Shown here: positions 1 through 64,000 of the stretch, piece by piece
Layout: each line of letters opens with the position of its first letter
How positions within the stretch are numbered: the stretch's first letter is position 1
Source: Salinisphaera sp. Q1T1-3
GTDB lineage: Bacteria; Pseudomonadota; Gammaproteobacteria; Nevskiales; Salinisphaeraceae
Assembly: GCF_003602005.1 (NCBI RefSeq)
Contig: NZ_QZWD01000007.1
Span: forward strand, 124,001-188,000
DNA length: 64,000 nucleotides
Direction: 5' to 3'
Made by a program: the position numbers and the translations under genes
Notes under the pieces: model-generated
Database searches by the model: none
What the model was told of the DNA's origin: nothing
Seen by the model: only the letters and a program-made list of their open reading frames with translations

Positions 1-1
1 G

Positions 2-379
2 TTCAACGTCACCGTGTCGAATCTGCCGGGCCCGCGAGAGGATCTGTATGTGGAGGGCGCCCGCATGGAAGCCTTCTTCCCGACCTCGCTGGTCACGCAC
101 GGCCAGGCGTTGAACATCACGATCCATGGCTATGCCGATACGCTCGGCTTCGGCTTCATCGGCTGTCGCGACAGCCTGCCGTCGTTGCAGCACATCGCGG
201 TCTACGCCGGCGAGGCGGTCGAGGAGCTGCGCGCGCTGTACGGCAAAGGCGACACCGGCGGGCCTCGCCGGCGCAAGGCGCACGCCACGCCGGCGGGCAA
301 GGACAACGGCCGAAAGACGGCAGCCAAACGACGTACGACGCCGGCTCGCTCCCGTGGCCAGAGTCGCACCGATACCTGA
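2..379 (+). CDS. Wax ester synthase/diacylglycerol acyltransferase (WS/DGAT), C-terminal part
   Basis: The open frame runs in from the left edge, so only the last 125 residues are visible. They match the C-terminal domain of bacterial WS/DGAT acyltransferases: an N-V-T-V-S-N-L-P-G-P segment is followed by the conserved G-x-x-L-x-x-G-F-I-G-C-R-D region. This family esterifies acyl-CoA to fatty alcohols or diacylglycerol at the membrane to make storage lipid. The catalytic HHxxxDG motif lies upstream and cannot be checked. After the domain comes a basic, Ala/Lys/Arg-rich tail of about 45 residues, longer than usual and probably disordered. The family assignment is firm; substrate preference cannot be read. 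Confidence 0.85.
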   Translation, partial: FNVTVSNLPGPREDLYVEGARMEAFFPTSLVTHGQALNITIHGYADTLGFGFIGCRDSLPSLQHIAVYAGEAVEELRALYGKGDTGGPRRRKAHATPAGKDNGRKTAAKRRTTPARSRGQSRTDT

Positions 380-446
380 TTCATGCACGAGGGCGAGCCT
401 GTCGTGTCTCGTGCGCTTGCGTTTTCTTCGATCACCAGGGGTTTGA

Positions 447-1892
447 ATGTCCGCCGATAACCGTTCCGCCGCGCGCGTCGATTTCGACGAAGTCATCCGG
501 CGCATCGCCGACTATGTCTGTGATGGCGACATCGAGTCCGCCGAGGCACTGGAGACCGCGCGCTATTGCTTGATCGATACCATCGGCTGCGGCTTGCAGG
601 CCCTGTCCTATCCGGCCTGCACCAAGCTCATGGGCCCGGTCGTGCCGGGTGCCGAGATAGCCGACGGGGCGCGTGTACCGGGGACGTCCTACCGCCTCGA
701 TCCGGTCACCGCGGCATTCAACATCGGCTGCATGATTCGCTGGCTGGATTTCAACGACACCTGGCTGGCCGCGGAATGGGGCCATCCCTCGGATAATCTG
801 GGCGGGATTCTGGCAGTGGCCGACTATGTCTCGCGCACGCGGATTGCCCGCGGCGAGGCGCCGCTGACGCTGGCCGATGTGCTCGTGGCCATGGTCAAGG
901 CCCACGAGATCCAGGGCGTGCTCGCACTGGAGAACAGTTTCAACCGGGTCGGGCTCGACCACGTACTGCTGGTGCGCATCGCGACCTGTGCGGTGGTCAC
1001 GCACATGCTGGGTGGTACGCGGGCCGAGGTCACCAACGCCGTCTCTCACGCCTTCATCGACGGCGGCGCGCTCCGGACTTATCGTCATGCGCCCAATACC
1101 GGACCGCGCAAGTCCTGGGCGGCCGGGGATGCGACCTCGCGCGGCGTGCTGCTGGCCCTGCGGGTGCTGCGCGGCGAGATCGGCTATCCCTCGGCGCTCA
1201 CCGCGCCGACCTGGGGGTTTCAGGATGCGCTGTTTCGCGGGGAGGCGATCACGCTGGGGCAGGATTTCGGCAGCTACGTCATGGAGCAGGTGCTGTTCAA
1301 GATCAGTTTCCCGGCGGAATTCCATGCCCAGACGGCGGTCGAGGCCGCGCTCACGTTGCACGCCGACGTGGTCGGGCGCATCGATGAGATCGAACGCATC
1401 CGCATCGAGACTCAGGAATCGGCCGTGCGCATCATCGACAAGACCGGGCCGCTGGACAATCCGGCCGATCGCGATCACTGCATCCAGTACATGGTGGCCG
1501 TACCGCTCATCTTCGGCCGCCTGACTGCCGCCGACTACGAGGACGATATCGCGGCCGACCCGCGGGTCGATACGCTGCGCGAGAAGATGGAAGTCGTCGA
1601 GAACGAACGCTTCACCCTTGAATATCTCGAGGCCGACAAGCGCGCCATCGGCAACGCGGTGCAGGTCTTTTTCAACGATGGCTCGGCGACCGAGAAGGTC
1701 TCGGTGGACTATCCGATCGGCCACCGCCGCCGCCGTGACGAGGGCATCCCCGAACTTCGAAAGAAATTCGCGGCCAATCTGGCGCTGAAGATCGCGCCCA
1801 AGAACGCCGGCCGGATTCAGGATATCGTGGCCGATCAGGCCCGCACCGAAGCGACGTCCGTGCCCGACTTCCTGGATCTGTTCGTCGTGTGA
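447..1892 (+). CDS. prpD: 2-methylcitrate dehydratase, MmgE/PrpD family
   Basis: This 481-residue protein is the length of E. coli PrpD (483) and reads as PrpD throughout, including the early DTIGCG region and the WGHPSDN segment near residue 112. PrpD converts 2-methylcitrate to 2-methyl-cis-aconitate in cytosolic propionate breakdown. It starts 67 bases after the wax ester synthase gene, on the same strand. No prpB, prpC or acnD is visible here, so either those genes lie elsewhere or this copy is an isolated member of the broader MmgE/PrpD family. Family confidence is high; exact substrate confidence is moderate. Confidence 0.88.
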
Positions 1893-2000
1893 GCTCATCG
1901 GCACGCAATGACCGAGCCCGGCCGCGATCGTCGGCCGCGCCGGCGACTTGGCGGTGGCGCCGTCGTGGGTCCGGTCACTGGATCGCTGGCCGGCCCTCGT

Positions 2001-2006
2001 TATAAT
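2001..2006 (+). promoter_or_regulatory. Candidate -10 element for glnS
   Basis: A perfect TATAAT lies about 75 bases upstream of the preferred glnS start, in the gap after prpD. No good -35 hexamer is visible at 16 to 18 bases. It sits inside the longer open frame that begins at 1908, which supports starting glnS at 2082. Confidence 0.4.
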
Positions 2007-2081
2007 CCGCGCCTTGTTATCCTCGAACGCCCGGCGGCCCGTGTTGCCGGTTGCGTCGATGTTTCGTGCCAAGAGCAGTCT

Positions 2082-3785
2082 ATGAGCCATGATGCCGCCG
2101 GTGAATCCGGCACCGCCCATGCCGGCAACAATTTCCTGAAGAATCTGATCGCCGAGCAGATTGCCTCCGGCGAGCAGCAGGGGGCGGTCGTCACCCGGTT
2201 TCCGCCCGAGCCCAACGGCTATCTGCATATCGGCCATGCGGCCTCGATCTGCCTGAACTTCGGGCTGGCCGAGCATTTCGACGGCGCCTGCCGGCTGCGC
2301 TTCGACGACACCAATCCGGATGCCGAGGATCAGGAATACATCGATTCCATTCAGGCCGACATCCAGTGGTTGGGCTTCGAATGGGACGGCGCGGTGCGCT
2401 ACACCTCGAGCTATTTCGACACGCTCTACGGTTACGCACTGCATCTGATCGATGCCGGGCTGGCCTACGTGGACGAACTTTCGCCCGAGCAGATCCGCGA
2501 GTATCGCGGCACGCTGACCGAGCCGGGCCGCGACAGCCCGTATCGGGATCGCGACCCGGCCGAGTCGCGGGCGCTGTTCGAGGCCATGGCGCGCGGGGAA
2601 TACGCCGAAGGCGCAGCAAGCCTGCGCGCGAAGATCGACATGGCCGCGGGCAACATCAATCTGCGCGACCCGGTGATCTATCGCATCCGCAACAAGGCTC
2701 ATCACCAGACGGGCGACAAATGGTGCGTGTATCCGTCCTATGACTTCGCCCACGGCCAGTCCGATGCGATCGAGGGGGTCACCCATTCGATCTGTACGCT
2801 CGAGTTCGAGGACCATCGACCGCTCTACAACTGGCTGATCGCGCATCTGCCGGTGCCGGCACGGCCGGTGCAGTACGAATTCGCCCGCGTGAATCTCAAC
2901 TACACCATCACCAGCAAGCGCAAGCTGCGTCGGCTGGTCGAGGAACACATCGTCGACGGCTGGGATGATCCGCGCATGCCGACGATCTCGGGTATCCGGC
3001 GACGCGGCTACACGCCCGGATCCATCCGGACGTTCTGCGAGATGGTCGGCGTGTCGCGCAGTGGCGGCACGGTCGATACCGCCATGCTCGAACATGCCAT
3101 CCGCGACGATCTGAATACCCATGCCGCGAGGGCGATGTGTGTTCTCGACCCGCTCAAGATCGTGATCACCAACTGGGACGAAGACCGCGTCGAAACGCTG
3201 GAAGCGGCCGGGCACCCCAATCGGGATGATCTCGGCACGCGGCGTCTGCCGCTCACGCGCGAGATCTTCATCGAGGCCGAGGACTTCCGCGAGTCCGCCA
3301 ACAAGAAATACAAGCGTCTGGTGCTCGGCAAGAAAGTGCGCCTGCGCAATGCCTATGTCATCGAGGCGCACGATGTGGTCAAGGACGAGAGCGGTCGCGT
3401 CGTCGAGGTTCACTGCACCTACGATCCGGACACGCTGGGCGACAACCCGGCCGACGGCGTCAAGCCCAAGGGCGTCATCCACTGGGTGTCGGCCACGCAC
3501 GGCAAGCAGGCGCTGGTCCGTGTCTACGACCGGCTGTTCGCGGTCGAGAATCCGGCGCGCGAGGCCGAGCTGCTCGACGGTCTGAATCCGTTCTCGTTGA
3601 CCGTGCACAAAGGGTGCTGGATCGAGCCGGGGGCCGCCGAAGTCGCTCCGGAGACTCGGCTGCAGTTCGAGCGCACCGGTTATTTCGTGGCCGACCGCTA
3701 CGATCACGCGGTGGGGGCGCCGGTTTTCAACCGTGTTGTCGCCTTGCGGGATACCTGGGCGAAGATCGAGTCCCGCGGCGAATGA
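2082..3785 (+). CDS. glnS: Glutamine--tRNA ligase
   Basis: This class I synthetase charges tRNA-Gln with glutamine. From the ATG at 2082 it is 567 residues, close to E. coli GlnS (554). The HIGH signature is at residues 49-52 within [12 protein letters not shown]. The second signature near 278-280 reads T-S-K-R-K-L, whereas most GlnRS have M-S-K-R-K-L, a small variant. The frame is open back to 1908, but those extra residues are not family-like and contain a -10 element, so I chose 2082. Its stop overlaps the rsmG start (ATGA), suggesting translational coupling. With a discriminating GltX also present (41.5 kb), Gln-tRNA is probably made directly. Confidence 0.96.
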
Positions 3786-4456
3786 GCCGGGTGGGGGGTC
3801 GCAAGCGCACGCCGGTCTTCGACCGGGCCGACTGCGAGGCGCGGCTGGCGGCCGGCGTGGCCGCGCTCGGCGTCGCGCTGCCGGTCGGCGGCGCCGATCG
3901 GCTGCTCGATTATCTCGCGGTGCTGTCCAATTGGAACGCCACCCATAACCTGACCGCCGTGCGCGAGCCGGCGGCCATGGTCTCGCGTCATCTGCTGGAT
4001 TGTCTGGCGATCGTCGATTTCATCGACGGCCCACGGGTGGCCGACGTCGGCAGCGGCGCCGGTCTGCCCGGTCTCGTGCTGGCGATCGCCCGCCCCGAGC
4101 TGCACGTCACGCTGTTCGAGGCGAACGGTAAGAAAGTCGCGTTTCTACGACAGGCGCGGCGCACGCTGGCTCTCGACAACGTCGATGTCATGGGCGGGCG
4201 CGTCGAGGCCGCCGAGGCGACGGCGACCTTCGATTGGGTGGTCACGCGTGCATTCGCCACCGCGGCCGATACACTGGCCCTGGCAGGCGAGCTCATCGGG
4301 CCGGTCGGCCGGCTGGGCTTGATGAAGGGTCGGGATCCGGCGGACGAGCTGGCCGATCTGCCGGCAGGCTTTGTGCATGAGGCAAGCCATCGGGTTCGCG
4401 TGCCCGGCCTGGATGCCGAGCGCCGTTTCACCATCGTCGCGCGCGATCCATCATGA
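3782..4456 (+). CDS. rsmG: 16S rRNA (guanine-527-N7)-methyltransferase
   Basis: This is RsmG/GidB, which methylates G527 of 16S rRNA using S-adenosylmethionine; loss in other species gives low-level streptomycin resistance. The 224-residue length is typical. The N-terminal L-x-x-W-N-x-x-x-N-L-T segment (about residues 50-60) and the SAM-binding loop [12 protein letters not shown] (about 85-96) are clear. The start overlaps the end of glnS by four bases. In most gammaproteobacteria rsmG follows mnmG; here glnS holds that place, while parA and parB follow in the usual order. Confidence 0.95.
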
Positions 4457-4548
4457 ATGCGCGGCTGGACGTCTCGCTTCGATGACTTAGACTCGGCGGG
4501 CCCGCGCTATCGCACGCGGCGGCCGGATCGAGTCAGGACTGATTTTTC

Positions 4549-5391
4549 ATGAGCGAAATCATCGCCATCGCCAACCAGAAAGGCGGCGTCGGAAAGACGA
4601 CGACCGCAATCAACCTGGCGGCCGCGCTGGCCGAGGCCGAGCAGCGCGTGCTGCTCGTGGACATGGATGCCCAGGGCAATGCCACGATGGGCGTGGGCGT
4701 CGACAAGAATGCGCTGGATGCGACAGTCTGCGACTTCCTGCTGGGCGAGAAGGGGGTGGCCGAGGCGCTCGAAGTGGTCGCCGAAGGTGATTTCTATCTG
4801 CTCGGCGCCAACGGCGACATGACCGCGGCCGAAGTCGGCCTGCGCGACATGAAGAACGGCCGGAGCGCGCTCAAGCGGGCACTCGACGACATCTCGGCCA
4901 GCTTTGATTACGTCATCATCGATTGCCCGCCGGCCTTGTCCATGCTCACCGTCAACGCGCTGGTCGCCGCGCGCGGCGTGATCATCCCGATGCAGTGCGA
5001 GTACTACGCGCTGGAAGGGCTCTCCGCGCTGCTCGAGACCATCGAGAGCGTGCGCCAGATGATCAACCGCGAGCTGTCGGTCGAGGGCGTCTTGCGCACC
5101 ATGTACGACGGGCGTAACCGGCTGACCGGCGAGGTTTCCTCGCAGCTCATGAACTACTTCGGCGATTCGGTCTACAACACCGTCATCCCGCGTAACGTGC
5201 GCCTGGCCGAGGCACCCTCGCACGGTCAATCGATACTCGCCTATGACAGTTCGGCGACCGGGGCGGCCGCCTATCGCCAGCTCGCCGGTGAAATTCTGGG
5301 CCGCGACGACAACGAGATGGCCGATGGTCGCACGCAAGGGGCGAAGCGCGCGGTATCCTCGTTGTTCGGTCGGCGGCGAAAGAAAGCGTAA
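4549..5391 (+). CDS. parA: Chromosome partitioning ATPase ParA (Soj)
   Basis: This 280-residue ParA/MinD-type ATPase works with ParB to move and orient the replication origin region. The deviant Walker A motif KGGVGKTT is at residues 11-18, the DxDxQGN box follows at about 40-45, and a Walker B IIDCPP occurs near 124. It lies between rsmG and parB, the standard chromosomal arrangement close to oriC in many bacteria. The C-terminus has a short basic tail. The parB start lies 16 bases after its stop. Confidence 0.96.
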   Translation: MSEIIAIANQKGGVGKTTTAINLAAALAEAEQRVLLVDMDAQGNATMGVGVDKNALDATVCDFLLGEKGVAEALEVVAEGDFYLLGANGDMTAAEVGLRDMKNGRSALKRALDDISASFDYVIIDCPPALSMLTVNALVAARGVIIPMQCEYYALEGLSALLETIESVRQMINRELSVEGVLRTMYDGRNRLTGEVSSQLMNYFGDSVYNTVIPRNVRLAEAPSHGQSILAYDSSATGAAAYRQLAGEILGRDDNEMADGRTQGAKRAVSSLFGRRRKKA

Positions 5392-5407
5392 ATCTCCAGG
5401 GGCTGTT

Positions 5408-6271
5408 ATGGCACAGAAAAAACGCGGCCTCGGCCGCGGTCTCGAATCGCTGTTGTCCAACGACTTCGAGGAGGCCGGCGCGTCGGCCTCGCTGTCCGAG
5501 ATCGCGCTCGATGATCTGGCGCCGGGGCGCTATCAGCCGCGCCGGGACATGGATGCCGATGCGCTCGAAGCGCTCGCCCAGTCGATCCGGGCTCAGGGCG
5601 TGGTTCAGCCATTGGTCGTACGCGCGGTCGACGACGCCGAGCACGACTACGAGATCATTGCCGGCGAGCGCCGCTGGCGCGCGGCCCGCATCGCGGGTCT
5701 GGCCACCGTGCCGGCCGTCGTGCGGGAATTCGCCGAAGAAGCGGCGATGGCCGTCGCGCTGATCGAGAACATCCAGCGAGAGGACCTCAATCCGCTGGAG
5801 ATCTCGGCGGCACTCCGGCGACTCATCGATGAATGCGGTTTCACGCACGCCCAGTGTGCCGAGGCGGTCGGGCGTTCACGTGCGGCGGTGTCCAATCTGT
5901 TGCGACTGTCCGATCTGGTGCCGGCCGTGGCCGAGCACCTGCGCGCCGGGGCGCTGGAAATGGGACATGCGCGCGCGCTGCTCGCGCTGACCGGCGATGA
6001 GCAGATAGAGGTCGCCGAGCGCGTGATCGCACGCGGCCTGACGGTGCGCCAGACCGAGGCACTGGTGCGGGCCAAGCTGGAAGGCCCCGACCGGAATCAG
6101 CAGCGCCGGCCGGCAGCGCGCGATGCGCGCGTCACCGCGCTGGAGACCAATCTCTCCGAGCGGCTTTCGGCCGGTGTGAAGATCGAACCCGACCGCCGCG
6201 GCGGCGGCCGGGTGGTCATCCGGTACAAGTCGGCAGAAGAGCTCGATGCCCTGGTCGGGCGCATCGACTGA
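5408..6271 (+). CDS. parB: Chromosome partitioning protein ParB (Spo0J)
   Basis: ParB binds parS sites, loads as a CTP-dependent clamp and is moved by ParA. This copy has 287 residues. The N-terminus begins with a basic KKRGLGRGL segment typical of chromosomal ParB, where ParA contacts occur. The CTP-binding GERRWRA box is at residues 86-92, ENIQRED at 120-126, and a helix-turn-helix spans about 146-166. An earlier in-frame start at 5243 would overlap parA and lacks homology, so 5408 is preferred. No convincing parS palindrome was found nearby by eye. Confidence 0.95.
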   Translation: MAQKKRGLGRGLESLLSNDFEEAGASASLSEIALDDLAPGRYQPRRDMDADALEALAQSIRAQGVVQPLVVRAVDDAEHDYEIIAGERRWRAARIAGLATVPAVVREFAEEAAMAVALIENIQREDLNPLEISAALRRLIDECGFTHAQCAEAVGRSRAAVSNLLRLSDLVPAVAEHLRAGALEMGHARALLALTGDEQIEVAERVIARGLTVRQTEALVRAKLEGPDRNQQRRPAARDARVTALETNLSERLSAGVKIEPDRRGGGRVVIRYKSAEELDALVGRID

Positions 6272-6396
6272 GCCTTGACGCGATGGAATCGGTCTCATCG
6301 GCGTATCGATTCTGCTGTTACATACACCGACATAGCGTCTAAAAACCGGCGACCTGCGGCGATCTTCGTAATCGTCATTTTCGGCGCTGAAATTTG

Positions 6397-6426
6397 TTGA
6401 AATAGACGACTAAAACAAGGTAGCCT
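6397..6426 (+). promoter_or_regulatory. Weak candidate promoter for the atp operon
   Basis: The 216-base gap between parB and atpI is locally AT-richer and holds a TTGAAA hexamer (6397) followed, 18 bases on, by TAGCCT. The -10 match is poor, so this is only the best sigma-70-like pair that I can see. The gap is the logical place for the atp operon promoter. Confidence 0.25.
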
Positions 6427-6487
6427 CGCGGCTCGAACATAAGGGAAGAGCGCGCGTCCGGTACGCGGCCTCAGCGGGCAACTCGCC

Positions 6488-6874
6488 ATGCGAAATGTAG
6501 TGACTCGATTGCTGATCATGCAGTCGACCGCCGCTGTCTGCGTGGCGATTCTGGTCAGCGTGATTTACGGGAGTGAGGCCGCCGTGGCCGCGATCTACGG
6601 TGGCGTCGTCGCACTGATCATGACGTCCATGCTGGCCTGGCGTATCAGCCAGGTATCACGGTCGGGTGCCGCGTTGCGCTGGCTCGTGATCGGCGCCGGT
6701 GAACGCATGATTATGGTGTGTGTGGCCTTCGCGGTCGGCATCGGTTTTCTGAACCTGGTGCCGATCCCGATGCTGATCGGATTCGGTGTGGCCGAACTGG
6801 CCTATTATCTGGCTGCGGGCCCGATGCGACGGTACATGCTCGAATTGATGGGAAGACGATACGATGGCCAATAG
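6488..6874 (+). CDS. atpI: ATP synthase protein I
   Basis: This small 128-residue membrane protein has four hydrophobic segments (about residues 9-28, 33-50, 70-90 and 93-112) and is the first gene of the atp operon, where AtpI is always found. AtpI helps assemble or stabilise the c-ring and is not part of the finished enzyme. Its sequence is poorly conserved, so the call rests on length, topology and position. The end overlaps the start of atpB by 11 bases, implying coupled translation. Confidence 0.85.
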   Translation: MRNVVTRLLIMQSTAAVCVAILVSVIYGSEAAVAAIYGGVVALIMTSMLAWRISQVSRSGAALRWLVIGAGERMIMVCVAFAVGIGFLNLVPIPMLIGFGVAELAYYLAAGPMRRYMLELMGRRYDGQ

Positions 6875-7727
6875 CGGCGGCGGTTCGGCTGAATACATTA
6901 CACATCACCTCACCGACTGGTGTGCCGGCTGTACAGCCGACCACAAGCCAGGCGGGTTGGTCGATTTCAGCGTATTCACGCTTGATCTGATCATCGTCGG
7001 GCTGGTCTGTGCCGCGATCGTGGCGCTGTTCAGCCTGTTCGTGCGCAAGCGATTGACGGCGGAAGAGCCGGGCGCGTTGCAGGCCGTGGTCGAGGCCGGC
7101 GTCGAATACGTCAGCGACCAGGTCGGTCAGGTCTTCCACAAGCGCAACGACTTTGTCGGCGCGCTGGCGGTGGCGATATTCCTTTGGGTGTCGCTGATGA
7201 ACCTGGCCGATATCATTCCGGTGGATCTTGTCCCCGGTGTGCTCGGCGGTATCGGCCATCTGTTCGGCGCCGATCACGTGTTCTTCCGCATCGTGCCGAC
7301 CGCGGCACTGGACACGCCGTTCGCGATGGCGCTGGTTGTGTTCGTGGTCATGGTTTACTACCAGTTCCGGGCCAATGGCCCGGGCGGCTATGCCAAACGT
7401 TTCCTGACTCACCCCTACGGCAAGTGGGCGGCGCCGGCCAATATCCTGACCACGTTCATCGACGACGTCTCCAAGCCGGTGAGCCTGGCGTTGCGACTGT
7501 TCGGCAACATGTTCGCCGGCGAGCTGATCTTTGCGCTGCTGGCCATGTTGACGCTGTCCGCGCTGGCTCCGCCGAGCGGCATGGTCGCCGTCTGGGCGCC
7601 GCTGCATTTCCTGGGCGGCTTCATCTGGAGCGTGTTCCACCTGCTGATCGTCTTCCTGCAGGCCTTCATCTTCGCCGTGCTGTCCATCGTGTATCTCGGC
7701 ATGGCCACGCAGACCGACGACCACTGA
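6864..7727 (+). CDS. atpB: F0F1 ATP synthase subunit a
   Basis: Subunit a forms the proton half-channels of the F0 motor in the inner membrane. The 287-residue protein has several strong membrane helices and the key segment SLALRLFGNMFAGE, with the essential arginine at residue 211 (E. coli R210). The C-terminal helix carries the expected Gln (FLQAFIFAVLS). An N-terminal stretch of about 30 polar residues includes two cysteines close together (WCAGC), which is not usual. The next gene, atpE, begins only after a 243-base gap. Confidence 0.97.
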   Translation: MANSGGGSAEYITHHLTDWCAGCTADHKPGGLVDFSVFTLDLIIVGLVCAAIVALFSLFVRKRLTAEEPGALQAVVEAGVEYVSDQVGQVFHKRNDFVGALAVAIFLWVSLMNLADIIPVDLVPGVLGGIGHLFGADHVFFRIVPTAALDTPFAMALVVFVVMVYYQFRANGPGGYAKRFLTHPYGKWAAPANILTTFIDDVSKPVSLALRLFGNMFAGELIFALLAMLTLSALAPPSGMVAVWAPLHFLGGFIWSVFHLLIVFLQAFIFAVLSIVYLGMATQTDDH

Positions 7728-7970
7728 CATGCATGCGGCCCGGGGCCGATCGCCCCGGGCGGAATATCGGAGACCGGCCCCGCGTTGCGGAGCCGGGTCT
7801 TGAAGTCGACGATACGCCTGTTGCGTTTCGTCGATTGGAAATGCCGGGCTCGTGCGGCATCGGTAAGAACGGGTCGCGAGATCCGAACATCGCTTAAGAC
7901 GAGATCGACAGCCGGTTTCTATTTCGTCTTATTCGCCAAAGCTAGGAAAGTCGACTAAGGAGTAGCAATC
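7728..7970 (+). promoter_or_regulatory. Long structured atpB-atpE intercistronic region
   Basis: The gap holds no gene. It contains a strong GC-rich hairpin (7738-7745 pairing with 7753-7760, loop of seven) and a second weaker dyad around 7771-7801. There is no U-tract, so it does not look like a plain terminator. It ends in a strong Shine-Dalgarno TAAGGAG (7956-7962) eight bases before the GTG of atpE. This may raise translation or protect mRNA for the c subunit, needed in many copies per enzyme; that role is inferred. Confidence 0.45.
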
Positions 7971-8264
7971 GTGCATTCGGATCCACAACAAATCGCCGAG
8001 ATCGTCGCCGCGACGGCCGTGGCCGTCGGCCTGATGCTCGCCGCCGCCGGCCTGGGCTCGGCCATCGGCTGGGGCCTGATCACTTCCAAGGCGCTCGAAG
8101 GCATCGCCCGTCAGCCGGAAATGCGTCCGCAGCTGATGGTCAACATGTTCATCTTCGCCGGCCTCATGGAATCCTTCCCGTTCATTCTGTTCGGTGTGGC
8201 CATGTGGTTCCTGTTCGCCAACCCGTTCGTCGGGACGCTGTCTAGTCTCGCCGGCGGCGGCTGA
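7971..8264 (+). CDS. atpE: F0F1 ATP synthase subunit c
   Basis: Subunit c forms the rotating proteolipid ring. The protein is 97 residues, somewhat longer than E. coli (79), with extensions at both ends. Two membrane helices flank the polar loop ARQPE (residues 46-50). The proton-carrying carboxylate is Glu67 in helix 2 (GLMESFPF). No glutamine sits in the helix 1 position needed for the Na+-binding signature, so I read it as proton-coupled. Translation starts at GTG with an excellent ribosome site (TAAGGAG, spacing 8). Confidence 0.97.
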
Positions 8265-8278
8265 AGCCGGAGCGAATC

Positions 8279-8755
8279 ATGGTCGCTATTACCGGAACGC
8301 TCTTCGTCCAGATTCTGGTCTTCCTTGCGCTCGTCTTCTTTATCAAGAAGGTGCTCTGGGGGCCGATCAACCAGACGATCGATGAGCGTCGAAAAAAGAT
8401 AAGCGAAGGCCTGGCGGCCGCCGAGCGCGGTCGCATGGAGCTCGACGAGGCCGTCAAGAAGGCCGAAGCGCGCATGGCCGAAGCGCAGGAGGAGTCGCGC
8501 GAGCTGTTGGCCAACGCCCAGCGTCAGGCCAACGACACGCTCGACAAGGCGCGTGCCGATGCACGCGTCGAGGGCGAACGCATCGTCAACGCCGCGCGTG
8601 AAGAGATCGACCAGGCCGTGGCTTCGGCCAAGGAAGATCTGCGACGCGAGGTCGGCGAGCTGGCCGTGGCCGGCGCCGAGCGCATCCTCAAGCGCGAGAT
8701 CGATGCCAAGGCGCACAACGACATCATTGATGACATCGTCGCGGAGATCCGCTGA
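8279..8755 (+). CDS. atpF: F0F1 ATP synthase subunit b
   Basis: Subunit b is the peripheral stalk that holds F1 stationary against the rotor. The 158-residue protein has one N-terminal membrane helix (about residues 5-25), then a long charged, Ala/Glu/Arg-rich helix to the end, the usual layout (E. coli 156). It begins 14 bases after atpE and ends two bases before atpH, consistent with one operon. Only one b-type gene is present, so the stalk is a homodimer. Confidence 0.97.
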
Positions 8756-8757
8756 TC

Positions 8758-9300
8758 ATGGCCGCCGATAACGTTTACACCCTCGCTCGACCCTATGCCG
8801 AAGCCGTATTCGAGCTCGCCGACGGCGCCGAGGCCCGCGAGAGCTGGTCCGACGCGCTCGCCGCGCTGTCTGCCATCGTCGAGAACGACGATGTGGCAGC
8901 GGTCATGGGCAGCCCGGCGATCAGCGATGAGGCGCTTGCCGAGGCAGTGATCGGTATCGGCGGCCAGGATTTCGACGCGCGTCAGGCAAACTTCGTGCGT
9001 CTGCTCATCGACAATGAACGGCTGGTCGTCGCACCGGCGATCGCCGAGCTCTACGAGGCTCGGCGCGCCGAGGCCGAGCAGCGCCTCGAAGTCGAGGTCG
9101 CCTCGGCCAAGAAGCTCACCAAGAAGCAGCAGGAAGCGCTGACCAAGGCGCTTGCCAAGCGTTTCGAACGTGATGTCTCGGTCAGCTACGTCGACGACGA
9201 TTCGATCATCGGTGGCCTGGTCATCCGTGCCGGCGACACGGTGATCGACGGCTCGCTCACAGCCCAGCTGGCTCGCATGCGCCAGCGGCTCGCACACTAG
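8758..9300 (+). CDS. atpH: F0F1 ATP synthase subunit delta
   Basis: Subunit delta joins the b stalk to the top of F1. The 180-residue protein matches the family length (E. coli 177), with an [12 protein letters not shown] start and a C-terminal I-G-G-L-V-I-R-x-G-D-x-x-I-D-G-S segment typical of OSCP/delta. It starts two bases after the stop of atpF. A 62-base gap leads to atpA. Confidence 0.97.
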
Positions 9301-9362
9301 AACAGTCGCGCACGCACCGCGGCCGAAGCTCGCGGCGAATTGGATTTAGAGGAAGACTTCCC

Positions 9363-10904
9363 ATGCAACTCAATCCGGCGGAAATTTCGGAACTGATCAA
9401 GAAGCGGATCGAGAACTTCGAGACCGTCACCGAGTCCCGCAATGTGGGCACGCTGGTGAGCCTGGCCGATGGTATCGCTCGCATCCACGGCCTGGCCGAT
9501 GCGATGCAGGGCGAGATGCTCGAATTCCCGGGCGGCACCTACGGTCTCGCGCTCAACCTCGAGCGCGACTCGGTCGGTGCGGTGTTGATGGGTGACTATC
9601 GACACATCTCGGAAGGCTGCGAAGTCAAGACCACGGGCAAGGTGCTCGAGGTGCCGGTCGGCGAGGCGCTGCTGGGCCGTGTCGTGGATCCGCTCGGCAA
9701 TGCGATCGACGGCAAGGGCGAGATCGAGACCGACAAGATGGCGCCGATCGAGAAGGTCGCGCCGGGCGTGATTGCACGTCAATCGGTCGATCAGCCGGTC
9801 CAGACCGGCCTCAAGGCGATCGATGCCATGGTGCCTATCGGCCGTGGCCAGCGTGAGCTGATCATCGGCGATCGGCAGATCGGCAAGACCGCGATCGCCA
9901 TCGACGCGATCATCAATCAGAAGGACACGGGCATCAAATGCATCTACGTGGCCATCGGGCAGAAGAACAGCTCGATCGCCAACGTGGTGCGCAAGCTCGA
10001 GGAACACGGCGCGATGGACCATACCATCGTGGTCTCCGCCGGGGCCGCGATGTCCCCGGCGCTGCAGTACATGGCGCCGTATGCCGGCTGTGCGATGGGC
10101 GAGTACTTCCGCGATCGCGGCGAGGATGCGCTGATCGTCTATGACGACCTGTCCAAGCAGGCCGTAGCCTATCGCCAGATCTCGCTGCTGCTGCGTCGTC
10201 CGCCGGGCCGTGAGGCTTTCCCGGGTGATGTGTTCTATCTCCACTCCCGGTTGCTCGAGCGTGCCGCGCGTATCAACGCCGATTACGTCGAGGAGCTGAC
10301 CAACGGCGAGGTCAAGGGCCAGACCGGTTCGTTGACCGCGCTGCCCATCATCGAGACCCAGGCGGGTGACGTCTCGGCCTTCGTGCCCACCAACGTGATC
10401 TCGATCACCGACGGCCAGATCTATCTCGATACCGACAAGTTCAACTCGGGCAACCGTCCGGCCGTCGATGCCGGCCTGTCGGTGTCGCGTGTCGGTGGCT
10501 CGGCCCAGACCAAGATCATCAAGAAGCTGGGTGGCGGTATTCGTCTGGCGCTGGCGCAGTATCGGGAGCTGGCGGCGTTCGCGCAGTTTGCCTCCGACCT
10601 GGACGATGCGACCCGTCGTCAGCTCGAGCACGGCGAGCGTGTCACGCAGCTGATGGTCCAGAACCAGTATTCGCCGCTGTCCGTGGCACTGACCGCCGCG
10701 TCGCTGTTCGCCGCCGATCAGGGTTACCTCGACGACGTCGAGACCGGCAAGGTCCAGGCGTTCGAATCGGGCCTGCATCAGTACATGGAAGCCGAACAGT
10801 CCGAACTGGTCGCCAAGATCAACGAAACCGGCGATTACTCGGACGAGATCAAGCAAGGCCTGCACGCAGCGCTGAAGCAGTTCAAGGAATCGCACACGTG
10901 GTGA
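9363..10904 (+). CDS. atpA: F0F1 ATP synthase subunit alpha
   Basis: The alpha subunit holds the non-catalytic nucleotide sites of F1. It is 513 residues, the same as E. coli. The P-loop at residues 169-176 reads G-D-R-Q-I-G-K-T; most homologues have T where this has I173, a conservative variant that keeps Lys175 and Thr176. The [24 protein letters not shown] and FAQFASDLD landmarks are present. A ribosome site (AGAGGAAG) precedes the ATG. Confidence 0.98.
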
Positions 10905-10942
10905 CACGCCGCGGCGTGAAGCAGTTCAACGGAGTTTGCTAG

Positions 10943-11803
10943 ATGGCCGGCGCGAAGGAAGTCAAGACCAAGATCAAGAGCGTTCAGAATACGCAGAAGA
11001 TCACCAAGGCCATGGAGATGGTCGCGGCCTCCAAGATGCGCAAGGCACAGGAGCGCGTCGAGGCGGCCCGTCCCTATGCCGTGAAGATCCGTCGGACGGT
11101 CGGGCATATCGCTCGGGCCAACATCGGCGGCAAGCATCCGTTTCTGGTCGAGCGCGACGTCAAGCGCGTTGGCCTGATCGTGGTCTCCACCGATCGCGGG
11201 CTGTGCGGCGGGTTGAACATCAACCTGTTCCGTCGTGTGCTCGGCGAGATCCGGGACTGGAAGGCCGAAGGTGTCGAGGTCGAGCTCGTGGTCATCGGGC
11301 GCAAGGCGCTGTCGTTCTTCAAGCGTTTTGCCGGCGTGAAGGCCGACGTGGTCGATCTGGGCGATCGGCCGCATCTGTCGGAGCTGATCGGTCCAGTCAA
11401 GGTCATGCTCGACGACTATCGGGAAGGCCACGTCGATCGGGTCTTTCTGATGGGCAACGAGTTCGTCAACACGATGACGCAGAAGCCCTATCGACAGCAG
11501 CTGCTGCCGGTCGAGGCCAGCGAGGACGATGAACTGTCGGACCGTTGGGATTACATCTACGAGCCTGAAGACACCGGGCTCGTGGATGATGTGCTGGTGC
11601 GCTTCGTCGAGTCGCAGGTCTATCAGGGGGCGGTCGAGAACGTCGCCTGTGAAATGGCGGCACGCATGGTGGCGATGAAGTCGGCCTCGGACAACGCGGG
11701 CGAGATCATCGACGACCTTCAGCTCGAATACAACAAACAGAGACAGGCCGCGATCACCCAGGAACTGTCGGAAATCGTGGCCGGCGCGGCAGCGGTGTCG
11801 TAA
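10943..11803 (+). CDS. atpG: F0F1 ATP synthase subunit gamma
   Basis: The gamma subunit is the central rotor shaft. The protein has 286 residues (E. coli 287). The N-terminal coiled-coil with [17 protein letters not shown], the [11 protein letters not shown] segment at about 78-88, and the C-terminal MKSASDNA and [16 protein letters not shown] helices are diagnostic. It lies between atpA and atpD in the standard order. Confidence 0.98.
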
Positions 11804-13288
<1,485 letters not shown>

Positions 13289-13362
13289 TCCGGCTGTCGA
13301 GCGTCTGATTCTGCAACGCAGCGCGGGCACCACGCCCGCGCTCTTCGCGACGGGCATTACTT

Positions 13363-13776
13363 ATGAACATTCACGTCGATGTGGTCAGCGTCGAAGGCGA
13401 GATCTACTCCGGCACGGCCAATACTGTGTTCGCGCCCGCGGTGATGGGCGACATGGCCGTGCTGCCGCGTCATGCGCCCCTGCTGACGCGTCTGAAGCCC
13501 GGTAATCTGCGCATCCAGCATGAAAACGACGAAGAAGAGAACGTCTTCGTCTCGGGCGGTCTGCTCGAGGTGCAGCCCCATCTCGTGACCGTTCTGGCCG
13601 ATACCGCCGAGCGCGCCGCCGATATCGACGAAGCGGAGGCGGAAAAGGCCAAGCAGCGGGCGGAGGAAACGCTTTCACAGGCCGAGGAGCCGGTCGATCT
13701 GGCACGCGCGCAGATGGAGCTGACCGAGGCGGCGGCGCGTCTGGAAATGGTGCGCCGGATCCGTAGCGGGCGCTGA
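13363..13776 (+). CDS. atpC: F0F1 ATP synthase subunit epsilon
   Basis: Epsilon joins the rotor and can inhibit ATP hydrolysis. The 137-residue protein has the N-terminal beta sandwich (VDVVSVEGEIYSG; LPRHAPLLTRLKPG; VSGGLLEVQP) and a C-terminal two-helix arm rich in Glu and Ala. It closes the atp operon. A short GC hairpin lies just after its stop. Confidence 0.97.
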   Translation: MNIHVDVVSVEGEIYSGTANTVFAPAVMGDMAVLPRHAPLLTRLKPGNLRIQHENDEEENVFVSGGLLEVQPHLVTVLADTAERAADIDEAEAEKAKQRAEETLSQAEEPVDLARAQMELTEAAARLEMVRRIRSGR

Positions 13777-13782
13777 TCTCCG

Positions 13783-13798
13783 GTCGGCGCGAGCCGAC
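13783..13798 (+). terminator. Weak hairpin after atpC
   Basis: A 6-bp stem (GTCGGC with GCCGAC) closes a GCGA tetraloop eight bases after the atpC stop. There is no U-run, so it may stabilise the mRNA 3' end or slow polymerase rather than terminate fully. Confidence 0.35.
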
Positions 13799-13907
13799 AA
13801 ACGCGTGTTATCAGGCAATTACGCGCGGCGTTCGACTTGAGAACCGACGGCGATCTGCCTAAATTGTAGGTCGTTCGTTGTTTAAACGTTGTCTTGCTCT
13901 TCGCTAC

Positions 13908-15119
13908 ATGCTGCGCTGTCTTCACCGGATTTTCGTTCCTGTTGCCCTGGGTGCCGTCGTGCTGGCGCCCGGTGCCGCGGTGCATGCAGCCGACGGCACC
14001 GAGACGTTCAAGGTCTTCAAGTCTTCGGACATGAACCGTGTCGTCCACGGTCAGGAGCGCCGGGTGAAGCTGTCCGAGGGCGCTGTCGGATTCGGCGATG
14101 CCTCGGCCTTCTTCGGGGTGGACGATCTCAGTGACGACACGAATCAATATCTGACCAGCGGCATCCAGTGGCGCAGCGGTGGGAATACCAACGACGCGCC
14201 GCTGGTGAGTATCGGTGCCATGCACACCGCGGCACGCGGCTCCGAAATCGGCAGCCAGACGCTGATGCGGGCCGAGAGTCAGCTGGATCTGGGTACGCGC
14301 TGGTACGTTCCCGATCTGTCGCTCGAGACCGATCAGCTCACCAGCGCCGGTAGCGTCGGTCCTGCCGTGCGCGGACGGGCGACCAATCTCGGATTGGCCC
14401 GGTCGGGCAGCCGCGGCGGCTATCGGGTCGGGTATTTCCGTGCCAGCGATGATTTCGATGCCTGGGGCAGCTCGTTGGCGCCGGGGGATCGCGGCCTCGA
14501 ACTGGCCGGCCATTACGGCCTGGCAGATCGCTGGCAACTGTCCAACACGCTGCGTCTGCACGATGCCGATGTGCGGACGGGTACGGCGCACGGCCTGGTC
14601 GATGAATGGTCGCTGGCCGGCGCCGACTCGGCGCTGCAGATCGGTAGCCCGTGGCGGCTGTCCGGCCAGATCGGCAACGCCGGGGTCGCTGACGACACAC
14701 GCCTACCGTTATCGGTGCGGATCGCGGCGCCCACCCATAGCTGGCGCGACTGGCGTGTCAATTCCTCGGTCGGTTGGTACGAAGGGGAGGTCAACACGCC
14801 GGACGGTCTGCCGATCGATGGCGGGCTATGGCGCCTGTCGGTCGACCGGCGTGTCAGTCTGGCCGGTCTGCAGGCCCGTATCGAGCCGCGGTTCGCCGTG
14901 GGCGGCAGTCGGTATGTCTCCGATGACTACGCCAGTCGTGCAGGCGTGGGCGTGATGTTCCCCGGCATGCTCGATCACGTCGCGTTCAACATGGATTACG
15001 CCACGCGGGGCTGGTCGACTGCGCCCGGCCAGGGCGACGTGCGCATGATGCTCAACTTCACCCAGAATGCCAGCGGCGTCCTGCCGCCCCTGCGATCGCT
15101 GACCCGGCGATTCCGCTGA
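13908..15119 (+). CDS. Unrecognised exported protein, probable outer-membrane beta-barrel
   Basis: I do not recognise this 403-residue protein. From the ATG at 13908 the N-terminus is a good signal peptide (basic MLRCLHR, hydrophobic core, cleavage after about A24 in AVHAA). A TTG ten codons upstream is also in frame but would weaken the signal. The rest is rich in alternating polar/hydrophobic strands with Gly, Trp, Tyr and Arg, such as RVGYFRASDDFDAWG and WRVNSSVGWYEGE, the look of a transmembrane beta-barrel. It lies between atpC and opgG on the same strand, 132 bases before opgG, so a role in envelope or glucan export is possible but unproven. Confidence 0.6.
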   Translation: MLRCLHRIFVPVALGAVVLAPGAAVHAADGTETFKVFKSSDMNRVVHGQERRVKLSEGAVGFGDASAFFGVDDLSDDTNQYLTSGIQWRSGGNTNDAPLVSIGAMHTAARGSEIGSQTLMRAESQLDLGTRWYVPDLSLETDQLTSAGSVGPAVRGRATNLGLARSGSRGGYRVGYFRASDDFDAWGSSLAPGDRGLELAGHYGLADRWQLSNTLRLHDADVRTGTAHGLVDEWSLAGADSALQIGSPWRLSGQIGNAGVADDTRLPLSVRIAAPTHSWRDWRVNSSVGWYEGEVNTPDGLPIDGGLWRLSVDRRVSLAGLQARIEPRFAVGGSRYVSDDYASRAGVGVMFPGMLDHVAFNMDYATRGWSTAPGQGDVRMMLNFTQNASGVLPPLRSLTRRFR

Positions 15120-15251
15120 ACCGATCGCGCGTTCATGGGCCGGTCATCCGGTTTAGCGTGTCATACGCGCGGTCCGCTCGCTGATACTGTGGTATCGATT
15201 CCGGTCGAGGTCCGCGGGGGCGACCCAACGAAATCAAAAAGGATAGAGCGC

Positions 15252-16919
15252 ATGCGCACTCGCAGCGGGAATACATCGTCTTACAAGCGCTCCGCGCTCG
15301 GCACGATCGTCGGCGCCGGATTGGTCTGCCTGGTCGGTTCGCAGGTCGCGCTGGCCGCGCCGACCGATGACAAGAACAAGTCGACGGATGCCAAGCCGGC
15401 GCAGTCCAAGCCGGCATCGTCGGGCAAGAAAAACGACGAGCAGGGCAAGGCCGATCCGAACAGTGCCTTCTCCTACGACAAACTTGTTGCCCGAGCCAAG
15501 TCGTTGGCCGGCAAGGACTACGAAGCGCCCAAGCAGGTGCCGCAGTTCCTGCGGGATCTCGGTGCGGATCAGCTGTCCAAGATCACCTATCAGCCGGACA
15601 AGGCGCTCTGGCACGGTAGCGATCAGCCGTTCGAGGCCACGTTCTATCATCCGGGGTCATTCTATGATCACGCGGTCAAGATTCACGTGGTCAAGGACGG
15701 CAAGGCCCAGACCTTCGCCTTCGACAAGAATCGATTCACATATCCCAACGCGGACCTGAAATCCAAGGTGCCGGACGATCTCGGTTATGCGGGTTTCAAG
15801 GTTCTGCATGCCCTGAACGATCCGCAAAAACGCGATGAGGTGATGTCGTTCCTCGGTGCCTCCTATTTCCGGGCGCTGGCCGCCGACCAGCATTACGGCC
15901 TGTCCGCACGAGGGCTGGCCATCGATACCGGCAATACGAGCAAGGGGGAGGAATTCCCGAATTTCACGGATTTCTGGCTGGTCGATCCCGGCAAGGAATC
16001 CAAGCAGATGACGATCTACGCGCTGCTGGATTCGCCGAGCGTGACCGGCGCCTACAAGTTCGTGCTGACCCCGGGCAAGACGACCAAGACCCAGGTCGAG
16101 GAAACCCTGTTCACCCGCAAGGCGATCACGAAGCTGGGCATCGCGCCGCTGACCAGCATGTTCACCTGGGGTGAAAACAGCCTGGCGCGACTCGATGATT
16201 ATCGTCCGGAGGCCCACGATTCGGACGGCATGCTCATATCCTCGGCCAACGGCGAGTGGGTGTGGCGACCGCTGGTCAACCCGCAGAAGCTCTGGATGAA
16301 CCAGTTCAATGCGAGCGACGTACGTGGGTTCGGACTCATGCAGCGTGATCGCGCCTTCGCCGATTACCAGGATCTCGACTATCAATACGAGAAGCGGCCG
16401 AGTGCCTGGATCAAGCCCAAGGGCGACTGGGGGAACGGCCATCTCGAACTGGTCGAGATCCCGTCGGACTCCGAAGTCAACGACAACATCGATCTGTACT
16501 GGGTGCCGTCGGATCCGATCAAGGCCGGCCAGCGCCTGCATTTCGCCTACGACATCGACTGGATGTCGCATGACGTGATCCCGGAATCGCTCGGCCACAC
16601 CGTGGCGACGCGTGTCGGGATGGCTGCCGTGACCCCCGGTCAGCAGAAGAATCAGGTCAAGGTGGCGATCGATTTCGTCGGTGGTGAGCTATCCAAGCTC
16701 AAGGACGCCAAGTCCGTACAGCCGCGCGTCAATGCCGGGCGAGACGTGACGATCAACAATATCCAGGCGGTGCGCAACCCGCATACCGGGGGATGGCGGT
16801 TGTCGTTCCTCGTGCCGACGAGCGCACTGGATTCACCGCTCAACCTGCGCGCCTATCTGGCCGACGCCAACGGCGGCGGCCTGACTGAAACCTGGACCTA
16901 TCTACTGTCGACGCCGTGA
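15252..16919 (+). CDS. opgG: Osmoregulated periplasmic glucan biosynthesis protein G
   Basis: OpgG (MdoG) acts in the periplasm on the linear beta-1,2-glucan backbone made by OpgH. The mature part matches the family (FSYDKLVARAKSLAGKDYE start of domain 1; tract ending in LTETWTYLL). Total length is 555 residues; E. coli OpgG is 511, and the extra length is a Lys/Ser/Asp-rich linker after the signal peptide (about residues 36-65). The start at 15252 is chosen because it follows an AAGGA ribosome site and gives a proper signal peptide cut near residue 35; the frame is open further upstream. The opgH start overlaps the stop. Confidence 0.94.
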   Translation: MRTRSGNTSSYKRSALGTIVGAGLVCLVGSQVALAAPTDDKNKSTDAKPAQSKPASSGKKNDEQGKADPNSAFSYDKLVARAKSLAGKDYEAPKQVPQFLRDLGADQLSKITYQPDKALWHGSDQPFEATFYHPGSFYDHAVKIHVVKDGKAQTFAFDKNRFTYPNADLKSKVPDDLGYAGFKVLHALNDPQKRDEVMSFLGASYFRALAADQHYGLSARGLAIDTGNTSKGEEFPNFTDFWLVDPGKESKQMTIYALLDSPSVTGAYKFVLTPGKTTKTQVEETLFTRKAITKLGIAPLTSMFTWGENSLARLDDYRPEAHDSDGMLISSANGEWVWRPLVNPQKLWMNQFNASDVRGFGLMQRDRAFADYQDLDYQYEKRPSAWIKPKGDWGNGHLELVEIPSDSEVNDNIDLYWVPSDPIKAGQRLHFAYDIDWMSHDVIPESLGHTVATRVGMAAVTPGQQKNQVKVAIDFVGGELSKLKDAKSVQPRVNAGRDVTINNIQAVRNPHTGGWRLSFLVPTSALDSPLNLRAYLADANGGGLTETWTYLLSTP

Positions 16920-19360
16920 GCATGACACCGAACCAAGACAGTCCGATGGGGCGCGTCGAGATCTACCTCGACGCGCTGTCGGCCGACGAGACGCGTCGTC
17001 AGGCGCTGCGCGAGACGGTCGCGGCCACCGAGCCGGCCACCGTGGAGGCGGCAATGGCTGCCCTGCTCGACGCGCTGGAAGACGCAGGCCGGCAGGCCAG
17101 CCCACAGGAAGCCGAGCTGGCCGAGCGGATCGCGCTGGCCTATCCGGGGCTGGTCGATCGGGCTCATGCTGTTGGCGGCGGTGGCTATCGTGGTGCCTCG
17201 ATGCCGCGGCTCAACCGATGGTCCATGTCGCCCGCGGCGATGGACCGGCGGCCGTGGCGCTTCCTTTCGCGTTTGATGCCGGGCGTGGAACGCCGGCTGC
17301 GCCTGCCGAAAGCGGTGCCCAGCCGGCTGCGCGGCATCGTGCGGTTGCGACAGATCATCCTGTTCTTTCTGGTAGCCCTGCCGGCAGCCGGTGCCACTTT
17401 CTATATGCTCACCGTGCTGCCGCATCAGGGTCGGGTGCCGATCGAAGTCGTCATTCTCGCGCTGGCGGGGTTGTTGTTCGCCTGGATTCTGACCGGGTTC
17501 TGGACCGCCATGGCCGGCTTCTTTGTCCTCTGGCGCGGCGACAAGCACCTTATATCGGCCGGTCCGGCGCGCACGGGGGACATCGAACCCAACGTGCGTA
17601 CGGCAATCGTGATGCCGATCTATGAAGAGGATGTCACGCGCACCTTCGCTGGTCTGCAGGCCATCATCGAATCGCTCAAGGCCACCGGTCGCCTCGACGA
17701 GTTCGATGTGTTCGTGCTGAGCGACTCGGTCAAGCCGGACACTATTGCCGCCGAGCAGGCGACGTGGGCCGAGACCTGTCGTCGTCTCGGGGCCTTCGAT
17801 CGTCTGTTCTATCGCCGGCGCCGGGCTCGTGTGAAGCGCAAGAGCGGCAATCTGGCGGATTTCTGTCGTCGCTGGGGCGGGCATTATCGCTACATGATCG
17901 TGCTCGATGCGGATTCGATCATGGTCGGCTCGACGCTGACGGCCATGGTCGACCGGATGCAGGCCAATCCCAATGTCGGGCTGATCCAGACGCCGCCGAC
18001 GGCGGTCAATCGATCCAGTTTCCTGGCCCGCGTGCAGCAGTTCGCCACACGCGTCTACGGCCGCATGTTCGCAGCCGGTCTGCATTACTGGCATCTGGAC
18101 AACGCGCACTACTGGGGTCACAACGCGATCATTCGCATCGCCCCGTTCATGGCGCATTGCGGGCTGCCGCGCCTGCCGGGGCGGGGCGCGCTGTCCGGTG
18201 AGATCCTGTCGCACGATTTTGTCGAAGCCGCGCTCATGCGACGCGCCGGCTGGGGCGTGTTCATCGCCTACGATCTGCCGGGCAGTTACGAAGAAGTCCC
18301 GCCGAGTCTGATCGACGAGCTCGGCCGTGATCGGCGCTGGTGTCAGGGCAATATCCAGCATCTGCGGCTGTTGTTCTCGGACAATCTGGCGCCGGCGCAT
18401 CGTGCGCTGTTCGCCAACGGCGTGATGGCCTATACCTCGGCCGCCATCTGGTTCGTCTTCCTTGTGCTGTCGTCGACCGAGGCCGTGTTCGAGGCAATCC
18501 GGACGCCGGATTATTTCCCCTCGCCCGGGGCCTTGTTCCCCTCGTGGCCGGTCTGGCAGCCGATATGGGCGGTCAGCCTGTTCTGTGCCACCCTCGTGGT
18601 CCTGTTCCTGCCGAAGATCGTCGGCGTGGCGATGATCATCGCCCGCGGTCGTCAGAAAGAGTTCGGCGGCGTGGGCAATCTGATCGGCTCGACGCTGATC
18701 GAGATCATTCTGACCTCGCTGCTGGCGCCGATTCGCATGTTGGCGCATACCGTTTTTGTTGCCACCACGCTGATCGGCAAACAGGTCAAGTGGAACAATC
18801 AGCAACGCGCGGATGCGACCGTGCCATGGCTTGCAGCACTGCGTTTCCATCTGCCGGGCATGGTGCTGGCCGTGGCCTGGGGCGCCGTACTCTATATCTA
18901 TACGCCCGGGTTCTTTCCCTGGCTGCTCCCGATTCTGGTGCCGTTGTTCTTTGCACCGATCGTGACCGTGATCACGTCACGAACGGATATCGGTGTCTGG
19001 ATGCGCCGCAAGGGTTTGCAGCTGATTCCCGAGGAATCCGTGGCGCCACGCGAGCTGACACGCGTGATCGAGCTGGAGGACGGCGCGCAACGCGAAGCCG
19101 GACTGATCGATATCATCGTCGACCCGCGTCTCAATGCCCTGCATCTGGGCCTGCAGGGCAGCCCGCGACACCTGTCCGAGGATCTGAGCGCACAGCGGGC
19201 GGCGCTGGCCGAAAAAGCATTGGCCGAAGGCCCGACGGCTCTGGCCGAGCGCGAACAGCGAGAGCTGCTGGCGGATCCGGAGCGTCTGGCCTGGCTGCAT
19301 CGCCAGATATGGCAGGCAGATACGATGCCGGACTGGGCACGGTCGGCGCTCGCGGATTAA
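16916..19360 (+). CDS. opgH: Glucans biosynthesis glucosyltransferase H
   Basis: OpgH (MdoH) is an inner-membrane GT2 glycosyltransferase that polymerises UDP-glucose into beta-1,2-glucan and passes it to the periplasm. The 814-residue protein has N-terminal membrane helices (about 145-205), a cytoplasmic catalytic domain with LSDS (about 268), DADS (about 330), a SHDF acid motif and the DRRWCQGN box, then several more membrane helices. The GTG at 16916 overlaps the opgG stop; an ATG two codons later (16922) is an equally good start. In E. coli OpgH also inhibits FtsZ in a UDP-glucose-dependent way; that cannot be judged here. Confidence 0.95.
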   Translation: MSMTPNQDSPMGRVEIYLDALSADETRRQALRETVAATEPATVEAAMAALLDALEDAGRQASPQEAELAERIALAYPGLVDRAHAVGGGGYRGASMPRLNRWSMSPAAMDRRPWRFLSRLMPGVERRLRLPKAVPSRLRGIVRLRQIILFFLVALPAAGATFYMLTVLPHQGRVPIEVVILALAGLLFAWILTGFWTAMAGFFVLWRGDKHLISAGPARTGDIEPNVRTAIVMPIYEEDVTRTFAGLQAIIESLKATGRLDEFDVFVLSDSVKPDTIAAEQATWAETCRRLGAFDRLFYRRRRARVKRKSGNLADFCRRWGGHYRYMIVLDADSIMVGSTLTAMVDRMQANPNVGLIQTPPTAVNRSSFLARVQQFATRVYGRMFAAGLHYWHLDNAHYWGHNAIIRIAPFMAHCGLPRLPGRGALSGEILSHDFVEAALMRRAGWGVFIAYDLPGSYEEVPPSLIDELGRDRRWCQGNIQHLRLLFSDNLAPAHRALFANGVMAYTSAAIWFVFLVLSSTEAVFEAIRTPDYFPSPGALFPSWPVWQPIWAVSLFCATLVVLFLPKIVGVAMIIARGRQKEFGGVGNLIGSTLIEIILTSLLAPIRMLAHTVFVATTLIGKQVKWNNQQRADATVPWLAALRFHLPGMVLAVAWGAVLYIYTPGFFPWLLPILVPLFFAPIVTVITSRTDIGVWMRRKGLQLIPEESVAPRELTRVIELEDGAQREAGLIDIIVDPRLNALHLGLQGSPRHLSEDLSAQRAALAEKALAEGPTALAEREQRELLADPERLAWLHRQIWQADTMPDWARSALAD

Positions 19361-19385
19361 CTTATGACGGTGTGGGCCGTATAGT
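19357..19385 (+). promoter_or_regulatory. Candidate sigma-70 promoter for glmU-glmS
   Basis: TTAACT (19357-19362, overlapping the opgH stop) and TATAGT (19380-19385) are separated by 17 bases, matching the -35/-10 consensus at 4/6 and 5/6 positions. The glmU ATG follows 28 bases later. This would give glmU-glmS transcription independent of opgGH. Confidence 0.5.
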
Positions 19386-19413
19386 GCGCGCATAGTCCGA
19401 CCAGGCACGATTC

Positions 19414-20787
19414 ATGGCCCTGCATATCGTCATTCTGGCCGCCGGCCAAGGCAAGCGGATGCGCTCGGCGTTGCCCAAGGTGCTTCAGCCCCTGGGCGAC
19501 CGTCCCCTGCTGCGTCACGTCGTCGAGACGGCCCAGGCTCTGGCGCCTGAACGAATCCACGTGGTGTACGGCCACGGCGGAGATATCGTTCAGGAGCGGT
19601 TGTCCGATCTCGACGTCGCCTGGGTGCGTCAGGCCGAGCAGCTCGGCACCGGCCATGCGGTGGCCCAGGCGATGGCCGGGATACCGGCCGAGGCCCAGGT
19701 TCTCGTGCTCTACGGCGACGTGCCGCTGGTGCGTCCGAACACGTTGTCGCATCTGGTGGCCGCGGCCGGCCACGACGCGCTGGCGTTGTTGACCGTGGTG
19801 CTCGCGAATCCGACCGGCTACGGGCGTATCGTGCGCGACGACGACAATCGCGTCACTCGCATTGTCGAGGAACGCGACGCCACGCGCGAAGAGCGTCATA
19901 TCGCTGAGACCAACACCGGGCTGCTCTGTGCCCAGGCGCATCATCTGCACGACTGGTTGGCGCGCCTGACCAATGCCAACGTTCAGGGTGAATACTATCT
20001 GACCGACTGCATCGGCCTGGCCGCATACGATGGTGTGGCGATCGCGGCCGGCCAGGCCGCCAGCGAATCCGAGACGCAGGGCATCAACAACAAGCTTGAT
20101 CTGTCCCGGGCCGAACGTCTTTTTCAACGCCGTCAGGCCGAGGCGCTCATGGCCTCCGGGCTGACCCTGCGTGACCCGGCGCGCTTCGATCTGCGGGGCA
20201 CGCTGGCCGTGGGCCAGGATGTCGAGATCGACGTCGACGTGGTCATCGAAGGCCGTGTGGTCATCGGTGACAACGTGCGGGTCGGGTCTTGCTGTGTGCT
20301 GCGGGACTGCGAGATCGACAGCGACACCCGTATCGAGTCGCATACCGTCATCGACAGCGCGCACATCGGCGAACACTGCGCCATTGGGCCATTCGCCCGG
20401 CTGCGGCCGGGCACGCGATTGGCCGATCGGGCCAAAGTCGGCAATTTCGTCGAGACCAAGAATGTCGAAGTTGGGGCGGGCAGCAAGATCAATCACTTGA
20501 GCTACGTCGGCGACACCCGCATGGGCCAGGACGTCAATATCGGCGCCGGCGTGATCACCTGCAATTACGACGGGGCGGCCAAGCATCGCACCACGATCGG
20601 CGATCAGGCCTTCATCGGGTCGGACGTCCAGCTCGTCGCGCCGGTGACGGTCGGTGCCAATGCGACCGTCGGCGCCGGGACCACGGTTACCCGCGATGCG
20701 CCGGCCGACACGCTGACGGTCGGTCGTGCACGGCAGACCACGGTCGAGGGTTGGCGCCGGCCGACCAAGAACGCGCGCGCCGAGTGA
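19414..20787 (+). CDS. glmU: Bifunctional UDP-N-acetylglucosamine pyrophosphorylase/glucosamine-1-phosphate N-acetyltransferase
   Basis: GlmU makes UDP-GlcNAc, the precursor of peptidoglycan and LPS, in two steps. The 457-residue protein (E. coli 456) has the N-terminal uridylyltransferase domain with [11 protein letters not shown] at about 6-16, then a left-handed beta-helix acetyltransferase from about residue 250 with repeated hexapeptides and [11 protein letters not shown], the acetyl-CoA and active-site region. It is followed by glmS 37 bases later, the usual pair. Confidence 0.98.
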
Positions 20788-20824
20788 GCCCGACCCGGGC
20801 GATACGTTTACAGGGAGAACTGTC

Positions 20825-22651
20825 ATGTGCGGCATCGTAGGGGCGAGCGCGCAGCGCGATGTTTCGGCCATCCTGCTGGAAGGCCTGAGACGACTCGAGT
20901 ATCGGGGTTATGACTCGGCGGGCATGGCGCTCATCGATGACGGTGTGCTGACGCGTCGGCGCGCCGTTGGCAAGGTCGCTGCCCTGGCCGAGGCGCTGGG
21001 CGATGGATTGCCCGGACGTTTCGGCATCGCCCACACCCGCTGGGCAACCCACGGCGGCGTGACCGAGGCCAACGCCCATCCCCATGTTTCCAACGGCCGT
21101 ATCGCCGTCGTCCACAACGGCATCGTCGAGAACCACGAGCCGCTGCGCGATCGGCTGATCGCGGCCGGCTATCGCTTCGAATCGGAAACCGACACGGAAG
21201 TCGTCGCCCATCTGATCGATGCCTATCGCCAGGAAGACACTGATCTGACGACCGCGGTTCGTCGCGCGTCGTCGGCCTTGCACGGCGCCTATGCCCTGGC
21301 GGTGGTGAGCGTCGACGATCCGGATACGGTGGTGGCTACCCGGCGGGGTTCACCACTCGTGCTTGGCGTGGGTATAGGCGAGCATTTCGTGGCCTCCGAT
21401 GTTGCGGCTCTGTTGCCGGTCACGCGACGCTTCGTCTATCTGGAAGAAGGCGATATCGTCACGCTGACGCCGGCTGCGTTCGAGATCATCGACGGGGAGG
21501 GACGCATACAGGATCGCCCGATCAAGGAATCGGCCCTGTCGATCAGCGCGACGGAGAAGGGCGGCTACCGTCATTTCATGCTCAAGGAAATCCATGAGCA
21601 GCCCGCCGTGCTGGCCGAAACCTGGCAAGGCCGACTGGCCGAGAGTGGGCCGCTGGCCTCGGCGATCGGCCCCGAGGCCGAGGCCCTGCTGGCTGGCGTC
21701 GAGGCCGTGCATATCGTGGCCTGTGGCACCAGTTATCACGCCGGGCTGGTCGCCCGATACTGGATCGAATCGCGCGCGCGCCTTCCCTGTAGCGTCGAAC
21801 TGGCCAGCGAATATCGGTACCGAGACCCGGTGGTGCCGCCGAATTGTCTGTTCGTCACCCTATCGCAGTCCGGTGAAACCGCCGATACGCTGGCCGCCTT
21901 GCGTTATGCCAAGGGCCGCGAGGCGGGCACGGGCTATCTCGCCACACTGGCCATCTGCAACAAGCCCGAGACCTCGCTCACACGTGAATCCGATCTCGTG
22001 TTGATGACGCGCGCCGGCCCGGAGATCGGCGTCGCCTCCACGAAGGCCTTCACGACGCAACTGGCCTGTCTGCTCATGCTCGCCGGTATGCTCTCGGTGC
22101 CGGGCGAGGCGCGGGCGCGTCTGGCCGCCGAGCTGCGCGAGATCGAATCCGTCGTGTCCAGCGTGCTCGAACTCGATCGCGTTGTTGCCGAGCTGGCGGA
22201 GGCCTTCGTCGACAAGCGTCATGCCCTGTTCCTCGGCCGGGGGCCGATGTATCCGATCGCCATGGAAGGGGCGCTCAAGCTCAAGGAGATTTCCTATCTC
22301 CATGCCGAGGCCTATGCCGCTGGCGAACTCAAGCACGGCCCGCTGGCACTGGTCGACGACGACATGCCGGTGGTCGCCGTGGCCCCGACCGACGAATGGC
22401 TGGAAAAGGTCAAATCCAACCTGCAGGAAGTACGCGCTCGGGGCGGTCAGCTCTATGTCTTCGCCGACGAGACCGCAGGCCTGAAATCCGGGCCTGGCTT
22501 TACCGTGCTGCGCATGCCGCACGTCGTCGAGAGCCTGGCGCCGATCGCCTACACCGTCCCGCTCCAGCTGCTTGCCTACCACGTCGCCGTGGCCAAGGGC
22601 ACCGACGTGGACCAACCACGCAATCTGGCCAAATCGGTAACGGTGGAATGA
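20825..22651 (+). CDS. glmS: Glutamine--fructose-6-phosphate aminotransferase (isomerizing)
   Basis: GlmS makes glucosamine-6-phosphate from fructose-6-phosphate and glutamine. The start at 20825 places the catalytic cysteine at position 2 (MCGIVG), exposed after Met removal; the longer open frame is therefore rejected. Length is 608 residues (E. coli 609). The glutaminase domain runs to about residue 240, followed by two SIS domains ([41 protein letters not shown]). The end, [11 protein letters not shown], is the conserved C-terminal tail. No glmS ribozyme is expected or seen. Confidence 0.98.
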
Positions 22652-23053
22652 ATTTATTCAGGCGATTGATTTGAAAATGAATTGTTGAATCCTGGATGAC
22701 GGTAGGGCGGTTGATTCGAAGATTTCATCTGTCATGCAGGGTTCGGCGCTTGAAGGGAGACGCCCGGCGCCGACATGAGGCGGGGTTGAAGCCGGATATC
22801 ATTCGCCGCTTCCTGCCGTGTGTGATCGGCGATCGACCGGATTTTCACCCGTGTCCCGATCTGTGCGCCGCGCTGCGCCAGGAAGTTTCGGCCATCGATC
22901 GTCGGCATCGACCTTCTTGAAGAAAGTCGACGAACGATCACCGGTTATCTGGCGCGCGCGAGGCCGATCATCAGCTTCGGCATGGCAAGGCCGGCCCAGT
23001 GCCGGGCGATTCATCGCCCGGCTTCGGATCATGCCGCCATGGCAACCGCCGTT
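22652..23053. other. Gene-free gap between convergent glmS and the YncE-like lipoprotein gene
   Basis: I see no convincing gene in these 402 bases; the open frames here lack family features and overlap the real minus-strand gene. The first 60 bases after glmS are AT-rich. A dyad TCGGCGC...GCGCCGA lies near 22744-22774, and a stronger hairpin is listed separately at 23001-23022. Confidence 0.6.
23001..23022 (-). terminator. Hairpin downstream of the YncE-like lipoprotein gene
   Basis: GCCGGGCG (23001-23008) pairs perfectly with CGCCCGGC (23015-23022) around a 6-base loop, about 30 bases past the stop of the minus-strand gene. It lacks a U-tract, so its strength as a terminator is uncertain. 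Confidence 0.4.
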
Positions 23054-24226
23054 TCAGCGTGCCTGTTTCTCCTCGGTAACCGACATCGTCTTGAACGGCG
23101 TGCAGAAACGCGGCGCCGTGGATCGGCGATCATCTTCCAGGGCCTGGGTGGTCGCCGTGTCGAAGAACGACACGGTGTCGTCGCCGTTGAGCGCATACAA
23201 CGTCGCGTCGTTTGGTGAGAACAGCAGACCCATGACGAAGTCTTTGGCCGGGTATCGACGTACCGCCTCGCCGCTTTGCGTATCGATGACCCAGGTGTTC
23301 GCGCTGCGACTGGTATGGAACGCCAGGTAGCGGCCTCCACGACTCAATGCCATGGTGGGATAGTCCCGGGGCCCGTACCCACAGTAGCTCAGACGTTTCT
23401 GCAGTTCGAGCGTGTTGCCGTCGACGATCGAGACGCCGTTCTTGTCGGCAATCGCAACACGGCTGCGCGAAGGGCTTGCCACGAGGGTCTGGAATCGGTA
23501 TCTGACTTCATCGGCCTGGTCCTGCTCGAGCGTTTTCGTGTCGAAACGATCGATCGTGTCGCGTTTGGCGTTGTAGACGAAGAGTTTGCGGTCATTCGGG
23601 CTCAGCCACATGCCGATATAGCGGCCGAATGGCAGGTAACGCGCATCGCCGCCGATCAATGCGATCGGCTCGCCGACCGGTGTCATGGTTTTCACGTCCA
23701 GGGCGGAAACAGAGTTGGCGACGCTGTTCATGATGTAAGCGCGCTGGCCGTCACTCGAGATGGCGATATCCCGCGGAAAACGTGCCACATCCGCATTGGC
23801 CGTGATCTGGCCGGTAGCCAGATCGATGCGCGATACGGCATCCGGTCGCATCGAGCTGACCAGCGCGGTGTGCCCGCCGGGCGTGATCGCTACGCCGGCC
23901 GCGCCGCGGCCCTTGCAGAAATTATCCGGGCAACCGCCCAGGCCGGTTTCGAAGGTCCCGCCGTCAATCGTGCGCTCGACCTGATGCGTCTGGGTGTTGA
24001 TGACCGTGAGCGTGTTGTCGGCGTTGCCGGTGACGTAGAGGCGTGTGCCGTTGTCTCCGAGCGTCATCTGAGCCACGTGTTCGCCGGCGCCGACCTGGGT
24101 GGCTTCGAGTGTGCCCGCATCGACCGTCCGGGCGGCCGGCCATGCGGTTGATGACATGTTCTGGGACGCGCAACCGCCCAACACAAGCGCGATCAGACAG
24201 GCACCCGCCACTTTTACAGGATTCAC
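23054..24226 (-). CDS. YncE/cytochrome-D1-like beta-propeller lipoprotein
   Basis: This 390-residue protein has a lipoprotein signal peptide with lipobox LGGC (Cys19). The rest is a string of propeller blades of the YVTN/YncE type: repeats such as LYVTGNADNTLTVINTQTHQVERTI, AYIMNSVANSVSALDVKTM, LFVYNAKRDTIDRFD and LYALNGDDTVSFFD. Such periplasmic propellers bind partners or ligands, but no enzyme residues are evident. It stands alone on the minus strand between glmS and an AT-rich gap. A local pair of cysteines (GGCPDNFCKG, about 98-104) may be a disulphide. The propeller call is firm; the function is unknown. Confidence 0.8.
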   Translation of the reverse strand: MNPVKVAGACLIALVLGGCASQNMSSTAWPAARTVDAGTLEATQVGAGEHVAQMTLGDNGTRLYVTGNADNTLTVINTQTHQVERTIDGGTFETGLGGCPDNFCKGRGAAGVAITPGGHTALVSSMRPDAVSRIDLATGQITANADVARFPRDIAISSDGQRAYIMNSVANSVSALDVKTMTPVGEPIALIGGDARYLPFGRYIGMWLSPNDRKLFVYNAKRDTIDRFDTKTLEQDQADEVRYRFQTLVASPSRSRVAIADKNGVSIVDGNTLELQKRLSYCGYGPRDYPTMALSRGGRYLAFHTSRSANTWVIDTQSGEAVRRYPAKDFVMGLLFSPNDATLYALNGDDTVSFFDTATTQALEDDRRSTAPRFCTPFKTMSVTEEKQAR

Positions 24227-24904
24227 GATATATCTCCCTTTTCGAATCGATCCCGGAACGCCGGGGTTTTATTTTATCAGGGCTTGGGTTTTTTTATAAA
24301 AAACCTGTATTAATAGGATATAAGTGGTTGCGTGGGCGGAAATATGCTTTCGATCACTTTGAGAGGCTAATTAATAGTGGGCTATCTATTTGCGCCATCA
24401 ACTTAATCAAAAGTAGGTAGCCGAGCAAAAAAGTAAATGATTTGTCCTGCGAAAGGACAAATCATCGGATGCCGAATAAGTCGGTAATATTGAATATCGC
24501 GGTGTTGGCGGCTCGTGTTCTTGATCGAGATCCCCGGTGATGGCACATCGGCATACGCTTTATTGTCGGCATCACACGGCCTTGGGGCCATTGGCAGCGC
24601 CTGGGGCGAAAAGCGGGCCAATCGGGCGTTGTGGATGGAATCGAGACGAGGCATGCCGCCGTCTGCAGGGGCCGGAGGCGCCGGCGCTGTAGCGCTGATC
24701 GTCGGGATATCGGCGCGATTGATCAGGCAAGCGCGTCGACCGCCCGGCGGGCTTCGGCGAGCGGACCGTGGGTCGCGGGGTGCCGAGTATCACGCCGAGG
24801 TATCCAGGACGCCTGCGGTTCTGGGTGCCGGGCTGGCCGCGAATGTACTCTTTCGCCCGCGGATGCGGTCGTTACACTAGGCCCTCGCGTTCCTGAGGGC
24901 ATGT
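24227..24904. other. AT-rich gene-free gap with strong inverted repeats
   Basis: This 678-base gap has no supportable gene. From about 24260 to 24540 it is far more AT-rich than its surroundings. It contains GGTTTTTT-TAT-AAAAAACC (24287-24305), close upstream of the minus-strand lipoprotein gene, and a perfect 12-bp inverted repeat at 24437-24465. The 3' part (24560-24890) returns to normal GC content without a recognisable frame. It looks like a transcription boundary or the scar of an old insertion. Confidence 0.55.
24437..24465 (-). terminator. Perfect 12-bp inverted repeat, probable minus-strand terminator
   Basis: The arms ATGATTTGTCCT and AGGACAAATCAT pair perfectly around a GCGAA loop. 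Read on the minus strand the hairpin is followed by TTACTTTTTT, an intrinsic terminator shape; on the plus strand no U-tract follows. No gene is seen that it would end, so a protein-binding operator is an alternative. Confidence 0.45.
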
Positions 24905-25858
24905 ATGAAAATCGTAGCGATCGGCGCTGGCGCCTGGGGCAAGAACATCATTCGGAATCTGGAGGCGCTGGGTGCGCTGTCCGGCATTGTCGAAGGCAAT
25001 AACGAACGGCTCAACGCCTATGCCGAAGGGCATCCGGCGTTGGCGCTCCACGCCGACTGGCGTGCTGCACTGGACTCGGATTGCGATGCGGTGGCGATCG
25101 CCACACCCACGGCGAGCCATTATGAAATCGCCAGTGCCGCGCTGGCCGCGGGCAAGGACGTGTTCGTCGAGAAACCGATCACGCACTGCTCGCGCGAGGC
25201 GCGTGCGCTGGCGGACATGGCCCGCGAACGTGGTCGTATCCTCATGGTCGGCCATCTGTTGCTGTATCAGCCGGCCATCGCCTGGATGAAGGATTATGTG
25301 GAGGCCGGCCACCTCGGCGAGCTGTTCTCGGTGCGCCACGAACGACTCAATCTGGGCCGGGCGCGTAGTGCCGAGAATGTGATCTGGGACATCGGCGTGC
25401 ACGATATGGCGATCATGCTGTATCTGATCGGTAGCGCGCCGGCCCGGGTGCGTGGCACCGGGCATCGGATGCTCGGCTTGAGCGTGGAGGACGAGGTGCA
25501 TGTGCACCTGGAGTTCGCCGGCGGCATTCGCGGCAATCTACACACGTCGTGGCTGTGGCCGGAGACCAATCGTCGGACGATCCTGCGCGGCTCCGGGGGC
25601 ATGCTGGTCTATGACGAGGTGGCCCAGGTCGTCACCCTGCATCGCAAATGGATCGATGCCGAGCTGCAGAATCACGACGAGGGCAGTGAAGTCGTGCACC
25701 GCGGCGACGGCCAGCCGCTGCGCCTGGAGCTTGCGCATTTCATCGACTGTGTCACCCATCGTCGACGCCCGCGCTCCGATGGCGAGAGCGCGGTGACAGT
25801 CATCGAAACGCTCGAGCGAATCAATGAGGCGGTCGCGGAGTCCAGCCGCTATCCGTGA
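24905..25858 (+). CDS. Gfo/Idh/MocA-family NAD(P)-dependent oxidoreductase
   Basis: The 317-residue protein has an N-terminal Rossmann fold (IGAGAWGKN, residues 6-14), the family signature EKP at 89-91, and the catalytic pair D163 and H167 in WDIGVHD. The closest feel is to sugar-nucleotide 3-dehydrogenases of the WlbA/GnnA kind, which oxidise UDP-GlcNAc derivatives at C3, but the substrate cannot be fixed from sequence. No aminotransferase or acyltransferase partner is next to it, which is unusual for such a pathway enzyme. It follows the AT-rich gap and converges with xthA. Confidence 0.82.
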   Translation: MKIVAIGAGAWGKNIIRNLEALGALSGIVEGNNERLNAYAEGHPALALHADWRAALDSDCDAVAIATPTASHYEIASAALAAGKDVFVEKPITHCSREARALADMARERGRILMVGHLLLYQPAIAWMKDYVEAGHLGELFSVRHERLNLGRARSAENVIWDIGVHDMAIMLYLIGSAPARVRGTGHRMLGLSVEDEVHVHLEFAGGIRGNLHTSWLWPETNRRTILRGSGGMLVYDEVAQVVTLHRKWIDAELQNHDEGSEVVHRGDGQPLRLELAHFIDCVTHRRRPRSDGESAVTVIETLERINEAVAESSRYP

Positions 25859-25946
25859 TGCCGTGGCGTCGCGCCGGGCAGGCGTCTGCCCGGCGCGCTA
25901 CCGGTGATCGCGGTGCCGTGTCTCGGTCCGCGGTGCCCCTTCTCTT

Positions 25947-26726
25947 TCAACCGAGGTCGAAGTCGGCGACCACGGGCACATGGTCGGACGGCCGCTTGCG
26001 CCCGCGTTCGCCCACATGGGCCCGGCAATCGGTGCAGGCCGTGGCCAGGGCACGCGAGGCCAGCACATGGTCGATCCGCAGGCCGGCGTTGCGTGCCCAG
26101 CCGCCGTTGCGATAATCCCACCAGGTGAAGCAGTGCCGTCCTTCCTTTTCGGACTCGTGGTCCAGCCACAGGTCCGACAGACCGGCATCGAGCAGGCGCT
26201 GGAACGCGGCGCGTTCATCCGGCGAGCACAGGATGCGGCCTTCCCATTTCTCGGCGTCCCAGGTGTCTTCGGGGCGCGGGGCGACGTTGAAATCCCCGGT
26301 GAGCACAAGCCGCTCGTGGCGAGTGAGTTCATCGGCGACCCAGTCAGCCAGGGCGGCGAACCAGTCGAGCTTGTAGGTATAGCTGGGGTTGTCCAGGTCC
26401 TTGCCGTTCGGACAATAGACGCCGATGACGCGTGTGCCATCGACGGTGCCGGCAATGACACGCTTGTGATCGTCTTCGAAGCCGGGCAGGGCCGTGACCA
26501 CATCCTCGGCGGGCTGTTTCGACAGCAGTGCCACGCCGTTATAGGTCTTCTGACCGGTGAACGCGCTGTGGTAGCCCGCCTCGGCCAGCGCATCGGCCGG
26601 AAAACGATCGTCGGTGAGCTTGGTCTCCTGCAGGGCGAGCACATCGACCGGCTGGTCGGCCAGCCAGTTGGTGACGTGCGGCAGGCGGACGTTGAGGGAA
26701 TTGACGTTCCAGGTTGCAATCTGCAT
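25947..26726 (-). CDS. xthA: Exodeoxyribonuclease III (AP endonuclease)
   Basis: XthA removes abasic and blocked 3' ends in base excision repair. From the ATG at 26726 it has 259 residues (E. coli 268). Family motifs are all present: WNVNSLNVR (7-14), LQETK with the Mg-binding Glu34, the GDFNVAP motif near 151, and the C-terminal SDHVPVVADF with the catalytic Asp-His. An upstream start at 26747 would add MRVKGLF, which homologues lack. It is divergent from the DUF1499 lipoprotein gene with only 50 bases between. Confidence 0.95.
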   Translation of the reverse strand: MQIATWNVNSLNVRLPHVTNWLADQPVDVLALQETKLTDDRFPADALAEAGYHSAFTGQKTYNGVALLSKQPAEDVVTALPGFEDDHKRVIAGTVDGTRVIGVYCPNGKDLDNPSYTYKLDWFAALADWVADELTRHERLVLTGDFNVAPRPEDTWDAEKWEGRILCSPDERAAFQRLLDAGLSDLWLDHESEKEGRHCFTWWDYRNGGWARNAGLRIDHVLASRALATACTDCRAHVGERGRKRPSDHVPVVADFDLG

Positions 26727-26776
26727 GAACAATCCTTTCACACGCACAGTGTTAATCTTGCGGATCAGAGTCTTGA

Positions 26777-27253
26777 ATGCCCTGCGCGATGCAGCACACG
26801 ACGAGACGGACCTTTGGGCCGGCCATTGTAATGGCCCTGCTGCTCGTCGGGTGTTCAGGCCAGCCGCCGGAGTCGCCGATGCCTCGCCCCGATCATTTCT
26901 CGCCCTGCCCGTCCGCGCCGCACTGCGTGTCGTCGCAAGCGCCTGCGGACAGTGATCGACACATCGCGCCGTTCGTGTTCGACGAGGACGGGGCCAGCGC
27001 CCATCGTGCGCTGCTCGACGTACTCGCCGAAGCCGATCGAGTCGAGATCCTGTCCGACAAGCCGCAGTTCGTGCACGCGACGTTTCGCACCCGGATGGGG
27101 TTTGTCGACGACGTCTATTTCATCATTCACGCGGATCGCCGCATCGTGGATGTCAAGTCGGCATCACGCGTTGGCTACTATGATTTCGGCGTCAATCGAC
27201 GCCGCGTCGAGCGGCTGCGCGCCGCGTTCGAGGCCCGTATGGGCCGCCACTGA
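26777..27253 (+). CDS. DUF1499 family lipoprotein
   Basis: The 158-residue protein has a lipoprotein signal ending in LLVGC, with Cys26 (counting from the ATG at 26777; a second ATG at 26789 is as good). The remainder is a DUF1499 domain: C-P-x-x-P-x-C-V-S-S near residues 44-53, and FRTRMGFVDDVYF followed by I-V-D-V-K-S-A-S-R-V-G-Y-x-D, the best conserved stretch of the family. DUF1499 proteins have no established function. It is divergently placed next to xthA and converges with prlC. Confidence 0.82.
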   Translation: MPCAMQHTTRRTFGPAIVMALLLVGCSGQPPESPMPRPDHFSPCPSAPHCVSSQAPADSDRHIAPFVFDEDGASAHRALLDVLAEADRVEILSDKPQFVHATFRTRMGFVDDVYFIIHADRRIVDVKSASRVGYYDFGVNRRRVERLRAAFEARMGRH

Positions 27254-27319
27254 GCCGGACGACGGTCGGCTCGGTGGCCGATCGTCGTCGGTTGGCCCGC
27301 GTTCGTCTGCCGGCGCCGG

Positions 27320-29395
27320 TCAGGCGGCCCGCGATTCGACCAGCCCGCTGTGGCGCAGCAGCGCATCGATGGCCGGCTCGCGGCCCCGGAAGGCCACGAA
27401 ATTATCCATCGCCGAGCGCGTAGCGCCGCGTTCTAGCACCTCGGTCTTGAAGCGCTGGCCGGTGGCGGCATCGAATAGCCCGGTCTCCTCAAAGGCGGCG
27501 AACGCGTCGGCGGACAGGACTTCGGCCCACTTGTAGCTGTAGTAACCGGCCGCGTAGCCGCCCGCAAAGATATGCATGAACGCGTGCGGAAAGCGGTTGT
27601 AGGCCGGCTGGGCCAGCGGGGCGACTTCGGCACGCACCGCGGCAAGGGTCGCCATGACGGCCGCACCACGTGCCGGGTCGAAACCGCGGTGCAGGCGCAG
27701 ATCGAACAACGAGATCTCGACCTGGCGCAGCATCTGCCAGCCCGCCATGTGGTTGCGCGCGGCAACGAGTTTGTCGAACAGCGTATCCGGCAGCGCCGCG
27801 TGTGTCTCGTAGTGGGCGGCGAACAGGTCCAGTGATTCGCGATGCCAGCACCAGTTCTCCATGAACTGGCTGGGCAGCTCGACGGCATCCCACTCGACGC
27901 CGGAAATGCCGGACACGCTGGCTTCGTCGACGGCCGTGAGCATGTGGTGCAGCCCGTGGCCGAACTCGTGGAACAGCGTGGTGACTTCACCATGGGTCAG
28001 CAGCGCCGGCTTGTCGCCGACCGGCGGGGCGAAGTTGCAGGTCAGAAAGGCCAGCGGCGTCTGTACGCCGGTGCCGGTCAGGCGACGGTTCTGAAACGGG
28101 TGCATCCAGGCGCCGTCGCGCTTGCCGCGCCGCGCATACGGGTCGAGATAGAACACGCCGCGCACCGTGTCGGCGGCATCGCGAATCTCGTAGACGGTGA
28201 CGTCTTCATGCCAGGTCGCGACGTCCGGCCGAGGGTTGATGGCAACGTTGTAGAGCCGCGAGACCACCTGGAACAGCCCGTCGATGACCGCGTGGGCAGG
28301 AAAGTAGGGCCGCAGGTCCTCGTCGGAGAAGTCGTAGCGGGCCTGCTTGAGTTTCTCGGCGTAATAGCCGACGTCCCAGGCCGCGAGCGCATCGACACCG
28401 TCGGCGGCGGCCAGCTCGCGCAGCGCATCGAGCTCGGCATGGGCCGGGGCGGCGCTGCGCTCGGCCAGATCGAGCAGAAAGGATTCGATCTGCTCCGGCG
28501 TGTCGGCCATCTTGGTGGCCAGCGACTGTTCGGCGTAGTCGGCAAAGCCGAGCAGTTGGGCCGCCTCGTGGCGCAGGGCCAGTAGTTCGTCCATGACAGC
28601 GGAATTGTCGAATTCGCCGCCGCTGGGTCCGGCATCGGAGGCGCGTGTGGCAAAGGCTTCGTGCACTTCGGCGCGCAGGCCGCGGTCATCGGCATGCGTG
28701 AGCACGGCGAGCATGCTCGGCGCATCGAGGGTGATCAGCCAGCCGTCGAGCTCTTTCTGGGCTGCGTTCTGGGCCAGCAGATCGCGCGCCGAGTCGGGCA
28801 GGCCCGCGAGCGCCGATTCGTCGGTGAGGTGCTTGCTCCAGGCCTGCGTGGCGTCCAACAGGTTCTGCTGGAAAAGCGTCGATAGCGTCGAGCGTCGCTG
28901 GGCGATCTCGGCGTAGCGTTTCTTGTCGTCGTCGGCGAGCGCAACGCCGGCGAGCTCGAAATCGCGCAGCATATGGGTGATCACGCGCTGGCGCCCGGCG
29001 GTCAGCGTCTCGTAATGAGCCGAATCGGCCAGACGCGCGATGGCGTCGTAGAGCGCGCTGTTCTGGCCGACCTCGGAAGAGAATGCCGTGAGCTTCGGCA
29101 GGCAGGCCTGATATGCCGCCCGCCATTCGGGGGAGTCCATCACCGCATGCATGTGTGCGACCGGAGAGAACGCCCGCTCGAGTGCATCCTCGGCCGCCTC
29201 GATCGGGGCGACGAGATTATCCCAGGTCGGTGCCGCGTCAGTGGCCAGGCAGTCGTCGATCGTCCGGCGCGCATCAGCGATCAGCGTGTCGATTGCCGGT
29301 TCGGCGTGTGCCGGCGCGATCGCCTCGAAATCGGGCAGCTGCAGATCGCTGTCCAGCATCGAAAGCAGGGGGTTGGCTGCGTTGTCGTCGGTCAT
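27320..29395 (-). CDS. prlC: Oligopeptidase A (M3 metallopeptidase)
   Basis: PrlC degrades short peptides, including cleaved signal peptides, in the cytosol. The 691-residue protein is the usual M3A length (E. coli 680). The zinc motif HEFGHGLHHM starts at residue 476, with the next ligand in the following conserved WDAVELPSQFMENW segment. The ATG at 29395 is chosen; a GTG three codons upstream is also in frame. It is divergent from gor across a 292-base gap. Confidence 0.95.
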   Translation of the reverse strand: MTDDNAANPLLSMLDSDLQLPDFEAIAPAHAEPAIDTLIADARRTIDDCLATDAAPTWDNLVAPIEAAEDALERAFSPVAHMHAVMDSPEWRAAYQACLPKLTAFSSEVGQNSALYDAIARLADSAHYETLTAGRQRVITHMLRDFELAGVALADDDKKRYAEIAQRRSTLSTLFQQNLLDATQAWSKHLTDESALAGLPDSARDLLAQNAAQKELDGWLITLDAPSMLAVLTHADDRGLRAEVHEAFATRASDAGPSGGEFDNSAVMDELLALRHEAAQLLGFADYAEQSLATKMADTPEQIESFLLDLAERSAAPAHAELDALRELAAADGVDALAAWDVGYYAEKLKQARYDFSDEDLRPYFPAHAVIDGLFQVVSRLYNVAINPRPDVATWHEDVTVYEIRDAADTVRGVFYLDPYARRGKRDGAWMHPFQNRRLTGTGVQTPLAFLTCNFAPPVGDKPALLTHGEVTTLFHEFGHGLHHMLTAVDEASVSGISGVEWDAVELPSQFMENWCWHRESLDLFAAHYETHAALPDTLFDKLVAARNHMAGWQMLRQVEISLFDLRLHRGFDPARGAAVMATLAAVRAEVAPLAQPAYNRFPHAFMHIFAGGYAAGYYSYKWAEVLSADAFAAFEETGLFDAATGQRFKTEVLERGATRSAMDNFVAFRGREPAIDALLRHSGLVESRAA

Positions 29396-29687
29396 GGCAC
29401 GCACGGGAAAGAGTCAAAACACCAGACTGAGATCATGCGGCGTGCAACGCGCCAATCAAGAGAGCGATCCCGTTCGGTATCACGTGACAATTGGCCGGGC
29501 GTGAGATCATGACGATAGGCAAGCGTTGCCCGATTGATCTCGTTCTGAGTCGGGTTGGCCGCACGGCACGCCACGATCGGCGACTCGCGCCTTGCCGGAC
29601 ACACTGCGGTCTCTCGACGAAAAGGCGCTCGAACGAAACATCAACAGACCCTAGAATGCGGCCATTGCTTTGATAATCGAGAATGTC

Positions 29688-31040
29688 ATGGCCGAGCATT
29701 ATGATCTCGTGGTCATCGGTGGGGGGTCCGGTGGCGTGGCGACAGCCCGCCGGGCCGCGGCCTATGGCAAGCGAGTCGTGCTGATCGAACGCGGCCGGCT
29801 GGGCGGCACCTGCGTCAACGTCGGCTGCGTGCCGAAGAAGGTGATGTGGCATGCCGCGGAGTTCGCCGAGGCCGCACGGCACGCGCACGACTACGGTTTT
29901 CCGGTGGCCTCCGATCGTTTCGACTGGACACGTCTGACCGAGAACCGCCGGACCTACATCGAGCGGCTGAACCGGATCTATGCCGGCAATCTCGACAAGG
30001 CCGACGTCGACGTCGTGGCCGGCGAGGCTCGCTTTGTCGATGAGCGCACGGTTGCCGCGGCCGGGCGCGAGTTCACCGGCGAGCACGTGCTCATCGCCAC
30101 CGGTGGCAAAGCACGCTGGCCGGCGATTCCGGGCGCCGCACTGGGTACCGATTCCGATGGTTTCTTCGCCTGGGACACACAGCCGGCGAAAGTGGCGGTG
30201 GTCGGCAGCGGCTACATCGCCTGCGAGCTGGCCGGCGTGCTCAACAGTCTGGGCAGCGATGTGAGCCTTTTGTTGCGCAAGGAACACGTGCTCAAGGACT
30301 TTGATGCCATGCTCGGCGATACCCTGATCGAGCGCATGCGTGAAGCCGGCATCGATGTACGCATGAATCGACAGGCCCGGGAACTGCACGAGGACACCGA
30401 CGGCCGGATTACCGTCGAGTTCGACGATGACACACGAATCGCGGGCTACGACCGGCTTGTCTGGGCCATTGGCCGGGTTCCCAATACCGACACGCTCGGG
30501 CTTGCGGGTATCGGCCTCGAACTGGCCGCCGACGGCACGATTCCGGTCGACGAATGGCAGGACACACGGGTCCCGGGCCTGCATGCACTCGGCGATGTCA
30601 CCGGCGGGCCGGAGTTGACGCCGGTCGCGATCGCGGCCGGTCGGCGCATGGCCGATCGCCTGTTTGGCGGCATGCCGGAGCGGCGTCTGGACTATCACAA
30701 CATCCCGACCGTGGTCTTTTCGCATCCGCCGATCGGCACCGTGGGTCTGTCCGAGGCCGATGCGCGTACACAGTACGGTGATGAGGCGGTGACGATCTAT
30801 ACCAGTCACTACGTGGCGCTCTATCACGGGGTGTTGTCCGACAAGACACCTTCGGACATGAAGCTGGTCTGTGTCGGGCCCGAGGAAAAAGTCGTGGGGG
30901 CGCACGTCATTGGCGACGGGGCCGATGAGATGACGCAGGGCTTTGCCGTGGCCGTGAGGATGGGCGCGACCAAGCACGACTTCGACGATACGGTCGCCAT
31001 CCATCCGACCAGTGCCGAAGAATTCGTGACCATGACGTGA
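29688..31040 (+). CDS. gor: Glutathione-disulfide reductase
   Basis: Gor uses NADPH and FAD to reduce oxidised glutathione. At 450 residues it equals E. coli Gor. The FAD fold [13 protein letters not shown] is at 11-23, and the redox-active disulphide [13 protein letters not shown] has Cys42 and Cys47 exactly as in E. coli. The C-terminal [13 protein letters not shown] supplies the catalytic His near residue 438. The frame begins six codons earlier at 29670, but the start at 29688 fits homologues. The next gene starts within its stop codon (GTGA). Confidence 0.96.
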
Positions 31041-31930
31041 GTGTGGGCTATGGCGGAGTCTTTCGACGTGCGGCGATCGCGAGCGTATTGAGTGGGCTGT
31101 TGACGGCCTGTTCCGGCCAGTTCTGGGTCAACGCGCTCACGCCACCGTGGGGCCATACGCGCCATGCGGATATCGCCTACGGCGAGGGCCCGCGGCAGCA
31201 GCTCGATATCTATGCGCCCGCGCGGCCGGCGACCGGCCGGCCGGTGGTCGTATTCTTCTATGGCGGCAGCTGGCAAACCGGTGACAAGGACGGCTATCGC
31301 TTCGTCGGCCAGGCGCTGGCCTCGCGCGGCATCACGGCCGTGATACCGGATTACCGACTGTATCCGCAGGTGCGTTTTCCGGCCTTCGTCGAGGATTCGG
31401 CTGCCGCGGTGGCCTGGACCAAGCGCCATATCGCCGACTACGGCGGGGCCTCATGTCATTTATTCGTGGCCGGGCATTCGGCCGGTGCCTACAACGCCGC
31501 CATGCTGGCGCTCGACGCTGCCTGGCTGGCGCCATACGGCATCTCGTCGACGGATCTGTCCGGGTTCATCGGATTGGCCGGGCCATACGATTTTCTGCCG
31601 ATCACCGACCCGACCCTGCAGCGCATCTTCGCGCCCGAGTCGCGCTGGCCGCAGACCCAGCCGATCCATTACGCGGACCGTGCCGAAGCGCCGCCGATGT
31701 TGCTCATGCACGGCAGTGCGGATACTACCGTGCGTCCGGAAAATTCGAGGAATCTGGCCGCTCGTGTGAATGCAAGTGGCGGAAATGCCAAACTAAAAAT
31801 GTACCCGGGCGTGACGCATGTCATGCAGGTCGCCCCCCTTGCTGCGGTCTTGCGATTCAAGGGCGACGAGCTGGATCGCATCGCAGGGTTCGTCAACAAA
31901 CAGACCGCGGACAGTCTGTGTTCAGGTTGA
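31037..31930 (+). CDS. Alpha/beta hydrolase (esterase) lipoprotein
   Basis: The 297-residue protein starts with a lipoprotein signal (lipobox LTAC, Cys25), followed by an alpha/beta hydrolase domain. The nucleophile elbow GHSAG gives Ser148, the oxyanion region reads FYGGSW, and a late Asp and His occur in HGSADTTV and GVTHVM. It belongs to the carboxylesterase/BD-FAE-like group that hydrolyses short esters. Its GTG start overlaps the gor stop by four bases, so it is translated from the same mRNA. The link of a membrane-anchored esterase with glutathione reductase has no obvious biochemical reason. Confidence 0.8.
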
Positions 31931-31970
31931 ATTCGTATCTTCGCGCGCTCGCAAGGCACGAGGGACCATC

Positions 31971-32378
31971 ATGGCTCGGAAATTTCTGCTGGCCATCTGC
32001 GCGAGCGTGTGTTTACTGGGCGCCGCATCGACCGCGGACGCAGAATCCGTGGAATGGCAGACACTGAGTGTGGCGGCTTCCGCGTACAACTCGGTGCCGG
32101 CTCAGACCACATCGACCAACCCCGCGCTGGCGGCCTGGGGCGATCGCCTCAAGCCGGGCATGAATGCGATTGCAGTCTCTCGCGATCTTGTCCGCAAGGG
32201 ACTGACCCGCGGCACGCGCGTCAAGATCGAGGGCCTGCCGGGCGTTTATGTCGTGCGCGACAAGATGGCTGCCCGGTGGCGCAACAAGATCGATATCTAC
32301 ATGGGGCACGACGAAGCGGCCGCGCGCGACTGGGGCGTGCATCACGATATCGAGATCCAGTACGCCGAGAACGGCTGA
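31971..32378 (+). CDS. Exported 3D-domain protein
   Basis: The 135-residue protein has a clear signal peptide (cleavage after TADA, residue 24). The rest resembles a 3D (Asp-Asp-Asp) barrel domain as found in MltA-type and resuscitation-factor-like wall proteins: an early VAASAYNS strand, a central RVKIEGLPGVYVVRDKM, and the late N-K-I-D-I-Y-M-G with W-G-V-H-H. These domains bind or cleave peptidoglycan, but catalytic function is not certain for such a short form. The frame is open upstream to 31818; the ATG at 31971 gives the signal peptide. It follows the esterase gene by 40 bases and may share its transcript. Confidence 0.72.
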   Translation: MARKFLLAICASVCLLGAASTADAESVEWQTLSVAASAYNSVPAQTTSTNPALAAWGDRLKPGMNAIAVSRDLVRKGLTRGTRVKIEGLPGVYVVRDKMAARWRNKIDIYMGHDEAAARDWGVHHDIEIQYAENG

Positions 32379-32494
32379 ATCGTCGGCCATCGCGGTGTCT
32401 TATACAACCGCGAGGCGCGGCTCGAACGGCTGACCGATGCCGGTGTCTGCGGTAACCTCCGGGTTTGCGATCAACGAACCGACAAGGAAACGCG

Positions 32495-33244
32495 ATGGCG
32501 GGTCAGCTCATTCTTCTGCGCCACGGGCAGAGCCAGTGGAATCTCGAGAATCGTTTCACCGGCTGGGTGGATGTCGATCTGAGCGATACCGGTCGCGACG
32601 AGGCCCGTCGGGCCGGGCGTCTGCTGGCGGCCGACGGTATCCGCTTCGATGTCGCCTTCACCTCGGTGCTCCAGCGTGCGATCAAGACGCTCTGGCTTGC
32701 GCTCGAGGAAATGGAGCAGCCCTGGGTGAACGTCGAGCGCCACTGGCGGCTCAACGAGCGCCACTACGGTGGTCTGCAGGGCCTGGACAAGGCCGAGACG
32801 GCCGAAAAGCACGGCGACGAGCAGGTGCACGTCTGGCGCCGTAGCTACGATACGCCGCCGCCGGCCATGGACGCCGACGATCCGGGGCATCCGCGGCACG
32901 ACCCGCGCTATGCGGATCTGGATGCGCGTGTGTTGCCGGGGACCGAATCCCTGAAGCTCACGCTCGAGCGCGTGCTGCCGTACTGGCACGATGCCATCGC
33001 GCCGCGTCTCAAGGCCGGCGACAATGTCCTGGTCGCCGCGCACGGCAACAGCCTGCGAGCGCTGGTGAAATATCTCGACGGCGTGTCCGATGACGAGATC
33101 ACCGGCTTGAACATCCCGACCGGTATCCCGCTGCGTTATAAGCTCGACGACGAGCTCAACGCCGTCGAATCGGGATATCTGGGTGATGCGGAGGCCGCCG
33201 AGGCAGCGGCCAACGCGGTTGCCGATCAGGCCAAGAGCAAGTAA
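32495..33244 (+). CDS. gpmA: 2,3-bisphosphoglycerate-dependent phosphoglycerate mutase
   Basis: GpmA interconverts 3- and 2-phosphoglycerate in glycolysis and gluconeogenesis. The 249-residue protein (E. coli 250) has the [10 protein letters not shown] phosphohistidine motif with His10, [13 protein letters not shown] near 88-100, and the [10 protein letters not shown] motif with the second catalytic His at about 184. A ribosome site AAGGAA precedes the ATG at 32495. The last 25 residues are an Ala/Glu-rich tail. It converges with the HEAGH-protein gene across a hairpin-rich gap. Confidence 0.95.
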
Positions 33245-33252
33245 GACGAAAA

Positions 33253-33292
33253 GCGCCGGCGCGGCCCGCAACGACGGGCCGTTGTCCGGCGC
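33253..33292. terminator. Nested hairpin between convergent genes
   Basis: GCGCCGG (33253-33259) pairs with CCGGCGC (33286-33292), and inside it GGCCCG (33263-33268) pairs with CGGGCC (33275-33280). It lies between the convergent gpmA and HEAGH-protein genes and could end transcription from both sides. U-tracts are lacking. Confidence 0.5.
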
Positions 33293-33331
33293 CTGGCCCG
33301 CTCGTGGGACGGCCAGGCTCGCCTCGTAAGC

Positions 33332-33871
33332 TCAGCGGCGGCGCACGCCGTCGATCAAGGCATCGGCCGTGTCGTCGAGCAGCCCGGCCAGGATCAGCCA
33401 CGCCCGTGCATCCTCGGCATCCTCGGCGAACCAGGCGGCCGCACTGCCCAGCCGGAACGTATACCCCCAGGCGTCCATGTCGGCACACATCGTCTGTCGA
33501 TCCATGCCGGCCAACCGGTCGCAGACCATGATCTGCCAGTAGCAGACCGCGTTTTCCTCGTCATAGTCGCCGCCGGCGTCGGTATCCAGAACAGCCCGTC
33601 GTGTCGGATCCATGCAGACATAGTGGCCGGCCTCGTGCAGCGCCGAATGAACCGGTGTGTCTTCGCGCACGATCAGCGTATCGCCCTTGAGGCCGGCTTC
33701 GGCCTCGCCCCAGAAACTGCCCGGAATCGGCTGATCGAGGCCGATGGCCCGGACGTGCAAGCCGAACGCCGCCAGCGCATCACCGAGATGCGCGATCCCG
33801 ATTCGGGCGAGCGGAGTGACGTCGGGCAGAGCCTCGGGGCTGGGCGGCGTTGTCGGGCGCGCGTCGGGCAT
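33332..33871 (-). CDS. HEAGH-motif conserved hypothetical protein (putative metallohydrolase or hydroxylase)
   Basis: I cannot name this protein. From the likely ATG at 33871 it has 179 residues; the frame is open back to 34036 but that part is Arg/Pro-rich and uninformative. The core has H79-E80-A-G-H83, a zinc-site pattern, followed by an acidic D-Y-D-E-E-N segment at 102-107 that could supply a third ligand, and Y-W-Q-I-M-V-C-D. The layout distantly recalls EpmC (YfcM), the elongation factor P hydroxylase, which has a similar HExxH followed by an acidic segment, but I would not claim orthology. No signal peptide is seen, so it is probably cytosolic. Confidence 0.6.
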   Translation of the reverse strand: MPDARPTTPPSPEALPDVTPLARIGIAHLGDALAAFGLHVRAIGLDQPIPGSFWGEAEAGLKGDTLIVREDTPVHSALHEAGHYVCMDPTRRAVLDTDAGGDYDEENAVCYWQIMVCDRLAGMDRQTMCADMDAWGYTFRLGSAAAWFAEDAEDARAWLILAGLLDDTADALIDGVRRR

Positions 33872-34127
33872 GGGCGTGGTCCTGAGAGCGGGGCGGTTGG
33901 GCGTGTCGTTTTCGTGCCGGCCGCCGACGGACGGCAGGGCCGATGCCGTCGGCGATCGGTGGCGTTGTCGGCCGGCGGGCCCGATCCTAACCCGGGCCCG
34001 CGGTCGATGACATGCGTGCGTCCGGTTCGCCGTCAATTCGATTGCGCGTATCCTGTCGGCCTACCGGGACAAGTCGTGCCGTTCGTCCCGCATTGCATAC
34101 ATAGTCCGTTTCGAAGGAAGAACGCCC

Positions 34128-34541
34128 GTGACCCTCATCAACGACGACGCAACGATTCGAGAAATTCTGGCCCAGGTGCGCCGCATCGCGGTCGTGGGTC
34201 TTTCGCCGGACCCGGAGCGCCCCTCGCACCGTGTGGCACAGGGGATGCTCGATGCCGGTTACGAGATCATTCCGATCAACCCGAACGCCGATCGCATTCT
34301 CGGTCTGAAGGCCTTTTCGGATCTGAAATTCGCCAGCAGTTCCATCAATATGGCGACCGTGTTCCGTGACCCGAAGCATGTCCCGGATATCGTCGAGATG
34401 TGCATCGAAAAACAGGTGCGCAATCTCTGGCTCCAGGAAGGCGTGGTGCATCACGAGGCTGCCGAATACGCCGCACAGCACGGTATCCATGTCGTCATGG
34501 ACCGCTGCATGCTCAAGGAATATCAACGCCTTCTCGGGTGA
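34128..34541 (+). CDS. CoA-binding protein (YccU-like)
   Basis: The 137-residue protein is a single CoA_binding Rossmann domain of the YccU type. It has the nucleotide loop VVGLSPDPERPSH (about 22-34), the P-I-N-P-N segment at about 49-53, and the late L-W-L-Q-E-G-V with D-R-C-M-L-K-E at the end. The domain resembles the CoA-binding part of succinyl-CoA synthetase and acetyl-CoA synthetase (ADP-forming), but works alone; its role is unknown. It starts at GTG eight bases after a GAAGGAAG ribosome site. Confidence 0.85.
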   Translation: MTLINDDATIREILAQVRRIAVVGLSPDPERPSHRVAQGMLDAGYEIIPINPNADRILGLKAFSDLKFASSSINMATVFRDPKHVPDIVEMCIEKQVRNLWLQEGVVHHEAAEYAAQHGIHVVMDRCMLKEYQRLLG

Positions 34542-34689
34542 GTGCGGCGCGGCTCGCAGGGCGCGTCGGCATTCGTGATTAGCAATACGGCCGTGATTCG
34601 ATAGACTCGGGTGCGACGGGTCGTCATGCGGGCGGCCGTGTTTTTTGCCGATCATTGCCCGAATCGCCTACTGCGAGGAGACATCCAAT

Positions 34690-35247
34690 ATGCCCCATCT
34701 GAGTCCTGTCGCCTGGATCATCATCATCGCCCTGGCTGCGGTGGTGGCCTTGATCGTCGGTTACTTCATCGGCAGTCGCGCCGGCGGCGGCGTCGATCGC
34801 AGCGAAGAGCTGGCCGAAGAGAAGAAGAAGCACGAGGATTTCCGCTCTGATGTGCGCGAGCACTTCCAGCAGACCTCGGCGATCATGTCGCGACTGGCCG
34901 AGGATTATCGCGAGATGCACCAGCACATGTCGGTCGGCGCCGAGCGCCTCGCCGATATGGACCGCGAAAAACTGGCCGGTTCGGGCAATACCGAATCGTT
35001 GACCGCCGACCGAAGTGCGGCGGCCCGGCCGTCTTCCGGATCGGATCACAAGTCGGATCAATTGACCAATACGGGAAGCGCCAAGGCCGAAGCCAAGCCG
35101 GCCGAAACGCAGTCCAGTGCGAACAAGCCGGCGAGTGCCGCCGATGCCAAGGTCAACGGCGGCAAGCCGGCCCAGGCGCCGACCAAGCAGCCCTCGGAAG
35201 CGGCAGACAAGCCGGCCGCGCAGCCGCAGCAGGGCCCGAAGAAGTAA
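34690..35247 (+). CDS. zapG: ZapG/YhcB family (DUF1043) inner-membrane protein
   Basis: YhcB/ZapG is a membrane-anchored coiled-coil protein involved in cell division and envelope growth in gammaproteobacteria. The 185-residue protein has one N-terminal helix (about residues 7-27, ending GYFIGSRAGG), a helical segment with Y-R-E-M-H-Q-H-M around 74-82, typical of the family, and then a long low-complexity Ala/Lys/Pro/Ser/Gln tail (about 100-185) that is longer than in E. coli (132 in total). The start follows a GAGGAG ribosome site. A strong terminator lies 29 bases downstream. Confidence 0.85.
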   Translation: MPHLSPVAWIIIIALAAVVALIVGYFIGSRAGGGVDRSEELAEEKKKHEDFRSDVREHFQQTSAIMSRLAEDYREMHQHMSVGAERLADMDREKLAGSGNTESLTADRSAAARPSSGSDHKSDQLTNTGSAKAEAKPAETQSSANKPASAADAKVNGGKPAQAPTKQPSEAADKPAAQPQQGPKK

Positions 35248-35276
35248 GGACTCGCCGACACCGCGTGTGTCTCATG

Positions 35277-35303
35277 AAACAGGCCGGCTCTGCCGGCCTG
35301 TTT
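35277..35303 (+). terminator. Strong hairpin terminator after zapG
   Basis: A perfect 12-bp stem (AAACAGGCCGGC with GCCGGCCTGTTT) closes a three-base loop, followed by CTTGTCTTG. The AAAC/GTTT ends give a built-in A- and T-rich flank, so it should work on both strands; the convergent sufE ends about 70 bases beyond. Confidence 0.8.
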
Positions 35304-35373
35304 CTTGTCTTGAGCCGGTTGCCCCGCGCCGACGTCCGGCCAGCGTTCGACAGGACCGGCGTTTCAGTCTTGT

Positions 35374-35790
35374 TCAGGAGGCCAGACGCTCCGCGGCGTG
35401 GCGTTGAATGGTCTCGACCATCGAGTACAGGCCGTTGCGCCGATTCATGGTGATGTGCTGCTCGAGATTGAGATCCGTGAATATCTGCTGGATATCGGTA
35501 TCGGCGATCTCGCGCGGCGTCTTGTCCGAATAGATCATCAACAGCACACCGATCAGGCCGCGCACGATGTGGGCGTCCGAGTCGCCCCGGAAATGCAGCT
35601 GGTCGCCGCTGGTTTCATCGGCCACCAGCCAGACCTGGCTCATGCAGCCCCGCACGCGGGTGGCTTCATTGCGCTCGGCCTCGTCGAGCGGCTCGAGCTT
35701 GCGCCCCAGATCGATGATGTAGCGATACCGTTCTTCCCAATCGGGCAACAGTTCGAACGTGGTCTTGAGTTTTTCGACGCTTTGATCCAT
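35374..35790 (-). CDS. sufE: Cysteine desulfuration protein SufE
   Basis: SufE accepts sulfur from the cysteine desulfurase SufS and passes it to the SufBCD scaffold for Fe-S cluster assembly. The 138-residue protein equals E. coli SufE in length, and the active-site cysteine is Cys49 in RGCMSQVW. The ATG at 35790 is preferred to an upstream in-frame start at 35820. No suf operon is adjacent, so it is an isolated copy. It diverges from yidD. Confidence 0.92.
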   Translation of the reverse strand: MDQSVEKLKTTFELLPDWEERYRYIIDLGRKLEPLDEAERNEATRVRGCMSQVWLVADETSGDQLHFRGDSDAHIVRGLIGVLLMIYSDKTPREIADTDIQQIFTDLNLEQHITMNRRNGLYSMVETIQRHAAERLAS

Positions 35791-35888
35791 GACACGGGCT
35801 TGTGATGTCGGGTTCAGCACAAGTTTGGGTCAATGGCGCGGCCAGTCAACCGCGGCGGGCCACGCCCGCTGCCAGCGGTTACACTGAC

Positions 35889-36203
35889 ATGATGTCCGCC
35901 CCAAAGCGCGATTCATCGTTGGCACGGCGCGTACGCGCACTGATCGTGTGTGCGCTGCAGGCCCCGATACGGCTTTATCGGTGGCTTGTGTCACCGTTGC
36001 TCGGTCCGCGCTGTCGTTTCGCGCCGAGTTGTTCGGCCTATGCCATCGAGGCGTTGGCTGTGCATGGGCCGATTCGAGGCCTGTGGCTTGCCCTGCGGCG
36101 CATCACGCGCTGTCATCCGCTCAATCCCGGTGGTTTCGATCCGGTGCCACCAAGGCGTCACGACTGTGTCGATCATGACAGGCACGGCGATCGTCGGGGT
36201 TGA
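35889..36203 (+). CDS. yidD: Membrane protein insertion efficiency factor YidD
   Basis: This 104-residue protein carries the short YidD signature: the [14 protein letters not shown] stretch (about 27-40), [13 protein letters not shown] (44-56) and [14 protein letters not shown] (75-88). YidD aids insertion of membrane proteins via YidC and is normally next to rpmH-rnpA-yidC near the origin; here it is separate. There are two adjacent ATG codons (35889, 35892). The tail is basic and His/Asp-rich. It precedes ileS. Confidence 0.92.
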
Positions 36204-36344
36204 ATCGGCAACGTCGATAGTGCAAGGGGCCGGGTGCACGGTTTATAGTGTCGCGCCCTGTTGTGGCAGGCGTCGATCGACGATCGCGCTGCCGGCAACG
36301 CGCCGATCCACGCCTATGCGGCAATTAAAAGACGTGTTGAGTCC

Positions 36345-39300
36345 ATGAGCGGTTTCACCGAGCACAAGCCCCTGAACATGCCCGCGGTCGCCGCCGATAT
36401 CGGCCGCTGGTGGGCCGAGGCCGGCGTTTTCGAGGCCAGTACGGCCGCACGCGCCGATGGCCCCACGTTCACCTTCTATGAAGGCCCGCCGACCGCCAAC
36501 GGCCGGCCGGGTATTCATCACGTGCTCGGGCGCACAATCAAGGATGCCTTCTGTCGTTACAAGACCATGCAGGGCTATCGCGTGGACCGCAAGGCCGGCT
36601 GGGACACCCACGGTCTGCCGGTCGAGATCGAGGTCGAGAAAGAGCTGGGCCTGAAATCCCGCGAGGATATCGAGGCTTACGGCATCGACAAGTACAACGC
36701 GGCCTGCCGTGAATCGGTGCTGCGCTACAAGCATCAATGGGATGATCTGACTCGGCGAATCGGCTATTGGGTGGATCTCGATGCGCCCTATGTCACGTTC
36801 TCCAACGAGTACATCGAATCCGTCTGGTGGCTGCTGGCCCAGCTCCACAAGCAGGGCCTGCTCTACAAGGGCCAGAAGGTGCACTGGTACTCGCCGGGCT
36901 CGGGTACGGTACTGTCCTCGCACGAGGTGAGCCTTGGCTACAAGGAGGTCCAGGATCCGTCGATCACGGTCAAGTTCTTCCTCGAGGACGAGCCGGCGGT
37001 CGCGATCCTGGCCTGGACGACCACGCCCTGGACCATGCCGTCGAATGTGGCGCTGGCCGTCGGCCCGGGCATCACCTATGCCAAGGCGCGCAGCGCGGAC
37101 GGGGCGGTCTATATCCTGGCCCGCGACTGCGTGGCGGCCACGCTCGGTGATGACGCCGAGATTCTCGAGACCTTCGGCGCCGATGCGCTGATCGGCAAGC
37201 GTTATACGCCGCCGTTCGATACGTTTGCCGATCATCCCGACGCCGATCAGGCCTGGCGCGTGATCGCGGCGGATTTCATCACGACCGATGACGGCACCGG
37301 CATCGCCCACGAGGCGCCAGCCTTCGGTGCCGACGACCATCGCGTGACTTCGGCGGCGGGCATGCCGGTGTTCAATCCGATCGACTCGGACGGCCATTTC
37401 GCCGCGGATTTCCCGCTGGTGGGCGGGCTGTGGTTCAAGGCGGCCGACAAGCCGGTCGCCCGCGATCTCAAGCAGCGCGGCCTGTTGTTCAGCCAGGACG
37501 TGACCGTTCACAACTACCCCCACGACTGGCGCAAGGGCACGCCCTTGATGAACTACCCGGTCGATTCCTGGTTCGTGGCCACCCAGCAGCATAAGGACAA
37601 GCTGGTCGCCTACAACGACCAGATCAACTGGCATCCGCCGCATGTCGGTACGGGCCGCTTCGGCGACTGGCTGGCCAACAACGTCGACTGGGCGCTCTCT
37701 CGGCATCGCTACTGGGGCACGCCGCTGCCGATCTGGGTCAACGACCGCAACCCGGACGACGTCGTGGTCATCGGCTCGATCGCCGAGCTGCGCGAACACG
37801 CCGGCGATGCCGTGCCGGCCGACGAGGCGCTTGATCTGCACAAGCCCTATATCGACGACATCACCTGGCCGGCCGCCGACGGGGGCACGATGCGGCGTGT
37901 GCCCGAGATCATCGACGTCTGGTTCGACTCCGGCGCCATGCCGTTCGCCCAGTGGCACTACCCGTTCGAGAACAAGGCCATCTTCGAGGCGAATTTCCCG
38001 GCGGACTTCATCTGTGAAGGCGTGGATCAGACACGCGGCTGGTTCTACTCGCTGCATGCCATCGGCACGCTGATCCAGGATTCGCCGGCCTATCGCAACG
38101 TCATCGTCAACGGTCTGCTCTTGGACGCCAACGGCGAGAAGATGTCCAAATCCAAGGGCAATACGGTCGACCCGTTCGCGGCTCTCGACGAACACGGCGC
38201 CGATGTCATCCGTTGGTACATGATGGCCAACAGCCCGCCCTGGGATAACACCAAGTACGCGGATCGGGCGCTGCGCGAGACGCGAACCAAGGTCTTCGGC
38301 ACCCTCGAGAACGTGTATTCGTTCTTTGCCACCTACGCGAACATCGACGGTTTCTCGGTCGAGACTCCGGCGCCGGCCGTCGTCGACCGTCCGGAGCTGG
38401 ATCGCTGGATCCTGTCCCGCCTGCAGTCGACGGCTGCCGAAGCGGCTGCGGCGCTGGACGAGTATAATCCGACGCGCGCCGCGCGGGCAGTCGAGCGGTT
38501 CATCGATGCCTTGTCCAACTGGTATATCCGGCGCTCACGCTCGCGTTTCTGGGCCGGCGCGCGCGCCGATGCCGGTGGTAATGCCTCGGATGCAGAAGTG
38601 GCCGACAAGCGGGCCGCCTATCACACCACCTGGGCCTGCCTGACCGAGATCGCGGCCATGATGGCGCCGATCGCGCCGTTCTTCGCCGACTGGCTCTACG
38701 GCCAGCTTGCCACGAATGCCGGCGCTCGGGCCTCGGTGCATCTCGCGGATTTCCCGCGCCCGGATGCGGCCATCACCGACGCCGACCTGGAGCGGCGCAT
38801 GCGCCTGGCTCGCGCGATCGTCGCGAATACGCTGGCCCTGCGCAACGAGGCAGGCCTGAACGTGCGCCAGCCCGTGGCGCGGATTCTGGTGGTCGAAGAG
38901 CCGGGCGTGGCCCGGGCCGACGTCGAGGCCGTGGCCGCCATCGTCCGGGACGAGGTCAACGTCGACGCCATCGAATTCGTGGCCGGGGAGGGCGAGCTCG
39001 TCACCCGCAGCGTCAAACCGAACTTCAAGACACTCGGCAAGCGTCTCGGCAAGCGCATGAAGGCCGCGGCCGCGACGATCGGCCTGCTCGACGAGCAGGC
39101 CATCGCCCGCTATCAGGCCGACGGCGCGCTGACATTGGACGTCGAGGGCGAGGCGATCGAGCTCGGCCCGGACGATCTGCTGGTCTCCGCCGAAGGCGTG
39201 GCCGGCTGGCTGGTCGGCCGCGAGGATGGCGTGACGGTGGCACTTGATAGTACACTAGACGATTCGCTGATCCAGCGCGGTCTGGCGCGTGAAGTCGTCA

Positions 39301-39533
39301 ACCGCATTCAGCGGCTGCGCAAGCAGGCCGCGTTCCATGTCGCCGATCGCATCGAAGTCGCCTATCGGGCCGATGCAGACGTGGCACGGGCCATCGAGAC
39401 GCACGCCGAGCTGATCGCACGCGAGACGCTCTCGGTAGCGCTGACGGCCAGCGATGCCCCTGCGGGGGACGTCGAATCCGACTTTGCGGTCGGCGACGGC
39501 GCGCTGACACTGGCGTTGTCCCGAAACGGGTAG
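36345..39533 (+). CDS. ileS: Isoleucine--tRNA ligase, type 2 (IleRS2), with a swapped GIHH signature
   Basis: IleRS charges tRNA-Ile and edits valine. This copy is 1062 residues, the length of the type-2 (eukaryote-like) class; E. coli IleRS1 is 938. The first class I signature, normally H-I-G-H, is G-I-H-H at residues 56-59 (after PPTANGRP), with positions 1 and 3 exchanged. The KMSKS loop is intact at 599-603. Type-2 enzymes are naturally resistant to mupirocin, and the GxHH form has been reported to be hyper-resistant. The gene lies after yidD and before rpmE2, not in the ribF-ileS-lspA arrangement usual in this class of bacteria, which hints at horizontal acquisition or a second copy. The frame opens at 36261; 36345 fits the family. 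Confidence 0.95.
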   Translation: MSGFTEHKPLNMPAVAADIGRWWAEAGVFEASTAARADGPTFTFYEGPPTANGRPGIHHVLGRTIKDAFCRYKTMQGYRVDRKAGWDTHGLPVEIEVEKELGLKSREDIEAYGIDKYNAACRESVLRYKHQWDDLTRRIGYWVDLDAPYVTFSNEYIESVWWLLAQLHKQGLLYKGQKVHWYSPGSGTVLSSHEVSLGYKEVQDPSITVKFFLEDEPAVAILAWTTTPWTMPSNVALAVGPGITYAKARSADGAVYILARDCVAATLGDDAEILETFGADALIGKRYTPPFDTFADHPDADQAWRVIAADFITTDDGTGIAHEAPAFGADDHRVTSAAGMPVFNPIDSDGHFAADFPLVGGLWFKAADKPVARDLKQRGLLFSQDVTVHNYPHDWRKGTPLMNYPVDSWFVATQQHKDKLVAYNDQINWHPPHVGTGRFGDWLANNVDWALSRHRYWGTPLPIWVNDRNPDDVVVIGSIAELREHAGDAVPADEALDLHKPYIDDITWPAADGGTMRRVPEIIDVWFDSGAMPFAQWHYPFENKAIFEANFPADFICEGVDQTRGWFYSLHAIGTLIQDSPAYRNVIVNGLLLDANGEKMSKSKGNTVDPFAALDEHGADVIRWYMMANSPPWDNTKYADRALRETRTKVFGTLENVYSFFATYANIDGFSVETPAPAVVDRPELDRWILSRLQSTAAEAAAALDEYNPTRAARAVERFIDALSNWYIRRSRSRFWAGARADAGGNASDAEVADKRAAYHTTWACLTEIAAMMAPIAPFFADWLYGQLATNAGARASVHLADFPRPDAAITDADLERRMRLARAIVANTLALRNEAGLNVRQPVARILVVEEPGVARADVEAVAAIVRDEVNVDAIEFVAGEGELVTRSVKPNFKTLGKRLGKRMKAAAATIGLLDEQAIARYQADGALTLDVEGEAIELGPDDLLVSAEGVAGWLVGREDGVTVALDSTLDDSLIQRGLAREVVNRIQRLRKQAAFHVADRIEVAYRADADVARAIETHAELIARETLSVALTASDAPAGDVESDFAVGDGALTLALSRNG

Positions 39534-39591
39534 CGGCGCCGGATCGGCACGGTTTTTTTACAAGATTGCCAACGCGTAACGGTCTTCGAGC

Positions 39592-39846
39592 ATGAAACAG
39601 GATATCCACCCGAACTATCGTCCCGTCGTCTTCAAGGACATGGGCAGTGACTTTGCGTTTCTGACGCGCTCGACCATCGAGTCGCAGGAAACCATCGAGT
39701 GGGAAGACGGCAACGAATACCCGCTCATCAAGCTGGAAGTCACCAGTGATACGCACCCGTTCTACACGGGCAAGCAGAACATCATGGACACCACCGGCAA
39801 GGTCGAGCGCTTCCGCAAGCGTTTCGGCATGATGGGCAAGAAGTAA
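39592..39846 (+). CDS. rpmE2: 50S ribosomal protein L31 type B
   Basis: The 84-residue protein is the cysteine-free type B form of L31: H-P-N-Y-R-x-V-V-F-K-D, then S-x-x-T-I-E-W-E-D-G, Y-P-L-I-K-L-E-V[10 protein letters not shown], and the end segment V-E-R-F-R-K-R-F. Lacking the CxxC pairs, it does not bind zinc, and in many bacteria it replaces zinc-containing L31 during zinc starvation under Zur control. No clear Zur box is seen in the 58 bases before it. A run of seven T lies 33 bases upstream of its ATG and may end ileS transcription. Confidence 0.95.
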
Positions 39847-39856
39847 GAAGATGCCC

Positions 39857-39878
39857 GGGCCGGCGCTCGCGCCGGCCC
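39857..39878 (+). terminator. GC hairpin after rpmE2
   Basis: GGGCCGGC (39857-39864) pairs with GCCGGCCC (39871-39878) around a 6-base loop, ten bases after the rpmE2 stop. No U-run follows, but a second, longer hairpin stands just downstream. Confidence 0.5.
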
Positions 39879-39895
39879 ATCCCGACCGTCACGCT

Positions 39896-39929
39896 GAAGG
39901 CTTCGGCCGCTGGTGCGGCCGAAGCCTTC
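39896..39929 (+). terminator. Perfect 15-bp stem after rpmE2
   Basis: GAAGGCTTCGGCCGC (39896-39910) pairs without mismatch with 39915-39929 around a TGGT tetraloop. Together with the hairpin before it this makes a strong 3' structure, probably a terminator or mRNA protector for rpmE2. The rest of the gap to 40144 shows no gene. Confidence 0.55.
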
Positions 39930-40144
39930 GTGCGTCTGTAATCTGCGTGTCGTGACCTGTGTAACCCGGTGATCGCGGGGCTGTCGGCTGAATTGCTTGT
40001 TTGTAGGCGTGCTGGCAGCGGCTTCCGACAGCTTCCAGTAGAAATCTGGACACGGCGCACAGGATCACGCGGCCCGCGGATCAGTCGTCTGGCGTGTGTC
40101 GTCGAAAGCGGCGGGCCGTGGCTCGTTCGCGGATATGAGATCGA

Positions 40145-40891
40145 TCAGGCGGTTTCCTGCGCGTCGGCGCGTTTGGCGGCCTTGTGGTCCGTTTCGTCGG
40201 CGCCGAGCTGCCAGTAGCTCGAAATGTACAGGGCCTCACGCGGCAGGCCGCGCTCCTCGCGGAAATGCGTGCGCAGGCGGCGCATGCCCGAGAATTCGCA
40301 GGCCGCCCAGACCGCGGGCCGCCCTGGACGCCAGGCCAGCTCGCGCACGGCGTCGACAAGCAGGTCGGGGCGCCGGCCGGGCGACGGGTTGATGCGCCAG
40401 TCGATCGTCAGCCCCGCCGGTGCGTCCAGGGGCTGAATATCCGCTTCGTCATGTACTTCGATGACGGCATGGCCGCAGGCCTCACGTGGCAGGGTCTCGA
40501 TGTTGGCGCCGATCGCAGGCAGCGCTGTCATGTCCCCGACCAGCAGGAACCAGTCGGCCGTGGCATCGACGCGCTTGGCCGGGCCGGGGCCGCCGATGTC
40601 GATGGTGGCGCCCGGCTCGACCGCTTCCGCCCAGCGCGATGCCGGCCCGCCGTGGGTGTGGCGGACGAAATCGATATCCACGGCATCGGCGCGCTGATGA
40701 CGGATGGTGTAGGTGCGCAGCAGCGGGCGCTCGCTGTGCGCCTGCGCGAAATGCAGTTTCACGTAGGCGCTTTCCTGCTCGGCGGGAAAGTCGGCCATGC
40801 CGTCGCCGCCGAGCGTGATGCGTCGCATGCCGGGGGTGAGGAGGCGGTTGTCGAGCACGGTGAAACGACGGGGGGCGGGTCTATTGGGCAT
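40145..40891 (-). CDS. Siderophore-interacting (ferric-siderophore reductase) protein, ViuB/SIP family
   Basis: SIP-family proteins are cytosolic flavoenzymes that reduce iron from ferric siderophores. The 248-residue protein has the FAD-binding R-T-Y-T at 59-62, a ferredoxin-reductase-like domain, and the C-terminal W-A-A-C-E-F-S-G-M-R-R-L-R followed by Y-I-S-S-Y-W, hallmarks of the group. Its start at 40891 overlaps the end of the upstream MarR-family gene by 11 bases, so both come from one mRNA. No siderophore receptor or synthesis gene is next to it. Confidence 0.9.
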   Translation of the reverse strand: MPNRPAPRRFTVLDNRLLTPGMRRITLGGDGMADFPAEQESAYVKLHFAQAHSERPLLRTYTIRHQRADAVDIDFVRHTHGGPASRWAEAVEPGATIDIGGPGPAKRVDATADWFLLVGDMTALPAIGANIETLPREACGHAVIEVHDEADIQPLDAPAGLTIDWRINPSPGRRPDLLVDAVRELAWRPGRPAVWAACEFSGMRRLRTHFREERGLPREALYISSYWQLGADETDHKAAKRADAQETA

Positions 40892-41327
40892 CGGCGGGTC
40901 CGGGTTCAAGGTTGGCGATCATGGCGTCAGCGGCCTGGGTGAAGATCGCGAGCGTCTCCGAGCTCAGGCCGGCGGCCATGCGGTCACCGGCTGCTTCTTC
41001 GATGCCGGCGATGCGTTGTCGGAGCGCGCGGCCTTCGGCGGTCAGTCGGAGATGGCGGCTGCGACTGTCTTTTGGGTTCGGGGCGTCTGTCACGAGCCCC
41101 TCGGCGCGCAGGCTCTGCAAGAGCCGGGTGATGCGGCCCTTGTCCTGACGCATGCGTGTACCGACTGCGCCGGCGGTGGCTTGCTCGAGTCCGGCGATAC
41201 TTTTCAGCACCCGAATCTGGGACACCGTCAGCGCGATACCGGCTTCGGCATAACCGTCACGCAATGCGCGTTTATAGGCGTGCATCAGATGGTGCAGGGT
41301 CTCGCCGGTCGGCGAATGGCGGCTCAT
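40881..41327 (-). CDS. MarR-family transcriptional regulator
   Basis: This 148-residue winged-helix protein (from the ATG at 41327) has the MarR layout: dimer helices at both ends and a DNA-binding core including VSQIRVLKSIAGLEQATAG and the D-K-G-R-I-T-R-L-L-Q-S-L recognition helix, with a wing at D-S-R-S-R-H-L-R-L-T. The open frame goes up to 41366 but that part overlaps a strong palindrome, so the later start is preferred. It is co-transcribed with the siderophore-reductase gene and probably represses both. Its signal (iron, a siderophore or another ligand) is unknown. Confidence 0.88.
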   Translation of the reverse strand: MSRHSPTGETLHHLMHAYKRALRDGYAEAGIALTVSQIRVLKSIAGLEQATAGAVGTRMRQDKGRITRLLQSLRAEGLVTDAPNPKDSRSRHLRLTAEGRALRQRIAGIEEAAGDRMAAGLSSETLAIFTQAADAMIANLEPGPADAQ

Positions 41328-41346
41328 GGCACGGCATGCTGTCATC

Positions 41347-41373
41347 GATATGGTTGATATTGTCAACTATATC
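41347..41373 (-). promoter_or_regulatory. Palindromic operator before the MarR-family gene
   Basis: GATATGGTTGA (41347-41357) and TCAACTATATC (41363-41373) form an inverted repeat matching at 10 of 11 positions, with the core GTTGA-n5-TCAAC. It sits 20 bases upstream of the preferred MarR start, the usual place for a MarR autoregulatory operator. Confidence 0.6.
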
Positions 41374-41550
41374 GCGAGGCGTGGCAATCCTCGGATGATG
41401 GGGTGGTCATGTTGGTTGTCGCGGTGCCGGGCGCCACCACGGGCGCTGACGGTGATGCCCATGTCTTGCCGGTCGCGGTGGGTATGACAGCAGAGGCGCG
41501 TCGCGCGTTGTTAAAATAGGCGCCTTTCGCGCTGCCCGAGGCTTTCTGCC

Positions 41551-42972
41551 ATGTCCGTCGTCACTCGTTTCGCCCCCAGCCCCACCGGTTATCTGCATGT
41601 CGGCGGCGCTCGTACGGCGTTGTATTCCTGGCTGTATGCGAAACGCCGCGGTGGACGTTTCGTTCTGCGCATCGAGGACACCGATCGCGAACGCTCCACC
41701 GACGACGCCGTGCAGGTGATTCTCGATGCCATGAACTGGCTGGGCCTGGATCACGACGGCGAGATCGCTTATCAGACCCAGCGTTTCGATCGATATGCCG
41801 AGGTCATCGAGCAGCTGCTGGCCGAGGGCAAGGCCTATCGTTGTTATGCCAGCGCTGAAGATGTCGAAGCGATGCGCGAGTCGGCCCGGGCGCGGGGCGA
41901 AAAGCCGAAATACGACGGCACGTGGCGTCCCATGCCGGGCAAGACCCTGCCCGAGCCGCCGGCGGGTGTGGAGCCGGTGATCCGGTTCGCCACGCCGCTA
42001 TCGGGCACGACGGTGATCCCCGATCTGGTCAAGGGCGACATCACCATCAGCAACACCGAGCTGGACGATCTCGTCATCGCCCGGGCCGACGGTACGCCGA
42101 CCTATAATTTCTGTGTGGTCGTCGACGATATGGACATGGGCATCACGCATGTCATCCGCGGCGATGATCACGTCAACAATACGCCGCGTCAGATCAATAT
42201 CCTGAAGGCTCTGATCGGCGACGAGGCCGACCTGCCGGCCTATGCCCATGTGCCGATGATTCTCGGCCCCGATGGCAAGCGCCTGTCCAAACGACACGGC
42301 GCCGTTGGCGTGATGACGTTTCGCGACATGGGCATCCTGCCGGGGGCGCTGCTCAATTATCTGGTGCGCCTGGGCTGGGCGCATGGGGATCAGGAAATCT
42401 TCACGCGTGACGAAATGATCGCGCATTTCGATATCGCCAATGTTCAGGGCGGCGCCTCGACGTTCGATCCGGAAAAGCTGACCTGGGTGAACCAGGAGCA
42501 CATCAAGGCGGCAGAACCGGCCGATCTGGTCGATGAGCTGGCCTTTCATCTGGCGCGCCACGACATTCAGGATCTGTCGGCCGCGCGTCTGGCCGAGATT
42601 GCGGCGGTCCAGCAGGCCCGATGCAAGACCATGGCCGAGATGGCCGAGGCGAGCCTGTTCCTGTTCTCGGCACCCGCCGAGTACGATGCCAAGGCAGTGA
42701 AAAAGCACATCAAGACCGCGACACCGGCCCTGCTTGCAGATGTGCACGGGGCGCTTTCAGACCTGGCCGAGTGGCAGGGGGCCGCGATCACGGAAGCGGT
42801 GCGCGGTGTGGCCGAGGCCAACGAAGTCGGCATGGGCAAGGTCGCCCAGCCGATTCGCATCGCCCTGACGGGCGGCCCTGTATCGCCGTCGATCGACGAC
42901 ACGCTGGTTCTGCTGGGGCGCGATGCCACCCTGGCGCGCCTGCAGACCGCCGTGGACGTGTTCGACCAGTAG
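41551..42972 (+). CDS. gltX: Glutamate--tRNA ligase
   Basis: GltX charges tRNA-Glu. It is 473 residues (E. coli 471). The HIGH equivalent H-V-G-G is at 16-19 after FAPSPTGYL, and K-R-L-S-K-R-H-G at 243-250 is the second signature. The conserved I-E-D-T-D-x-x-R and the C-terminal anticodon-binding helical domain are in place. A TTAAAAT -10-like stretch lies 35 bases upstream. A separate GlnRS is encoded at 2.1 kb, so this enzyme is expected to be glutamate-specific. Confidence 0.97.
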   Translation: MSVVTRFAPSPTGYLHVGGARTALYSWLYAKRRGGRFVLRIEDTDRERSTDDAVQVILDAMNWLGLDHDGEIAYQTQRFDRYAEVIEQLLAEGKAYRCYASAEDVEAMRESARARGEKPKYDGTWRPMPGKTLPEPPAGVEPVIRFATPLSGTTVIPDLVKGDITISNTELDDLVIARADGTPTYNFCVVVDDMDMGITHVIRGDDHVNNTPRQINILKALIGDEADLPAYAHVPMILGPDGKRLSKRHGAVGVMTFRDMGILPGALLNYLVRLGWAHGDQEIFTRDEMIAHFDIANVQGGASTFDPEKLTWVNQEHIKAAEPADLVDELAFHLARHDIQDLSAARLAEIAAVQQARCKTMAEMAEASLFLFSAPAEYDAKAVKKHIKTATPALLADVHGALSDLAEWQGAAITEAVRGVAEANEVGMGKVAQPIRIALTGGPVSPSIDDTLVLLGRDATLARLQTAVDVFDQ

Positions 42973-43076
42973 CGTTCGGCGGGGCAGTCGCCTCGACGGG
43001 CGCGTGTGTCGGCGTAGCGCTCGTCTATCGACTCGGTAATGCCGATAGCGCAATACCATAACGCGCGTGCTATCGT

Positions 43077-43097
43077 TACAATGCTTGTTCAATTGTA
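43077..43097 (+). promoter_or_regulatory. Candidate ArsR/SmtB-type operator
   Basis: TACAAT and ATTGTA form a dyad across nine bases (43077-43097), just 9 bases before the ATG of the ArsR-family gene. ArsR/SmtB sensors typically bind AT-rich interrupted dyads over their own promoter. The half-site spacing is only roughly right, so confidence is modest. Confidence 0.45.
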
Positions 43098-43106
43098 GAG
43101 GTCTGC

Positions 43107-43418
43107 ATGGCCACGACAGTGCACATCACGCTCGAGACCGGGCGTGCCGATCGCCTGGCCGAGATGTTCCGGCTGTTGGGCGAGCCGAACCGCCTGTCGC
43201 TGGTCTATGCCTGTCTCGAGGCGCCGCAGAGTGTGGCCACGCTGGCCGAGCAGATCGATATCTCCATGTCGCTGGCCAGCCATCATCTGCGATTGCTGCG
43301 GGCCGCGCGCCTCCTGCGAGCCGAACGACGCGGCAAGCAGGTGTTCTATGTCGCGGCCGACGACCATGTGCAGCGGGTGTTGCGCGACATGATCGAGCAT
43401 CATGACGAAGAGGACTAG
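43107..43418 (+). CDS. ArsR/SmtB-family metal-sensing repressor
   Basis: The 103-residue winged-helix protein has the ArsR core L-L-G-E-P-N-R-L-S-L and the recognition helix M-S-L-A-S-H-H-L-R-L-L. The C-terminal helix carries the alpha-5 metal site: D85-x-H87-x10-H98-x2-E101, as in zinc sensors SmtB and CzrA. There is no alpha-3 cysteine pair, so arsenic or cadmium sensing is less likely. The CDF exporter gene follows three bases later. The simplest reading is zinc-released repression of the exporter and of itself. Confidence 0.9.
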   Translation: MATTVHITLETGRADRLAEMFRLLGEPNRLSLVYACLEAPQSVATLAEQIDISMSLASHHLRLLRAARLLRAERRGKQVFYVAADDHVQRVLRDMIEHHDEED

Positions 43419-43421
43419 ACC

Positions 43422-44399
43422 ATGAGTCGGCTTCACGCACAGGCGCATGATCATCACGACCACGACCATGGCGATGGTTGCGCGCACGCCCACGCTCTCG
43501 GCGGTCATCACCACCACGGCAGCGGCCGCGTGCTCGTTTTCTCGTTGTGCTTCACCCTGGTCTTTGCCGTCGTCGAACTGGTCGGTGGCTGGGTGTCGGG
43601 GTCCCTGGCCCTGATGTCGGACGCCGGGCATATGTTCACCGATAGCTCGTCATTGGCGATCGGTGCCGTGGCGGCCTGGCTGGCGCGGCGACCGGCTTCG
43701 CGCGTGCATTCCTTCGGGCTGCAGCGTGCCGAGGTGCTCGGCGCGCTGGTCAATGCCGTATTGATGATCGGGGTGGTGGTGGCGATTGCGGTCTCGGCCA
43801 TCGACCGGCTGTTCTCGCCTGCGCCCGTGACCGGGGGCATGGTCCTCGTGATCGCGGGCCTGGGCCTGCTGGTCAATCTGATCATCGGTTTCATCCTGCT
43901 GCGCGGCGAGCAGACGATGAACGTGCGAGGCGCGCTGTTGCACGTCATGGGGGATCTGGCCGGCTCGGTGGCGGCCATGGTTGCCGGTATCGTCATCATG
44001 GCCACGGGCTGGACCCCGATCGATCCGATTCTCTCGCTGTTCGTCAGCCTGTTGATCGCGATTTCGGCCTTTCCCCTATTGCGCGACGTGCTGCGGGTGC
44101 TCATGGAGGGCGTGCCGCGGGATGTCGATACCGGACACGTCAGCCGGGCGCTGATCGATGTCGAGGGCGTGCGCTCGGTCCACGATCTGCACGTCTGGAC
44201 GTTGTCCTCCAGTCAGCGCGCGCTCGCTGCACATGTGGAAATCGCGCGACTGGCCGAGTGGGAGACGATCCTGCCGCGGCTTCAGACCATGCTCGCCGAG
44301 CGTTTCGCGATCACGCATACCACGTTGCAGCCGGAAGGCCGGGATACGGCGGACAGCTGCGGTCGTGGCCAGCATTGCGGAGTGGCAAGCGCCGGCTAG
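43422..44399 (+). CDS. CDF-family zinc/cation efflux protein (CzcD/ZitB-like)
   Basis: This 325-residue cation diffusion facilitator exports Zn2+ (and often Cd2+ or Co2+) in exchange for protons. The N-terminus is extremely His-rich: 12 histidines in the first 32 residues. Six membrane helices follow, with the two metal motifs H70-x3-D74 in helix 2 (SDAGHMFTD) and H174-x3-D178 in helix 5, and a cytosolic C-terminal domain with H-D-L-H-V-W-T. The gene forms a two-gene unit with the ArsR-type sensor. Confidence 0.94.
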   Translation: MSRLHAQAHDHHDHDHGDGCAHAHALGGHHHHGSGRVLVFSLCFTLVFAVVELVGGWVSGSLALMSDAGHMFTDSSSLAIGAVAAWLARRPASRVHSFGLQRAEVLGALVNAVLMIGVVVAIAVSAIDRLFSPAPVTGGMVLVIAGLGLLVNLIIGFILLRGEQTMNVRGALLHVMGDLAGSVAAMVAGIVIMATGWTPIDPILSLFVSLLIAISAFPLLRDVLRVLMEGVPRDVDTGHVSRALIDVEGVRSVHDLHVWTLSSSQRALAAHVEIARLAEWETILPRLQTMLAERFAITHTTLQPEGRDTADSCGRGQHCGVASAG

Positions 44400-45066
44400 G
44401 GCTTTCGTGCGAGTCCGCGCCAGGCGCGCGTCCTGAAATCGACGATGGGGCAAGACGAGGCCGTCGCACGCATCGCGTGCGGTTCTGCGTCAGTGTGCCG
44501 GAACGCTGGATTGCCGTATCGAAGTGTCACCTGACCACAGGATGAGGCCGGACGCCGTGCATGTTCGGTCCCCTGATCGTTGGTAGCGGCAGATCGGTGT
44601 GACGCTGGCTCAGGCTGTATCCGCACAGCCCGGATGTCGGAAAAAGTATCGTGCCGGGGCATGGCGGTGTCGCTCGATCGCAGCGTATTCCGGTGTCGTT
44701 TTGACAAGGCGGGGATGTCGCGCTCGGCGCGTTGGTTCGCCCCTCGAAGCGATGCGAAATCCGTGCGTCTTTCTCGTCAGCAGCAGGGCATGGCCGGGCA
44801 CGCTACGGACCGAAAACACCGGATCGCGTCCATGACGATCGGATTGTGCTTCTTTAACTTATCGTTATGTTATAGAGTTTCTTTAAGCGAAAAGTCACAT
44901 CCGCCGCTGGGTGCCGGTCTGGCACGCGCTGTCGCATCGGGCGCGGTCAGCCGGGACGATTGTCCAGCGACGACGGTTTATACAGGCGATCGGAAGCGCG
45001 AGCGCAATGCGATGCGCGTATCGAAAGGCGTCTAGCCGGGCGTCAAATTCACAGGAAACAATCAGC
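44400..45066. other. Non-coding region upstream of the ZnuD-like receptor
   Basis: This 667-base region has no supportable gene; short frames in it share no family features. The last 200 bases are AT-richer and hold a Zur-like box and probable promoter for the receptor gene. I see nothing specific in 44400-44820. Confidence 0.5.
44864..44876 (+). promoter_or_regulatory. Zur-box-like site upstream of the ZnuD-like receptor
   Basis: GTTATGTTATAGA matches the gammaproteobacterial Zur palindrome GTTATA-n-TATAAC at 9 of 12 positions. It lies in an AT-rich stretch about 190 bases before the receptor ATG. It is the weakest of the three such sites in the window. Confidence 0.45.
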
Positions 45067-47115
45067 ATGCGTCGTTTTTCGTTGTGGTTGTCGGCCAGCG
45101 TGGCCGGCATTCTGATCAATCCGGCCATGGCCACGGCGCAGTCGGCCGCGGTGCCGGTAGCGCCGGCCGACCCGGATACGCCGGTGACAAAACTGTCGCC
45201 GATCAGCGTTCAGGCGCTGGCTTTTCCGGTGCCGCCGGAACAGGCGATCGCCCCGGTCGCGGTCGTCGACGGTACGGCACTGATACGAAGACGCAGCGAA
45301 ACATTGGGCGAGACATTGTCGGGCGTGCCGGGTATCTCGACGGCCGATTTCGGGGCCGGTGTCGGCCGTCCGGTCATTCGCGGCTTGTCCGGCGCGCGGG
45401 TCCGCGTACAGGAGAACGGGCTGTCCTCGGCGGATGTCTCGACGCTCAGCCAGGATCATGCGGTGACGATCGACCCCTATTCGGCCAAACGCATCGAAGT
45501 GCTCAAGGGCCCGTCGACATTGCTATACGGTTCCGGGGCGATCGGCGGTGTGGTCAATGTCGTCAGCGATCGCATTCCCGATGCCGTCCCGGATGCTGGC
45601 ATCAGCGGCTCGGCAGCGCTCGAGCGCGGCGATTCCACGCTGGGCACGCGTCTCGAACATCTGGACGTGACGGCCGGGCACGGGCCGATGGCCGTCAACC
45701 TGCAGGGGCTGCGTCGCCTGACCGACGATTACCGTGCGAACGACAATCGCCCGATCGACAACAGCGCTACCGATACCACCAACTACAGCGGCGGCGCATC
45801 CTACGTCGGGGACTGGGGCTATGTCGGTGGCGCCGCCGGGCATTTCGGTCGGACCTACGGTGTGCCTGGCGAAGAGTCGCATATCCACATGACCGAAAAC
45901 CGCTACGATCTGCGCGGTGAGTTCAATGACCTCGTGCCCGGTTTCTCGACCATCGAATTCGCGGGTGCCTATACCGACTATCGCCATACCGAAGGCGAAG
46001 CCGTGCCGGACGAGATCTTCGACAACAACGAAACAGAATTCCGTCTGGCCGGTACCCATGTACCCTGGCACGGTTTCACCGGCACCGTCGGGCTGCAGGG
46101 CTTCACCCGCGACTACCAGGCCTTCGGTGAGGCACGGACCTTCGTGCCGCCCACCACGACGGACTCGATCGCTGCCTTCTGGGTCGAGGAGCGACCGATC
46201 GGCGAGCGCTGGACCGTGCAGGGTGGGGCGCGCGTGGAATACAACAGGCAGAACACGAGCCAAGGCCGAACCGATACGGATGCGGTGCCCTATAGCCTTT
46301 CACTCGGCGCCAAGCGCACGATCGGCCAGGCCTATGTCGTGACAGCCAGCCTGGGCCACTACGAACGGGCGCCGTCGACCGAAGAGCTCTACAGCTTCGG
46401 CCCGCACGAGGCCACGCTGACCTACGAGCGCGGCAACCCGGACTTTTCGACCGAGAAATCCGAAAACGTCGAGCTGGGCTTTCGCAAGATCAACGGACGC
46501 GCGCGCTTCGATACATCGCTCTATTACACGCACTTCCATGATTTCATCTATCTCGCGTCGGTGGATCGAGGCCTCAACGCCGACGGCACGGGCGCATCGA
46601 GTCGTGACGGCCGGCCGGACTATGTCGATGATGAGGGCATGTTCGACCCGACCGGCGAATTCCAGCTGGTCGACTTCGCGGGCGGCAATGCCAATTTCTA
46701 CGGCGGTGAAGCCAAGGTCTCGTACGACTTGCTCACCGGTGTACGCCGGCTGACGGCGTCACTGCAGGGAGATTACGTGCGTGCTGAACTGGAAAGCGGG
46801 GAGAACCTGCCGCGAATCACGCCGGGCCGCTACGGCGCCGCACTGGATTACGAGGATACGCGCTGGACCGGGCATTTCTCGGTGCTGCAGAACAGCGCCA
46901 CCGATCATGCCGCACCGCTCGAGGCCGTCAGCGCGTCGTTCACGGAAATGGACGCCTTCGTCGGATTCAAGATTCCGAGTTTCGACAAGACGAAAGCGCT
47001 CGTCTATGTCCGTGGCGATAACCTGCTCGACGAGCGCATCGTGCGCCAGACTTCGTTCCTGCGGGTCCCGTTGGCCGGACGAGCGCTCTCGACCGGGATC
47101 AACGTGACGTTCTAG
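45067..47115 (+). CDS. TonB-dependent receptor, ZnuD-like
   Basis: This 682-residue outer-membrane receptor has a signal peptide (cleavage near residue 24), a TonB-box-like stretch and plug domain (about 45-175), then a 22-strand-type barrel. The plug reads V-I-R-G-L-S-G-A-R-V-R-V, then Q-D-H-A-V-T-I-D-P and V-L-K-G-P-S-T-L-L-Y-G-S-G-A-I-G-G, very like the zinc receptor ZnuD. The C-terminus has the barrel signature ending in Phe. The frame is open to 44911, but the ATG at 45067 gives the signal peptide. A Zur-like box upstream and the CDF exporter before it support zinc as substrate; heme or another metal complex remains possible. Confidence 0.85.
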   Translation: MRRFSLWLSASVAGILINPAMATAQSAAVPVAPADPDTPVTKLSPISVQALAFPVPPEQAIAPVAVVDGTALIRRRSETLGETLSGVPGISTADFGAGVGRPVIRGLSGARVRVQENGLSSADVSTLSQDHAVTIDPYSAKRIEVLKGPSTLLYGSGAIGGVVNVVSDRIPDAVPDAGISGSAALERGDSTLGTRLEHLDVTAGHGPMAVNLQGLRRLTDDYRANDNRPIDNSATDTTNYSGGASYVGDWGYVGGAAGHFGRTYGVPGEESHIHMTENRYDLRGEFNDLVPGFSTIEFAGAYTDYRHTEGEAVPDEIFDNNETEFRLAGTHVPWHGFTGTVGLQGFTRDYQAFGEARTFVPPTTTDSIAAFWVEERPIGERWTVQGGARVEYNRQNTSQGRTDTDAVPYSLSLGAKRTIGQAYVVTASLGHYERAPSTEELYSFGPHEATLTYERGNPDFSTEKSENVELGFRKINGRARFDTSLYYTHFHDFIYLASVDRGLNADGTGASSRDGRPDYVDDEGMFDPTGEFQLVDFAGGNANFYGGEAKVSYDLLTGVRRLTASLQGDYVRAELESGENLPRITPGRYGAALDYEDTRWTGHFSVLQNSATDHAAPLEAVSASFTEMDAFVGFKIPSFDKTKALVYVRGDNLLDERIVRQTSFLRVPLAGRALSTGINVTF

Positions 47116-47594
47116 TTGAGATCAGTATTTGCCCGCGCCCGGAGTGAGCCGCCAATGCGATGCAAGCCCTGCCAGGGGATGTTGATGCGTCGTTCGAGTT
47201 CGCGCCGAGCGCTTCTGAAAATTCAGGATAAGCGTGTGGCGAGGCGTGCCTCGCATGGCCTTTGATGCTGTGCGGGCAGGGGGGGCGTCATGTCGCCCAT
47301 GGCTGTGCGCTGGTTGCGAAAGGCTGCGCTGCCCAAAGGTTGATCGAAGGCGTTCCGTGATGCCGCCTGTCTTGGCAGTGATGCGTCCAGAGTCTTGACG
47401 TGTGTTATCTGATACGACTTGCGTCTGATTACCAAGGCAGCACGCCGGTGAAGATCATCGGGCCATGGAAAGCACGTACCGGCACAGACGCCGATCGCCC
47501 GCGGCAGATACGCGAGGCATTCGCCTGAAAGACATCCTCGATACAGTCGGGATAAACCCGGCCGCCATTGCGTCGCCCGGTATCGGTCCGGGCG
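47116..47594. other. Gene-free gap between the receptor and sulfotransferase genes
   Basis: These 479 bases lie between convergent genes and show no recognisable coding frame. A short perfect repeat GCGAGGC-gt-GCCTCGC occurs at 47239-47254. I see nothing else of note. Confidence 0.5.
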
Positions 47595-48299
47595 TCAGTT
47601 GACGTCGCCACGCGCCGTGCTGTTATCAATCTGGTCGATCAAAGCATAGTCATCGGCATAGAAGGCCGCGATGCGTTCGCGTGTGGCGGGTGCGATGGTG
47701 GTGCCGCTTGTGCTCGCAGCCGTTGTGTTCTCGCGCCCAATGTGTTGTTTCAGGCCCAGTTTGGAGAAGACGTAACGGGCATCCCGATCAAATGTTTCCA
47801 TCCGGCCGAGAAAATCCACCTTGATGTGTCCGCGATTGTCACAAACGAAATATGTCTGCGGGTAGAGCAGCAGCTTGTCTCGGTAGAGACGGCGAGGCAG
47901 GCCTTCGGCAACAAAGGTGTCGAAGTCGGGATATTGTGCGATGTCTTCGGCGACCTCGAGATCCCAGTCCGCGCCGTTGCCGCCGGCGCATAGATAGTGA
48001 TAGGCGCTGTGCAAGCGCGATGTCGGATCGCGCAGGAATGCGAACTTGAAGTAGCGGCTGAATTTCTTCGGATTGGCTTCTTCGTAGACGGACCAGGGCA
48101 GATGGGTGCGTCCCTTGGCCGAAGCACCCAGAGCTCGGCGTATCGAAGTGCCGCCGTTCTTGGGGATATGAACAAAAACACACCGGTTTCTGTTCATGTA
48201 CGAATAGTAGGGAAAACGGCTCTCCCAGATCGGTCGATACAACCGACGTCGAAGCCGTTTGGCGAGCGCTAGGGCCGGCGTGTTTTCCAAGCTCGTCAT
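47595..48299 (-). CDS. Sulfotransferase family 2-like protein
   Basis: The 234-residue protein (from the ATG at 48299; a TTG-started frame goes to 48359) has the 5'-phosphosulfate loop F-V-H-I-P-K-N-G-G-T-S at 42-52 and the 3'-phosphate site F-L-R-D-P-T-S-R-L-H-S-A-Y at 88-100. Such enzymes transfer sulfate from PAPS onto sugars or other acceptors, often surface polysaccharide. It lies downstream of sat on the same strand, across a 134-base gap with a hairpin, and sat supplies the first step toward PAPS. The acceptor is unknown. Base composition is slightly AT-richer than its neighbours. Confidence 0.82.
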   Translation of the reverse strand: MTSLENTPALALAKRLRRRLYRPIWESRFPYYSYMNRNRCVFVHIPKNGGTSIRRALGASAKGRTHLPWSVYEEANPKKFSRYFKFAFLRDPTSRLHSAYHYLCAGGNGADWDLEVAEDIAQYPDFDTFVAEGLPRRLYRDKLLLYPQTYFVCDNRGHIKVDFLGRMETFDRDARYVFSKLGLKQHIGRENTTAASTSGTTIAPATRERIAAFYADDYALIDQIDNSTARGDVN

Positions 48300-48370
48300 C
48301 GCGATATCAGATCGAATACCCTTCGACCGTAGATCGGAATGCAGCGCATGGCAATCCAACGATGGGTTAA

Positions 48371-48399
48371 CGCCCTGCCCGGAAGATGCGGACAGGGCG
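48371..48399 (-). terminator. Hairpin between sat and the sulfotransferase gene
   Basis: CGCCCTG (48371-48377) pairs with CAGGGCG (48393-48399). On the minus strand the hairpin follows the sat stop by about 35 bases and is followed by TTAACCC. It could be a weak terminator limiting read-through into the sulfotransferase gene. Confidence 0.4.
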
Positions 48400-48433
48400 T
48401 GGTGTCGCCGGGCGGATGGTCAGCGCGGCGGCA

Positions 48434-49618
48434 CTATTTTTCCTGGTAGTACGCCATCAGGATCTCGGCGACTTCCGGACGCGAGAATTCCGGCGGCGGG
48501 GCGATACCCTGGCCGAGCATCTCCCGGACCTTGGTGCCGGAGAGGATCACGAAGTCTTCCTTGGTGTGATCCGGTGCCTCGGACATCATGACGACGCGGC
48601 CGAGCTTCTTGGAGAAGGCGGTGTGATCGGCCTTGAAGATGTCGATCTCGAGCGCGTCCGCGGGCACTTTCTCGTCGAAGATGGTCTGGGCATCGAAGGC
48701 GCCGTAGAAATCGCCCACGCCAGCGTGGTCGCGGCCGACGATGAGATACGAGCAGCCCGCGTTCTGTCGAAACACGGCGTGCAGCACAGCTTCTCGGGGC
48801 CCGGCATACATCATGTCGAAGCCGTAGCCTGTGATCATGACCGAGTTTTCGGGGAAGTAGTGCTCGACCATCTTGCGGATCGCGGCGTCACGCACCCGGG
48901 CCGGCACGTCGCCGGGCTTGAGCTTGCCCAGCAGCATATGGACCAGCACGCCGTCGGCGCCGGTGGCCTCCAGGGCCATCTTGCACAGTTCCTCGTGCGC
49001 GCGGTGCATAGGGTTACGGGTCTGGAAGGCGACGACCTTCTCCCAGCCGCGCTCGGCGAATTCGTCGCGGATCGACTGGGCGGTGCGGAACGTCTCCGGG
49101 AAGTCGTCGGCGAAGTACGAGAAGTTGAGCACCTGGATCGGCCCGTGAACGAGATAACGTCCAAGGCCCTTGAAGGTGGCCACGCCGGGATGGCTTTCGT
49201 CGTCGGTGCCGAAGATGTTGATGACCATGTCGGTCATCTCGGCTTCGGAGATCTCCTCGATGCCCTCGACGTCCTGGATGGCGATCGCCGGCTCGCCGTC
49301 GACGTTTGGATCATTGAGTGCGATACGGGCAGCGCCCCGGATCGGCTCCGGATCCGCGACGATATTGACGATCGGGATCGGCCAGAACAGGCCGTCGGTG
49401 GTGCGCATGTCGCGCGCCACGGACAGGGCATCCGCCTTGGTCATGTAGCCGGTCAGCGGGTTGAAGTAGCCGGCGCCGAGCATGACGGCGTTGGCGGCGG
49501 CCGCCGAGCTGACGGTCAGCTGAGGCAGTTCATGTGCCTGTTGGACGAGCTGGCCACGCAGCGTCTCGTCGGCGACATACAACGGATTGAGTTCGGTCGA
49601 GCCGTGCGGTTTGATCAT
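48434..49618 (-). CDS. sat: Sulfate adenylyltransferase (homomeric ATP sulfurylase)
   Basis: Sat makes adenylyl sulfate from ATP and sulfate. The 394-residue single-chain form has the motif Q-T-R-N-P-M-H-R-A-H-E (about 198-208), G-Y-G-F-D-M-M-Y-A-G-P-R-E-A, and G-R-D-H-A-G-V-G, all diagnostic. This is the dissimilatory/eukaryote-type enzyme, not the CysDN heterodimer common in enteric bacteria. No APS kinase or reductase gene is adjacent. It can feed assimilation or the PAPS-using sulfotransferase next to it, or run in reverse during sulfur oxidation; the context favours the first two. Confidence 0.94.
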   Translation of the reverse strand: MIKPHGSTELNPLYVADETLRGQLVQQAHELPQLTVSSAAAANAVMLGAGYFNPLTGYMTKADALSVARDMRTTDGLFWPIPIVNIVADPEPIRGAARIALNDPNVDGEPAIAIQDVEGIEEISEAEMTDMVINIFGTDDESHPGVATFKGLGRYLVHGPIQVLNFSYFADDFPETFRTAQSIRDEFAERGWEKVVAFQTRNPMHRAHEELCKMALEATGADGVLVHMLLGKLKPGDVPARVRDAAIRKMVEHYFPENSVMITGYGFDMMYAGPREAVLHAVFRQNAGCSYLIVGRDHAGVGDFYGAFDAQTIFDEKVPADALEIDIFKADHTAFSKKLGRVVMMSEAPDHTKEDFVILSGTKVREMLGQGIAPPPEFSRPEVAEILMAYYQEK

Positions 49619-49746
49619 GAAGTTCGCGCTTTGATGGACGGTATCGCCGGCCGGGATCGGCCGTGATATAGCCGCATATTATGAAATGCGCGAAAAGTCT
49701 AACCGCCGGCTGTAACAAGCGACAACCCGCGGCCGTCGATCTATCG

Positions 49747-50187
49747 TTATGACGAGTCCTTCTTGAGAGTCGTGTCGTTCTCGCAGTTCGAAGCCTGACA
49801 CTCGCCGTAGAGCACCAGGGTGTGCTTGGACAGATCGAAGCCCGATTTCTGTGCGAGATCGCGCTGACGCTGCTGCATCTCGTTATCGAAGAATTCCTCG
49901 ATCTTGCCGCACTTCACGCAGATCAGGTGGTCGTGCGGGCCCTGTTCAAGCTCGAACAGCGCATGTCCGTCCTCGAAATGATGACGTATCACCAGACCGG
50001 CGTCCTCGAACTGTGACAGGACTCGATAGATCGTCGCCAGACCGATGTCTTCGTCGTTATCCATCAGACGGCGATAGACATCCTCTGCCGACAGATGATC
50101 GTGCTTGTTCTGCTGGAGCACTTCCAGAATTTTGAGCCGGGGCAGCGTGGCCTTGAGTCCGGCCTTGCGCAGATCGCTGGTTTCCAT
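49747..50187 (-). CDS. fur: Ferric uptake regulator
   Basis: Fur represses iron-uptake genes when loaded with Fe2+. The 146-residue protein (E. coli 148) has the winged helix with the Y-R-V-L-S-Q-F recognition helix at 54-60, the H-H-F-E-D-G-H-A-L-F-E metal region at 69-79, H-D-H-L-I-C-V-K-C-G with Cys90 and Cys93, and a second pair Cys130 and Cys135. The start at 50187 fits homologues (METSDLRKAG); the open frame extends to 50259. It is more Fur-like than the Zur protein at 59.8 kb, so the two roles can be separated. Confidence 0.93.
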   Translation of the reverse strand: METSDLRKAGLKATLPRLKILEVLQQNKHDHLSAEDVYRRLMDNDEDIGLATIYRVLSQFEDAGLVIRHHFEDGHALFELEQGPHDHLICVKCGKIEEFFDNEMQQRQRDLAQKSGFDLSKHTLVLYGECQASNCENDTTLKKDSS

Positions 50188-50291
50188 ACGCGACACCTCG
50201 AAGAACGCGCACATAGACGTGGCGTGAGACCACTTTAGATGCGAATGATTCACAGTCAAGAGTGGCCGATGGCCGTGACGGTGCGCAATAC

Positions 50292-51626
50292 CTATCGATT
50301 GTAGGTCAGCGCCTCGCCAATACAGCCTTGGCTAAGTTTACCGCCATGATACGCGAGTTGGCCAGACACGAGGGTGGCAACCACGCGCGCGTCGAAGACA
50401 TGACCGGAAAACGGCGTCCAGCCGCATTTGGCCAGTACCGGTTCGTCGTCGACCACGGTGCGCGCCGTCGGATCGACGAGTACCAGGTCGGCCCAGTAGC
50501 CTTCGCGGAGATAGCCGCGGTCGATGATGTCGAATCGATCGGCCACGTTGTGTGCCATCTTGGTGACCAGCTGCTCGGCGGAGAAATGCCCGGCCGTGAC
50601 CTGGTCGACGAGGCTGGGCACGGCGTGCTGGACGAGGGGCAGGCCGGCCGGTGCCGAGAAATAGGGGTTGTCCTTGTCGGCCCGGGCGTGCGGGGCGTGG
50701 TCGGTGGCCAGCACGTCGATTACATCGCCGGCGACGGCCTGGAGAATGGCCTGGCGGTCGGCTTCGGTCTTGATGGCCGGGTTGCACTTGATCAGGGCGC
50801 CGAGCCGGTCGTAGTCGTCTTCCGAGAAGAACAGATGATGAATGCAGGCCTCGGCGGTGATGCGCTTGTCTGCCATCGGCCCGGCCGAGAACAGGCTGAG
50901 TTCCTCGGCGGTGGTGATATGCAGGATGTGCAGGCGTGCATCGTGGCGGGTGGCCAGGTCGATCGCTTTTCGCGAGGAGGCGATACAGGCCTCGCGCGAG
51001 CGGATGACGGGGTGCTGGCGCATCGGCACCTCGTCGCCGAATCGGGCCCGCGCCTTCTCGGCGTTGGCCTCGATCATCGGCGTATCCTCGCAGTGTGTGA
51101 GGATCGGCAGCGGCGAGTGTTCGAAGATCGCCTCGAGTGCCGTATCGTCATCGACCAGCATCTTGCCGGTCGAGGCGCCCATGAAGATCTTCACCCCGGC
51201 GGCCCGGGTGCCGTCGACGCGCTTGATGGCCTCGATGTTGTCGTTGGTGGCCCCGAGATGAAAGCCATAGTTGGCCGTACAGCGCCCCTGTGCCATGGCC
51301 AGTTTGGCGATGAGCGCGTCATGCGAGATCGTCGGCGGTTTGACGTTGGGCATGTCCATGAAACTGGTGATGCCACCGGCCACCGCCGCGGCCGATTCGC
51401 TGGCCAGATCGGCCTTGTCGGTCAGGCCGGGCTCACGGAAATGAACCTGATCGTCGATCATGCCGGGCATCAGCCAGCAGCCGGCCCCGTCGATGACGCG
51501 TGCGCTCGCCGGTGCGGTGATATGCGATGCGATCTTTTCGATGCGCCCGCCGGAGACAAGCACATCGGCCTCGAGGCGCTGGCCTTCATTGATCAGCGTG
51601 GCATTGGTGATCAGGGTATCGGTCAT
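50292..51626 (-). CDS. pyrC: Dihydroorotase
   Basis: Dihydroorotase closes carbamoyl-aspartate in pyrimidine synthesis. The 444-residue protein belongs to the long amidohydrolase class. The first metal motif reads D-D-Q-V-H-F-R-E-P-G at 58-67, so the first of the two usual histidines (H-x-H) is Gln60; this variant occurs in one known dihydroorotase subgroup. The carboxylated lysine is K146 (GVKIFMGAS), His178 follows in T-H-C-E-D, and the catalytic Asp is in A-T-D-H-A-P-H. It is upstream of fur, same strand, gap 104 bases. Confidence 0.92.
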   Translation of the reverse strand: MTDTLITNATLINEGQRLEADVLVSGGRIEKIASHITAPASARVIDGAGCWLMPGMIDDQVHFREPGLTDKADLASESAAAVAGGITSFMDMPNVKPPTISHDALIAKLAMAQGRCTANYGFHLGATNDNIEAIKRVDGTRAAGVKIFMGASTGKMLVDDDTALEAIFEHSPLPILTHCEDTPMIEANAEKARARFGDEVPMRQHPVIRSREACIASSRKAIDLATRHDARLHILHITTAEELSLFSAGPMADKRITAEACIHHLFFSEDDYDRLGALIKCNPAIKTEADRQAILQAVAGDVIDVLATDHAPHARADKDNPYFSAPAGLPLVQHAVPSLVDQVTAGHFSAEQLVTKMAHNVADRFDIIDRGYLREGYWADLVLVDPTARTVVDDEPVLAKCGWTPFSGHVFDARVVATLVSGQLAYHGGKLSQGCIGEALTYNR

Positions 51627-51680
51627 CTCGGATCTGCCTGGCAGTCGTGAACAGGGCGGGGCGGTTCGTGGGAGGCGGCG

Positions 51681-52544
51681 TCAGTCGATGCGTCGGCTGG
51701 CGATTGCACCCTTGCCGACGCCTTCATACGCGCGCACCGCGACATGTCGGCCGGGATGGGCCCGAGCCAGCCGTTGTGCAATGTGGTCGGCGATGTTCTC
51801 GACCGTGGCCGGGGCATCGAGCAACACGCAACGCGCGGCGGCGATTTCGAGCGCGAATCGTCCCTGCGGAGCGGCATAGGCAAAACCGAGCCGGTCGGCA
51901 TCGGCGGGCGTGGTCAGATGCGCGCGGCTGCCAATGAACACGCCCTGCCAGGCTGTTGCCCAGGCCGTGGCGAGATCGGGCCGGTCCGTGCCGTCGAGTG
52001 CGATCGAAAGACGACAACGATGCCCATGCGCCAAGCGCTGACAGTTGCCGTCGTGGGCCGACAGGCCGTGCGTGTAGTCATAGACCGGGCCTTCGATACG
52101 CTCTTCCCGGAGCGATAGCGACAGTCGACGAACGTTGGCCGGCAGCCGCGGCGCGACGGCGGCGGCGAGCCAGTCGGCCAGCCAGTCCGGCGTGAGTTCG
52201 GCACAGTCCAGAGCGCACATCGCCGACGATGGCCCCTCGTAGCGATAGTGGTCGCCGTTGGTACAGGCCAGCGTGGCGGTGCACTCGGACAGCTGCAAAC
52301 CGGGCGCGCGTTGCGGGATCAGCAGACGATGATCAATCAGCGCGTCGATCTCGGCCTTGAGCAGTTTCTTGGCCGGCCCGAAGTCGAAGAGCATGCCGTG
52401 TTCGTCGCGCTCTCCCTCGAGCACGGCATCGACCAGCCAGGTGGCGCCGCGCAGACCCTGCGCTGCGTCGAGCACGCCGCAGTCGACGTGCGTGACATGG
52501 TCGACGAACAGCGCGATCGTGTCGTGTCGCGTATCCGGCGTCAC
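51681..52544 (-). CDS. Two-half PTPS/QueD-like protein (6-carboxytetrahydropterin synthase family)
   Basis: This 287-residue protein looks like two T-fold halves. The N-terminal half holds G-M-L-F-D-F-G at 50-56 and L-I-D-H-R-L-L at 69-75, normally in the middle of QueD. The C-terminal half holds the zinc/catalytic segment H164, C168, H173-G-H175 and the late Glu274 in R-A-Y-E-G. So the active-site parts of one PTPS are split over a duplicated chain. Its GTG start overlaps the stop of the Trm112-like gene (GTGA), and a frame open far upstream to 53675 is only the shadow of other genes. The product could be a tetrahydropterin or preQ0 precursor; the reaction is unproven. Confidence 0.78.
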   Translation of the reverse strand: MTPDTRHDTIALFVDHVTHVDCGVLDAAQGLRGATWLVDAVLEGERDEHGMLFDFGPAKKLLKAEIDALIDHRLLIPQRAPGLQLSECTATLACTNGDHYRYEGPSSAMCALDCAELTPDWLADWLAAAVAPRLPANVRRLSLSLREERIEGPVYDYTHGLSAHDGNCQRLAHGHRCRLSIALDGTDRPDLATAWATAWQGVFIGSRAHLTTPADADRLGFAYAAPQGRFALEIAAARCVLLDAPATVENIADHIAQRLARAHPGRHVAVRAYEGVGKGAIASRRID

Positions 52545-52795
52545 GCCGTCGCGCGCAGGGCGATGCCGCGTTCCGGCAGCATGACCGGAATGCCGTCGTC
52601 CACGCGATAGCCGGTCGCTCCGTCCCGCGTGACCAGCAGGGCGACGACGCGCTCGTCGACGACACTGTCGTCGGCGTGCCGGGCGCGGCCGGCGGCGATG
52701 TCTGCATTGAGCGCATCGATCGTCTCGCTGTCGGCCGGCGAGACGCTCAGGCCGGAGACCGGGCAGACCAGAATCTCGAGAAGCTGCTTGTCCAT
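52541..52795 (-). CDS. Trm112/YcaR-family protein
   Basis: The 84-residue protein fits the Trm112 family: L-L-E-I-L-V-C-P-V-S-G at the start, a central variable loop, and the late D-D-G-I-P-V-M-L-P-E motif. Only one cysteine (Cys11) remains, so it cannot form the zinc ribbon seen in archaeal or eukaryotic Trm112. Bacterial members are small proteins of uncertain function, often beside lpxK and kdsB; here the partner is the PTPS-like gene, translationally coupled by a four-base overlap. The TetR regulator is divergent 175 bases away. Confidence 0.88.
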   Translation of the reverse strand: MDKQLLEILVCPVSGLSVSPADSETIDALNADIAAGRARHADDSVVDERVVALLVTRDGATGYRVDDGIPVMLPERGIALRATA

Positions 52796-52970
52796 GGGGC
52801 CGGTGCTGGAAAGGCGAATGTCGGTATTTTAACCGCCGGATCGGGGCGAAGGACAGTTTTGCCGGCCGGTCTGTATCGTCCCGGCCCGGCGGGGGCGACC
52901 GCGGCGACGACTGGGCGGTCGTTCGATCGATATTCCGGAGATGGCCGGCCAACGCGCTATCATCCGCCCC

Positions 52971-53567
52971 ATGTCCGATATCAATCGCCGCTCTACCGCC
53001 GAACGCATCCACGACACGGCCCTGTCGCTGTTCGCCAGTCAGGGGTATGAAGGCACGTCGCTGTCGCAGCTCGCCGAAGCGGTCGGCATCCGTAAACCGT
53101 CGCTGTACAACCATATCGAGAGCAAGGAAGCGTTGTTCATGTCGCTCGTCGATGAAGTCGAGCACGCTTTCTTTGCCGAACTGGACGCCAGCGTGGCCGC
53201 GCATCGCGATGCCGACACCGAAACCCGGACGTTCGCGTTGGTCAGCGCCCTGTCGCGGTTCATCCTCGAGGCCGACCAGGGCACTTTCCACAAGCGTTAT
53301 CTGCTGTTCCCGCCGCGTCCGCTTCTGGAGCAGGTGCGCCAGATCACCGCGCGCGCCGAAGCACGTATCGACGTGGCGCTCAGAACCTTCTACGCCCAGG
53401 GACGCGATGAAGGCCTGTGGCAGACGCTCAGCGAGCGCGAATTCCTCGATGCGTTCTATGTCCTGGTCGATGGGCTGTTCACTGAACGTTTCCTCTATTC
53501 CGTCGACGAATACGACCGTCGCGTCCAATCGGTCTGGCCGATCTTCTGGGCTGGATTGAGCCGCTGA
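52971..53567 (+). CDS. TetR/AcrR-family transcriptional regulator
   Basis: The 198-residue protein has the TetR DNA-binding domain in the first 55 residues ([13 protein letters not shown], then G-Y-E-G-T-S-L-S-Q-L-A-E-A-V-G and K-P-S-L-Y-N-H-I-E-S-K-E-A-L). The C-terminal ligand domain is helical and aromatic (RFLYSVDEY). The ATG at 52971 is chosen over the open frame start at 52941. It is divergent from the Trm112-PTPS pair and upstream of the ZnuD-like receptor; either could be its target. The ligand is unknown. Confidence 0.9.
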   Translation: MSDINRRSTAERIHDTALSLFASQGYEGTSLSQLAEAVGIRKPSLYNHIESKEALFMSLVDEVEHAFFAELDASVAAHRDADTETRTFALVSALSRFILEADQGTFHKRYLLFPPRPLLEQVRQITARAEARIDVALRTFYAQGRDEGLWQTLSEREFLDAFYVLVDGLFTERFLYSVDEYDRRVQSVWPIFWAGLSR

Positions 53568-53612
53568 AGCCCCTTGGCGGGGCGGCCGCATTGTGCGTTG
53601 CTCTCTGTGATG

Positions 53613-53625
53613 GTTACAATATAAC
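53613..53625 (+). promoter_or_regulatory. Zur-box-like palindrome upstream of receptor-ZIP operon
   Basis: GTTACAATATAAC matches the Zur consensus GTTATA-n-TATAAC at 11 of 12 positions. It lies 66 bases before the receptor ATG, where repressor binding would cover the promoter. It is the second strongest of three such sites. Confidence 0.7.
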
Positions 53626-53690
53626 ATTGTGATTTCGGGCGGCAGTTCGGTCGCCCGTTTTAGTTGTTGCCGCATGAGGGGGCAGGTTTG

Positions 53691-55871
53691 ATGTTGGGGA
53701 CCATCCGGGGTCGCGTGCGACCGGTGTTTTGTATTGTAATGTTATTACCTTCGGTTTCACTGGCGGCGAATCCGGCGCCCGCGGCCGCCCCGGCTCCGGC
53801 GGCGCCGAGCGCTGGCTCGGCCGCGTCGGCGCCCACGAGTCGGCTCGATACCGTATCCGTGACCGGTGTGCCGATTCCCGGGAGCCCGCTGTCTCAGGCG
53901 GCCGAGGTCGACGTCGTGAATTCGTCGACGATGAGTGCCGACGGTGCGGCCAATCTCGGACAGGGCCTGTCGCATCTGCCCGGCGTGGATTCGATCGGGA
54001 CCGGTAACGTCGCCGGTAAACCGGTGATTCGTGGCCTGTCCGGTGAGCGGGTCAAGATTCTGTCGAACGATATCGGCGTTTCGAGTCAGTCGTTCGGTGT
54101 GCGTCACATGCCGGTGACCGATCCGTTTCTGCTCGACAGGGTCGAGGTGGTGCGCGGCGCCTCCAGCGTGCTTTACGGCTCGAGTGCGCTAGGCGGGGCG
54201 ATCAATCTCATGCCATTGGATATCGACTACGACGCTCGGGCCAAGGGTGAGCTGCTCGGTCGCTACGACAGCAATAACCGTGAATGGGATACCGGCCTCA
54301 AGGCAACCGGCGGCAACGGCCATTTCGGGTATGCCGCCGGTCTGATCCGGCGCGACGGCGGTGATATCCGCACGCCCGACGAGGCCACGTATTTCCCCGG
54401 TCCGGATGCCGCGGCCCATCCCGATGCCCCGGCCTATACCGGCCGCCTCAAGTACACGGATTTCAACCAGATCAACGGTACCGTGGCCGTCGGCATGCAG
54501 GACAAGACGCTGGGCGACTGGCGCCTGGCCTATTCGCGCTGGAACGACGAGCACAATTATCTGCTCCCGCCGCCGGCCGGCATCAAGCCGCCGCCGGCCG
54601 GTCAGGAAGGCGTGGGCCAGTTCATCGACGATCGCCAAGTGCAGCTGACCGGCCACAAGAAACTCGCCGGTATCGACTGGAAGCCGAACCTGATGTGGCA
54701 GAACAATCGGCGTCGCTCGAACGCCGGCGGCTATCCGCGCCATCTCGGCTTCGATGGCGATATCGATCTGCAGTTCGACCAGTACACGGCACGCCTGACC
54801 GGCCAGCACGGCGCGGTGCTCGGTCTGTCCGGCGGTACGATCGGCGTGGAATACGTCAACAAGCAACAGGTCTCGCGCGGGCGGACCCAGCTCTCGCCGG
54901 GCGGCGAGGTCAACAACGCGGCCGTGTTCGCCTTCGAAGAGAAGGACCTCGGCAAGCTGACGCTGCAGGCCGGTCTGCGTTACGACTATCACGACGTCGA
55001 AGCGCTGTCCGGCAAGACGGCCAACCCCTCCACGTCGGTGCGCGACGCCGACAAGCAGAGCTATAACGTGGTGACGGGCAGCATCGGCGGGGTCTATGCC
55101 TTCACCGACCATCTGTCGTTGGCCGCCAACGTCGGTCGTGGCTTCCGAGCGCCCACCCTGTTCGAGTTGTACGTGGCCGGCCAGCACGGTGGCGTGGCCG
55201 CCTTCCAGCGCGGCAACCCCGACCTCGATCCGGAAACATCGCTCGACACGTCGTTGTCGCTGCGTTGGGAATCCGATCGCATCAGCGCCGAGCTGACCGG
55301 CTACCGGAACGCCATCGACGACTACATCTATCTCCAGTCCACCGGCACCATGCGCAACGGTCTGCCGGTGTTCGATCACGACCAGGCCGATGCCGAACTC
55401 TACGGGGCCGAAGGCCGGATTCAGGCTCAGCTGACCGACTGGGTCTCGATGCACGTCAAGGGCGAGGTCGTGCGCGGCCGGCGTCGCGACAATCATGACG
55501 ATCTGCCGCTGATCCCGGCCGATAATGTCGGTATCGGTGCACGCTTCACGCCGCACGGCCCCTCCTGGCCGCGCAAGACCTACGCCAGCATCGACCTGAC
55601 GTATCACGACAGCCACGACGCCGCCCCGGGCGAGCCCTTCTCGCAGTTCGATACCGCGCCGTTCGGCCGGGCCTCGACCTCCGGCTATGGTCTGGTAGAC
55701 GTGGGGGCGGGGGTGGCGCCGAAAATCGGCGGACACGAAGTCCAGCTGGATCTGCGCGTGCACAACCTGTTCGACAAGCCGTATCGCGATTTTCTGGATA
55801 CCTACAAGGGCTATGCGTTGTCGCCCGGTCGCGATATCCGGCTGACGACCACCATCCCGTTCGATATCTGA
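53691..55871 (+). CDS. znuD: TonB-dependent receptor, ZnuD-like
   Basis: This 726-residue outer-membrane receptor has a signal peptide (cleavage near S-L-A-A, residue 25), an Ala/Pro-rich linker (about 28-50), a plug domain with V-I-R-G-L-S-G-E-R-V-K-I and V-V-R-G-A-S-S-V-L-Y-G-S-S-A-L-G-G, and a barrel ending in T-I-P-F-D-I. The plug resembles ZnuD, which imports zinc across the outer membrane with TonB energy. A near-perfect Zur box precedes it and a ZIP-like transporter gene starts 13 bases after it, so zinc uptake is the best reading. The ATG at 53691 gives the signal peptide; the open frame begins at 53664. Confidence 0.88.
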   Translation: MLGTIRGRVRPVFCIVMLLPSVSLAANPAPAAAPAPAAPSAGSAASAPTSRLDTVSVTGVPIPGSPLSQAAEVDVVNSSTMSADGAANLGQGLSHLPGVDSIGTGNVAGKPVIRGLSGERVKILSNDIGVSSQSFGVRHMPVTDPFLLDRVEVVRGASSVLYGSSALGGAINLMPLDIDYDARAKGELLGRYDSNNREWDTGLKATGGNGHFGYAAGLIRRDGGDIRTPDEATYFPGPDAAAHPDAPAYTGRLKYTDFNQINGTVAVGMQDKTLGDWRLAYSRWNDEHNYLLPPPAGIKPPPAGQEGVGQFIDDRQVQLTGHKKLAGIDWKPNLMWQNNRRRSNAGGYPRHLGFDGDIDLQFDQYTARLTGQHGAVLGLSGGTIGVEYVNKQQVSRGRTQLSPGGEVNNAAVFAFEEKDLGKLTLQAGLRYDYHDVEALSGKTANPSTSVRDADKQSYNVVTGSIGGVYAFTDHLSLAANVGRGFRAPTLFELYVAGQHGGVAAFQRGNPDLDPETSLDTSLSLRWESDRISAELTGYRNAIDDYIYLQSTGTMRNGLPVFDHDQADAELYGAEGRIQAQLTDWVSMHVKGEVVRGRRRDNHDDLPLIPADNVGIGARFTPHGPSWPRKTYASIDLTYHDSHDAAPGEPFSQFDTAPFGRASTSGYGLVDVGAGVAPKIGGHEVQLDLRVHNLFDKPYRDFLDTYKGYALSPGRDIRLTTTIPFDI

Positions 55872-55884
55872 GCCGAGCGTTGCC

Positions 55885-56733
55885 ATGCGTGACCGATCTT
55901 TTCCCCATGTCGACGGCGCGGAGCGCGCGACCGGCCTCGATGCCCTCGGCGGCCGGCTGGTCGGGCGCCGTGGCCTGTCGGTTCTGATCGCGCTGTGGGG
56001 TTTGACACTCGCTGCCGGTCTCGTCGGCGGGCGAGACAAGCTGGTGGTGATCGCGATCGTGGCGTTCGCGGCCATGATGGCCGGCTGGTGGCTGGCCGGG
56101 CGCATCGGTAGCGGGGTGCGTGTGGCCGCGGCGGCCGATGGGCTGGCCGGTGGGGCCATGCTCACCAGCGCGGCTCTGTTTCTGCTGCCAATGGCCGTCG
56201 GGCCCGATCCGGTCTTGGGCAGTGCCGGTGTCGCGGCTGGACTGGTCATCGGCATTGCACTCGACCGGTTGATCGGCATCGAGCACGGCACCGTGCACAT
56301 GCGCGATGCCAGCGTGGCGGCGATCACGCTGCATGCGCTGGCTGCCGGTGTCGTGATGGGCCTGATCTATGCCCGCATGCCTGCGCTCGGGCTTTTGCTC
56401 GGCACCGCGATCATCAGCCACAAGCTGCCGGCCGGCTATGCGCTGGCACGCAATCGGCGATATCGCGGGCTGTCCGCGGCGCCGATTCTGTGGCCGGCCG
56501 CCATGGTCGGGCTGGCCGCGATTCCCGTCGCGCTGACGATCACGCCGGGTACGCCGGCCGACAACGCCGGCCTGTTTGGTATCGCGACCGGCGTTTTCAT
56601 GCACGTCGGCCAGGATTTCTCGCGCCAGCGTATCGGCGCGCCGGAAACATCGACGGCGAATCGCTGGTTCGTGATGGCGATGCTGGCCGGCGGGCTGGCG
56701 GTCGTTGCGCTGCGCTGGCTCGTCCAGGCCTGA
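55885..56733 (+). CDS. ZIP-like metal transporter
   Basis: The 282-residue protein has seven to eight hydrophobic helices and the general ZIP plan, with the long first loop replaced by a short one. The metal motifs are degenerate: helix 4 reads H150-A-L-A-A-G instead of H-N-x-P-E-G, and helix 5 reads H179-K-L-P-A-G instead of H-E-x-P-H-E or H-N-I-P-E-G, so the acidic ligands are Ala. The two histidines remain. It is 13 bases after the znuD-like receptor and so under the same Zur-like control, which supports zinc import into the cytosol. A related transporter with altered metal choice is possible. Confidence 0.78.
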   Translation: MRDRSFPHVDGAERATGLDALGGRLVGRRGLSVLIALWGLTLAAGLVGGRDKLVVIAIVAFAAMMAGWWLAGRIGSGVRVAAAADGLAGGAMLTSAALFLLPMAVGPDPVLGSAGVAAGLVIGIALDRLIGIEHGTVHMRDASVAAITLHALAAGVVMGLIYARMPALGLLLGTAIISHKLPAGYALARNRRYRGLSAAPILWPAAMVGLAAIPVALTITPGTPADNAGLFGIATGVFMHVGQDFSRQRIGAPETSTANRWFVMAMLAGGLAVVALRWLVQA

Positions 56734-56830
56734 CGCGCTGTTCCGCGCTCGGGCCGTGATCTTCGGCCACGCGATGGGGCCGTGGTTTATCCTGCGCACG
56801 ATCATCGGCTTGGGCGAACAAGAGTAGCGA

Positions 56831-58210
56831 ATGAAGACAAGAACGCGGCGTCGCGACACGGCCTGGAAGAAGACGCTGGGCGGTGTGGCCCTGCTGTTGT
56901 GCGTGGTCTCGGCGAGTGCCTCGGCCGGTCAGCTCGACGGTATCGATGTCTCGTCGCAGGGCCAAACCACGACCGTGCGGTTTTCGCTGAGCGCGATGCC
57001 GTCGTTCCATTATTTCTCTCTTCCTGATCCGGCCCGTGCGGTCATCGATTTCAGTGATACCGAGGCCGGTCAGATTGCGCCGGTCGGCCATCAGGGCGCG
57101 GTCGACGGCGTGCGGCTGGCCCAGCACGCCGACGGCAAGCTGCGAGCCGTCATCGATCTGTCGGGCAGCGCGCATCTGGATGATGTGCACGCCGAGGGCA
57201 AGACGTTGGTCGCACGGATCTCCGGCGCATCGAACACGGGCGGCTCGGCCTCATCGGCAGTCGCGACGAAGGCCGACGAGAGCGCGTCCGGGACGAAAGC
57301 GGCCGCGGATACCGACGAACCACAGGCGTTGTATCGCACGGGCAAGGCCAGTGGGCCCATCGTCGTCGTGATCGATCCGGGGCACGGTGGCCACGACTCG
57401 GGCACGCGTGCGGCCTCGGGGCTGAAGGAAAAGACGGTGGTGCTGTCCATCGGAAAGGCGCTGGCGGCCAAGCTCAAGCGCACGCCGGACATCCACCCGG
57501 TGCTCACGCGCGACAGCGACCACTATCTGACGCTGCGCCGCCGGGTGGAAATCGCCCAGGAACACCATGCGAACCTGTTCGTCTCGATCCACGCCAACGC
57601 GTATCCCGACGACAAGTCCGTGGACGGGGCGACCTGCTACATGCTGTCGGAAAACGGCGCGACGGACGCCAAGGCCGCGCAGCTCGCGCATTTCGAGAAC
57701 ACACGCGATCGCAGTCTGGCCGGCGTGAAGTTCTCCGGCGATCCGACACTCAATGCGGTACTCACCGACCTGTTCCAGAACGCGTCGATCAACGACGCCA
57801 ATAACGTCGCCCAGGACATCATCCAGCAGTTCTCGCACGTCGGGCCCATCTATCGGCACAAGCCGCCGCGGGCGAATTTCGCGGTGTTGCGTGATCCGAT
57901 GATCCCCTCGGTGCTGTGCGAGGTCGCGTTCCTGTCCAATCCGGGGCAGGCGCGGGAGTTATCCAGCGATCGATTTCGGGACCAGCTCGCCGATGCCATG
58001 TACAAGGGCATCACGCGCTACTTCAAGGCGCACCCGCCCGAGCAGATCAAGGCCACCGCTGGCACGCTCTATACCGTCAAATCCGGCGATACGTTGTCCG
58101 GCATCGCGGCGCGACAGGGCGTTTCGGAAGCGGCGCTGATGGATATCAACCACCTGCATAGCAAGCGCCTGCACGCCGGCCAGAAACTGCAGTTGCCGAA
58201 CGGCTCATAG
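56831..58210 (+). CDS. amiC: N-acetylmuramoyl-L-alanine amidase with AMIN and LysM domains
   Basis: AmiC cuts septal peptidoglycan in the periplasm. The 459-residue protein has a signal peptide (cleavage near residue 32), an AMIN domain (about 35-130), an Amidase_3 domain with D182-P-G-H185, H254 (SIHAN) and E364 (LCEVAF), and a C-terminal LysM (about 413-456, YTVKSGDTLSGIA). The E. coli enzyme lacks LysM, but most other gammaproteobacterial AmiB/AmiC have it. It is not in the usual tsaE-amiB-mutL block. The nomenclature (AmiB or AmiC) is uncertain; the activity is not. Confidence 0.92.
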   Translation: MKTRTRRRDTAWKKTLGGVALLLCVVSASASAGQLDGIDVSSQGQTTTVRFSLSAMPSFHYFSLPDPARAVIDFSDTEAGQIAPVGHQGAVDGVRLAQHADGKLRAVIDLSGSAHLDDVHAEGKTLVARISGASNTGGSASSAVATKADESASGTKAAADTDEPQALYRTGKASGPIVVVIDPGHGGHDSGTRAASGLKEKTVVLSIGKALAAKLKRTPDIHPVLTRDSDHYLTLRRRVEIAQEHHANLFVSIHANAYPDDKSVDGATCYMLSENGATDAKAAQLAHFENTRDRSLAGVKFSGDPTLNAVLTDLFQNASINDANNVAQDIIQQFSHVGPIYRHKPPRANFAVLRDPMIPSVLCEVAFLSNPGQARELSSDRFRDQLADAMYKGITRYFKAHPPEQIKATAGTLYTVKSGDTLSGIAARQGVSEAALMDINHLHSKRLHAGQKLQLPNGS

Positions 58211-58472
58211 GGCGCCTCGTCACGAGATAGATGGCCGCTGGCCCTTCGGGTTACCCCTGCCGGCCGCGCCACGCCGCGTCGCGGTCCCGCCATTCGTCAG
58301 GCAAGGCGCGACAATTGGCCGTGCGCCGCGACAGGCTCCGGCGCGCAGTACGGGGCGCCGGGCCGGCATATCCCGTATGGCGGCATGTCTGTTCGATCCG
58401 GGCCGATGAAGCGGCCGCGGCGGACGCTGTGAGCCGGTGTGGCCGCGCGGCCCGCGACCACATCGGATGGGG

Positions 58473-59684
58473 TCATGCGGCCTCGGCGCGCCAGGTCGGG
58501 AAAGGATCGGCGAGACGTTGCCAGGCCGCCCAACCGGCCGCGATTTCATCATCGGTGAGCAGACAGGCATCGAGCCGTGCCGTCAGTGTCGTCTCGTCCA
58601 TGTCGATACCGATGACCACGATCTCCTGACGCCGATCGCCGTAGTCGCGGTCCCAGTGTCGTTGCACTTCGGCGCGCGTGTCGGGGTCGCTCGGCAGGCG
58701 GCCGGCCGCGGTATCGCTGGCCCACCAGAAACCGGCGGCCTGATGGGTCAGGGCGCCGCCGGCCTGGCTGATCTCACCGACCCAGTCGGGGCGCGATGCC
58801 AGCCAGAAATAACCCTTCGAGCGCAGTACACCCGGCCAGTCGCCGTGCATGAGGGTGAACAGCCGTTCCGGGTGAAAGGGCCGACGTCGCCGATAGACGA
58901 AGCTGGCGATGCCGTATTCCTCCGTTTCCGGCGGGTGCGATTCGCCGGCGAGCTCGCGCGCCCAGCCGGGCGCTGTGGCCGCTGCCTCGAAATCGAAGGC
59001 ATGCGTGCCGAGCACGGCCGCAGGCCGCACGACACCGTGGCTTGTTTCAAGCACCGTGGCGCCGGGGTTCAAGGCGCGCAGAACGGCCCGGGCCCGTCCG
59101 CGGGTCTCCGGATCGACCCGGTCGCACTTGTTGAGCACGATGACATTGGCGAACTCGATCTGGTCGACCAGCAGATCGACCACGGTGCGTTCGTCCGAGT
59201 CATCGACCGACTCGCCCCGATCGGTGAGCAGTTCGGTGCTGGCGTAATCGGCCATCAGGGCCCCGGCGTCGACCACCGTGACCATAGTGTCGAGTTCGGC
59301 GATATCGGCCAGCGAGAAACCGAGCTCATCGCGCACGGCGAAGGTGGCTGCCACCGGCATCGGCTCGGATATGCCTGTCGATTCGATCAACAGATAGTCG
59401 AAGCGGGCTTCGCCGGCCAGACGCGTGATCTCGGTCATCAGGTCGTCACGCAGGGTGCAGCAGATGCAGCCATTGGAGAACTCGACCAGGCGCTCGTCGA
59501 CGCGCGACAGACCGCCGGTCTCGCGCAGCGTCGCCGCGTCGATATTGATCTCGCTCATGTCGTTGACGATCACGGCCACCTTGAGGCCGGCACGGTTGGC
59601 GAGGATGTGGTTGAGCAGGGTGGTCTTGCCGGCGCCGAGAAAACCGGAAAGCACCGTGACGGGAAGTCTGGCGTGCTGAGGCAT
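58473..59684 (-). CDS. CobW/COG0523 GTPase, ZigA-like zinc chaperone
   Basis: COG0523 GTPases deliver metal to client enzymes; the Zur-regulated ones serve zinc starvation (ZigA, ZNG1). The 403-residue protein has the Walker [10 protein letters not shown] at 14-22, the metal motif G-C-I-C-C-T at 72-77 (C73-x-C75-C76), and N-K-C-D near 190 for guanine. The C-terminal domain (about 260-400) is the usual variable client-binding part. A perfect Zur box stands 33 bases upstream of the ATG, and the zur gene precedes it on the same strand, so zinc-starvation induction is a strong inference. Confidence 0.93.
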
Positions 59685-59716
59685 GGCCGATCTCCATCAG
59701 AATGTTTATCAGTAAT

Positions 59717-59729
59717 GTTATAATATAAC
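59717..59729 (-). promoter_or_regulatory. Perfect Zur-box palindrome between zur and the GTPase gene
   Basis: GTTATAATATAAC is a perfect dyad equal to the Zur consensus GTTATA-n-TATAAC; outer T/A bases extend the symmetry. It lies in the 84-base gap between the zur stop (59769) and the GTPase start (59684), so it is placed to repress the GTPase. Confidence 0.85.
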
Positions 59730-59768
59730 ACTCAAGAGACAGAAGATGCACGGCGACGCGTTGAAGCG

Positions 59769-60272
59769 TCAGCCGGCCTCGCTCTGGTCGGCGCAGAGCG
59801 CGCAGAGTCCGTCGACTTCCAGCGTCTGATGATCGATAACGAAGCCGGCCCGTCGTGCCTCACGGTCGATGGCGCGATCGATCTCGTTGCTCTGGATCTC
59901 GGCCGCCCCGCCGCACACGCGGCAGATGAAGAACTTGGGCTGGCCTCGGTCGTGGTCCACCGCGCAACCGATGAAGGCGTTCTGCGACTCGATCTTGTGG
60001 ATCAGGCCGGCTTCCAGTAGAAAATCCAGCGCACGATAGATCGTCGGCGGAGCCGCGTTGCCGCGCTCGGCGTTGATCTGGGCGAGCAGATCATAGGCCT
60101 TGGTCGGCTGATGATTGGCCCAGATCAGTTCGAGGACGCGACGCCGGATCTCGGTCAGGCGCAGACCGCGCTCGCGACACAGCGCATCAGCGCGTGTCAG
60201 CGCATCGGCAATGCAGGCCTGATGATCGTGACGTGTGTGGCTTAGCGCTACGTTGGACGTTGGATGCGGCAT
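59769..60272 (-). CDS. zur: Zinc uptake regulator Zur
   Basis: This 167-residue Fur-family protein has a winged helix with A-P-P-T-I-Y-R-A-L-D-F-L-L-E-A-G (about 74-89) and the two structural pairs C117-x2-C120 and C157-x2-C160, a Zur pattern. The H-H-x-x-D-G-H-A box of Fur is absent; instead there is F-I-G-C-A-V-D-H-D. The start at 60272 is set by homology; the open frame runs on to 61793 only as a dapF shadow. The GTPase gene with a Zur box follows. The protein would repress the two receptors and the GTPase when zinc is plentiful. Confidence 0.92.
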   Translation of the reverse strand: MPHPTSNVALSHTRHDHQACIADALTRADALCRERGLRLTEIRRRVLELIWANHQPTKAYDLLAQINAERGNAAPPTIYRALDFLLEAGLIHKIESQNAFIGCAVDHDRGQPKFFICRVCGGAAEIQSNEIDRAIDREARRAGFVIDHQTLEVDGLCALCADQSEAG

Positions 60273-60575
60273 GATTCGAACCCGAAGGCCGTCAAAGCAA
60301 TGCCCCATTGTGGCGCGAACTGCGTGCCCTGGCGAACATCGCCGGCCGCAATCGCAGCTTGTGGATGCTGTCGCCCGGGGTTTGGCGGTACGATAAGCCA
60401 TTGATGAGCCTGTCGTGACGGTCGACTGGTCACGAGATCCGCGGTGCTGGATCAGTGCGGGCCTGTCCTGGCAGGCGCGTTGCAGTCGATCGGGCAGCAG
60501 GCAGGGCATGGGAAATCGCCGACCCGGCGGTTTGCCGCGTGTCGGGATCAATGAATAACAATCGGGAGCGTGAGC
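60273..60575. other. Gap between divergent zur and PCuAC-like genes
   Basis: These 303 bases have no supportable gene. They should hold the promoters of zur (minus) and of the lipoprotein gene (plus), but I cannot place them. I see no Zur box here, so zur may not regulate itself. Confidence 0.45.
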
Positions 60576-61178
60576 ATGGGTGTTTTGGCGAAGAGCGCCG
60601 TTGGGGTCGGCCTCGCCGGTCTGGTTCTGGCAGGACTGGCCGGCTGCGGCCAGGCACAGCCGGCCGCCGACTGCGGCGAGCTGAGCGCCACGCGTGCCTG
60701 GGTCACGCCGGCGCATGCCGGCTCGCGCGAGATGCTGGGCTACATGCAGTTGCACAACGACGGCAGCCAGGATGTGGTCGTCGAGAGTGTTTCGAGCAGC
60801 CAGTTCGATCGGGCACTTTTTCAGGACAAGAGTGCGGCGGCGAATTCGGCCGACGATGCCTCCGGCGGGGCCCAGCCGCTGGCGCCGTTCACGGTGCCGG
60901 CCGGTGGCGATTTCAATCTGGCGCCCAACAAGCGCGAGATCGCGCTCTATTCGCCGAGCCAGGCCTATCGCACCGGCGATCAGGTGGAATTGAAGCTGGT
61001 TTGTGGGCGCGATCAGGCCACGTTGTCCGTGCCGGCCGTGGTGCGCAGCGGTGATGACGATGACATGTCGCTGCCGCCGACCGATGACGACACGGTGCGC
61101 ACCGAGGAAGCGCTCAAGCAGGGCAAGGGCGATACCGACGGTGTGTCCACCACGGACGATTCCCGGACCGCGAACTAG
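60576..61178 (+). CDS. PCuAC-like lipoprotein lacking the copper ligands
   Basis: The 200-residue protein has a lipoprotein signal with lipobox LAGC (Cys24). The next 120 residues follow the PCuAC (DUF461) copper-chaperone fold: A-T-R-A-W-V-T-P-A start, G-Y-M-Q-L-H-N-D-G-S strand, P-F-T-V-P-A-G-G-D-F-N-L-A-P, and G-D-Q-V-E-L-K-L-V. The His/Met copper-binding segment (H-M-x10-M-x21-H-x-M in the family) is missing. The C-terminal 45 residues are acidic and repetitive. The ATG at 60576 is preferred; GTG at 60570 is in frame, but the GGGAG ribosome site fits the ATG. Function is unknown. It is followed by dapF. Confidence 0.72.
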   Translation: MGVLAKSAVGVGLAGLVLAGLAGCGQAQPAADCGELSATRAWVTPAHAGSREMLGYMQLHNDGSQDVVVESVSSSQFDRALFQDKSAAANSADDASGGAQPLAPFTVPAGGDFNLAPNKREIALYSPSQAYRTGDQVELKLVCGRDQATLSVPAVVRSGDDDDMSLPPTDDDTVRTEEALKQGKGDTDGVSTTDDSRTAN

Positions 61179-61181
61179 GGC

Positions 61182-62018
61182 GTGTCGCTGTCGTTCACCA
61201 AGATGCACGGCCTGGGCAACGATTTCGTTGTGCTGGATGCCTGTCGCGCGCCGGTGGTCATCGATGCCGAGACGGCGCGGCGCATCGCGGACCGGCGTTT
61301 CGGCATCGGCTGCGATCAGATTCTGATTGTCGCCCCGCCGCGCAGCGCAGACGCCGATTTCAGCTACCGGATCCTCAACGCCGACGGCAGCGAGTCGGGC
61401 CAGTGCGGCAACGGCGCGCGCTGTTTCATGCGCTATGTGCGCGAGGCCGGCCTGACCGACAAGACGCGTGTGATCGTGGATATTCGCGATGGGCGGATGA
61501 CGCTCGAAGCTCTGGCCGATGGCACTTTTTCGGTCGCGATCGGCACGCCGGTGTTCGAACCGGCGCGGATTCCGCTGGCCGGTTTTTCTCGTGCCGGGGC
61601 CTATACGCTCGACGATGTCGCCGGCCAGCCCGTGCGGTTCGCCGCGGTGGCCCTGGGTAATCCGCACGCAGTGCTGGATGTCGCCGATGTCGCGGTCGCG
61701 CCCGTGGCCACGCTGGGCCCGGCCCTGGAATCGCACGCTGTGTTTCCGGAACGCGTCAACGTCGGTTTTCGCGAGATCGTGGCGCGTGACCACATTCGGC
61801 TGCGTGTGTTCGAGCGCGGCGCTGGCGAGACCCTGGCCTGTGGCAGCGGCGCGGTCGCGGCCGTGGTCACCGGTATTGCCGACGGCCGGCTGGATGCCGA
61901 CGTGCGTGTCGATCTGCCCGGCGGGCGGGCGCGCGTGACCTGGGCTGGCGGCACGGCGCCGGCCTTTCTGATCGGCCCCGCCGAGCGCGTGTTCGAAGGT
62001 CAGCTGCTATCGTCATAG
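61182..62018 (+). CDS. dapF: Diaminopimelate epimerase
   Basis: DapF converts LL- to meso-diaminopimelate for lysine and peptidoglycan. The 278-residue protein (E. coli 274) has the two catalytic cysteines, Cys75 in G-Q-C-G-N-G-A-R-C and Cys220 in A-C-G-S-G-A-V, and the starting segment F-T-K-M-H-G-L-G-N-D-F. It uses a GTG start three bases after the lipoprotein stop. DUF484 and xerC follow, the classic dapF-DUF484-xerC order. Confidence 0.96.
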   Translation: MSLSFTKMHGLGNDFVVLDACRAPVVIDAETARRIADRRFGIGCDQILIVAPPRSADADFSYRILNADGSESGQCGNGARCFMRYVREAGLTDKTRVIVDIRDGRMTLEALADGTFSVAIGTPVFEPARIPLAGFSRAGAYTLDDVAGQPVRFAAVALGNPHAVLDVADVAVAPVATLGPALESHAVFPERVNVGFREIVARDHIRLRVFERGAGETLACGSGAVAAVVTGIADGRLDADVRVDLPGGRARVTWAGGTAPAFLIGPAERVFEGQLLSS

Positions 62019-62094
62019 AATCGAGTCGAGGCGAGTCAGCGGCCGCTGGCCCACTCGCGTCGTTGCATCACGTCGTCATCCCGATTGGTTCGAC

Positions 62095-62808
62095 ATGAAC
62101 GAAGTACAAACGCCTGCCACGCAGACACCCGAATTCGACGAAGCCGAAATCGCGGCGTATCTGGTCGCGCATCCGGAGTTCGCCCGACGTCATCCCGAGG
62201 CGTTCGAGGCCCAGGATATTGCCCACGTGACGCAGGGTGCGGCCTCGTTGATCGAGCGCCAGGTTGCGGTTCTGCGCCAGACCAATCGCGAACTCGCCGC
62301 GCGTTTCGAGTCGCTGGTGGCCACAGCCCGCGCCAACGAGCACCGCGTCGTCGAGCTCAACCGGGTCGCGCGCGTCATGGTCGGCGCCACCGACGTGGAT
62401 GCGATGCTCGAGCGGCTGATCGATTGCTTGAAGACGGATCTCGCGGTCGATCGGGTCTACATCGGGCTCACCGGGGCGCTGCCGGCCGAGGTGGCACGCA
62501 TCGAAACACTGGTCGAGGACAGCGATGCGGGGCGTGCGCTGGTCAACACGTTTCGGCGCGGCAAACCGATCTGCGGCGAGATCACGCCGACCCAGGCGGC
62601 TGCGCTCTTCCCCGCTGACGAGGCGAGTCCGATGGCCAGCGCAGCCGCCATTCCGCTCGGCCGGCAGCGGGTGGTCGGCGCCATCGTGCTGGCCAGCGCC
62701 GATCCGGGGCGTTTCACGGCGGACATGGGCACGTTGTTCGTCGAGCTGTTCGGTGAGCTGCTGAGCGCGACGCTGACCCGGTTGCTCGGCGCCGAGCCCA
62801 TGGCCTGA
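62095..62808 (+). CDS. DUF484 family protein
   Basis: The 237-residue protein is a DUF484 member: the N-terminal E-I-A-A-Y-L-x-x-H-P-E-F start, a coiled segment ([14 protein letters not shown]), and a C-terminal GAF-like domain with A-A-A-I-P-L-G and [10 protein letters not shown]-x-R-F. These proteins have no known activity but are nearly always between dapF and xerC, as here. The xerC start is two bases after its stop. Confidence 0.9.
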
Positions 62809-62810
62809 GC

Positions 62811-63764
62811 GTGTCGGCGCCCACCGAGACAGAGACCGAGGCCATATCCGATCGGCTGCACGGCTACGGGCAGGTCATCACGGCCTATCTCGAACATCTG
62901 CGGCATGTTCGTCGGGTATCGTCGCATACGGTGGCGGCATATCGACGGGATCTCGACGCCGCGGCCGAGACGCTGGCCGCGCGCGGTTGCCCGGACTGGC
63001 AGCGCGTGAGCGCAGCCGACCTGCGCGATCTGCTGGCCGCGCGCCACCGCGCCGGTGCCAAGCCGGCCAGCCTGGCACGACTGGCCTCGTCGTTGCGCAG
63101 TTTCTATACGTGGCAGATGCGCGAAGGCCGGGCCGAACGCAACCCCGCCCAGGACGTGCGGGCACCGAAAAAGCCCGCGCATCTGCCATCGACGATCGAT
63201 GTCGATGACCTGGCCGGGATGCTCGATGTCGAGCCGGACGACACGCTGGCGGTCCGCGATCACGCCCTGCTTGAACTGTTCTACAGTGCCGGCGCCCGCC
63301 TGGCCGAGGTCGCGGGCATGGATCTCGCCGATCTGGATCTGGCCGCCGGTGAGGCCCGGGTAATCGGCAAGGGCAATCGAGAGCGTACGGTGCCCGTCGG
63401 ATCGCGTGCCCGGACCGCGCTTTCCCGGTGGCTGACGGAGCGCGGGGCGCTGGCCGGCGTCGACGAGCCGGCGCTGTTCGTCTCGAAACGCGGCACGCGT
63501 CTGTCACGCCGCTCGATCGGCCTGCGCATGGAGCGCTGGGCGCTGTCGCACGGTCTGCCGGTGCACCTGCACCCACACAAGCTGCGCCACTCGTTCGCCA
63601 CGCATCTGTTGGAATCTTCGGCTGACCTGCGGGCGGTTCAGGAATTGCTGGGCCATGCCAATATCAGCACCACACAGATCTATACACATCTGGATTTCGC
63701 GCATCTGGCCAAGGTCTACGACGCCGCGCATCCGCGGGCCCGTGGCCGCGCCGAAGACGAATAG
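62811..63764 (+). CDS. xerC: Tyrosine recombinase XerC
   Basis: XerC with XerD resolves chromosome dimers at dif. The 317-residue protein has the full catalytic set: Arg163, Lys187 and the H256-x2-R259 pair, then His282 (L-G-H-A-N) and the nucleophile Tyr291. The N-terminal SAM-like domain spans about 15-115. Start is GTG at 62811, two bases after the DUF484 gene. The first dozen residues are Thr/Glu-rich and not conserved. Confidence 0.95.
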
Positions 63765-63772
63765 CGCTCGAC

Positions 63773-64000
63773 TCAGGCCACGGCGTGGCCGGCGGCGAAC
63801 AGCGTTCGATAGCGCGTCGGCGTATGGCCCGTCAGGGCCCGGAAATGTCGATTGAAGTTGGACAGATTGCGATAGCCGACCCGGAAGCAGATGTCGGCGA
63901 CCGTGTCCTCGCTCTCCACGAGCAGGGCGCAGGCCCGGTCGATGCGCATGCGCCGCACGAAGGCGACGAAGGTATCGCCCGTGGCACGCTTGAAGAAGCG
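63773..64000 (-). CDS. AraC-family transcriptional regulator, C-terminal part
   Basis: Only the last 75 residues lie in the window; the gene continues to the right. They form the end of the AraC DNA-binding domain: F-F-K-R-A-T-G-D-T-F, then V-R-R-M-R-I-D-R-A-C, D-I-C-F-R-V-G-Y-R-N-L-S-N-F-N-R-H-F and G-H-T-P-T-R-Y-R, the second helix-turn-helix and AraC signature. The N-terminal sensor is not visible, so the signal is unknown. It converges with xerC, nine bases away. Confidence 0.88.
   Translation of the reverse strand, partial: RFFKRATGDTFVAFVRRMRIDRACALLVESEDTVADICFRVGYRNLSNFNRHFRALTGHTPTRYRTLFAAGHAVA

Follow-up and report, generated by a model that had tools for sequence, protein, structure and literature searches.

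The window analyzed here, by which we mean the whole stretch of 64,000 nucleotides of Salinisphaera sp. Q1T1-3 DNA, contains a gene for a Zur-type regulator (zur), an 84-base gap, and a gene for a GTPase, in that order and both on the minus strand. The locus raises the question of whether the gap holds a Zur operator and, if so, which of the two genes that operator serves and which protein reads it. The first-pass annotation had described a perfect GTTATA-n-TATAAC dyad in an 84-base gap, 33 bases before the GTPase gene. Both the gap (59685 to 59768, with the zur stop codon at 59769-59771) and the dyad were confirmed, the sequence reading as a perfect 6-1-6 arrangement, GTTATA-A-TATAAC; the spacing was off by one, since 32 bases were counted to the ATG at 59684. 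As set out below, we place the probability at about 0.9 that the gap contains a canonical proteobacterial Zur operator governing the promoter of the ZigA-like GTPase gene. The features of the locus, and the related sites elsewhere in the genome, are collected in Table 1.

Table 1. Features of the zur-zigA locus and related features of the same genome
Feature	Position	Strand	Remarks
TonB-dependent receptor gene	53664..55871	plus	downstream of the 53613 box; start codon uncertain
Second box in the window, GTTACAATATAAC	53613..53625	.	1 mismatch; before the TonB-dependent receptor gene; absent from the first-pass annotation
ZigA-like COG0523 (G3E) GTPase gene (zigA)	58473..59684	minus	403 aa; GCICC motif, residues 72-76
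18-bp two-dimer Zur skeleton, RNNNYRNNRYNNYRNNNY	59712..59729	.	dyad plus second dimer site at 59712-59724, offset 5 bp
Perfect 13-bp dyad, GTTATAATATAAC	59717..59729	.	fits the one-dimer Zur skeleton RNNNYxxxRNNNY
Possible extended -10, TGTTATATT	59722..59730	minus	TGn + TATATT; inside the operator; putative, found by eye
zur, Zur-type Fur-family regulator gene	59769..60272	minus	ATG at 60272
Second Zur-type gene	L046 7620-8072 (C11:213622-214071)		150 aa; 38% identical to the Zur encoded beside zigA
Genome sites with at most 1 mismatch	zigA box; 53613 (TonB receptor); C57:13218; C11:214389		

The family assignments of the two proteins were examined with profile models. The zur product exceeded the gathering score of PF01475 (Fur family) and scored 120.4 bits against the NCBIfam Zur model, compared with at most 40 bits against the Fur and PerR models. 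Since it remained under the PRK11639 equivalog cut-off of 167 bits, it is referred to as a Zur-type regulator and not as an equivalog of E. coli Zur. Its closest solved structures were E. coli Zur (4mtd) and 7dh7, which is entered in the structure table simply as a Fur-family regulator and which we take to be the Xanthomonas Zur. The earlier naming of the regulator as Zur thus stands in the form of Zur-type, as does the placement of its gene directly upstream of the GTPase gene on this chromosome. In the alignment, both CxxC pairs of the structural zinc site are kept, and at the regulatory site (His/Cys/His/Glu) the first His, the Cys, and the Glu align while the second His is shifted (DHDR versus PTHT); we assume that the aligned zinc-site residues have the roles that they have in Zur. 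For the GTPase, ZigA (NF038288) was by far the best NCBIfam model, with 594.7 bits over the full profile, and the protein is called ZigA-like because the curated cut-off of 600 was missed by 5.3 bits. Both CobW domains, PF02492 (nucleotide binding) and PF07683 (CobW_C), exceeded their Pfam gathering scores, so that a GTPase of the CobW/ZigA type, as first proposed, was borne out. The model for the cobalamin protein CobW gave 157.5 bits against a cut-off of 332.1, and the longest His run is 1, a His stretch being described as a feature of CobW (PMC2770081). Of 16 close homologues, 13 sequences were aligned, and the cysteines of the CxCC motif (C73, C75, and C76) showed no variation among them.

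In shuffles of the window, the gapped dyad pattern gave a mean of 0.01 matches, with one match in 1 of 100 shuffles, and across the whole genome (3,871,222 bases) GTTATAATATAAC was the sole exact match, the reversed control giving none. When mismatches were tolerated, the genome held 4 sites with at most one mismatch compared to 3 for the reversed control, and 15 with at most two compared to 23. Genome-wide near-match counts were therefore rejected as evidence, the reversed control being about equally frequent or commoner, and the weight of the dyad rests instead on its exact match, its position, and its conservation.

Conservation was examined in 61 genomes (the genome itself and 60 relatives), a close ZigA homologue being defined by at least 58% identity. 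Such a homologue was present in 16 of the 61, and a box with at most two mismatches was found at all 16 zigA units, in the genome itself and in 15 relatives. Thirteen of these boxes lay within 150 bp of zigA, against a mean of 0.06 of 16 for single-base shuffles; the other three (G002, G003, and G006) lay before dksA2 in the order dksA2-zigA, and in G006 the sequence ahead of zigA is a run of N. With the reversed core at the same tolerance, 2 of the 16 zigA upstreams matched, and other, non-ZigA G3E loci carried a box in 0 of 14 cases. A survey of named genomes, mostly proteobacterial and covering the best 80 of 594 homologues, found a box within 300 bp in 34 of the 80, whereas the reversed pattern occurred in 1 of 80; in 46 of these best 80 no box lay within that distance, and for one of the 46 the upstream sequence comprised just 33 bases. 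Acinetobacter homologues among the best 80 of 594 fell on either side: that of an uncultured Acinetobacter (L151) has the exact box, as here, whereas another (L106) is unlike the present locus in having none, its nearest sequence showing 4 mismatches. The gene neighbourhood of zigA in Acinetobacter baumannii presumably also differs from the one here.

The E. coli Zur motif, TRWNAYRWTATAWYRTNWCA (PMC6103462), is matched at 19 of 20 positions (one mismatch) from 59711 to 59730, where 0.54 matches with up to three mismatches are expected in the window. Exactness, conservation before zigA, and this fit all support the reading of the gap site as a Zur operator. One Zur dimer is described as occupying RNNNYxxxRNNNY and two dimers as occupying two overlapping sites of this kind (PMC4219657). 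Because the motif fit spans 59711-59730 and a second skeleton overlaps the dyad at 59712-59724, the true site is probably the 18 bp from 59712 to 59729 rather than the 13-bp dyad alone. The overlapping second dimer site was present at 6 of 6 own-genome 13-mers, at 31 of the 34 survey boxes (from the best 80 of 594 homologues), and at 9 of 14 relatives' zigA boxes, against about 4 to 6 expected by chance and uncorrected for kinship; a measured background of 0.30 gives about 4, and the value of 0.44 used in the test gives 6. The E. coli Zur operators (znuABC, zinT, L31p, and pliG) likewise consist of overlapping dimer sites offset by 5 bp, and in E. coli Zur an Asp49-Arg52 pair links the two dimers (PMC4219657). 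In the zur product this pair is replaced by Ala and Asn, a difference from E. coli Zur. Cooperative two-dimer binding of the E. coli kind was consequently rejected: the DNA would permit it, but the protein lacks the salt-bridge residues, and strong cooperativity is not to be assumed. A strict sigma-70 promoter scan returned nothing in the gap (59685-59768), and a terminator scan returned no terminator-like site there. The possible extended -10 within the dyad would place the transcription start near 59715, with a leader approximately 30 bases long.

These results bear on two other accounts of the dyad. That it is a chance AT-rich palindrome, or a mere -10 region, would agree with mismatch-tolerant counts that are not clearly above those of the reversed control, but an expectation of 0.01 in the window, a box at 16 of 16 zigA units, and a box at 34 of the 80 further homologues (best 80 of 594) make this account hardly credible. 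The dyad also begins 39 bases past the zur stop codon and might chiefly be an element of zur itself, either autoregulatory or a terminator-like hairpin at its 3' end. The terminator scan of the gap was empty, however, and the arrangement in the genus argues against this view. A Zur-type match was found in 14 of 14 genus genomes and zigA in 6 of 14, although the absences rest partly on drafts, some 81 to 87% complete. The tandem zur-box-zigA occurred in 3 of the 14 (this genome, G009, and G013), that is, in 3 of the 6 with zigA, while in the others zur and zigA are separated by about 27 kb (G003) or about 20 kb (G002) or lie on different contigs (G006). In these three the box is kept with zigA or with dksA2-zigA although zur lies elsewhere. 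Conversely, in none of the four zigA-less congeners mapped (L095-L098) was a box with at most two mismatches found just 3' of zur, and the window held no box with up to three mismatches upstream of zur, as far as the divergent gene for a PCuAC-type lipoprotein. Autoregulation of zur via the gap box was therefore rejected, and a role of the dyad chiefly in zur expression is very unlikely. Since the box accompanies zigA even where zur is distant and is absent 3' of zur in the four mapped congeners without zigA, comparison of these genomes identifies it as the predicted operator of zigA, the adjacency of zur being a local arrangement. The first-pass picture of regulator, box, and chaperone as one tight unit accordingly holds on this chromosome but fails as an old unit, given the tandem in 3 of 14 genus genomes. 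Antiquity of the zur-zigA tandem was also rejected on the wider survey: among the best 80 of 594 homologues, three loci had a Zur/Fur-type gene on the same strand no more than 1 kb upstream (best match per locus, flanks of at most 3.5 kb), one of these matches being strong (L099) and two weak (L116 and L123, at 46 and 38 bits).

A further alternative, that the box is read mainly by a second Zur-type protein, or by both Zurs, arises from the remainder of the genome. All four own-genome sites with at most one mismatch lie beside gene kinds found in Zur regulons. The TonB-dependent receptor that follows the second box of the window matched TonB-hemin as its best NCBIfam model (181.9 versus 316.85 bits required) and ZnuD at 150.6 versus 950, so no subtype is assigned. 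The C57:13218 box (L047 6219-6231, minus strand) is followed by an unassigned open frame of 79 codons and then by a second COG0523 gene. The C11:214389 box overlaps a 2-mismatch site and is flanked by the second Zur-type gene and by the gene for a further TonB receptor, whose best match was a B12-type model, far below the cut-off. Neither the boxes at these other loci nor the second Zur-type gene had figured in the first-pass annotation. Sites with two mismatches were examined in 2 of 11 cases; one at C11:210506 lies between dksA2/folE2-type genes and AztABC-like genes, the best models of the latter being those of the zinc transporter AztABC, each below its cut-off. The second Zur-type gene has its own overlapping box pair (L046 8385-8402) and is adjoined by zinc-type ABC transporter genes, and the C11 boxes share their motif with the zigA box, all of which favours a part for this protein. 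In contrast, searches with the second protein yielded a single match in all 13 congeners (and two in the genome itself), and in the 8 compared this match was the orthologue of the Zur encoded beside zigA, at 66 to 81% identity. The five congeners with zigA carry the box before their zigA units, so one Zur suffices there, and the recognition region of the second protein differs (PSQIYRALDR versus PPTIYRALDF in the neighbouring Zur). Reading of the box by the second protein, alone or jointly, is thus unlikely, though considerably less so than the two accounts weighed above. With the second protein, 4 of 369 genomes of the class, this one included, reached an E value of 1e-25, the others at 38 to 41% identity. 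In the Zur protein tree (row G049 dropped) it grouped with proteins of Arenimonas, Brucella, and G110 (94/83), and the program flagged its branch as long. It is conceivable, but doubtful, that two Zur-type repressors of different descent, one native to the genus and encoded beside zigA, the other incoming with a cluster of zinc-ABC, dksA2, and folE2 genes, share one operator set that includes the zigA box.

Several neighbouring genes were observed along the way. The folE2-type gene at L046 3299-3955 is seemingly broken, its match ending at 184 of 270 with the apparent remainder in another frame, which may be an assembly error. The DksA-like protein encoded at L046 4004-4411 has, by eye, two of the four zinc-finger cysteines, and a 2-mismatch Zur box adjoins its gene. 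Within the window, a membrane protein gene (55885-56733) lies between the TonB receptor gene and an AmiC-type amidase gene; the protein appears ZIP-like by eye (HKLPAG) and had no Pfam match, its best hit, to a family of unknown function, having an E value of 0.17. The PCuAC-domain lipoprotein gene divergent from zur (60570-61178) has no box with up to three mismatches before it, and in relatives' loci with such a gene a box with at most two mismatches shortly precedes it in 5 of 8; it is possibly a Zur target that was lost here.

Returning to the operator of zigA, we propose that under zinc sufficiency the zinc-bound dimers of the Zur encoded upstream would occupy 59712-59729 and cover the zigA promoter, probably the extended -10 element within the dyad. 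Because no terminator-like site separates zur from zigA, bound Zur may also impede read-through from the one gene into the other. When zinc is low, Zur would give up its regulatory zinc and leave the DNA, and the GTPase would be produced, presumably handing scarce zinc to client proteins. Counting against this reading are the mismatch-tolerant site counts, the reversed-core hits at 2 of 16 zigA upstreams, the empty promoter scan, the missed Zur and ZigA cut-offs, the replaced Asp49-Arg52 pair, and the 46 of the best 80 homologues that lack a box. Very probably, nevertheless, the site serves to silence the GTPase gene at plentiful zinc, a type of switch well known in bacteria.

Putative Zur sites have been reported upstream of 68 COG0523 genes, and genes of this group lie in clusters with zur, with genes for zinc transporters, and with those for paralogues of zinc proteins, among them DksA, FolE2, and amidase (Haas 2009, PMC2770081). 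The clustering of COG0523 genes under Zur control with zur itself has hence been on record since 2009. Subfamily 1 of that study (yciC/zigA) resembles the present case in having a COG0523 gene with an upstream putative Zur site; the difference is that zur here lies directly upstream in tandem, with the operator between regulator and target, and within the parts of that paper that describe these genes no other difference was noticed (PMC2770081). The exact tandem order alone is a local detail. In Paracoccus denitrificans, a COG0523 gene and aztA have Zur motifs and are induced on zinc limitation, and in the relevant passages of that paper the wording on second or paralogous Zur refers to binding sites and to homologues from other species (PMC5387054). 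The zigA gene of A. baumannii is a COG0523 gene induced by zinc starvation (PMC11834433). On Salinisphaera, Zur, and zinc, nothing concerning this organism was found, judging by title and abstract.

Together, these results describe a finding that is genuine but ordinary, a textbook zinc-starvation operator located in this lineage with single-base precision. The sole unusual feature lies beyond 59685-59768, namely, the presence in one genome of two Zur-type proteins alongside a single operator motif, and this combination offers a natural test of whether duplicates share or divide their targets. If the reading with two repressors of different descent were true, zinc sensing in this organism would be split between two sensors acting on the same sites.
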